Part shown: in pieces, positions 1-33,333 of the stretch
How the letters are laid out: every line of letters starts with the position of its first letter
Position numbering within the stretch: the first letter of the stretch is position 1
Assembly: GCA_013036315.1 (NCBI GenBank)
Contig: JAAXMC010000033.1
Coordinates: 1-33,333 of the forward strand
Direction of reading: 5' to 3'
Source: Vulcanimicrobiota bacterium
GTDB lineage: Bacteria > Vulcanimicrobiota > Vulcanimicrobiia > Vulcanimicrobiales > Vulcanimicrobiaceae
Length of the DNA stretch: 33,333 nucleotides
The notes under the pieces: generated by a model
Database searches by the model: none
Seen by the model: only the letters and a program-made list of their open reading frames with translations
What the model was told of the DNA's origin: nothing
Position numbers and translations under genes: made by a program

Positions 1-357
1 CGCTTCGCTGACATCGCAATCTTCGTCGGCGCCGGATATGGGATCGCGTTTTTGCCCTTCGGCACGGTTCTTGGTTGGGCTGCGGCGCTTGCCGCGGTAC
101 TCACTGCCTACGTACGATTGCTCGGTGGGGCCATGGGCCTGACTCAACATTTCGCAGGTCCCATGGCCAAGCAACATCGGATGGCGGCGCTCACGGCCGC
201 ATGTATCTTTTCCGGTTTCGAGCCGCTTTGGAACGGAAAAGGCCAGGTCATTGAAGTCGCGCTGGCGTTGGTCATCGCCGGATCACTGGCCGGATTCGCG
301 CGCCGCATTGTGCTGATCTGCCGAGAGATCGCGGCGCGATCGGCGAGGTCTCCGTAA
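1..357 (+). CDS. CDP-alcohol phosphatidyltransferase family protein, C-terminal part (5' end outside window)
   Basis: The reading frame is open from base 1 and ends at TAA 355-357, so the gene is cut by the window edge. About 118 residues are visible. They begin RFADIAIFVG, which matches the segment just after the last Asp of the family signature DGxxAR...GxxxDxxxD; that signature itself would lie upstream. The rest contains GPMAKQHRMA and two or three hydrophobic helices, as in the membrane enzymes that transfer a phosphoalcohol onto CDP-diacylglycerol or a related acceptor. The stop overlaps the start of the cytidylyltransferase gene (TAATG), which points to translational coupling. The pairing resembles E. 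coli ynbA-ynbB. The substrate alcohol cannot be told from this fragment. The family assignment rests on the C-terminal half only. Confidence 0.7.
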   Translation, partial: RFADIAIFVGAGYGIAFLPFGTVLGWAAALAAVLTAYVRLLGGAMGLTQHFAGPMAKQHRMAALTAACIFSGFEPLWNGKGQVIEVALALVIAGSLAGFARRIVLICREIAARSARSP

Positions 358-1301
358 TGTTCTCATACCTCCGGATGGATCACGCGCTTCTTCTGGCGGT
401 AGAAGGTGTGCTGGCGCTGCTCGTCATTGCGACTATCGTCGGTCAAGTTTTGAAGTGGACCAAATCGCCGTCTACGACGATCGAGAATCTCAACCAGCGG
501 ATCAATGCCTGGTGGATCATGTGCGCGGTCTTCGGTTTAACGCTCGTCATCGGGCCAATCGGGTCCCTTGTGCTCTTTGGAATCCTTTCGATCCTCGCTC
601 TTCGCGAATATGTGGCGCTCATCCAGACGAGGCGAGCGGACCGCCATACGCTCTTCTGGACGTTTTTTGCGTTTACGCCGTTGCAGTATTTTCTGCTCGG
701 CATCAAGTGGACGGGATTCTTCATTGTCATTCCGGTCTACGCGTTTCTGTTCATACCCGCGATGATGGCGTTCGCCGGCGACACGACCTCCTTTCTCGAA
801 CGTGCCGCGAAGATTCAGTGGGGATTGATGATTTGCGTGTACTGCCTGAGCTATGCGCCGGCGCTTTTGACACTCGATATACACGGCGGATATGGTCCCG
901 ACGCTAAACTTCTGCTGTTCCTGGTGATCGTCTGTCAACTCAGCGACGTTTTGCAGTACGTGTACGGTAAGTTGCTCGGCAAACGACAAATCGCGCCCAA
1001 CGTCAGTCCGAGCAAAACCTGGGAAGGCTTCGTCGGGGGCGCGCTCACCGCAACGGTTATCGGAGCCGGGATGTGGTGGCTGACGCCGTTTTCTCCCAGC
1101 GGTGCGGCCGCCATCGCATTCATGATCACGCTGTTGGGGTTTGCAGGTGGAGTGGTTATGTCGGCGATCAAGCGAGACCGGGGAGTGAAAGATTTCGGGA
1201 ACATCATCCAGGGGCACGGTGGAATCTTGGACCGGATGGATTCCGTGATCTTCGCCGCTCCGGTGTTCTTCCACGTGGTTCGCTTCTTCTACGGGCTCTA
1301 G
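357..1301 (+). CDS. cdsA: phosphatidate cytidylyltransferase (CdsA/YnbB-like)
   Basis: This 314-residue membrane protein should convert phosphatidate and CTP to CDP-diacylglycerol, the precursor of phospholipid head groups. About eight hydrophobic segments are visible. Near residue 220 is VSPSKTWEGFVGG, typical of the family, and near 275-300 is the C-terminal signature with KRDRGVKD, GHGG and LDRMDS. In the signature the residue two before the first His is Gln, where Pro, Gly or Ser is usual. Together with QLSDVLQYVYGK this points to the YnbB-type branch. The start ATG overlaps the upstream stop (TAATG), so it is coupled to the CDP-alcohol phosphatidyltransferase that would use its product. 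The next 200 bp are non-coding. The family is secure; whether this is the main housekeeping CdsA is not. Confidence 0.88.
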   Translation: MFSYLRMDHALLLAVEGVLALLVIATIVGQVLKWTKSPSTTIENLNQRINAWWIMCAVFGLTLVIGPIGSLVLFGILSILALREYVALIQTRRADRHTLFWTFFAFTPLQYFLLGIKWTGFFIVIPVYAFLFIPAMMAFAGDTTSFLERAAKIQWGLMICVYCLSYAPALLTLDIHGGYGPDAKLLLFLVIVCQLSDVLQYVYGKLLGKRQIAPNVSPSKTWEGFVGGALTATVIGAGMWWLTPFSPSGAAAIAFMITLLGFAGGVVMSAIKRDRGVKDFGNIIQGHGGILDRMDSVIFAAPVFFHVVRFFYGL

Positions 1302-1501
1302 GTATGCTCCGAGAAGAACCGCGGCAGGGAAAAGTTAAGATTCTTGGCATTTTAACGGTGAATGATGCTTTCAAGCGTTGGTATCGCGCTACGGATGGCC
1401 GCCTGGCTCATCTCGCATCATAGCGCCACGGCAAAGGAACGTTCGCAGATATAGCTCTGTCGACTCGCTTCCTTTTCACTCTCCAATGAGGGAGTATCGC
1501 C

Positions 1502-2986
1502 GTGGACCAATCTAAGACTCCGTACTTTCAAGCTCTGCTCGATTATGTCGACGCGGGCGTTATTCCGTTCCACACGCCGGGTCACAAACAGGGCATCGGC
1601 ATGGATTTGGCGTTCCGCGAGTTTGTCGGCGATAACTTGTGTGCGATCGACCTGACGCCCATGCCCGGCATCGACGACCTGCTGCAGCCCACCGAATCGC
1701 TGCTCGAGGCGCAGCAACTCGCTGCCGAGGCCTATGGCGCCGACCGCAGCTATTTCTTGATCAACGGCTCGACCAGCGGCAATCAGTGCATGATGATGGC
1801 GGCGGTCAATCCCGGCGACAAGCTGGCCGTGCCGCGCAATTCGCACAAGTCGATGCTCGGCGGATTGGTGATGAGCGGCGCGGAGCCCGTCTACATGCAG
1901 CCGGTGGTCGATGAGGCGCTGCACATGGACCACTGCGTCACGCCCGAGGTGGTCGAGCAAACCTTGCGCGAGCATCCCGACGTCAAAGGCGTGTACCTCG
2001 TCACCCCAACCTACTACGGCGTCGCGGCCGACCTAAAAGCGATTGTGAAGATCGCGCGCGCGGCCGGCAAACTCGTGCTGGTGGATGAAGCGTGGGGTCC
2101 CCACTTTCATTTTCATCCCGATCTGCCACTCTCGGCGACGGCGGCCAAAGCCGACTTAGTGGTCAACTCGACGCATAAAATGCTTTCGGCGTTCTCGCAG
2201 TGCGCGATGCTGCATCAAATCGGCCCGCGCGTGCGCGTGGATCGCCTCGAGGGCGTGCTCAGGATGTTTCTCTCGACCTCGCCCAATCTGCCGATGATCG
2301 CCTCGCTCGACGTCGCTCGCAAGCAGATGGCGATGGACGGGCTCGAGCTGCTTTCGCGGACGATCGAACTGGCGCAAGAGACGCGCAAGAAGCTGAACGC
2401 GATCGACGGCGTCTACTGTTTCGGCGAGGAGATGAAGGGCCGGCCGGGCGTCTTCGATCTCGATCCCACCAAGGTCACGATCACCGTCAAAGACCTCGGT
2501 TACACGGGCTACGAAGCTTCGGCGATCTTGCGCCGCCGCTACAACGTGCAAGTTGAACTTGCCGATCTCTTCAATGTTGTCGCACTCTTTACAATCGGCA
2601 CTTCACAAGAGGCTGCCGATCGACTCGTTCAAGGCGTGGCCGAAATGGCGCGCGAGGATCGGCCCGTCGATATTTTCTCCCCGTCGGGCATTTTGGAGCG
2701 TCGCCTGAAAACCGGCAGCTATAAATTGCCGAAGATTCCGCCGATGCGCATGCTGCCGCGTGAAGCATTCCTGGCCGAAACCGAAGCTGTGCGCTTCAAG
2801 CAAAGCAAGGGCCGCATCTGTGCCGAGACGATCTCGCCCTATCCGCCCGGCATTCCTGTTATATCGCCCGGCGAGGAAGTTACCGACGAGATCATCGAGT
2901 ACTTGTCGCTCGAAATCAAAGCCGGAGTCCGGATGCAAGGTCCGTACGACCGCGAGCTCAAGCGCATCCGCGTCGTTAAAGAATAA
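1502..2986 (+). CDS. Orn/Lys/Arg decarboxylase family protein (PLP-dependent, fold type I)
   Basis: This 494-residue protein belongs to the group III PLP decarboxylases that make agmatine, cadaverine or putrescine. It begins with a typical TPGHKQG motif (about residues 25-31). The PLP-binding lysine is K226 in STHKMLSAFSQ, and the pyridine-nitrogen Asp lies in LVDEAWGPHFHFH (about 197-209). The C-terminal domain includes ISPYPPGIPVISPGE. The length matches the short Bacillus SpeA/YaaO type (about 490 residues) and not the 700-residue enterobacterial enzymes. The GTG start at 1502 is supported by GAGGGAG at 1488-1494, seven bases upstream. The substrate cannot be settled from sequence alone. 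The neighbourhood with tmk and holB recalls Bacillus yaaO-tmk-...-holB. The 1302-1501 gap before it shows no RNA gene or convincing promoter. Confidence 0.9.
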   Translation: MDQSKTPYFQALLDYVDAGVIPFHTPGHKQGIGMDLAFREFVGDNLCAIDLTPMPGIDDLLQPTESLLEAQQLAAEAYGADRSYFLINGSTSGNQCMMMAAVNPGDKLAVPRNSHKSMLGGLVMSGAEPVYMQPVVDEALHMDHCVTPEVVEQTLREHPDVKGVYLVTPTYYGVAADLKAIVKIARAAGKLVLVDEAWGPHFHFHPDLPLSATAAKADLVVNSTHKMLSAFSQCAMLHQIGPRVRVDRLEGVLRMFLSTSPNLPMIASLDVARKQMAMDGLELLSRTIELAQETRKKLNAIDGVYCFGEEMKGRPGVFDLDPTKVTITVKDLGYTGYEASAILRRRYNVQVELADLFNVVALFTIGTSQEAADRLVQGVAEMAREDRPVDIFSPSGILERRLKTGSYKLPKIPPMRMLPREAFLAETEAVRFKQSKGRICAETISPYPPGIPVISPGEEVTDEIIEYLSLEIKAGVRMQGPYDRELKRIRVVKE

Positions 2987-3053
2987 GCTGCAGGGTCTCT
3001 AACCGGGCGCGTGAAAAATACACCAAACGGAATTCTTTAGTGAGGATTGGTGA

Positions 3054-4580
3054 TTGGCCGTTAAAGCCGAATCCATGGCTCCTAACTGGGAGCTGACGCA
3101 ACTCCTCGACATCTTCCCGCTCCCCATACGGCAATCGCTCGTTCGTCTGCCCAATCTCGAAGATATGATCGAGGTTGTGCTCGATCTTGGGCGTCCGCCC
3201 GAAGCGCGCTTCGAAAACGATTTCGTCTATCTTTCCGAAACGCCGGTTTCGACTGAAGACATCGCGCATGTCTGCTCGCGCCTTTCTGCTTTCGGCGCCG
3301 ACAATCGCGCGGGCATCGAGCAAACGCTGCACCGCATCAGCGCAATCCGCAACCGCACCGGGAAGATCGTCGGCCTGACGTGCCGCGTCGGCCGCGCGGT
3401 CTATGGCACGATCGATATCATTCTTGACATTTTGCGCAGCGGCCAATCGATTTGTTTGCTCGGACGGCCAGGCGTCGGCAAGACCACGATGCTGCGCGAA
3501 TGCGCGCGCGTGCTCTCAGAGGATCGAAAGCGTGTCGTAATCGTCGACACGTCCAACGAAATCGCCGGCGACAGCGACATCCCGCATCCCGGCATCGGCA
3601 CCGCCCGGCGCATGCAAGTGACCGACCCCGCGCTGCAGCACGCCGTGATGATCGAAGCGGTCGAGAACCACATGCCGCAGGTTGTGGTAATCGATGAAAT
3701 CGGCACCGCCGCCGAGGCCGAAGCCGCGCGCACGATCGCCGAACGCGGCGTCGAGCTGATCGGAACCGCGCACGGGCAAACGCTCGAAAATCTCTTGATG
3801 AATCCGACGCTGACCGACCTGATGGGCGGGATCGGCGCGGTCACGCTTTCAGATGAAGAAGCGCGCCGGCGCGGCACCCGGAAGACGGTGCTCGAGCGCA
3901 AGGCCCCGCCGACGTTTGACGTTATCGTCGAGATTCACGATCGCGACCGGCTGGCGATCCACAAGAACGTCGGCGAGGTCGTCGACGCGCTGCTGCGCGG
4001 CTATCAGCCGCAGCCCGAGATCAGGCAGCGCACGCCGGCCGGCGTTTCGATCGTGCAGGAAGCCGACACCGAATCGATGCCGCACATCGCGATGGCGTCC
4101 TACGACGTGCCGGAAGAAGATCGCGAGAAGCCGCTGATGATTTTCCCATACGGGGTATCGCGCAACAAGATCGAGCGCGCCGTTCACAACTTGCGCGTGA
4201 ACGCCTCGATCGCGCGCAAGTGGGACGACGCCGACATCGTGCTTACCCTCAAGGCGCTCGAGCGCAAGGAACAGCCGAAGCTCAAGCAGATCGCGTCGGA
4301 GAACATTCCGATCTATGCGATCAAAACGAACACGACGACGCAAATTCAGACATGTCTCAAAGACGTTTTCAACTTGCCGTCGCTCGACAACGAAGAGATC
4401 GCGCTGCGCGAAGCCGAGGAGGCTGTCTATCAGGTGCTGCTCAATAGCCAGGCTATCGAGCTGACTCCGCAGACGTCGTACGTTCGGCGGATGCAGCACC
4501 AATTGGCCGAAAAGTACCGCCTGCAGTCCCGCAGCACCGGATTAGAGCCCAATCGAAGGGTCCGCATCTTCAAGGCGTAA
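3054..4580 (+). CDS. Ycf45/SpoIIIAA-like AAA ATPase with C-terminal R3H nucleic-acid-binding domain
   Basis: The 508-residue protein has an N-terminal region, then a P-loop ATPase with Walker A GRPGVGKT (residues 137-144) and Walker B VVVIDEIG (Asp214, Glu215), followed by GTAHGQTLENLL. This core resembles SpoIIIAA and secretion-type ATPases. After a linker comes a second domain starting PLMIFPYGVSRNKIERAV (about 360 onward), and then an R3H domain with Arg478-x3-His482 in YVRRMQHQLAEKY. This is the architecture of cyanobacterial and plastid Ycf45, whose function is not established; R3H domains bind single-stranded nucleic acid. The start is TTG 3054 with GAGGA at 3042-3046, seven bases upstream. 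The next in-frame ATG (codon 8) would be too far from it. The gene sits between the decarboxylase and tmk. A role in nucleic-acid metabolism is an inference. Confidence 0.85.
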   Translation: MAVKAESMAPNWELTQLLDIFPLPIRQSLVRLPNLEDMIEVVLDLGRPPEARFENDFVYLSETPVSTEDIAHVCSRLSAFGADNRAGIEQTLHRISAIRNRTGKIVGLTCRVGRAVYGTIDIILDILRSGQSICLLGRPGVGKTTMLRECARVLSEDRKRVVIVDTSNEIAGDSDIPHPGIGTARRMQVTDPALQHAVMIEAVENHMPQVVVIDEIGTAAEAEAARTIAERGVELIGTAHGQTLENLLMNPTLTDLMGGIGAVTLSDEEARRRGTRKTVLERKAPPTFDVIVEIHDRDRLAIHKNVGEVVDALLRGYQPQPEIRQRTPAGVSIVQEADTESMPHIAMASYDVPEEDREKPLMIFPYGVSRNKIERAVHNLRVNASIARKWDDADIVLTLKALERKEQPKLKQIASENIPIYAIKTNTTTQIQTCLKDVFNLPSLDNEEIALREAEEAVYQVLLNSQAIELTPQTSYVRRMQHQLAEKYRLQSRSTGLEPNRRVRIFKA

Positions 4581-4588
4581 ACCGCCGC

Positions 4589-5200
4589 TTGGTGTTCATA
4601 TCGTTCGAAGGCATCGAGGGAAGCGGCAAGTCGACGCTGCTTTCCGCCGTAGAAGCGACTCTCCGAAAAGAGGGCCGCGACTTGGTGGTAACGCGCGAGC
4701 CCGGCGGAACGCCGGCCGGCGATGCGATCCGGCGCGTTTTTATCGAACCGCACTTTGAGTTGAGCCCGATGGCGGAAACGCTGCTCGTAAACGCCTCGCG
4801 CGCGCAGTTGGTCGCCGATGTGATCGGACCCGCGCTTGAACATGGCAAGCTGGTTCTGTGCGACCGCTACGTCGATTCGTCGCTCGCGTATCAAGGGTAT
4901 GGCCGCCAGCAATCGCTCGATGCGGTCCGCGCGATCTGCAACGCAGCAACGGGTGGCTTGATGCCCGATCTGACGCTGCTGATCGACGTATCATACGAAA
5001 CGTCGCGCGAGCGGCTGCACCGGCGCGGCAACACCGACGACCGTTTGGAAAAAATGGAAGAAGCCTTTCACCGGCGCGCGCGCGCGGGCTTCTTGGAACT
5101 CGCCAAGGCCGATCCGCGCATCGTGGTGATCGACGGCGAGCCAAGCGAGGAACGTGTCTACGCGAGCGCGGTGGATGCGATCGCACGGGCGCTCAAATGA
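4589..5200 (+). CDS. tmk: thymidylate kinase
   Basis: The 203-residue enzyme phosphorylates dTMP to dTDP for DNA synthesis. The P-loop is GIEGSGKST (residues 8-16). DRYVDSSLAYQGYGRQ (about 91-106) is the dTMP-binding signature, and the LID region reads RRGNTDDRLEKMEEAFHRR near 150. The length is normal for the family. The first codon could be TTG 4589 or the adjacent GTG 4592; neither has a clear Shine-Dalgarno sequence. The gene lies eight bases after the R3H ATPase stop, and its TGA overlaps the start of holB (ATGA), so the two are probably translated together. The tmk-holB pairing is common in bacteria. Confidence 0.96.
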   Translation: MVFISFEGIEGSGKSTLLSAVEATLRKEGRDLVVTREPGGTPAGDAIRRVFIEPHFELSPMAETLLVNASRAQLVADVIGPALEHGKLVLCDRYVDSSLAYQGYGRQQSLDAVRAICNAATGGLMPDLTLLIDVSYETSRERLHRRGNTDDRLEKMEEAFHRRARAGFLELAKADPRIVVIDGEPSEERVYASAVDAIARALK

Positions 5201-6210
5201 GCAAGCTGCATTTTGACGTGGTGGGGGCCGAAGGGCCGAAGCAATTCTTTGCGCGGCTGACCACGGAGACTATCGCGCACGCGTATCTGTTTACGGGCCC
5301 GCCGGGAGTCGGGAAGAAAACTTTCGCGCGCCGTTTGGCTCAGTCGCTCTTGTGCGAGGCGCCAAAGGATCATGTGATCGGCTACGACGGCACGTGCGCT
5401 TCCTGCAAGCTGATTGGAAAAGAAGAGACGCGCCACCCCGACCTGTTGGAGAGCATCGGCGCGCTAAAAATCGGCGAAGCCGACGAGCCCATGGCATTTC
5501 ACGAGGCCGACGCGACCACATCGCGCGATCTCGTGCGGCAGCTTTCGTTACAGTCATATTCCGGCGGCTTCCGCATCTTTGTTTTGGGAGATGTTGATTT
5601 CGCGTCACCCGCGGCGGCGAACGCGCTTCTGAAATTCTTCGAAGAGCCGCCGCCGCGCGTCGTGCTGCTGCTGACGACGGCGACACCTTCGCGACTGCTC
5701 GCTACGATTCGCTCGCGATTAGTGGAAGTGCGCTTTCCGTCGCTGCGGCAGGCCGAAGTCGTGGAAGTTCTTCGCGAAAAAGGCTACGACCAGAAACAAG
5801 CGCAGCTCGGGGCGGCGCTTTCGCAAGGCTCGGTTACGCGGGCACTTTCGGCTCTTTCCGAAGATGAGGAGCAGCTACGCGATCAAGTAGCGCGCTGGTT
5901 TTTCGGCGTCGTGAAAGGCGAGACGCCCGAAGAGGTGTGGGCATCGCGCGAAACGCTCGACGAGGGGCTTGAGATCGTCAAGACGCTCGTGCGCGATTGG
6001 ATCGCGCTACGATCCGAGAGCGGCGCAGCCGGCATCGCGCTCGCCGTTGACTACGCGCCGAAACTAAAAAAGCTTCCGAAGATCGATGCCGCGACGGCCA
6101 CGAATGCGCTCACGAAAATCGGCGAGGCACAAAAACTCGCGCGTACCAACGTATCGCCGGCGCTGGTGAGCGAGCTGGTCCGGATGTCGCTAAGCGGCAC
6201 GGCCGCCTAA
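5197..6210 (+). CDS. holB: DNA polymerase III delta' subunit
   Basis: This is the non-hydrolysing clamp-loader subunit of the replicative polymerase, 337 residues. Domain I has the Walker A-like GPPGVGKKTFA (about residues 32-42). Cysteines in SLLCEAPK and GTCASCK form the zinc module usual for delta' and gamma/tau. LLKFFEEPPPRVVLLLTTA and ATIRSR follow; sensor 1 reads TTA rather than the SRC of gamma/tau, as expected for delta'. The C-terminal helical domain is present. The frame is open for another 339 bases upstream, but ATG 5197 overlapping the tmk stop is the natural start because homology begins there. It is the last gene of its operon and is followed by repeat copy A, beyond which lies a convergent gene. 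Confidence 0.93.
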   Translation: MSKLHFDVVGAEGPKQFFARLTTETIAHAYLFTGPPGVGKKTFARRLAQSLLCEAPKDHVIGYDGTCASCKLIGKEETRHPDLLESIGALKIGEADEPMAFHEADATTSRDLVRQLSLQSYSGGFRIFVLGDVDFASPAAANALLKFFEEPPPRVVLLLTTATPSRLLATIRSRLVEVRFPSLRQAEVVEVLREKGYDQKQAQLGAALSQGSVTRALSALSEDEEQLRDQVARWFFGVVKGETPEEVWASRETLDEGLEIVKTLVRDWIALRSESGAAGIALAVDYAPKLKKLPKIDAATATNALTKIGEAQKLARTNVSPALVSELVRMSLSGTAA

Positions 6211-6215
6211 TATTG

Positions 6216-6380
6216 TGTCATGGTGAGCGGCGCATCTTTGATGCGCCAGTCGAACCACGCTCGAGCGCAGCGCGCGGAAGCGCGCTAAGTCGAGAGCCGC
6301 ATTCCCGCGGGCCTCGACAAGCTCGGCCGCCCTTCGACTTCGCATTTCGCTGGAGGCGAAATGCTTCGCTCAGGATGACA
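6216..6380. repeat. Complete four-arm palindromic repeat, copy A (no gene at its centre)
   Basis: The 165-bp element starts with TGTCAT and ends with ATGACA, a perfect 6-bp terminal inverted repeat. Inside are four arms. Arm 1 (6221-6257) is TGGT-GAGC, an 8-bp stem hairpin with loop TTT, then GTCGA-ACCA. Arm 2 (6259-6297) is GCTC-GAGC, a GCGCGC/GCGCGC hairpin, then GTCGA-GAGC. Arm 3 (6310-6328) is GGCC-TCGAC-AA-GCTC-GGCC. Arm 4 (6331-6374) is CCT-TCGAC, a GCATTTCGC/GCGAAATGC hairpin, then GCTC-AGG. Arms 3 and 4 are the core in inverse orientation. The centre reads CCGCATT, three bases, then GCGGGCC. It fills the space between the convergent genes holB and the membrane protein, so it could also act as a transcriptional barrier. 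Confidence 0.88.
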
Positions 6381-6389
6381 ATTTGGAAA

Positions 6390-7085
6390 CTACCAATAAG
6401 GTCTAAACGCTAAGTCGCTGTATTGCCGCGCTACAACGAGCGCGATATAACCGAGCGCAATCGCGCGCAGAAGTGCGGCCGCGATCTCATCGCCGATGTC
6501 GTTGAACGGCAAATACTGAACGGCGTAGTACGAGAGCGCGATCCATACTGCTAGGCTCACGAGCACAAGTATCGTTGTCCCAAGCGGCTGACGCCGTGCG
6601 GCTTGCAGGGACGCCGACAGCGCGGCGCTCCCCGGAGTACCGCCGATTGCGGCCGCCGGAATCGCGTAGATGAATGCCCAGATCGCCAGCGCTCCGAGCG
6701 CTAACGCAATGTACGCGCTGCCGGAGATGCCCCCGATCATGTGCGCGATCCAGACGAGGAATAAAAAACCGATGACCGCCAGCAAAATGTTAACGCCTTT
6801 TCGCCGGGCGTCGCCCCAGGCAGAAGTGAGGCTTCCGCGGCCGTGCCGCCACGCATCATCCGCGAAGATTACAGACACGCCGAACGCAAATCCGTACAGG
6901 ACGTTTACCAGCAAGTTTATGAGGCCGCCACCCGCTCCGCTCAGCGCCGCAAAAAACCAGCCCGAGAAATAACTCAACCCGACCGCGATGAACGCAACCA
7001 CCAGCGGCGGAAAGAGTACGCCGAGATTGCGCGCATAGAGCGGCAGCGCGCGCAAATACATCGAAAGGTCCAGGCCGCGGGTCAC
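6390..7085 (-). CDS. hypothetical multi-pass membrane protein
   Basis: I do not recognise a family. The predicted product has 231 residues and is mostly hydrophobic, with about six membrane segments: LFPPLVVAFIAVGLSYFSG, LLVNVLYGFAFGVSVIF, ILLAVIGFLFLVWIAHMIGG, YIALALGALAIWAFIYAIP, TTILVLVSLAVWIALSYY and a last one near LLRAIALGYIALVV. The start chosen is GTG 7085, because it overlaps the mtnP stop (GTGA), which suggests coupled translation. ATG 7061 eight codons later is the alternative. It is the last gene of the minus-strand run bfn, VOC, mtnP. The overlap need not mean a shared function. A role as a permease or as a structural membrane protein cannot be decided. Confidence 0.65.
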   Translation of the reverse strand: MTRGLDLSMYLRALPLYARNLGVLFPPLVVAFIAVGLSYFSGWFFAALSGAGGGLINLLVNVLYGFAFGVSVIFADDAWRHGRGSLTSAWGDARRKGVNILLAVIGFLFLVWIAHMIGGISGSAYIALALGALAIWAFIYAIPAAAIGGTPGSAALSASLQAARRQPLGTTILVLVSLAVWIALSYYAVQYLPFNDIGDEIAAALLRAIALGYIALVVARQYSDLAFRPYW

Positions 7086-7888
7086 GCGCGAGCGCCCTGG
7101 AGTGCCGATTGGCAAGTGCACGATGCCTTGATGTCGGTTTTGTCGATGATGCGGAAGATCGCGTCCTTAACGCGCGCGTTGTTGCGGTTGAATACCTCAA
7201 TGACCTCGTGGTGCGATACCGGCGCACCGCCCTCGACGCCTTCCAGCCCAACGTCGTAATCGGTGATGAGCGAGATGTTCACGTAACACATCTCGAGTTC
7301 GCGGGCGAGGTAGCACTCCGGGTACTGCGTCATGTTGATGACTTCCCAGCCGGCCGATGCGTACCACTTCGATTCGGATCGCGTCGAGAAACGCGGGCCG
7401 CCGACCACGACGATCGTGCCGCGCTCGTGCGTGTCGATCTTCAGCGACTTGAGCGCTTCGATCGCGATCGGCCGCAGCGTCGGGCAGTACGGGTCGGAAA
7501 AACTTACGTGGGTGGTGATCGGGCCGTCATAAAACGTGTCGATGCGGCCGCTGGTGCGATCGACGACTTGGTCGGCCACGACCATCGAGCCCGGCTTGAC
7601 CGCGGCCTTCAGCGAACCGCATGCGGTCGGGCCGACAATCCGCTTTACGCCGAGAGCCTTCATGGCCCACATGTTGGCGCGGTAATTAATCATGTGCGGC
7701 GGAATGCGATGGGCTTTGCCGTGGCGCGGCAAGAACGCCACGCGTTTGCCGGCGATTTCACCCAGGGCAAAAGCGTCGCTAGGTGAGCCGTAAGGCGTTT
7801 CCACCTCGACCTCGCGCGCGTTTTCAATAAGCGAATAGAAACCCGAACCGCCAAATACGCCGATGTCGGCGCGTTCCTTTGTTTGCAT
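7082..7888 (-). CDS. mtnP: S-methyl-5'-thioadenosine phosphorylase
   Basis: The 268-residue cytosolic enzyme cleaves methylthioadenosine with phosphate to adenine and methylthioribose-1-phosphate, the first step of methionine salvage and the removal of a polyamine-synthesis by-product. The N-terminus shows IGVFGGSGFYSL with the phosphate-binding Gly-Ser, then LPRHGKAHRIPPHMINYRAN. GPRFSTRSES and NMTQYPE (around residues 160-185) are purine and ribose-binding motifs of the MTAP branch. The C-terminus has a Cys-x-Cys pair (SCTCQSAL) seen in many MtnP proteins. The rest of the salvage pathway is not in the window. The ribosome-binding site is weak, and the gene lies 70 bp after the VOC gene in the same direction. 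Confidence 0.94.
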   Translation of the reverse strand: MQTKERADIGVFGGSGFYSLIENAREVEVETPYGSPSDAFALGEIAGKRVAFLPRHGKAHRIPPHMINYRANMWAMKALGVKRIVGPTACGSLKAAVKPGSMVVADQVVDRTSGRIDTFYDGPITTHVSFSDPYCPTLRPIAIEALKSLKIDTHERGTIVVVGGPRFSTRSESKWYASAGWEVINMTQYPECYLARELEMCYVNISLITDYDVGLEGVEGGAPVSHHEVIEVFNRNNARVKDAIFRIIDKTDIKASCTCQSALQGARA

Positions 7889-7958
7889 GGCGGGCGCTTT
7901 TCTTTAGAAAACGGTCGGGCCCCTCGAAGGAGTCCTGGCGAGGAGCGAGGCCGGCTCT

Positions 7959-8318
7959 CTAGCCGATCAATTCGATTCTATTTCCAAAAGGATCGTGAAC
8001 GAAAGCGCGGGCTACGCCCGTGCCATTATCCTCGTTGCATTCAACGCCGCGTTCACGAAACCGAATAACTAAATTCTTCAAATCCGTGCACTTGAGCCCC
8101 GGATGCGCCTTGCCGGCGGGATGAAAGTTGGGATCGACGCCCAGATGAATTTGTACGCGATCACTTTGAAACCAACAACCGCCCCTTTTCGCAAGCTCCG
8201 TCGGCTTTGGGATTTCAACCATCCCTAGAAGGTCGCAAAAAAACGCTCGTGCGCGATCCTCTCCGCCTGCCGGCATCGCGAGCTGAACGTGATCGATCGC
8301 TCGGAAAGGTCCAGCCAT
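7959..8318 (-). CDS. VOC (glyoxalase/bleomycin-resistance) superfamily protein
   Basis: This small 119-residue protein is a single VOC unit with two beta-alpha-beta-beta-beta modules. DHVQLAMP at residues 9-16 supplies a candidate metal ligand His. VQIHLGVD in the middle and HDPFGNRIELIG at the end supply the others, including the C-terminal Glu. Such proteins act as lyases, isomerases, dioxygenases or binding proteins, and the substrate is not predictable here. Its ATG overlaps the stop of the upstream nuclease-family gene by one base (TAATG), so it is probably in the same operon. Confidence 0.85.
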   Translation of the reverse strand: MAGPFRAIDHVQLAMPAGGEDRARAFFCDLLGMVEIPKPTELAKRGGCWFQSDRVQIHLGVDPNFHPAGKAHPGLKCTDLKNLVIRFRERGVECNEDNGTGVARAFVHDPFGNRIELIG

Positions 8319-8791
8319 TAGCGGTTAAAATCGCTCGGTTTTAGATCTTCAATAAATTTTTTGAAGTTCTCGGTGTCGCCCTCGTCGGTTTTTTGGCTGG
8401 AGATCGATTCTTCGAGGACGATTTTGTCGGAGACGTAAATCGGCGCGCTCATGCGCAGCGCCAGCGCGATGCCGTCGGAAGGGCGCGTGTCGACTTCTTG
8501 CAGTTCGCCGTTCTTGCGCACGACGAGTTTTGCAAAGAACGTCGACTCGCGGATGTCGTGAATGACGACTTGCTCCAGCCGAGCTTCGAGCGTTTCGAAG
8601 ATCGTGCGGATCAGATCGTGGGTCAGCGGCCGAGGAACGGGCGCGCCTTCTAGAGCGAGCGCGATAGCGGTAGCTTCGAATGGGCCGATGAGGATCGGAA
8701 GGAACCGTTGTCCGTCGACGTCTTTGAGTATGACGACCGGATCGTGCGTGAGCAGGTCGATCCCGAGTTTATCGACCTTCATCTGGCGCAT
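8318..8791 (-). CDS. bifunctional nuclease family protein (DUF151)
   Basis: The 157-residue protein matches the DUF151/BFN family along its length: DPVVILKDVDGQRFLPILIGPFEATAIALALEG near the start, RPLTHDLIRTIFETL in the middle and DTRPSDGIALALRMSAPIYV towards the end. A plant member was reported to have RNase and DNase activity; the bacterial role is not well defined. The final 25 residues are acidic and probably flexible. ATG 8791 has TAGGA about ten bases upstream, and codon 4 is a second ATG. It heads the minus-strand run and is divergent from ychF; the 98-bp gap between them must hold both promoters, but no clear -35/-10 pair could be assigned. Confidence 0.9.
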   Translation of the reverse strand: MRQMKVDKLGIDLLTHDPVVILKDVDGQRFLPILIGPFEATAIALALEGAPVPRPLTHDLIRTIFETLEARLEQVVIHDIRESTFFAKLVVRKNGELQEVDTRPSDGIALALRMSAPIYVSDKIVLEESISSQKTDEGDTENFKKFIEDLKPSDFNR

Positions 8792-8889
8792 GGTTACTTA
8801 ATCCTACGCGCTCTGCTTGCAATCATGCCTAGGGAAGAGGCCGGCCTGCCAGGTCGCCGCTCCAGCCCAGCCGAACGGAGCGCGGTTCC

Positions 8890-9984
8890 ATGGCGCTCTC
8901 CTGCGGTATCGTCGGCTTGCCCAACGTCGGCAAGTCCACAATCTTTAACGCGCTCACGCGTTCGGCGCAGGCATTGGCCGCCAACTACCCGTTCGCGACG
9001 ATCGAACCCAACATCGGCGAGGTGCCGGTCCCGGACGAGCGGCTCGACGTGCTGGCGGAGCTGGAGCATTCCAAGCGCATCGTTCCCGCCACGGTGCGCT
9101 TCGTCGATATCGCCGGGCTGGTGCGGGGCGCGAGCTCCGGGCAAGGGCTGGGCAACGCGTTTTTGAGCCACATCCGGGAAACCGACGCGATCGCGATGGT
9201 CGTGCGCTGCTTTCGCGACGAAAACGTCGTGCACGTGGAGGGCGTGGCCGACCCGGCTCGCGACATTGAAATCGTCGGCATCGAGCTGGCGCTGGCGGAT
9301 CTGGCGACCTTGCAAAAGCGCGTGGACAAGCTCGCGCGCGAGGCACGCACCAATCCGAAGATGCGCCAGAAGGCAGCGGCGGCGGAGAACCTGATTGTCG
9401 CGCTGGAAGCGGGCCGTCCCGCGCGTTCCTTTCCGGCGGGGTCAGCGGAAGCCGAAGTCGCGGCCGAATCGTTCCTGCTGACCGCCAGGCCGCTGCTTTA
9501 CGTCGCCAACGTGGACGAGGAGCAACTCGTGCAGCCTGGACCGCTCGTGGAGGCGGTGGAGGCGATTGCCAAGGCCGAGGGGAGCCGCGTCGTGGTGCTA
9601 TGCGGCAAGGTCGAAGCCGAGCTGGCCGGCCTGACGGCGGCCGAGGCCCATGAGTTCCGCGCCGAGCTCGGCATCGAGCGCAGCGGCCTCGACCGACTGG
9701 CGGCCAGTGCCTACGATGCGCTCGGCCTGATGACGTTTCTGACCGCCGGGGAGATGGAGAGCCGCGCCTGGACCATCGAGCGCGGAACCAAGGCGCCCCA
9801 AGCCGCCGGCAAGATTCACAGCGATATCGAGCGCGGCTTCATTCGTGCAGAAATCGTAGACTACGCCGACTATGTGCGCTATAAAACGATGGATGCGATG
9901 CGCGCAGCGGGCAAGGTGCGCAGTGAGGGTAAGGATTATGTGATGCAAGAAGGCGACGTAGTGGACTTCCGGTTTAACGTATGA
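8890..9984 (+). CDS. ychF: redox-regulated P-loop ATPase/GTPase YchF (Obg family)
   Basis: This 364-residue protein is the universal YchF/OLA1 translation-associated P-loop NTPase. G1 is GLPNVGKST (residues 8-16) and G3 is DIAGLV. The G4 motif reads NVDE instead of NKxD, which in this family goes with ATP rather than GTP preference. A coiled-coil helical insert (about 125-190) follows, and the C-terminal TGS domain ends EGDVVDFRFNV. The length is normal. GGAG at 8877-8880 lies nine bases before the ATG. Its stop overlaps the start of the glutamate dehydrogenase gene (ATGA), so the two are coupled, although no functional link between them is obvious. Confidence 0.96.
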   Translation: MALSCGIVGLPNVGKSTIFNALTRSAQALAANYPFATIEPNIGEVPVPDERLDVLAELEHSKRIVPATVRFVDIAGLVRGASSGQGLGNAFLSHIRETDAIAMVVRCFRDENVVHVEGVADPARDIEIVGIELALADLATLQKRVDKLAREARTNPKMRQKAAAAENLIVALEAGRPARSFPAGSAEAEVAAESFLLTARPLLYVANVDEEQLVQPGPLVEAVEAIAKAEGSRVVVLCGKVEAELAGLTAAEAHEFRAELGIERSGLDRLAASAYDALGLMTFLTAGEMESRAWTIERGTKAPQAAGKIHSDIERGFIRAEIVDYADYVRYKTMDAMRAAGKVRSEGKDYVMQEGDVVDFRFNV

Positions 9985-11255
9985 ACCCCCCGACTGTGGC
10001 TACAACCGCGCGCGACGTATCGGTGTTCGGCGACGGTATCACCTATTTCAATGAAGCGGCCGCGCTGCTGCAACTCGAAAGCTCGATGCGCGCGATTCTC
10101 ACCCATCCCTCGCGCCAAATTATTTTCTCGATCCCGTTCCAGCGCGACTCGGGTGAATTCGAAGTCTACACCGGCTATCGCGTGCAGTACAATTTCGCGC
10201 GCGGGCCCGTCAAGGGCGGCATTCGGTATCATCCGGGCGTGACGCTCGACGAAGTGACCGCGCTGGCTTTTTGGATGACGTGGAAATGCGCGGTCGTCGA
10301 CTTGCCATTCGGCGGAGCCAAGGGCGGCGTCACCTGCGATCCCTCAAAACTTTCCGATAACGAACTCGAACGGATCACGCGCCGGTACGCAGCGGAGTTG
10401 GTGGAGGTTGTCGGCCCCGACAAAGACGTGCCCGCACCCGATGTCGGCACAAACTCGCGCACAATGGCGTGGTTCATGGATACCTACTCGATGCACATGC
10501 GCCAGACGGTTCCGGGTGTTGTGACCGGCAAGCCGCTTGCGATCGGCGGATCGAAAGGGCGCGTTGAAGCGACCGGCCGCGGCGTGACGATCGTGGCGAT
10601 GGACGAGCTGGACAACATGAAGATCAAGCCGTCGCAGGCCAAGGTCGTGATTCAAGGATTCGGCAACGTCGGCATGTGGGCGGCGCGCTTGTTCGCGCAG
10701 CGTGGGTGCAAGATCGTCGGCATCTCGGATGTTACTGGCGCTTATTACAATCCGAAGGGGATCGACCTCGACAAGGCGATCGAATTAGCGGAGCAGGATC
10801 ACAACTTGGCGGCGTTTCGCGGCGGCGATAAAATCAGCAACGCCGAGTTGCTGGTGAGCGAGTGCGATGTGCTTGTGCCGGCCGCGCTTGAACGCGTGCT
10901 GACTTCGGAAAACGCGCCGCACATAAAGGCGAAGCTCGTGGTCGAAGGGGCGAACGGGCCGACCACGCCGGACGCCGATCATATCTTGAACGAACGCGGC
11001 ATCACCGTTATCCCGGACATCATGGCCAACGCTGGCGGCGTGACCGTTTCATACTTCGAGTGGGTTCAAGACAAAATGGGCTACTTCTGGAAGCTCAATG
11101 AAGTGAACGAACGGCTCGAAGATACGCTTATTACGAACTTCCACGAACTACGGGGTATGAGCACGCGCCACAAAATTCCGTATCGCACGGCAGCGTACAT
11201 GGTTGCGATCGACCGGGTGGTGCAGTCGCTGAAACTACGTGGGGTTTACGCTTAA
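9981..11255 (+). CDS. gdhA: glutamate dehydrogenase (Glu/Leu/Phe/Val dehydrogenase family)
   Basis: The 424-residue enzyme interconverts glutamate and 2-oxoglutarate plus ammonium. K78 (GPVKGG), K102 (MTWKCAVVD) and K114 (FGGAKGG) have exactly the 24 and 12 residue spacing of the substrate-binding and catalytic lysines known in Clostridium symbiosum GDH (89, 113, 125). The nucleotide fold has GFGNVGMWAARLF, followed by an acidic residue at the end of the second strand (VGISD), which suggests NAD rather than NADP. The length fits the hexameric class. The ATG overlaps the ychF stop. Leucine or phenylalanine dehydrogenase activity is less likely at this length. A convergent membrane-protein gene ends 26 bp downstream. 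Confidence 0.93.
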   Translation: MNPPTVATTARDVSVFGDGITYFNEAAALLQLESSMRAILTHPSRQIIFSIPFQRDSGEFEVYTGYRVQYNFARGPVKGGIRYHPGVTLDEVTALAFWMTWKCAVVDLPFGGAKGGVTCDPSKLSDNELERITRRYAAELVEVVGPDKDVPAPDVGTNSRTMAWFMDTYSMHMRQTVPGVVTGKPLAIGGSKGRVEATGRGVTIVAMDELDNMKIKPSQAKVVIQGFGNVGMWAARLFAQRGCKIVGISDVTGAYYNPKGIDLDKAIELAEQDHNLAAFRGGDKISNAELLVSECDVLVPAALERVLTSENAPHIKAKLVVEGANGPTTPDADHILNERGITVIPDIMANAGGVTVSYFEWVQDKMGYFWKLNEVNERLEDTLITNFHELRGMSTRHKIPYRTAAYMVAIDRVVQSLKLRGVYA

Positions 11256-11281
11256 GGGGCTACAGACTGCGCCTGCAACTG

Positions 11282-11794
11282 CTAGAAGTGCGGCCGTGGT
11301 AAAACTACAACCGGCAGTTGAGTGCCGTAAACTGCAGCGACGGCGGCCAGGCGATAAACAAAGCTTACGCTTGGCTTTTCTCGCCTCCCTAAGTATAGGT
11401 ACATAGCGAAAACTAGCCCCCAGACGACAAAGTATCCTATTGTGGACGCTAGCGCTATGGGCCAGCTTTTGATCAGTTCAAACGGCCAGGGGCCGACGAA
11501 GCCAAATACTAGCGAGTATAGGAACACAGGAAGAAATGTAACCCCGAGCATCAGTGCGTCGCCACTGAAGCTCGCAGGTCGATGCCTGAGAATAGTCAGG
11601 CAAATGAAATAGTAAAAGGGCAACCAGACAAGGACCGTCATTTCCGCCATGGCGTAGAAGCCAACGGTTCGCGTTGGATCTTTCGCGCCAGGGTTGAAGA
11701 GCCACTGCGTGACGGCAAAGTAGCCGAAGACCCAATAGCTCACTACGTATGTAATCGCCAGTTGCGCCCAGCGCGTGCTTGTCATGCTTGCCAT
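11282..11794 (-). CDS. hypothetical membrane protein
   Basis: The predicted product has 170 residues with about five hydrophobic segments: LAITYVVSYWVFGYFAVTQW, FYAMAEMTVLVWLPFYYFICL, DALMLGVTFLPVFLYSLVFGF, LASTIGYFVVWGLVFAMYLYL and a C-terminal one. Short polar loops separate them. No family is recognised. The start ATG 11794 lies just beside repeat copy C, so its promoter region has been replaced or reshaped by the repeat. It converges on gdhA with a 26-bp gap. The frame is well supported by its length and consistent hydrophobic pattern, but there is no homology evidence. Confidence 0.6.
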   Translation of the reverse strand: MASMTSTRWAQLAITYVVSYWVFGYFAVTQWLFNPGAKDPTRTVGFYAMAEMTVLVWLPFYYFICLTILRHRPASFSGDALMLGVTFLPVFLYSLVFGFVGPWPFELIKSWPIALASTIGYFVVWGLVFAMYLYLGRREKPSVSFVYRLAAVAAVYGTQLPVVVLPRPHF

Positions 11795-11803
11795 CCGTTA
11801 AGC

Positions 11804-11867
11804 GCGGCCTTCGACACGCGCCCTTTGGGGCGCTGCTCAGGCGCCCTTCGACAGGCTCAGGATGACA
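11804..11867. repeat. Half copy of the palindromic repeat (arms 3 and 4 only), copy C
   Basis: Two arms in the TCGAC...GCTC orientation are present. The first is GCCT-TCGAC, a GCGCCC/GGGCGC hairpin with a TTTG loop, then GCTC-AGGC (11807-11842). The second is CCT-TCGAC-AG-GCTC-AGG (11845-11861). The element ends with ATGACA (11862-11867) like the complete copies, but arms 1 and 2 and the TGTCAT end are missing. It lies between the start of the membrane-protein gene and a rhodanese-like fragment. On the minus strand a translated reading would give HPEPVEG, a typical sign of such repeats entering reading frames. Confidence 0.85.
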
Positions 11868-11869
11868 CC

Positions 11870-11948
11870 ATATGGTGGGTTTCTTGCGAATGTCGATGAG
11901 CTTCAGCGAACCCGGTTGCGCCTTCTTTACGTCGTCGACACTAGCCAT
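11870..11948 (-). pseudogene. possible N-terminal remnant of a rhodanese-like domain protein
   Basis: A minus-strand ATG at 11948 begins MASVDDVKKAQPGS, then LKLIDIRKKPT, which resembles the first strand and loop of rhodanese domains (hydrophobic-hydrophobic-D-x-R). After about 25 residues the frame runs into repeat copy C and then into sequence antiparallel to nothing recognisable, so the GHxPGA and active-site Cys parts are absent. No Shine-Dalgarno sequence is visible, and the ATG is only four bases from the GDSL gene stop. I infer a gene broken by the repeat or by a deletion associated with it. The similarity is short and could be chance. Confidence 0.33.
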
Positions 11949-11951
11949 CGG

Positions 11952-13505
11952 CTAGGGGAGCGGATACGGCCAAAGCGGATTGATCGCCCTAATGACATAC
12001 GGATTGTACGAATCCGTTTGCGCGATCGCGCCGATTTGGGCATTTGATAGCGGAGGGATGGTCAGACTGTACTTCGTGTCCAGCGCGCCGATGAAGACGT
12101 TCGTGATCACCGCGTAGCCGGTGTTCGACGGATGCAAACCATCGTAGCTCAGAATTCCGCCGCCGAATTGCATTGTCAGGGTGACGCCGGGCGCGAGCGT
12201 TAGCCCCGTCGCGGCCAAGGCTCTAAAGTTCGTGGTGATCGGCGCAAGCGCGGCTCCCGTCGCGGTTGCCGTTGCATCGATCGCCTGATTGTAACCGGCG
12301 TTGAGCGCGATGACCGTCGCTGAAAACGCCGAGTCCAAATACGTCGAGCCGGCGCCGCTCCCCGGTCCGTTCGGATCGAGGTTCGGCGTGACGGTTGGCG
12401 ATGGCGAGCCGAGCTCCGCGAGAACTCCGAAGAAACCCGACTCCGTCAAGAAACCGGTTGCGCCGGTATACTTGCCGATGATGTAGGCTTGGACCGCGCC
12501 GGCGAATGGCGCAGGAACGCCGAGTTTCTGCAAGTCCGCCGAGATCTTCGCGGCCGGGAAGAATTGTGGAACCGGCGGTTCGCCCGTGCCGGGGTTGCCC
12601 AGAATGTCGGGCAGGTCGCCGACGACCACTTGCGATCCATTCGCCTGCAGCGTCGTGATGATCTGCGTGAGGTCGGTGGCCAGCTGTGCGGGTGAATCGC
12701 TCGCGGGCGAATTCCCGTGCGAGAAGATGAACTTCAGCAGATCGTTCGCGCCGAGCCAAACCGTCGTTACTTTAGGTTTGAGCGAGACCGCCGCGTTGAG
12801 CATCGTCGGATTGGTTAACGTCGCAGCGAATTGCCCTAGCACCGGATAGTAGAGTTTGCTTTCATCTTGGATGAGCGATTGCAGGCCGCCCGAACTCGCA
12901 TCGCCCGGAAGCGTGACATACGCAGGGCAGCTCGTGCCGACCGGTCCCGGAGGCGCGCCGGTTATCGGCGCGTTCATCGCGACGGCTTCATGCATCGTCG
13001 CACCCGGAATACCGAGATTGGCGATCGGCGCGGCCGGCGTTAAGCGCGTGAACTGCCAGGTCGCCGCCGAGTACGCCTGCGCGTTGAAAGCGTCGCAGCC
13101 GAGATGCGTTGCAAAAAAGCCCGCGGCCAACGTTGAAACCACGAGTTGCCCGCCCAAGCCCGGCTTGGCAATCAGCGGCAGCGCGCCCGTGGTCGCCGCG
13201 TTCTTTCCGGTGTACTGCTGATAGAGCAGCGACCAGAAACCGTTTTCTTGAGTCGGCGGTACCGCCGCGCCCGGCAAAGCGGAGATTCCCGGCGCGGTTG
13301 CAGTCGGGTCGCCCAGTTGTCCGCCGGATTGCTCGCCGAACGTCAAGCTATCGCCGACGCCAACGAGATTCTGTTGCGTCAGCCCGCCGCCCGCGGGCAG
13401 CCCGGGCGCACCGGGCGTGGCTCCGTTGCCCCCGACGCCTCCGCTGCAGGCTGCGAGAGCGATGAGTGTGAGCGCCGCCGCAGCGCGTTGCATTGTTGTG
13501 AACAT
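11952..13505 (-). CDS. SGNH/GDSL-type hydrolase, predicted lipoprotein
   Basis: The product is 517 residues from ATG 13505, which has GGGG nine bases upstream; ATG 13514 is too close to it. The signal sequence ends with the lipobox LAAC (Cys20), so the protein should be lipid-anchored. A Gly/Pro-rich linker follows. Block I is VGVGDSLTFGE with nucleophile Ser53, a GxND-type block appears as WLGANDLL, and block V is DGLHPSNTGYA with the Asp/His pair. This makes an esterase or lipase on the cell surface or in the periplasm likely; the substrate is unknown. The protein is larger than most GDSL enzymes because of long inserts. It follows the barrel gene by 17 bp and is probably co-expressed with it. 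Confidence 0.85.
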   Translation of the reverse strand: MFTTMQRAAAALTLIALAACSGGVGGNGATPGAPGLPAGGGLTQQNLVGVGDSLTFGEQSGGQLGDPTATAPGISALPGAAVPPTQENGFWSLLYQQYTGKNAATTGALPLIAKPGLGGQLVVSTLAAGFFATHLGCDAFNAQAYSAATWQFTRLTPAAPIANLGIPGATMHEAVAMNAPITGAPPGPVGTSCPAYVTLPGDASSGGLQSLIQDESKLYYPVLGQFAATLTNPTMLNAAVSLKPKVTTVWLGANDLLKFIFSHGNSPASDSPAQLATDLTQIITTLQANGSQVVVGDLPDILGNPGTGEPPVPQFFPAAKISADLQKLGVPAPFAGAVQAYIIGKYTGATGFLTESGFFGVLAELGSPSPTVTPNLDPNGPGSGAGSTYLDSAFSATVIALNAGYNQAIDATATATGAALAPITTNFRALAATGLTLAPGVTLTMQFGGGILSYDGLHPSNTGYAVITNVFIGALDTKYSLTIPPLSNAQIGAIAQTDSYNPYVIRAINPLWPYPLP

Positions 13506-13522
13506 GATGCTCATCCCCGTAA

Positions 13523-14716
13523 TCAGAACTGAATGACGCTGGGCGAACCGATGCCTATTTGTATCTGCAATTGCGTGGCCTTTAGGCCTCCAACCGTCGG
13601 AACCGTATTTTGCGAACACGGCAGCTGCAGACAGTTGAGTTGCTTGATTCCATACGGCGAGTAGTTGGTCGGGCCGCCGCTATTAAGAACCAGCTGCACG
13701 AATGCCATTGGTCCGAGGTGTTGCGCGATCCCGGCAAAGTAAGCGACCACATGCTGTGCGTACGGATCGGCCGGCAAGTAATCGCGCGAGCTCTGCGGCT
13801 CGAGGAAAATCTTTGTGCTGGGCGTCGGGTTGAACTCGAGATACAGAATCTGATAGAGCTGCGCGTGATTTACTTGGTTCATGCCGGCGGTGTGCACCAG
13901 CCACGACGGCGCCACCGTAAACGTGCCGAACATTTTGGGCGTCTTCAAGAACGGAACCGTTACGGCCAGGGAGTACACTTGCGTCGTGCGGGTGCTGATG
14001 CCGAAATGCGGCACGCCGCTTAAGTCGACGAACGCGACCACATCGCCGTTGCCGCCGGACGCATTGACTTGCGACCAGCGCGACACATAGGTCGGCGTGA
14101 CGACGATCGGAATCGATCGTCCGCGGAATTTTCCGACGTTGATCAAATTCTCCCATAAACCAAGGAAGAACTTATCTTTGGTCGTGACATCAACGGGCGC
14201 GCTGATGCCGGTGCACGTGCTCGACGTCGCGCCGCTGAGATCGACGCAACTGGGGTTCACTCCGGGTGTCGGCGGAAAACCGTTTGGCAGAAAGAACGGA
14301 ACCTGTCCGCTATTGAAACCGACCGGATAGTGTTGCAACTCATAGTAGTTCGCAACGACGGCCATCTTCGGGCTGAAGCCCCAGCCCGCAACGACGTCGG
14401 TACCGCCCTGCATCCATTTGCTTCCAAAGCTGCCCACGTTGCCGTACGGGCGCGCCACCGAGAAATCGATCGTATAGTTGAAACCGGTCGGCAGCCCGAT
14501 TTGCGCCTTGCCCCCAACCGGAGCCTGACCCACCGGCGGGACTTGCGCGATGGTGCCGTTGGGCATGCTCTGAGTGTTCATCGCGTTCTTGATGGCGGTA
14601 TTCGCGCCGCGAACGACCGTGCCGAACGGTCCCGTCACATCGGCGAGCGCGGGCGCCGCGACCAGCGCGGTGACAAACGCAAAAACGGCAGAAGCACGTA
14701 AAAAAGAACGAAGCAT
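13523..14716 (-). CDS. predicted outer-membrane beta-barrel protein
   Basis: From ATG 14716 the product is 397 residues. GGAG nine bases upstream supports this start over TTG 14731, which would overlap that site. A signal peptide (MLRSFLRASAVFAFVTALVA) ends near APALA-DV. The mature protein is rich in alternating polar and aromatic segments such as MAVVANYYELQHYPVGF, IPIVVTPTYVSRWSQV and TKIFLEPQSSRDYL, and it ends in Phe after an amphipathic strand, both typical of barrels. It may belong to the transporter/MetA-pathway barrel group, but I cannot confirm this. It lies between the RND permease (33 bp) and the GDSL lipoprotein (17 bp) in one run. It is not TolC-like: no long coiled-coil helices are seen. 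Confidence 0.65.
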   Translation of the reverse strand: MLRSFLRASAVFAFVTALVAAPALADVTGPFGTVVRGANTAIKNAMNTQSMPNGTIAQVPPVGQAPVGGKAQIGLPTGFNYTIDFSVARPYGNVGSFGSKWMQGGTDVVAGWGFSPKMAVVANYYELQHYPVGFNSGQVPFFLPNGFPPTPGVNPSCVDLSGATSSTCTGISAPVDVTTKDKFFLGLWENLINVGKFRGRSIPIVVTPTYVSRWSQVNASGGNGDVVAFVDLSGVPHFGISTRTTQVYSLAVTVPFLKTPKMFGTFTVAPSWLVHTAGMNQVNHAQLYQILYLEFNPTPSTKIFLEPQSSRDYLPADPYAQHVVAYFAGIAQHLGPMAFVQLVLNSGGPTNYSPYGIKQLNCLQLPCSQNTVPTVGGLKATQLQIQIGIGSPSVIQF

Positions 14717-14749
14717 CAAATCGATCTCCAACAGCGTGGATGCGCGGAC

Positions 14750-17700
14750 TTAGGCGGGAAGCGGGGGTTCGCCTTCAGGCCGGCGGCGCATCTCCGACGA
14801 TTTGACGATCACGTAAAGAACCGGCGTAATCGCGAGGTTCAGGATTGTGGAAACGACCATGCCGCCGAATACCGCCGTGCCGAGAGAATGGCGTGCCGCG
14901 CTGCCTGCTCCGCCCGCAAAGACGAGCGGCGTAACGGCGATGATGAACGCGATCGACGTCATGAGAATCGGACGCAGCCGCGTTTGGGCAGCGCGAGATG
15001 CAGCTGTGATGACGTCGGCCCCTTGCGCTACCTGTTGGTTAGCGAACTCGACGATCAGAATGGCGCTCTTACTCGCCAGCCCGATCAACATGACGAAGCC
15101 GACTTGCGCGTAGGCGTCGGTTGCGATGCTGCGGACGTCTAAGAAGACCAGCGCGCCCAAAATTGCTACCGGCACCGCGAGCAGTACGATGAACGGATCG
15201 ATGAAGCTCTCGTATTGCGCGGCCAGCACCAGGAACACGAACACGATGCCGACGCCGAAGATCAGCGCCGATAGCACGCCGCCCTCGATCTCCTCGCGCG
15301 AGATGCCCGACCATTCGTAGCTGACGCCCGGCGGATCGATCTGCGCGGCGAGTTTTTCCATTGCGGCGATGGCTTGGCCGGAACCTTTGCCCGCGGCGGC
15401 CGAACCGTTGATTTCGATCGAACGGTACAGGTTGTAGTGGTTGATGATCGGCGCCGACAGTCCGAGTTTGGCTTGGGCGATGCCGCTCAGCGGAACCATG
15501 CCGCCGTCTTTCGAGCGCACGTAGAGATACTGGAGCGATTGCATCGTGGTGCGGAACGGTTCTTGAGCTTGTACCATCACGCGGTACGAGCGGTTGAGAT
15601 AGTCGAAGTCGTTGACATAGAACGATCCGAGATCGGTCTGCATCGTGTTGAACACGTCGGTGAGCGATACGCCGATCGACTTCGCCTTCGCGCGGTCAAC
15701 GTGAATCTGCATCTGCGGTGAATTGATGCGAAAGGTCGTGAAGACGTTGAGCAAATCGGGGTTTCGGTTTCCGAGCCCCATGTAGCCGAAGGCCGTGCCC
15801 ATCAATGCCGGCAAGCCGACGTTCCCGCGATCTTCCAGTTCGAACTGAAACCCGCCGAAGTTCCCGACGCCTTGAATCGCGGGCAGATTGAACGCGAAGA
15901 CCTGCGCGTCGGCGATGCCGAAGAATTGCATTTGAATGCGCTGCAGCAGCGCATCGAGCGAATGCGCCGATCCGCCGCGCTGCGACCACGGCGCCAGGCG
16001 CGCAAACATGATACCGCGATTGGGTCCGCTGCCGGTGAAGCTAAAACCGGAGACGTCGAAGACGTGCACGATCTCGGGCTGTTTGCTGAGGATCGCTTCG
16101 ACGCGGCGCGCCACGTCGAGTTCGTGCGCGAGCGACGATCCCTCCGGCGCCTGAATCGTAACCACGAAAAAGCCTTGATCTTCGTCGGGAATAAACGCGG
16201 TCGGCGCCGTGCGGAAGAGTATGAACGTCGCCAGCAACGCGCCGATGAAGAGCGTCGCGACGATGTAACGCGCGCGGAAGAGCTTCGGGAGCGTGTCGCG
16301 ATACCAGCCGCGGAATGCGGTTAAGCCGCGATTAAAGACCACGAAGAGTGGAAAGTGCGAGTGATAATCGGTGCGCAGCATGCGCGCCGACATCACGGGC
16401 GTAAGCGTCAGCGACGCGAAGAGCGAGATCGAGATCGATGCGGCGATCGTCAGCGCGAATTGCCGGTAGAGCTGCCCGGTCGTTCCCGGAAAGAACGCGA
16501 CCGGAACGAAGACCGCCAAAAGCACCAGCGACGATGCGACGACCGCGCCTTGCACCTCCCGCATCGCCGCCGCGGCGGCTTCACCGCCGCTCATCCCTTT
16601 CTCTTGAACGAAGCGCGCGATGTTTTCGATCACGACGATGGCGTCGTCTACGACGAGCCCTGTCGCAAGCGTCAATCCGAAGAGCGTAATCGTGTTGATC
16701 GTAAAGCCGAAGAGCTTCATTACGAAAAATGTGCCGATCAGCGAGATCGGGAGGGTGACCGCCGGAATAACCGTGGAGCGCGGATCTTGTAAAAAGAGAT
16801 AGATGACCGCGATGACCAGGAAGATCGAGAGCAGCAGCGTCAGGATGACTTCGCGGATCGATTCATTGACGAACTCCGAACTGTCGAAGGCCATCTCCCA
16901 GGTCACGCCGGGCGGAAAGGATTTCTGCAGCTGCGTGAGCTCCGCGCGCACGCCGCGCGAGACTTGCAGCGCGTTGGCAGTAGGCAGTTGCAGCACGCCC
17001 ATGCCGACGACGTTCTTGTTTCCGTCGAATCCGATAACGCTCGAATAGTCTTCGGCGCCGATCTCCACGCGCGACACGTCGCCCAGCCGTGTGAAGCCGC
17101 CGTTCGGATCCGCGCGCAGAATGATGTTGCGGAACTGACTGGGGTCGCTCAGGCGGCCTTCGGCGTGAACGCTGATCGTAAACGGCTGATTGCTCGGCTC
17201 GGGTGCGCCGCCGATGCTGCCCGCGGCGACTTCGACGTTCTGTTCTTGCAATGCGGAGAGAACGTCGGAAATCGCGAGCCCGCGCGCCTGCAGCTGCTGC
17301 GGATTCACCCAAACGCGCATCGCGTAGCGCCGCTGGCCGAAGATGATGACGTTGCTGACGCCGGCGACGCGTTTGAGCGAGTTGACGACGTTGAGTTCGG
17401 CGTAGTTGCTCAAGAAGAGCTGGTTGTATTGTTTGTTGGTCGAGCGGATCGCGATCGCCATAGCAAACGTGCCGGAATTCTTCGAAACCGTGACGCCCGT
17501 TTGCTTGACCTCGTTGGGGAGGCGCCCTAAAGCTGACTGCACCGCATTTTGCACGTCGCTGGCGGCGATGTCCAAATTCGTGCCGAGATTAAAGGTCGCG
17601 GTGATCGCGCTCGTGCCGTTGTCGGAGCTCGTCGAAGTGATATAGCGCAGACCCTCGACGCCGTTGATGGCTTGTTCGAGCGGCGTCGTAACGGCGGACT

Positions 17701-17872
17701 CCACCGCTTGGGCGTTTGCGCCCGTGAAACCCGCATTGACTGAAACGACCGGCGGCGCGATTTGTGGATATTGGGCGATCGGCAAAGTCGGGATGACGAT
17801 AAGCCCGGCGATGAGGACAACCAGCGAACAGACGGCCGCTAAGATAGGCCGCTTTAAGAAGAACGGAGTCAT
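14750..17872 (-). CDS. RND multidrug-type efflux permease (HAE1/AcrB-like)
   Basis: This 1040-residue inner-membrane protein has the complete AcrB-type layout. It starts MTPFFLKRPILAAVCSLVV with helix 1, then a periplasmic porter domain, helices 2-6, a second helix near 530-550, a second porter domain and the last five helices. The proton-relay aspartates are the DD of TGLVVDDAIVVIEN in helix 4 (about residue 405). PIAQYPQIAPP and ERALEQAI-like VTTPLEQAINGVEG are typical of HAE1 pumps for hydrophobic compounds. The second half repeats the fold. No periplasmic adaptor gene and no TolC gene flank it. Its start is only nine bases after the lipA stop, so it may be transcribed with the lipoylation genes. 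The substrate is unknown. Confidence 0.95.
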   Translation of the reverse strand: MTPFFLKRPILAAVCSLVVLIAGLIVIPTLPIAQYPQIAPPVVSVNAGFTGANAQAVESAVTTPLEQAINGVEGLRYITSTSSDNGTSAITATFNLGTNLDIAASDVQNAVQSALGRLPNEVKQTGVTVSKNSGTFAMAIAIRSTNKQYNQLFLSNYAELNVVNSLKRVAGVSNVIIFGQRRYAMRVWVNPQQLQARGLAISDVLSALQEQNVEVAAGSIGGAPEPSNQPFTISVHAEGRLSDPSQFRNIILRADPNGGFTRLGDVSRVEIGAEDYSSVIGFDGNKNVVGMGVLQLPTANALQVSRGVRAELTQLQKSFPPGVTWEMAFDSSEFVNESIREVILTLLLSIFLVIAVIYLFLQDPRSTVIPAVTLPISLIGTFFVMKLFGFTINTITLFGLTLATGLVVDDAIVVIENIARFVQEKGMSGGEAAAAAMREVQGAVVASSLVLLAVFVPVAFFPGTTGQLYRQFALTIAASISISLFASLTLTPVMSARMLRTDYHSHFPLFVVFNRGLTAFRGWYRDTLPKLFRARYIVATLFIGALLATFILFRTAPTAFIPDEDQGFFVVTIQAPEGSSLAHELDVARRVEAILSKQPEIVHVFDVSGFSFTGSGPNRGIMFARLAPWSQRGGSAHSLDALLQRIQMQFFGIADAQVFAFNLPAIQGVGNFGGFQFELEDRGNVGLPALMGTAFGYMGLGNRNPDLLNVFTTFRINSPQMQIHVDRAKAKSIGVSLTDVFNTMQTDLGSFYVNDFDYLNRSYRVMVQAQEPFRTTMQSLQYLYVRSKDGGMVPLSGIAQAKLGLSAPIINHYNLYRSIEINGSAAAGKGSGQAIAAMEKLAAQIDPPGVSYEWSGISREEIEGGVLSALIFGVGIVFVFLVLAAQYESFIDPFIVLLAVPVAILGALVFLDVRSIATDAYAQVGFVMLIGLASKSAILIVEFANQQVAQGADVITAASRAAQTRLRPILMTSIAFIIAVTPLVFAGGAGSAARHSLGTAVFGGMVVSTILNLAITPVLYVIVKSSEMRRRPEGEPPLPA

Positions 17873-17881
17873 GATTCGGCT

Positions 17882-18754
17882 TTAAGCAAAAGCCTGTTCG
17901 GCGTGATACGAGCTGCGCGAGAGCGGGCTTGAAACCACTTGATGAAAGCCTTTCGACTTCGCGAGCGTGCCGAGTTGGGCGAACTTTTGCGGATGAATGA
18001 ATGTATCGACCGCAAGGTGCTTCTTGGTGGGCTGCAGGTACTGGCCCATCGTGAAAATGTCGACGCCGGCGGCCCGTGCGTCGTCCATCGTTTGCTCGAT
18101 CTCTTCATCGGATTCTCCGAGGCCGAGCATGATCGAGGTCTTGAGGAAGCGTTCCGGTGCGCGCGATTTCGCGTGCTCTAGAATGCGCAGCGACTGATCG
18201 TATTTGGCGCGTTTGTCGCGCACGCGCGGCGTCAGGCGGCGAACCGTCTCGAGATTGTGCGCGAACACGTCCGGCTTGGCATCGAGCACGACGTCGAGCG
18301 CGTTCAGGTCGCCGCGATAATCGCCGCTCAGGATTTCAACACGCGCGCCGGGCACGCGTTGGTGGATCTCGCGCACGGTGTTTGCGAAAATCAACGCACC
18401 GCCGTCGGCTAAGTCGTCGCGGTCAACTGCCGTTACGACCAAATATTTCCAACCGAGATCGCGCACGGCTTCAGCCACGCGCACCGGCTCGAGCCAGTCG
18501 ACTTCGCCCTTCGGGTTTCCGGTTTTTACATTGCAGAAGCGGCAGCCGCGTGTGCACGTGTCGCCCAGAATCATAATCGTCGCCGTGCCGGCACCCCAAC
18601 ACTCCGCGAGATTTGGGCAGAGCGCCTCTTGGCAGACCGTATTCAAACGCAACGCGCTGACTTCGCGCTTCACGCGTTCGTAATCGTCGCCGTGCGGTAG
18701 CTTTACTTTGAGCCACTCCGGCTTGGCAATGCGGACCAGATCGACTTCGATCAT
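17882..18754 (-). CDS. lipA: lipoyl synthase
   Basis: The 290-residue radical-SAM enzyme inserts two sulfurs into the octanoyl chain on lipoyl domains. The auxiliary cluster cysteines are C41, C46 and C52 (CxxxxCxxxxxC), and the SAM cluster is C67, C71 and C74 (CTRGCRFC). The conserved C-terminal RSSYHA provides the serine that ligates the auxiliary cluster. The length is normal. ATG 18754 overlaps the lipB stop (ATGA), so octanoyl transfer and sulfur insertion enzymes are translated together. The E3 gene lpdA is just upstream in the same run, which fits a role in 2-oxoacid dehydrogenase or glycine cleavage function. Confidence 0.97.
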   Translation of the reverse strand: MIEVDLVRIAKPEWLKVKLPHGDDYERVKREVSALRLNTVCQEALCPNLAECWGAGTATIMILGDTCTRGCRFCNVKTGNPKGEVDWLEPVRVAEAVRDLGWKYLVVTAVDRDDLADGGALIFANTVREIHQRVPGARVEILSGDYRGDLNALDVVLDAKPDVFAHNLETVRRLTPRVRDKRAKYDQSLRILEHAKSRAPERFLKTSIMLGLGESDEEIEQTMDDARAAGVDIFTMGQYLQPTKKHLAVDTFIHPQKFAQLGTLAKSKGFHQVVSSPLSRSSYHAEQAFA

Positions 18755-19392
18755 GCGACGGCCATCAGATCAAATTGTCTTGTAAATGCGTCGAGTAGCG
18801 CGTTCCTTGCTTCAGCGATTGAAACAGTGCGACCCGTTTCCCGCGATAGGCTCGTTAGGCCGCGATCGGTTAACCCGCACGGATTGATGAGCGAATCGTA
18901 CGACAAGTCGTTTGAAACGTTGAGCGCGATGCCGTGCATCGAAGTCATCTTTCGCACGGCTAAACCGATCGCGCACAGCTGATTATCGCCAACCCATACG
19001 CCGGCATGTTCCGCGCAACGCTCGCCCGCGACACCGAAACGCGCGCACGCGTCGATAACCGCGCTCTCAAGCGCTCGCACCAACGGCACGACTTCACGAA
19101 AGCGCTCCAACCGGCGGATCGGATAAACCACGAGTTGCCCGGGCGCGTGATAAGTGGCGTCGCCGCCGCGCTCGATTTCCACCAGGTCGACGCCGCGCTC
19201 CGCCAGCGCTTCGCGTGAAAGCAAGACGTTGGCATTCTTGGCGTTGCGGCCGAGCGTAATGACCGGCGGGTGCTCCACGAAAATCCATGTCTCGGGATCC
19301 TGGCCGCTGCCGACCCGTTCGTGCAACTCGTGCTGAAGCTGCCAAACCTCACGGTAAGGCCGCAACCCGAGGTCGAGCACCCTGGCGCGCAT
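18751..19392 (-). CDS. lipB: lipoyl(octanoyl) transferase with substituted catalytic lysine
   Basis: The 213-residue protein should move octanoate from acyl carrier protein to lipoyl domains. The start is ATG 19392, five bases after the lpdA stop; the open frame continues upstream but homology begins here. RGGDATYHAPGQ (residues 75-86) is the substrate loop, with Ala where HGPGQ is usual. The acyl-enzyme Cys is C172 in LINPCGL. Aligned without gaps to E. coli LipB (GVYVGEKKICSLG), the segment GVWVGDNQLCAIG places Gln138 where the catalytic Lys135 stands. All else looks intact, including SMHGIALNV. Activity may be altered, or a nearby Lys148 may substitute. The family call is firm; normal activity is less so. 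Confidence 0.92.
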   Translation of the reverse strand: MRARVLDLGLRPYREVWQLQHELHERVGSGQDPETWIFVEHPPVITLGRNAKNANVLLSREALAERGVDLVEIERGGDATYHAPGQLVVYPIRRLERFREVVPLVRALESAVIDACARFGVAGERCAEHAGVWVGDNQLCAIGLAVRKMTSMHGIALNVSNDLSYDSLINPCGLTDRGLTSLSRETGRTVSIAEARNALLDAFTRQFDLMAVA

Positions 19393-19397
19393 GGCCC

Positions 19398-20858
19398 CTA
19401 AGACTTCGCGGTTGCAGCCGCGGGTTGCGGCGACTTCGGTTTGGGGTTGACGATGTGGATCGCTTTGCCGTGGGCGGCCTCGGCGGCTTCCATGATGCCT
19501 TCGGTCAGCGTCGGATGCGGATGGATGGAGAGGCCGATGTCTTCGAGCGTGGCGCCCATTTCGAGGGCAATCACGCCTTCGCCAATCAACGACTCGGCCT
19601 GCGGCGCGCAGATGTGCATGCCGAGCAGCATGTCGGTCTTGGCATCGCCCACGAGTTTGATAAGCCCGTCGGTATCGTTCATCGTGCGCGCGCGGCCGCT
19701 GGCTTTCTGCGGGAACTTTCCGATGCGCACTTCGTAACCGTGCGATTTGGCCTCTTCCTCTGAAAGGCCGACAGTCGCGACCTCCGGATCGGTATAGACG
19801 CAATTCGGAATCGCAACCGGATCGAAGGCCGCCGAACGATCGCCGGCGATCACTTCGGCCGCGATCACGCCCTCTTTCATGGCTTTGTGCGCGAGCAGCG
19901 GCATACCGCTGATGTCGCCGATCGCGAAGATATTCTTCACTTTGGTGCGCCGCTGCGGATCGACGTCGATGAACCCGCCATCGTTGGTTTGCAATCCGGC
20001 GGCCTGCAGATTCAAACTGTCGGTAACGGGCCGGCGGCCGACGGCCACCAGCACGCATTCGAATTCGCGCGTTTCATCTTTGCCGTTGGTGCCTTCGCCG
20101 TTGAAACTCGCCTTGACGATCTTGCCGTCTTTTTTCACGGCGCCGACTTTGGTGTTCACCATGATCTCGACGCCCTGTTTTTTCAGAACGCGGCCGAGTT
20201 CTTTGCTGATGTCAAGATCGGTTCCCGTGAGAATTTGCGGCATCATCTCGATGACGAGCACTTTCGCGCCCATGCGCGCGTAGACCGTGGCGAACTCCAA
20301 GCCGATCACTCCGCCGCCGATGATCAAAATAGTCTTCGGGGTGTTCTTGAGTTGCACGGCGTCGTCCGAATTGATAATCGATTCGCCGTCGCGCGGCCAT
20401 GCTTTCGCATCGACCGGCGCCGACCCGGTTGCGATCACTGCGAACTGCGCTTTGATCGTGTCCGCGCCGCCTTCTTTTTTCTTCACCGTTATCTCGGTCG
20501 CGCTTTTAAAGGCAGCTTCGCCATAGATGAATTGCACGTTGTTGAATTTGAACAACTGTTTAACGCCGCCGACGTTGGCGTTGACGACCTCATCTTTGAA
20601 TTTGACAACGCCGCCGCGATCGATTTCCGCTTTCGGCACTTTTAGTCCGAGCGCGCCGGCGTCATCGATCTGCCGCACGATTTCGCCGACATGCAAGAGC
20701 GCTTTGGTCGGAATGCAGCCCCAATTCAAGCAAACGCCGCCCACCTCGTCGCGGTCCACGCAAATCACTGTTTTCCCGAGTTGCCCTAACCGGATCGCGG
20801 CGTGGTAACCGCCCGGGCCCGCGCCGATCACGACGGCGTCGACTTGATGTTCAGCCAT
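19398..20858 (-). CDS. lpdA: dihydrolipoyl dehydrogenase (E3)
   Basis: The 486-residue flavoprotein reoxidises dihydrolipoyl groups and passes electrons to NAD+. The FAD fold is VIGAGPGGYHAA (residues 10-21). The redox disulfide is C43 and C48 in GGVCLNWGCIPTK. The NAD fold is IGGGVIGLEFATVYARMG, and GRRPVTDSLNL and FAIGDISG follow. HPHPTLTEGIMEA near 443 has the active-site His and Glu from the partner subunit. The C-terminus carries a short Pro/Ala/Lys tail. It is the first gene of the run with lipB and lipA. No E1, E2 or GcvH gene is in the window. The promoter must lie in the 63-bp gap shared with a divergent secreted-protein gene. Confidence 0.96.
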   Translation of the reverse strand: MAEHQVDAVVIGAGPGGYHAAIRLGQLGKTVICVDRDEVGGVCLNWGCIPTKALLHVGEIVRQIDDAGALGLKVPKAEIDRGGVVKFKDEVVNANVGGVKQLFKFNNVQFIYGEAAFKSATEITVKKKEGGADTIKAQFAVIATGSAPVDAKAWPRDGESIINSDDAVQLKNTPKTILIIGGGVIGLEFATVYARMGAKVLVIEMMPQILTGTDLDISKELGRVLKKQGVEIMVNTKVGAVKKDGKIVKASFNGEGTNGKDETREFECVLVAVGRRPVTDSLNLQAAGLQTNDGGFIDVDPQRRTKVKNIFAIGDISGMPLLAHKAMKEGVIAAEVIAGDRSAAFDPVAIPNCVYTDPEVATVGLSEEEAKSHGYEVRIGKFPQKASGRARTMNDTDGLIKLVGDAKTDMLLGMHICAPQAESLIGEGVIALEMGATLEDIGLSIHPHPTLTEGIMEAAEAAHGKAIHIVNPKPKSPQPAAATAKS

Positions 20859-20886
20859 AAATTTGGCTTCGACGGGCTCGCGCTCG

Positions 20887-20911
20887 CTTCCGCCGAAGCA
20901 CCGGGCGGAAG
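20887..20911 (+). promoter_or_regulatory. Inverted repeat overlapping the Shine-Dalgarno site of the secreted-protein gene
   Basis: CTTCCGCC (20887-20894) and GGCGGAAG (20904-20911) are perfectly complementary over 8 bp with a 9-base loop. The right arm contains most of GGAAGG (20907-20912), the ribosome-binding site nine bases before ATG 20922. In a transcript of that gene the hairpin could mask the site. The same palindrome lies in the lpdA promoter gap, so it could instead be a protein-binding operator. The pattern is direct; the function is inferred. Confidence 0.4.
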
Positions 20912-20921
20912 GTGACTCAAT

Positions 20922-21509
20922 ATGAAGTACGGTTTTATTGTCGCCGCGGTGGTCTTGTTGTTAGTGCAAGGCGCGGCGAACCATCCGCTTCTCGCCGCGG
21001 CCTCGGTTGGACAAGTGCCATGCAAAACCGCCGCACTGCGTCAAATTCGCTCTTTCGGCATCAACAATGCTCCCATAAAAGCTAACGAGGGGACGCTATT
21101 CTTTAGAAATTTCGAAGTCGATATACAAATGCTCCCGAACACTTGTACCGTGGCGACGATGGATATTATCGCGAAGGTGCATCCCTTCCACCTTCGGCTG
21201 GCCAATCTGTCGTCGTGGTTGGCGTCAATCGATGTCAAATCTGAGGAACTGCCGTTCAAGGGCTTCATCGCAACAGTAACCGCACGGAACGGCCATTCCA
21301 CCGGGTTTCCTTTCGAGACCGGCACGCCGGTTGTAATGATCAGTGGTATTGAGACCCAGAACCGTCACATCGCAGTCTCAAACCATCCGTACACAGACGC
21401 GCCCGGGATGGGAATCGCGCGCTGGCACGGGCAGCCGTTCTTTTTCGCCCAGCAATGGGACGAACCGGCTCCGCACAATCCGCCGGAGCTATGGCCTGAC
21501 TGCCCGTAA
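20922..21509 (+). CDS. hypothetical secreted protein
   Basis: The 195-residue product has a clear signal peptide, MKYGFIVAAVVLLLVQGAA and so on to about residue 27 (LLAAAS). The mature part has three cysteines (VPCKT, NTCTV, WPDCP). It contains a segment FFRNFEVDIQMLPNTCTVATMDIIAKVHPFHL and ends WHGQPFFFAQQWDEPAPHNPPELWPDCP. I do not recognise a family. GGAAGG nine bases upstream supports ATG 20922, within an inverted repeat. It is divergent from lpdA, and its stop is ten bases before the GTG of mutY. Confidence 0.7.
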   Translation: MKYGFIVAAVVLLLVQGAANHPLLAAASVGQVPCKTAALRQIRSFGINNAPIKANEGTLFFRNFEVDIQMLPNTCTVATMDIIAKVHPFHLRLANLSSWLASIDVKSEELPFKGFIATVTARNGHSTGFPFETGTPVVMISGIETQNRHIAVSNHPYTDAPGMGIARWHGQPFFFAQQWDEPAPHNPPELWPDCP

Positions 21510-21519
21510 ATACAACAAA

Positions 21520-22368
21520 GTGAGAAAGCTTCAAAGGCGTTTGCTCGCGTGGTACGCGAGAAATGGCCGCGCGCAATTGCCGTGGCGAAAAACGCGCAAT
21601 CCCTACCGCATCCTGGTGAGCGAGTTTATGCTGCAGCAAACGCAAGTCGAGCGGGTGCTGCCGAAGTATCGCGCCTTCATTAAAACGTACCCGACGTTAG
21701 AGACGTTGGCGGCCGCTTCGGTGGCCGATGTGATTCGCCAATGGCAAGGATTGGGTTACAACTCGCGTGCGCTGCGATTGAAACGTATCGCCGAAACGGT
21801 CGTAAAACAATTCGGCGGCGTGCTGCCGCGCGATCTCGAGTCGCTGCGCTCGCTCAAGGGCATAGGGCCCTATACGGCTGCCGCATTGCGCGCCTTTGCG
21901 TTCGAGTGCGACGACGCCGCGGTCGATACAAATGTGCGGCGCGTCGTGCACCGCCTGACGCTCGGCTCCGAAGAGCCGCAGGCATTGGTGCCGCGCGGGC
22001 GCGGACACGAGTGGAACTCGGCGTTGATGGATCTCGGCGCGGCGATCTGCACGGCGCGCGCGCCGAAGTGCAGCATCTGCCCGCTCCGAAAAGTGTGCGC
22101 CGCGGCGCCGATCGACCCCGCTGCTACGAAACGCGCGCGACCCAAGAGCGCGGCGATTCCGTTTGAACGCACGACGCGGTTTGCGCGTGGCCGCGTTATC
22201 GACCGCTTGCGCCGGCTGCCGGCGGGCCAAGGCGTCTCGCTGCTTGTTCTGCACCGTGAGCTGGCGATGCCGGACCGCACGGCGGACGATCTGAAAGCCA
22301 TCGTCGAATCGCTCGTGCGCGACGGACTGGTAAGCCTGCGTGGGCGGCAGGTCGCGCTGGCGGAGTAG
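21520..22368 (+). CDS. mutY: A/G-specific adenine glycosylase, short form
   Basis: The product, 282 residues from GTG 21520, removes adenine mispaired with 8-oxoguanine or guanine. The catalytic Glu is E35 in SEFMLQQTQVERV. The helix-hairpin-helix is LKGIGPYTAAAL, and the catalytic Asp is D136 in VDTNVRR. The 4Fe-4S cysteines are C177, C184, C187 and C193 with the classical 6-2-5 spacing. E. coli MutY is about 350 residues with a MutT-like C-terminal domain. Here that domain is missing and replaced by a short winged-helix-like tail (RGRVIDRLRRL to LVRDGLVSLRG), as in actinobacterial MutY. The frame is open upstream to 21343 inside the preceding gene, but homology starts at the GTG. The Shine-Dalgarno site is weak. 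Confidence 0.92.
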   Translation: MRKLQRRLLAWYARNGRAQLPWRKTRNPYRILVSEFMLQQTQVERVLPKYRAFIKTYPTLETLAAASVADVIRQWQGLGYNSRALRLKRIAETVVKQFGGVLPRDLESLRSLKGIGPYTAAALRAFAFECDDAAVDTNVRRVVHRLTLGSEEPQALVPRGRGHEWNSALMDLGAAICTARAPKCSICPLRKVCAAAPIDPAATKRARPKSAAIPFERTTRFARGRVIDRLRRLPAGQGVSLLVLHRELAMPDRTADDLKAIVESLVRDGLVSLRGRQVALAE

Positions 22369-22384
22369 CGGTACTCATCCGTCG

Positions 22385-24376
22385 ATGCGTTTAGCAATAC
22401 TCGCCGCGGCTTCGATCGCGGCATTGTTTCCCGTGACCACCTCTGCGCGTACGATTGACTTCTCGGATATACGCCGGCTCACTTCGCTGAGCAGCCCGCA
22501 GATTTCACCCGACGGCAAGCGAATCGTGTTCTTGCGCGGACATCCGGATTTCGTGAAGGACCGCTCGCAAAGCGATTTGATGCTGATCGATATCAAGACG
22601 AAGCAGGTTCGCCAGCTGACGTTCGATCGCCGCGGCTTGAGCTCGCCGCGCTGGTCACCTGACGGATCGCGGATTGCGTTCTTGATGTCGACGACCGTTG
22701 AGGGCGTCTCCGATCCGCAAGAAGAGGTCTTCGTTCTTCCGATGAACGGCGGCGATCCGCGTCCGGTCACAAAAGCTGCGCAGGGCATCGACGGATTCGC
22801 ATGGAGCCCCAGCGGCTCGCAGTTCGCATTCATCACGCAAGATGCCAATCCGTACAAGAAACAGGTCGACGCGCATCTCGACGCATTCGAAATCGGCGCT
22901 AACGACTATCTGCACACCGAAGCGGCGATCCCGTCGCACCTGTGGGTGATTTCGTCAAGCGGCGGAACGGCGAAACGGCTGACGAGCGGTTCGTGGAGTT
23001 TGGGCACGGTCGATCCGGGTGCGACGTCAGAACTAACGTGGTCGCCCGACGGCAAGCAGATTGCATTCGTGCATTTTCCAACTCCGCTCATCGGTAATTC
23101 GCTCGGCGCCGTCATCGACGTGATCGACGTGCGTAGCGGAAAGCGTACGCCGCTCACCGGCAACTCCGGGCTCGAGGGCGCACCGGATTTCGCGCCCGCG
23201 GGAAACGCGATCTCCTATGCGCGCAACACAAACGGCGACGACACGAACGGCAATGCGATCTACGTCACGCGTCCCGGCGGCGGATCCGGCAAAGACATTC
23301 GCGCGCAGATCGATCGTAACATCAACGGTTCCGCGTGGGATCCGAGCGGGAAAGCGTTGTGGCTGTTCGGGCCCGACGGACCGCGCACGGCCGCATGGTA
23401 CGTGACGCTCAACGGCGCGACCAAGCGCGTGAATCTTGGAAATGTGGCGCTTTCACAAACGGGTCAGACCGCGCGCAAAACAGGAGCACTCGCGTTCATA
23501 GGAACGACAACCGGCCACCCCGGCGAGCTGTATTATCTTGCATCGCCCGCATCCCAACCGGTGCGGCTGACCAACGTCAATGGGTTCATAACCAAACTCC
23601 AACTCGGGCGCGTGGCTGAAGTCAATTGGAAGAACGACGGTTTTTCCGAAGACGGCGTGCTCACCATGCCGCCTGGTTACAATTCGCAAAAAGCGTATCC
23701 GCTGGTGCTCGTGATTCACGGCGGACCGCAATCGGCGTCTACACAGGCCTGGAATAGTCAGAACCAGCTCTTCGCGGCGCACGGCTATTTGGTTTTCAAT
23801 CCGAACTACCGCGGCAGCACGAACCTGGGCGATCGCTATCAGCACGCCATTTCGCGCGATGCCGGCGCGGGGCCGGGTCGCGACGTGATGGCAGGCATCG
23901 CGACGGTCGAACGTTCTTATAAGGTAGATAAGAGCCGCATCGCCGTCTCCGGCTGGTCGTACGGCGGTTACATGACTTCGTGGATGACCGGCCACTACAA
24001 CATTTGGAAGGCGGCCGTCGCCGGCGCGGCGCTCAACGATTGGTTCGACGATTACAACGTCGCGTTCTATGTGTACACCGACGTGCCGTGGTTCGGCGGT
24101 TCACCGTGGAATCCGAAATATTCGGCGATGTGGCGCGCCCAGTCGCCGATCACCTACGCGCAAGCGATTCACGCGCCCACGTTGATAATGGGCGACATCG
24201 GCGACAACAACGTAACGATCACCAACTCGTTCAAGATGTATCACGCGCTCAAAGACAACGGCGTGCCGGTACAGTTCGTGGCTTATCCCGTGCACGGGCA
24301 TTTCCCGAGCGACCCGGTTCGTTCGGAAGACGTCACGCGGCGCTGGCTGGCCTGGATCGACCGGTACTTGAGGTAA
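22385..24376 (+). CDS. secreted S9 family peptidase (prolyl oligopeptidase/acylaminoacyl peptidase type), copy 1
   Basis: From ATG 22385 the product is 663 residues. It has a signal peptide (MRLAILAAASIAALFPVTTSA), then a beta-propeller with TolB/PD40 repeats such as SPDGKRIVFLRG and WSPDGSRIAFL. The C-terminal alpha/beta-hydrolase domain has LVLVIHGGPQ for the oxyanion region. Nucleophile Ser525 sits in GWSYGGYMTSWM, with candidate Asp607 in GDIGDNNV and His639 in HGHFPSD. These enzymes release amino acids or dipeptides from short peptides, probably in the periplasm. Its stop overlaps the start of a close paralogue (TAATG), so the pair is an in-operon tandem duplication. It lies 16 bp after mutY. 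Confidence 0.92.
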   Translation: MRLAILAAASIAALFPVTTSARTIDFSDIRRLTSLSSPQISPDGKRIVFLRGHPDFVKDRSQSDLMLIDIKTKQVRQLTFDRRGLSSPRWSPDGSRIAFLMSTTVEGVSDPQEEVFVLPMNGGDPRPVTKAAQGIDGFAWSPSGSQFAFITQDANPYKKQVDAHLDAFEIGANDYLHTEAAIPSHLWVISSSGGTAKRLTSGSWSLGTVDPGATSELTWSPDGKQIAFVHFPTPLIGNSLGAVIDVIDVRSGKRTPLTGNSGLEGAPDFAPAGNAISYARNTNGDDTNGNAIYVTRPGGGSGKDIRAQIDRNINGSAWDPSGKALWLFGPDGPRTAAWYVTLNGATKRVNLGNVALSQTGQTARKTGALAFIGTTTGHPGELYYLASPASQPVRLTNVNGFITKLQLGRVAEVNWKNDGFSEDGVLTMPPGYNSQKAYPLVLVIHGGPQSASTQAWNSQNQLFAAHGYLVFNPNYRGSTNLGDRYQHAISRDAGAGPGRDVMAGIATVERSYKVDKSRIAVSGWSYGGYMTSWMTGHYNIWKAAVAGAALNDWFDDYNVAFYVYTDVPWFGGSPWNPKYSAMWRAQSPITYAQAIHAPTLIMGDIGDNNVTITNSFKMYHALKDNGVPVQFVAYPVHGHFPSDPVRSEDVTRRWLAWIDRYLR

Positions 24377-26382
24377 TGATGAAACTCTTCGGTTTTGTTT
24401 TGGCGCTCGTTGTCGCAACTGCGGCTTCCGCGTCGGCGCGCACGATGGTCTTGGACGACGTTAAGTCGCTGTCTGGTATTTCGGAGGCGACGATCTCGCC
24501 CGACGGCAACGCGATTGCTTTCATTCTTTCCAAGCCCGACTATAAGACGGATCGCAGCACGCGCACACTGATGCTCTACGATCTGCGCGATTCGAGCACG
24601 CGCCCGCTGACGGCGGCGCGCCGCGGCGTCACATCGCCGGCATGGTCGCCGGATGGACGGCGTTTGGCGTTTCTCTCCGTTGCCGGCGAGGGCGACAAAG
24701 CCGCCGAGCAGATTTTTCTATTGGATATGCGCGGGGGCGATGCAACGCAACTCACGCACTCGGCGCTCGGCGTCGAGCAATTTACGTGGCGCCCCGACGG
24801 CAACGCGATTGCCTACGTAACACCCGACGAAGCGCCGAATAAAAAAGATATCGAGCATCATCTCGATGCGTTCGTGGTCGGCGATCAAGCCTATCAAGAT
24901 AAAGCGGCGCCCACGCCCAACCATATTTGGCTGATCAATGCGGACGGCACCGGTGACAAACGTTTGACCGAAGGCACCTGGAGTTTGCCGACTGCCACGC
25001 CGCCGGGTTCGCCCGCTTCGCCGCTTTCATGGTCGCCGGATGGACGGTCGGTCATCTTTACGCGCATGCCCAACGCGTATGACACGGATGGCTATCTGGC
25101 GACGGTCGACGTGCTCGACGTGCAAACCGGATCGATTCGCGCGCTGACCTCGCACGGCAAATACGAAGGGTACGGCGATTTCTCACCCGACGGAACGAGG
25201 GTGGCTTACTGGTATCCGTTTGGGGGAGATCCGGCCGCGCAAAATGATGTCTTCGTAACATCGGCCAGCGGCGGCAACGGCACAGACTTTACCGCCGACG
25301 ACATCGACACGAACGTGGTTCGCGCGATCTGGATGCCCGATTCGAAATCGCTATTGATTGCCGGGCACAAAGGCACCGATGCGGCGCTCTGGCTGAAGCC
25401 GCTCGACGGAGCGGCGCAACGCTTGCAGCTGGGCCCGGTGCAGCCGGTGCAACCCTTCTGGCTCGATGCTAGCGTCAGCAAGACCGGCGCGATTGCGTTT
25501 ACCGGCAGCCAAGCCAATCATCCGGGCGAGCTCTATTACATGAGCTCGGCGAGCGCCGCGCCCAAACGTTTGACTTCTTACAATGATGCGGTCGCGCAAC
25601 TCGACCTGGGCAGAGTTCAGCCGGTGACGTGGACGTCCGAAGGTTTTTCGGAAGACGGCACGCTGACGTATCCGCCCGGCTATGATGCGAGCAAAGCCTA
25701 TCCGCTCGTGCTCGTGATTCACGGCGGCCCGAACTCCGCTTCGATTCTTTCCTTCAGCACGCTCAATCAGCTCTTGGCCGCGCGCGGCTTCCTGGTTTTC
25801 AATCCGAACTATCGCGGCAGCGACAATCTCGGCGAGAAGTACTGGCACGCGATCGTTAACGACGCGGGCGCCGGGCCGGGCCGCGATGTGATGGCCGGAA
25901 TTGCGACCGTCGAGCAAACAGCGCACGTGGACACTTCGCGGATCGGCGTTTCTGGATGGTCGTATGGCGGCTACATGACCTCGTGGCTCGAGGGGCATTA
26001 CACTATTTGGAAAGCTGCAGTCGCCGGCGCGGCCGTTAACAACTGGGTCGACGAGTATGCGCTTTCCGACAACAACGTCACCGTTGCATTCAGCTTCGGC
26101 GGCTCGCCGTACACCGGCAGCTACATGCAAGCATACCGCGACCAATCGCCGATCACGTACGCCTGGAATATCACCGCGCCCACGCTCATTCTCAGCGACA
26201 CCGGCGACGTGCGCGTGCCGATTACGCAATCCTACGAGATGTTCCGCGCGCTAACGGATCACGGCGTCCCGGTTCGTTTCTTTGCCTATCCGGTCGCGGG
26301 GCACTCACCGGGCGATCCGGTGCGCGCGCTGGATGTAAATCGCCGCTGGATTGGCTGGCTAGTTCAGTATCTCAAGCCGTAG
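24376..26382 (+). CDS. secreted S9 family peptidase, copy 2 (tandem paralogue)
   Basis: The 668-residue product starts at ATG 24376 or 24379 (two adjacent ATGs); the longer open frame upstream lies inside copy 1 and is not real. A signal peptide (MMKLFGFVLALVVATAASASA) precedes TISPDGNAIAFIL and other propeller repeats. Ser529 in GWSYGGYMTSW is the nucleophile, with Asp in LSDTGDVRV and His in VAGHSPGDP. The same blocks LVLVIHGGP, FNPNYRGS and DAGAGPGRDVMAGIATVE occur in copy 1, so the two are old duplicates that may now differ in specificity. The segment between catalytic Ser and Asp differs from copy 1: VNNWVDEYALSDNNVTVAF here against LNDWFDDYNVAFYVYTDV. Confidence 0.92.
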   Translation: MMKLFGFVLALVVATAASASARTMVLDDVKSLSGISEATISPDGNAIAFILSKPDYKTDRSTRTLMLYDLRDSSTRPLTAARRGVTSPAWSPDGRRLAFLSVAGEGDKAAEQIFLLDMRGGDATQLTHSALGVEQFTWRPDGNAIAYVTPDEAPNKKDIEHHLDAFVVGDQAYQDKAAPTPNHIWLINADGTGDKRLTEGTWSLPTATPPGSPASPLSWSPDGRSVIFTRMPNAYDTDGYLATVDVLDVQTGSIRALTSHGKYEGYGDFSPDGTRVAYWYPFGGDPAAQNDVFVTSASGGNGTDFTADDIDTNVVRAIWMPDSKSLLIAGHKGTDAALWLKPLDGAAQRLQLGPVQPVQPFWLDASVSKTGAIAFTGSQANHPGELYYMSSASAAPKRLTSYNDAVAQLDLGRVQPVTWTSEGFSEDGTLTYPPGYDASKAYPLVLVIHGGPNSASILSFSTLNQLLAARGFLVFNPNYRGSDNLGEKYWHAIVNDAGAGPGRDVMAGIATVEQTAHVDTSRIGVSGWSYGGYMTSWLEGHYTIWKAAVAGAAVNNWVDEYALSDNNVTVAFSFGGSPYTGSYMQAYRDQSPITYAWNITAPTLILSDTGDVRVPITQSYEMFRALTDHGVPVRFFAYPVAGHSPGDPVRALDVNRRWIGWLVQYLKP

Positions 26383-26413
26383 GCTGAGCGCGGATTGTTG
26401 TGGCACTTTCGGG

Positions 26414-26504
26414 TGTCATGGTGAGCTGTGCGATTGACATGGTGAGATTGTCCTATTTGTCATGGTGAGCTTGTCCTATTTGTCATGGTGAGCTTGTCGA
26501 ACCA
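26414..26504. repeat. Tandem array of left-arm units (period 21-23 bp)
   Basis: Four units each begin TGTCATGGTGAG (the second TGACATGGTGAG) at 26414, 26435, 26458 and 26481. The first three continue with TGTGCGAT or TTGTCCTATT and lack the complementary right clamp. The fourth is the intact arm TGGT-GAGC-TT-GTCGA-ACCA that opens repeat copy B. The array probably arose by slippage or repeated insertion at the element end. It occupies much of the 189-bp gap between the second S9 gene and the GIY-YIG gene. Confidence 0.8.
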
Positions 26505-26947
26505 CGCCCGAGCGTAGTCGAGGGCCGCATTAGGGGTTTCCAAGATGATCGCTCGTCGGGAATGACCATGGATGAAATCCTACTGGGTGTATATGGTCCT
26601 TTGCGACGACGGCAGTTATTACATCGGGATCACGCGCGATGTCGAACGGCGCGTCTGGCAACATAACGAAGGGACAGATCCGAGGTCGTACACGTTTACA
26701 CGGCGTCCGGTGACTCTCGCTCACGCGATGGAATTCACTGAAGTCGATCGCGCCATAAGTTGGGAAAAGCAGATCAAAAAATGGTCCCGTAAGAAGAAAG
26801 CCGCGCTGGCGCGCGGCGATTTCGCCGAGTTGAAGCGCCTAGCTCGGTCGCACTCGGCGTAACGTACCTCGTGCGGGCCTCGACTGCGCTCGGCCGCCCT
26901 TCGACTTCGCATTTCGCTGAAGGCGAAATGCTTCGCTCAGGATGACA
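26481..26947 (+). mobile_element. Palindromic repeat copy B carrying a GIY-YIG nuclease gene at its centre
   Basis: The left half has TGTCAT and arms TGGT-GAGC-TT-GTCGA-ACCA (26486-26504) and GCCC-GAGC-GTA-GTCGA-GGGC (26506-26525), ending CCGCATT (26525-26531). The right half starts GCGGGCC (26873) and has arms GGCC-TCGAC-TGC-GCTC-GGCC (26876-26895) and CCT...AGG (26898-26941), ending ATGACA (26947). From 26873 on, the 75-bp right half is nearly identical to positions 6307-6380 of copy A. Between the halves lie 341 bp with a GIY-YIG nuclease gene on the plus strand, where copy A has three bases. The unit sits between the convergent S9 and multicopper-oxidase genes. No target duplication is evident. 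Mobility is inferred from this arrangement. Confidence 0.7.
26572..26862 (+). CDS. small GIY-YIG nuclease domain protein (UPF0213-like)
   Basis: The 96-residue protein is a stand-alone GIY-YIG domain. The first strand is WVYMVLCDDGS, the second is YYIGIT (the YIG part), Arg26/Arg27 in DVERRVWQHN supply the conserved arginine, and Glu65 in AISWEKQIKKWSRKKK is the metal-binding catalytic Glu. The C-terminal third is basic. GGGA about ten bases before ATG 26572 may be the ribosome-binding site. Proteins of this group occur in many bacteria; activities reported or suggested are nucleolytic, but the biological role is unclear. Its position exactly between the two halves of a palindromic repeat suggests it nicks or processes that repeat or helps it spread; this is an inference. 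Confidence 0.88.
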   Translation: MKSYWVYMVLCDDGSYYIGITRDVERRVWQHNEGTDPRSYTFTRRPVTLAHAMEFTEVDRAISWEKQIKKWSRKKKAALARGDFAELKRLARSHSA

Positions 26948-26986
26948 CCGAGGAGCTCGCCATCACAAACTGGTCACACCCACCCG

Positions 26987-28612
26987 CTAAACTAGCAGCG
27001 TGTTCGCCATCATCCCCTGGTCCTCGTGGACCAGTTTGTGGCAATGGAAAACGTCTTTGCCGCGCCATTGTTTGTAGCGCACGCGCATTACGACCGTCCC
27101 GTTGGGTGGAACCCAGACGCTGTCGCAAATAATCGGCGGGTTGTAATTAACCGTGCCGCTCGGACCGGTGACAGTATGCACTTCGAAGGAGTTGGTGTGC
27201 AGATGAAATGGATGACCTTCGGGCATTTGATTGGTGATCGTCCACTGTTCGGCTTTGCCGACCGGCAAAACGAAATCCGGCGGAACGCTCGTTTCGTTGT
27301 AGACGCTACCGTTGACGGTTAGAGCCGTTCCAAAGAGAATCGACGTTGACGGCACGCCGTTGAACACCACGGAGCGCGGGCCGGAGATCTCGCTGTCTGC
27401 GATGAGCGGATACTCGCGCGTGGGCGTCGGTAGCGAGGTTGGAATGCTCATGGAGAGCGGGGAGCCGCTCACGACGATTTGCGTCAAAGCAAATGCCGGC
27501 CACGGATGCGGGTCGGTGGTATCGGCCACGCCCGAAAGCGTGTACGTTCCGGCTGCCGCGGGCGCGCGGAGCAGCAGTTCGATGCGGCCTCCCATGGTCA
27601 GCAGCAGCGGCGTCGTCGCGGTTTGCACGAGCTGCGGAGCGAGCAGATTTACGCCGTCGTATGCAATGACGTACACGTCAAACCCCGGAAGCGACAGCGG
27701 TAAGTTCAGCGTGTTGGAACCATTGAGAATACGCAGGCGAACGACTTCACCCGGCTGCATCTGAATTTGCGGCGGCGCCGAAGCCGTCGCGACTCCGCAA
27801 TTCGATGCGCCGCAAACCGGACCGATCGTGAAATCTATCAGGTTGACCACTTGACCGTTCACCAAAGCGTACAGATAATCGGCGCGCGGTTTGTAACCAC
27901 CGCTCGTGGGCGGCTGATAGGCGGCGTACTCGAGATCGTAAATGCCGGGAGTAGCCGTACTCTTGTTGACATTGATCGTTTGAAATGCCAGTTGGAGGTC
28001 GCGCGCGGCCGCAATCTCGGGAACCTGATCGATCGGGCCTCTCACGATGATCAGCCCGGCCATTCCGCCCGAGACTTCGACGTCGGTAGATCCGTGATGG
28101 TGCGGGTGATACCAATACAAACCGCTCGGCTGATCCGACGGCACGGCGAAATTGTACGCGTACGTCGCGCCCGGCTGAATAGCAACCATCATCGCGGTCG
28201 GATCGCTGGTTCCAACGGGATTGAAAATATGCGGAACGACCTGCAGGCCGTGCACGTGCAGGTTGGCGGTGTTGAACAGATGCGGATTGTTCATCGGGTC
28301 GGTGCCTGGGCCGGGGGTTGCCGCCGTCGGATTTGGCGGAAACGCGTTAACGACGTTTACCACGAACTGCTGCCCGGGGGAGAGCTCCATCGTCGGGCCC
28401 GGAATCGTGCCGTTAAAAGTGCGCGTACGCAGGGTCTTGCCGCCGAAGACGTGGTCGGCGTACTGCGTGGTCAGGGTGTAGGTCGTAGGGCCGATCGGCG
28501 CCAGTGAACCACCTGAGCTCACGATGTTGCAGCCCTCGACGCTAAGCACGCCGGCCGTTGCAGCGGCCGCGGCGCCGCCAATGAGAAGATCGCGCCGTGA
28601 TAAATCGGGCAT
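26987..28612 (-). CDS. Tat-exported multicopper oxidase
   Basis: From ATG 28612 the product is 541 residues; upstream open frame is spurious. The N-terminus has a twin-arginine signal, SRRDLLIGGAAAAATAG. Three cupredoxin domains follow. The four copper motifs are HVH (H119, H121), HPHHHG (H169, H171), GHPFHLH near 485 and HCHKLVHEDQGMM with Cys524 between H523 and H525, H529 and axial Met534. All ligands for a type 1 site and the trinuclear centre are therefore present, so it should oxidise substrates with reduction of O2 to water in the periplasm. Likely substrates are cuprous ion, metals or phenols. It is divergent from nth with only 42 bp between the start codons, so promoters overlap. Confidence 0.93.
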   Translation of the reverse strand: MPDLSRRDLLIGGAAAAATAGVLSVEGCNIVSSGGSLAPIGPTTYTLTTQYADHVFGGKTLRTRTFNGTIPGPTMELSPGQQFVVNVVNAFPPNPTAATPGPGTDPMNNPHLFNTANLHVHGLQVVPHIFNPVGTSDPTAMMVAIQPGATYAYNFAVPSDQPSGLYWYHPHHHGSTDVEVSGGMAGLIIVRGPIDQVPEIAAARDLQLAFQTINVNKSTATPGIYDLEYAAYQPPTSGGYKPRADYLYALVNGQVVNLIDFTIGPVCGASNCGVATASAPPQIQMQPGEVVRLRILNGSNTLNLPLSLPGFDVYVIAYDGVNLLAPQLVQTATTPLLLTMGGRIELLLRAPAAAGTYTLSGVADTTDPHPWPAFALTQIVVSGSPLSMSIPTSLPTPTREYPLIADSEISGPRSVVFNGVPSTSILFGTALTVNGSVYNETSVPPDFVLPVGKAEQWTITNQMPEGHPFHLHTNSFEVHTVTGPSGTVNYNPPIICDSVWVPPNGTVVMRVRYKQWRGKDVFHCHKLVHEDQGMMANTLLV

Positions 28613-28654
28613 GGCGTGAGGATACGTCGGGCATGGCGGCAAATCCGCTGGCGG

Positions 28655-29404
28655 ATGCCGAAGATTCCGTTTCCAAAACGCAAGGTAAGCAAACCCATCG
28701 CCGCGCGCGAGCTCGCAATTCTCGAGCGCACCTATCCGCATGCGGTGACGGCGCTGCAGTATTCCAATCCGTTCGAGCTGCTGGTCGCCGTGATTCTTTC
28801 GGCCCAATGCACCGACGCGCGCGTGAACATGACCACGCCCACGCTTTTCGAGAAATATCCCTCGCCGGAAGAGCTCGCGAAAGCCAAACAGAGCGACGTC
28901 GAGCGCATCATCCGGTCGTGCGGCTTTTTTCGCATGAAAGCAAAGAACATTATCAACGCCGCGCGTTGTCTGGTCGAACAGCACGCCGGTAAGGTTCCCC
29001 CCGAGCGCGAGCAGCTCGAAGCGCTGTCGGGAGTCGGCCGGAAAACCGCCAGTGTGGTGATGTCGGTCGCGTTCGGGGAAGCCGCCATCGCCGTCGATAC
29101 ACACGTCTTCCGCGTCGCGCATCGCCTTGGCTTAACGCTTGGAAAGACTCCGCGCGCCGTCGAGCTCGATCTGCAAGCGATCGTGCCGCGCGAAAAATGG
29201 CGGCACGCGCATCATTGGCTGATCCTGCACGGCCGCGCAATCTGCAAAGCGCCGGTGCCGCTTTGCGGCGCGTGTCCGGTCAATGCGATTTGTCCGACGC
29301 CGAAAATTATCGCTAGAAGCTCAAAGGGCCGGGGCCTTGCAAGTGCGACGGCGGCTCCAACTCGGCGTCCGCGGCGATCAGCTTTAATAAGGAAGAAGCG
29401 GTGA
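28655..29404 (+). CDS. nth: endonuclease III
   Basis: The 249-residue DNA glycosylase/AP lyase removes oxidised pyrimidines. LLVAVILSAQCTD is at residues 42-54. The helix-hairpin-helix LSGVGRKTASVV contains the nucleophile Lys130. Asp148 in VDTHVFRVAHRLGL is the second catalytic residue. The 4Fe-4S cysteines C197, C204, C207 and C213 have the 6-2-5 spacing. ATG 28655 is chosen because it begins just before the family homology. The last 34 residues are an unusual basic tail (Arg/Lys/Ala-rich), and its coding sequence overlaps the end of the convergent gene by 92 bp. With mutY, this gives two glycosylases of the same superfamily in the window. Confidence 0.95.
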   Translation: MPKIPFPKRKVSKPIAARELAILERTYPHAVTALQYSNPFELLVAVILSAQCTDARVNMTTPTLFEKYPSPEELAKAKQSDVERIIRSCGFFRMKAKNIINAARCLVEQHAGKVPPEREQLEALSGVGRKTASVVMSVAFGEAAIAVDTHVFRVAHRLGLTLGKTPRAVELDLQAIVPREKWRHAHHWLILHGRAICKAPVPLCGACPVNAICPTPKIIARSSKGRGLASATAAPTRRPRRSALIRKKR

Positions 29405-29828
29405 GCGCTTCGCCGTAGCCCGCTTCGGTCGAGATCTTCGAAAGGTTGATCAGCGACGGCACCTGCGCGCTGGGATCGAATTGCCATTCGCCTTCCAAGC
29501 CGAGGCCGGCGACACGCACGAGTTGATGCACGTCGTCTAAATCTAGACTCACGCGTTTCTCCGCGAAGCGCAAGCGCAAACGCAGCGGGCGCAAGAGCTT
29601 AACGAATTTCATCCCGTTGCGATCGCCCAAAATCGCATTGAGGCGTTTCGCGCCGGCCGCCAGCCGTTCTCCGAATGCGTTCAAGGCTTGTTCGGCATCT
29701 TCGAAGGGAACCGGCCCGCTATCGCCGCCGTCCGCGACGCGCTCGATCTCGCGGCGGGCGCGAATGCGCGTAGCGGCCTCCACGATTGGGTTTTGGTGCG
29801 TGAATTTCTGGTCGAACGGATTGGGCAT
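29313..29828 (-). CDS. hypothetical protein
   Basis: The predicted product is 171 residues. The N-terminal half is rich in charged residues and probably helical (PIVEAATRIRARREIERV, FEDAEQALNAFGERLAAG). The middle has FVKLLRPLRLRLRFAEKRVSLDLDDVHQLVRV, which may form a beta-sheet, and the rest ends in SLLKLIAADAELEPPS. There is no signal peptide or membrane segment. I recognise no family. GGGA about six bases before ATG 29828 may be its ribosome-binding site. Its last 92 bp overlap the nth tail on the other strand, and its start is 46 bp from the divergent peptidase gene. It may be a lineage-specific gene. Confidence 0.55.
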   Translation of the reverse strand: MPNPFDQKFTHQNPIVEAATRIRARREIERVADGGDSGPVPFEDAEQALNAFGERLAAGAKRLNAILGDRNGMKFVKLLRPLRLRLRFAEKRVSLDLDDVHQLVRVAGLGLEGEWQFDPSAQVPSLINLSKISTEAGYGEALTASSLLKLIAADAELEPPSHLQGPGPLSF

Positions 29829-29874
29829 GAGGTTCCCAAGTATTCGCGGTGCCTTTCGGTGAAGTCCGCTTCAT

Positions 29875-32004
29875 ATGATGCGCCGTTTCTTGGCTGCGCT
29901 TCCCGTCCTTGCGCTGCTCTGCGCCGCGCCGGCCGGCGCCCAATTGACGCCGCTGACGCTGGACCAGGTCTTCGGCGTTAGTCCGCCTTGGGGATTGCAG
30001 CCCTCGCGCATCACGTGGGCGCCCGATGGCAATTCATTTCTGTACGTAATGCAGACGCAGGATCCGTTCCAAGCCGTTCCCGTGCACCTGTACGATGCGC
30101 GCGCGAAGAGCGATCGCATCCTCATCAACCCGCATGCTTATGGAAAGGGTGCGGGCACGCCGGGCTCGCTGGTGTGGTCGCCCGATTCGCGTTCGCTAGC
30201 CTTTACGATACGTGGAACGCTGTATGTGCGCAGTGTCGCCGCCGGGTCGGATCGCACGATCGACCAACGCATATCCGATCCGCAATGGTCGCCGCGCGGC
30301 GGCGCGATCGCATATGTAAAATCCGCCGATCTGTATGTAGCGACGCTCACGCCGAAGCTTTCCATCCGGCGGCTCACACGAGGCGGAAGCGAGGATCGCA
30401 TTCTCAACGGCGGTTTGGATTGGGTCTATCCTGAGGAACTAGGCACGACGCACGGGTTCGCGTGGTCGCCCGACGGCACATCGATCGCTTATATGCAGAT
30501 GGACGAGCGGCCGGTAACGGCGTTTCCGATCGTGGATTTTCTGAGCGTCGATAATGCCGTCTCCAACGAAAAATACCCGCTGGCGGGCGAAGCGAACCCG
30601 CGGGTAGTGTTGCGCCTCATAAATCTGGGCAGCGGCGCGGACTCATTGGTCTACAACGCCGGTTCCCGAGACGAGTACCTACCGTTTCTCGGTTGGCGGC
30701 CAAATTCAAACGACGTATTGTTCGAGATTCTCAATCGCGCGCAAACCCATGTGCGCGTGATTGCGCGCGCACCCAGCGGCAGCGAACAACTTCTCTACGA
30801 CCAAAGCGATTCGAAATGGGTCGACGACGTACCACTGCCGGCGTGGCTCGCCGATGGACGGTCACTGTGGATGCTCGACCGCGACGGCACGAAGGGACTG
30901 TACTTCCGCAGTTCTGCCGGCACGATCAAACGTTTAACGGGATTGTATCGCTCGGATTCGTTGCTGGGCGTCGATCCGGGCGCCTCGAACGCCTACGTGA
31001 CGGCAGCGTATCCGACTCGCCGCGACCGCACTTTGCTGTTGGTGCCGTTAAGCGGCGGCGCGGTGAAGAATGTCACGCCGGAAGCCGGATCACACGACAT
31101 TTCACTCGCGCCTGGCGGCGTGCTCTTCGTCGACACGCATTCTACTTTAAACGGTCTGCCGCAGAGCTTTCTGATGGTGACGGCGACCGGCGAGCCACGC
31201 GACGTGCTCGGCTATCACGAAGATAGCTTGCTTAATCAGCTGCTTCCCATTGAGATGCTCTCCGTGCCGTCGCAATACGGCCCGCTCGATGCGACCATAA
31301 TCAAGCCTCCGGGATTCGATCCGTCGCGGAAGTACCCGGTGATCATTTATGTCTATGGCGGTCCTGCCGCGCCGACGACGGCGAACTCGTTCGGCGGTCA
31401 GCGCGCGCTTTACCATCAGCTGCTGGCGCAGAATGGATTCATCGTTTTCAGCATCGACGGGCCGGCCTCGCAGGTCGATAGCGACGCGAACGTCAGGCTG
31501 CTCTATCACAACTTCGGTCCGGGCTCGCTGTTGGGTCAAGAGATCGGCGCGCGTTACCTGCAGTCTTTGGCTTACGTGGATCCCGCGCGCATCGGAATTT
31601 GGGGCTGGAGTTTCGGCGGCTATGAAACCACGTATGCGCTGACGCACAGCACGCTATTCAAATCCGGCGCCGCGGTCGCGCCTGTGACCGACTGGCATTT
31701 CTACGATACGATCTACACCGAGCGCTACATGGGCAAGCCGCAAGACGATCTCGCCGCCTACAACGCGAGTTCGGTCCTGCCGGCAGCGGCGAATCTGCAC
31801 GGCGATCTGCTGATCAGCCACGGAACCTCCGACGATAACGTGCACATGGCCAACACGATCTCGCTGATGCAGTCGTTCATCGATGCGGATCGCACGAATG
31901 TGGATTTCATGGTCTATCCACGCCGGACGCACAGCATCGCCGGAATTGCGCAACGCCGCGATCTCTACGGCCACATGCTGCAGTGGTGGCTGAAACATCT
32001 ATGA
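29875..32004 (+). CDS. dipeptidyl peptidase IV-like S9B peptidase, secreted
   Basis: The 709-residue protein has a signal peptide (MMRRFLAALPVLALLCAAPAGA). Its propeller contains DWVYPEELG (about residues 182-190), whose Glu pair matches the double-Glu motif of DPP IV that binds the peptide amino terminus. The catalytic domain has nucleophile Ser579 in GWSFGGYETT, Asp in HGTSDDNVH and His in RRTHSIAG. Dipeptides with Pro or Ala in second position are the usual product. Its TGA overlaps the start of the VIT-family gene (ATGA). With the two tandem S9 genes upstream, it makes three secreted serine peptidases in about 10 kb. The start could be either of two adjacent ATGs. Confidence 0.93.
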   Translation: MMRRFLAALPVLALLCAAPAGAQLTPLTLDQVFGVSPPWGLQPSRITWAPDGNSFLYVMQTQDPFQAVPVHLYDARAKSDRILINPHAYGKGAGTPGSLVWSPDSRSLAFTIRGTLYVRSVAAGSDRTIDQRISDPQWSPRGGAIAYVKSADLYVATLTPKLSIRRLTRGGSEDRILNGGLDWVYPEELGTTHGFAWSPDGTSIAYMQMDERPVTAFPIVDFLSVDNAVSNEKYPLAGEANPRVVLRLINLGSGADSLVYNAGSRDEYLPFLGWRPNSNDVLFEILNRAQTHVRVIARAPSGSEQLLYDQSDSKWVDDVPLPAWLADGRSLWMLDRDGTKGLYFRSSAGTIKRLTGLYRSDSLLGVDPGASNAYVTAAYPTRRDRTLLLVPLSGGAVKNVTPEAGSHDISLAPGGVLFVDTHSTLNGLPQSFLMVTATGEPRDVLGYHEDSLLNQLLPIEMLSVPSQYGPLDATIIKPPGFDPSRKYPVIIYVYGGPAAPTTANSFGGQRALYHQLLAQNGFIVFSIDGPASQVDSDANVRLLYHNFGPGSLLGQEIGARYLQSLAYVDPARIGIWGWSFGGYETTYALTHSTLFKSGAAVAPVTDWHFYDTIYTERYMGKPQDDLAAYNASSVLPAAANLHGDLLISHGTSDDNVHMANTISLMQSFIDADRTNVDFMVYPRRTHSIAGIAQRRDLYGHMLQWWLKHL

Positions 32005-32747
32005 GCAGAATGCCACGCATTCCCGATACGCCACAGCGCCGCGAGCTGGAACAGCAGCGGCGCGTTCGCGAGATCGTCTTTGGCGTGCAGGACGGCATTC
32101 TGACCACGATGGGAATCGTCACGTTCTTTGGCGTCGCGGCGGGCGGCCGCGCGACCGTCTTGGCGGCCGGCATAGTGGCGTTGATCGCGGGCGCTCTCTC
32201 GATGGCTGTCGGCGAATATCAGGGAGGCAAGTCGGAACGCGAAGTCGTGCGCGCGTCCATCGAGATGGAGAAGCGCGAGATGGCCGAAAATCCGAAGGAC
32301 GAGTTCGCCGAGCTGGTCGCCTACTGCAAACTGAAAGGCTTCAGTGCCGACGAGGCGCACACGATCGTTTCACGGCTGGCAAAAAACCCCGAAATATATC
32401 TTTACGAGATGATGCGCGACGAGTTCGGCATCGACCCACGCGTAGCCGAATCCTCGGCCGTGTGGCCCGCGCTGGCGATGGGTTTGTCTTATGCCGCGGG
32501 CTCGCTGGTTCCGATTGCGCCGTACGTGCTGCCCGGAATTGCACCCGCGACGGCGGTGATCAGCAGCTTGGCGCTGGCGCTGGCCGGGCTGTTCGGCATC
32601 GGCATCTATGCCGGAAGTATAAGTGCGCGAAACAGATGGCTGCGCGGACTTGAGATCGCGTTTTTCGGATCGATAGTATTCGCCGTTTCCTTCATGGCTG
32701 GACACTTCATTCCGCTGCTGTTTCATCAGAAGCCGGCGGGCTTCTAA
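32001..32747 (+). CDS. VIT1/CCC1-family metal ion transporter
   Basis: From ATG 32001 the product is 248 residues. This family (VIT1/CCC1) exchanges ferrous or manganous ions for protons. The first helix has VFGVQDGILTTMGIVTFFG, with the conserved Asp, then ALSMAVGEYQGGKSEREV. The cytosolic metal-binding helices (about 85-150) are rich in Glu and Lys, such as EMEKREMAENPKDEFAEL and LYEMMRDEFGI. Three more helices follow. It overlaps the peptidase stop by four bases (ATGA), so the two are co-translated. The stop TAA lies in an A-run that is the terminator T-tract of the convergent minus-strand gene. Confidence 0.92.
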   Translation: MSRMPRIPDTPQRRELEQQRRVREIVFGVQDGILTTMGIVTFFGVAAGGRATVLAAGIVALIAGALSMAVGEYQGGKSEREVVRASIEMEKREMAENPKDEFAELVAYCKLKGFSADEAHTIVSRLAKNPEIYLYEMMRDEFGIDPRVAESSAVWPALAMGLSYAAGSLVPIAPYVLPGIAPATAVISSLALALAGLFGIGIYAGSISARNRWLRGLEIAFFGSIVFAVSFMAGHFIPLLFHQKPAGF

Positions 32748-32773
32748 AAAAAACGCAGCTTGCGCTGCGCTTT
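32746..32773 (-). terminator. Intrinsic terminator of the Lys/Pro-rich protein gene (copy 1)
   Basis: On the minus strand a stem CGCAGC/GCTGCG with loop GCAA (32755-32769) is followed by eight T (32753-32746). It lies just after the stop of the minus-strand gene at 32796. On the plus strand the tail is shorter, so it works mainly for the minus gene, but it is also at the end of the VIT gene. The T-run provides the A-run of the VIT stop codon. A near-identical copy is at 33167-33195. Confidence 0.8.
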
Positions 32774-32795
32774 GTAGCGAAATGAAGACGGGTGG

Positions 32796-33107
32796 TTACG
32801 GTTTCTTGGTGGGTTGCGGTGAGGGTTTGATGGGCTTTTCTCTCCCCCTGGGGATGTGGCGCGGCCACGGGCCCTTCGTGGCGTGCGGGGTCGGTTTGAC
32901 GGCCTTGTAATGGCGCTGCCAATAGCCCCTCATGTAGCGCGGGGCGGGTTTGGCGGATTTCGGGCCCTTGCAGGGTTGCATTGCCGACTTGGGTTTGCAA
33001 GGTTTCATGGCCGAGGTGGCCGTTGGAGCTTTCGAGAGCGGGACGGCCATGGCCGTACCGGTCAAAAGGAAAGCCGCCGCTGTTATAGATGCGAGTAGCT
33101 GTTTCAA
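32796..33107 (-). CDS. small secreted Lys/Pro-rich protein, copy 1
   Basis: The 103-residue product starts at TTG 33107, because AAGGAGG lies about eight bases upstream and the signal peptide MKQLLASITAAAFLLTGTAMA follows directly. The mature part has two similar units, SAMKPCKPK and SAMQPCKGPK, each with one Cys. It continues with KGPWPRHIPRG and ends KPSPQPTKKP, giving a strongly basic, Pro-rich and probably extended chain. No family is recognised. A role in binding the cell envelope, metal or nucleic acid is possible, but nothing shows it. An intrinsic terminator follows, and a second, related gene lies upstream and is cut by the window end. Confidence 0.75.
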   Translation of the reverse strand: MKQLLASITAAAFLLTGTAMAVPLSKAPTATSAMKPCKPKSAMQPCKGPKSAKPAPRYMRGYWQRHYKAVKPTPHATKGPWPRHIPRGREKPIKPSPQPTKKP

Positions 33108-33166
33108 AATGTGCTCCTCCTTTCCGTAGGAGTAGCACCGGGTTCGAAAAGGAACCTGCAACTTCT

Positions 33167-33195
33167 AAAAAAAACGCAGCTTGCGCTGCGCTTTT
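33167..33195 (-). terminator. Intrinsic terminator of the second Lys/Pro-rich gene (duplicate copy)
   Basis: The same stem CGCAGC/GCTGCG with loop GCAA and a run of eight T on the minus strand is found here. With its flanks (33163-33236) it matches 32742-32816 with only a few differences. It separates the two tandem genes and shows that the whole gene-plus-terminator unit was duplicated at a spacing of about 421 bp. Confidence 0.8.
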
Positions 33196-33217
33196 GTAAC
33201 GAAATAAAGACGGGTGG

Positions 33218-33333
33218 TTACGGTTTCTTGGTGGGTTTGGGTTTGGGCATCTCTTTCTTGGGCCCTTTCTTCGAGGGTTTGGGCATCGGTTTCTTGGTAG
33301 CTTTTGGATTGGGTCTCTTTTTCGGCCACGGTT
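33218..33333 (-). CDS. small Lys/Pro-rich protein, copy 2 (N-terminal part outside window)
   Basis: The minus-strand frame is open from the window edge to TAA 33220-33218. About 38 residues are visible, starting PWPKKRPNPK and ending KPKPTKKP. The shared PWP and PTKKP segments and the common terminator show it is a paralogue of the copy at 32796-33107. The Lys/Pro repeats are more regular here, with KKPMPKPSKKGPKKEMPKP. The signal peptide and Cys units, if any, lie outside the window. Confidence 0.7.
   Translation of the reverse strand, partial: PWPKKRPNPKATKKPMPKPSKKGPKKEMPKPKPTKKP

Follow-up and report, generated by a model that had tools for sequence, protein, structure and literature searches.

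A GIY-YIG nuclease gene between inverted REP-like hairpins, and the recurrence of this arrangement across bacterial phyla

Why does a complete nuclease gene separate the inverted halves of a dispersed repeat, and does it belong to the repeat? The question is raised by a 33,333-nucleotide stretch of DNA from a Vulcanimicrobiota bacterium (the window), whose closest proteins among named genomes are those of Candidatus Eremiobacterota (Vulcanimicrobiota). Direct reading of the sequence places a complete 96-amino-acid GIY-YIG gene with an ATG start at 26572-26862 on the plus strand, inset 43 bp from the left half (TGTCATGG...GGGCCGCATT, last base 26531) and 10 bp from the right half (GCGGGCC...GGATGACA, 26873-26947) of a repeat copy that we call copy B. 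Each half in this genome contains two arms. On the left, both on the plus strand, are an outer arm (26481-26504; TGTCA-TGGT-GAGC-TT-GTCGA-ACCA) and an inner arm (26506-26528; GCCC-GAGC-GTA-GTCGA-GGGC, then CGC); on the right, both on the minus strand, are an inner arm (26873-26895; GGCC-GAGC-GCA-GTCGA-GGCC, then CGC) and an outer arm (26897-26947; TGTCA-TCCT-GAGC-long hairpin loop-GTCGA-AGGG), the latter with about ten close copies genome-wide. Outside the left half, sequence matches reveal a ladder of truncated outer arms (TGTCATGGTGAGC plus a few bases; 26415-26480, plus strand), the last units of which have a 23-bp period. Elsewhere in the window, two tandem prolyl-oligopeptidase-like genes (22340-26382) are about 75% identical in DNA over stretches, and imperfect short direct repeats (CGGTTTCTTGGTGGGTT...) lie near the right end (32771-33323).

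The arm consensus, drawn from the survey loci described below, is TGTCA-NNNY-GAGC-loop-GTCGA-RNNN. In the window arms the variable bases are complementary across the core, with one G-T wobble in the outer right arm, and GAGC and GTCGA are fixed; a possible drawing of the core has tandem G-A mismatches, then G-C and C-G pairs and a single bulged T. A second copy of the repeat, copy A, has both halves and no gene (6216-6380). As the sequence-only reading had stated, the junction sequences CCGCATT and GCGGGCC are 341 bp apart in copy B and three bases (CCC) apart in copy A, and the right halves are nearly identical, at 98% over the last 60 bp. A third family site in the window is a solo right half (11804-11867, minus strand). 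Genome-wide counts come from pattern and BLAST searches; the copy B region has 54 significant matches in the 1.67-Mb draft genome (57% complete), mostly solo halves or gene-free pairs, and with this many matches the copy B arrangement is not due to chance.

If gene and repeat are linked, genes of the same type should not stand unflanked, and repeat halves should not lie equally often around unrelated genes. On both counts the outcome was mostly favorable to the link. Among the arm boxes listed for the window genome, dapB (contig C60) is the only other gene between convergent boxes within 1.5 kb, and its right side is incomplete, the box there being a bare tag with no full half. One further GIY-YIG gene was detected in this genome (contig C119 of G000, 5516-5731; loci L032/L033). 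It is UPF0213-like and has no arms, but it belongs to a separate branch of conserved location, directly upstream of a peptidyl-prolyl isomerase-like gene, and similar unflanked genes occur in most relatives.

The window protein matches the Pfam GIY-YIG family at 8.6e-17 (61.7 bits; cut-off 22.6). In an alignment of 12 relatives, Y7, Y17, G19, R27 and E65 are invariant, and these include the Tyr, Arg and Glu that serve as the criterion for the GIY-YIG superfamily. The nearest solved structures by sequence profile are UPF0213-like (PDB 1zg2, 5e-20; 1ywl, 9e-16); in contrast to the window gene, the more distant UPF0213-like gene of the same genome is the unflanked one in a conserved setting. Neither NCBIfam nor PHROG returned a match that would give a curated function name, and a partial PADLOC match to UzuA, at 0.027 only, was taken as noise and rejected. 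Orthologues were found in G003 (92% identity) and G001 (79%, with a premature stop near the C-terminus). The window gene differs from its orthologues by a dN of 0.05 and 0.14 with dS above 1 (near saturation), and the gene is therefore under purifying selection.

Sites occupied in one genome can be compared with their counterparts in relatives, a comparison that the sequence-only reading had called for, and among the relatives we found sites that bear the gene, an empty pair or neither. The copy A site is occupied in the window genome and empty in G001, G002 and G004. The gene site, flanked by a prolyl oligopeptidase-like gene on one side and a multicopper oxidase-like gene on the other, carries the gene in the window genome and in two relatives, G001 and G003; three others (G002, G005 and G006) have a pair without a gene there, and G004 retains a remnant. 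The arms at this site differ among relatives in stem and loop, yet remain paired. This polymorphism shows gain or loss, and the change may have run in either direction. In keeping with the proposal that copy A is an empty or non-autonomous form, it behaves like one. A MITE would have terminal inverted repeats in common with an autonomous element, and a target-site duplication. The empty and gene-bearing forms here have their ends in common; no clear duplication could be made out in the empty-site alignments, where the gaps fell inconsistently, and this, like the ambiguous direction of the polymorphism, counts against the reading that we favor below.

A site found with and without the gene in sister genomes would also be expected if a GIY-YIG passenger repeatedly invaded the center of a pre-existing palindromic repeat that it cuts, in the manner of a homing endonuclease. 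The gene is central in copy B and GIY-YIG is a classic homing endonuclease domain. However, at many of the loci surveyed below the gene is bracketed by single arms or stacks of arms, not by matching halves that form a pair, and the arm type that is amplified follows the gene. We consider homing invasion improbable.

A search of relatives with the window protein distinguished two kinds of gene, a window type (about 45% identity or more) and a conserved kind of lower identity. All eleven further window-type loci that we examined have arms nearby, nearly always on both sides, with stems that vary by genome (for example CGCT/AGCG in G014 and CCC/GGG in G011). We then turned to 80 loci picked by protein similarity alone, from comparison of the alignment of 12 relatives with named genomes, so that arms were not a criterion; they come from Vulcanimicrobiota, Peregrinibacteriota, Bacteroidota, Nitrospirota, Planctomycetota, Kiritimatiellota, Chloroflexota, Ignavibacteriota, Myxococcota and Pseudomonadota, mostly as draft genomes, and arms were detected by one definition. 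Arms were present on both sides within 300 bp at 51 of the 80, compared with none of 36 control genes of the other GIY-YIG branch (Fisher, 2e-12). The suggestion that the gene is a recurring part of the repeat system is supported in the genus and family, where the same-type genes examined all have arms nearby, nearly always on both sides, and across phyla. The remaining 29 loci lack arms on one or both sides under the single definition, which counts against the reading that we favor below; many of these are Peregrinibacteria, in which the arms are mostly downstream or of another type. A plain inverted-repeat score was dropped as a test of flanking, since mismatched control pairs scored too; this happened because arms are common across phyla, and the arm definition and the control from the second branch were used instead.

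The arms also have a preferred position and direction. They are densest within 100 bp of the gene, upstream as well as downstream, thin out over several hundred bases and converge on the gene: upstream, 61 are on the plus strand and 14 on the minus, and downstream, 25 are plus and 70 minus. An out-of-sample set of plasmid records was read by eye. In three alphaproteobacterial replicons, two from Methylobacterium and one from Sphingomonas, the gene product has more than 50% identity to the Methylobacteriaceae protein, and each of these genes is flanked on both sides by arms of the GAGG..CTCGA or GAGC..GTCGA type with a CCTCA or GTTCA tag, in reversed orientation in at least one case. No arms were seen beside a Sphingomonas gene of 41% identity, a Legionella gene or a phage gene in the plasmid records.

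Several survey loci merit description in their own right. Some Peribacteria have two or three copies of the GIY-YIG gene per genome (L116 and L145; L110, L142 and L171); the likeness of L116 and L145 is limited to the gene and about 120 bp beyond its downstream end, which is what dispersal within a genome would give. In L113, L119 and L135, from Nitrospirota, Planctomycetota and Myxococcota, a stretch of about 400 bp with the gene and its neighboring arms is 73-80% identical in largely different surroundings, a likeness that probably reflects horizontal transfer. In Dyadobacter sp. 50-39 (L155, 2509-3909), about eight tandem 178-bp units with arms lie just upstream of the GIY-YIG gene. An attempt to delimit a mobile unit from near-identical Flavobacterium loci was abandoned, as these proved to be syntenic orthologues.

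What is conserved in the arms was assessed at 57 loci, one arm per locus, that were anchored on GAGC-N2-4-GTCGA only, with no stem required. Pairs 1 to 4 outward from the core were Watson-Crick in 95, 96, 96 and 95% of arms, compared with shuffled means of 77, 58, 33 and 34%, and all four pair types occur at the outer pairs 3 and 4. Beyond pair 4, these 57 loci pair about as often as shuffled sequences do, and the fixed GTCA tag occupies the 5′ side. With pairing at about 95% and all four pair types at two outer positions, it is the hairpin and not its sequence that is conserved. Kinship among loci inflates the pairing counts, but the compensatory changes nonetheless span phyla. This covariation is strong evidence that the entity recognized would be a folded strand, either DNA or RNA. 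Against the reading that we favor, the predicted folding energy of single short arms is weak and not below that of shuffles.

Covarying hairpins would fit recognition as RNA too, and arms are often found at gene ends. They might then be host RNA elements such as terminators or mRNA stabilizers, with the association reflecting no more than arm-rich intergenic space around the gene. We regard this as scarcely credible: arms become sparser over several hundred bases on either side of the gene, the genes of the other GIY-YIG branch have no arms, no Rfam family matches the arms, and an equal frequency of arms beside other genes of the survey loci was looked for and not seen.

Gene and repeat also go together at the level of whole genomes. 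Relatives with a window-type gene have 35-227 copies of GTCAYSSYGAG per Mb, and those without it 11-35 (p = 9e-7 across 41 genomes and 4e-4 at the level of genera), with the exception of G007. The type of arm matches as well. The arm type beside the G014 gene, GTCACGCTGAGC, has 120 copies in G014 and at most 4 in any of 40 other genomes, and that beside the G011 gene, GTCATCCCGAGC, has 127 in G011, 93 in G007 and 10 or fewer in the others searched. In two genomes, G014 and G011, the amplified arm type is thus the gene-flanking type. Two observations count against the favored reading here. In G016 the match is weaker, the upstream arm type having 11 copies, and G007 has 70 arms per Mb and 93 copies of the G011 type, while no window-type GIY-YIG gene was detected in this genome (70% complete); its gene may have been lost, may lie in the missing part or may be supplied from elsewhere.

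The architecture recalls REPINs and their RAYT genes: the gene is flanked by inverted copies of its own repeat, and many gene-free pairs and single copies are found genome-wide. The analogy drawn earlier on sequence grounds is a good one, with two differences. The tag is TGTCA or GTCA here and GTAG there, and the enzyme is of the GIY-YIG family rather than a Y1/HUH tyrosine transposase. Given the RAYT-REP precedent, a RAYT or other transposase might move the repeats, with the GIY-YIG gene a hitch-hiker or a coincidence. Searches for Y1_Tnp found no RAYT-type transposase in G000-G015, including G014, a single contig that is 99% complete and carries about 120 arms of its own type; control genomes gave matches. 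Moreover, the gene and the arms are found together again and again, in many phyla, and within GIY-YIG this is confined to a single branch. This explanation is disfavored and appears to us very improbable.

The ladders may hold a trace of how the arms change. Truncated outer arms stacked outward at 18-45 bp spacing occur at 23 of the 80 survey loci and beside many copies in the window genome. Of 82 truncated units, 68 adjoin an intact arm on its outer side; the prefix that a unit has in common with that arm most often stops 11-15 bases in, counted from the start of GTCA, which places its end at GAGC or just beyond. A break at the loop followed by slipped repair would yield such ladders.

We favor, as the most economical and probable explanation, a GIY-YIG nuclease with cognate REP-like hairpins, which would stand where RAYT stands for GTAG REPs, the two forming one selfish or semi-domesticated system. 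The GIY-YIG protein would be a structure- and sequence-specific nuclease and the arm hairpin its cognate site, comprising the TGTCA tag, a variable 4-bp stem and the fixed GAGC/GTCGA core. The gene between inverted arms would be the master form, and empty pairs such as copy A and solo halves would be non-autonomous forms derived from it, in the relation that REPINs bear to RAYT genes. When an arm becomes single-stranded, at a replication fork, during DNA uptake or in transcription, the hairpin would fold and the enzyme would cut it at or next to the loop; repair or re-synthesis would then occasionally copy the arm or pair elsewhere, or duplicate the outer part of the arm. Arm cutting, a single-stranded DNA substrate and nuclease-driven spread are the parts of this model that we infer. 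A further point weighs against it: we know of no GIY-YIG enzyme that joins DNA, and transposition would thus need host repair.

The closest biochemical precedent would be Ssn, which lowers the novelty of the proposal. In work of 2025 by Chenal et al., Ssn reportedly emerged as a GIY-YIG family that cuts single-stranded DNA at NTS repeats, present in hundreds of copies in Neisseria; mobility is said not to have been the focus. The NTS repeat is presumably the Neisseria repeat dRS3. Ssn would resemble the present case in being a stand-alone GIY-YIG protein tied to dispersed repeats, and the sequence-only statement that no well-described system of this kind is known was too strong. It suggests another role for the window-type nuclease: recognizing the arms, it might limit or shape the uptake or recombination of arm-bearing single strands, while the repeats would owe their spread to something else and the gene would lie among its own targets for co-inheritance or autoregulation. 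The proteins belong to the same superfamily, and the strong purifying selection on the gene would suit a housekeeping function. The repeats are alike in layout too: dRS3 follows the pattern ATTCCC(N8)GGGAAT (PMC3898611), and in most copies that we read, in viral contigs, GTC directly precedes the ATTCCC/GGGAAT stem on one strand, giving the same order of tag and stem. However, this role leaves the amplified, site-polymorphic empty pairs of the same architecture unexplained, as it does the identity of amplified and gene-flanking types, unless the target type is simply selected. We hold it to be unlikely, though a serious competitor to the cognate nuclease-REP system that we favor.

Among described repeats, the arms are most readily set beside the CGTC-tagged REPs, short dispersed palindromes of several phyla with an unpaired CGTC tag that is often changed to TGTC or CCTC, an 8-9 bp stem that almost invariably begins with A-T pairs and a 4-5 nt loop; they are found mostly as head-to-head dimers, apparently with no transposase dedicated to them (Di Nocera et al. 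2013, PMC3733652). Judged by the available text of that paper, the likeness lies in the TGTC followed by a stem in the window arms and in the GTCA tag at most loci. The arms differ in that their stem, of about 4 bp, leads into a GA/GA mismatch and a GC/GTC core, with a variable loop; the mismatch core of GAGC and GTCGA is conserved, and there are two arms per half in the window genome. Convergent pairs are common here, as are solo halves, although the head and tail convention of the paper may differ from ours. The available text on these REPs makes no mention of GIY-YIG. In the papers searched, we found no description of the core motifs or of GIY-YIG proteins paired with REPs. If the Ssn study already reports flanking repeats in many species, the addition made here is the anatomy of another member.

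Many bacterial genomes are full of short palindromic repeats, and one of the two large superfamilies of these has been published as having no associated enzyme. Across phyla, the survey links TGTC-tagged repeats with a single branch of GIY-YIG nucleases, and this enzyme is probably the partner of widespread short bacterial repeats whose dedicated enzyme had been unknown. More tentatively, GIY-YIG nucleases could be the missing mobilizing enzymes of the CGTC/TGTC-tagged REPs in some ten phyla, and hence a second, non-HUH route by which such repeats spread. The likely target, a tag, an exchangeable 4-bp stem and a fixed core, is defined precisely enough for cutting tests with oligonucleotides, and the data suggest that the target of each such nuclease may be readable from the DNA beside its gene.
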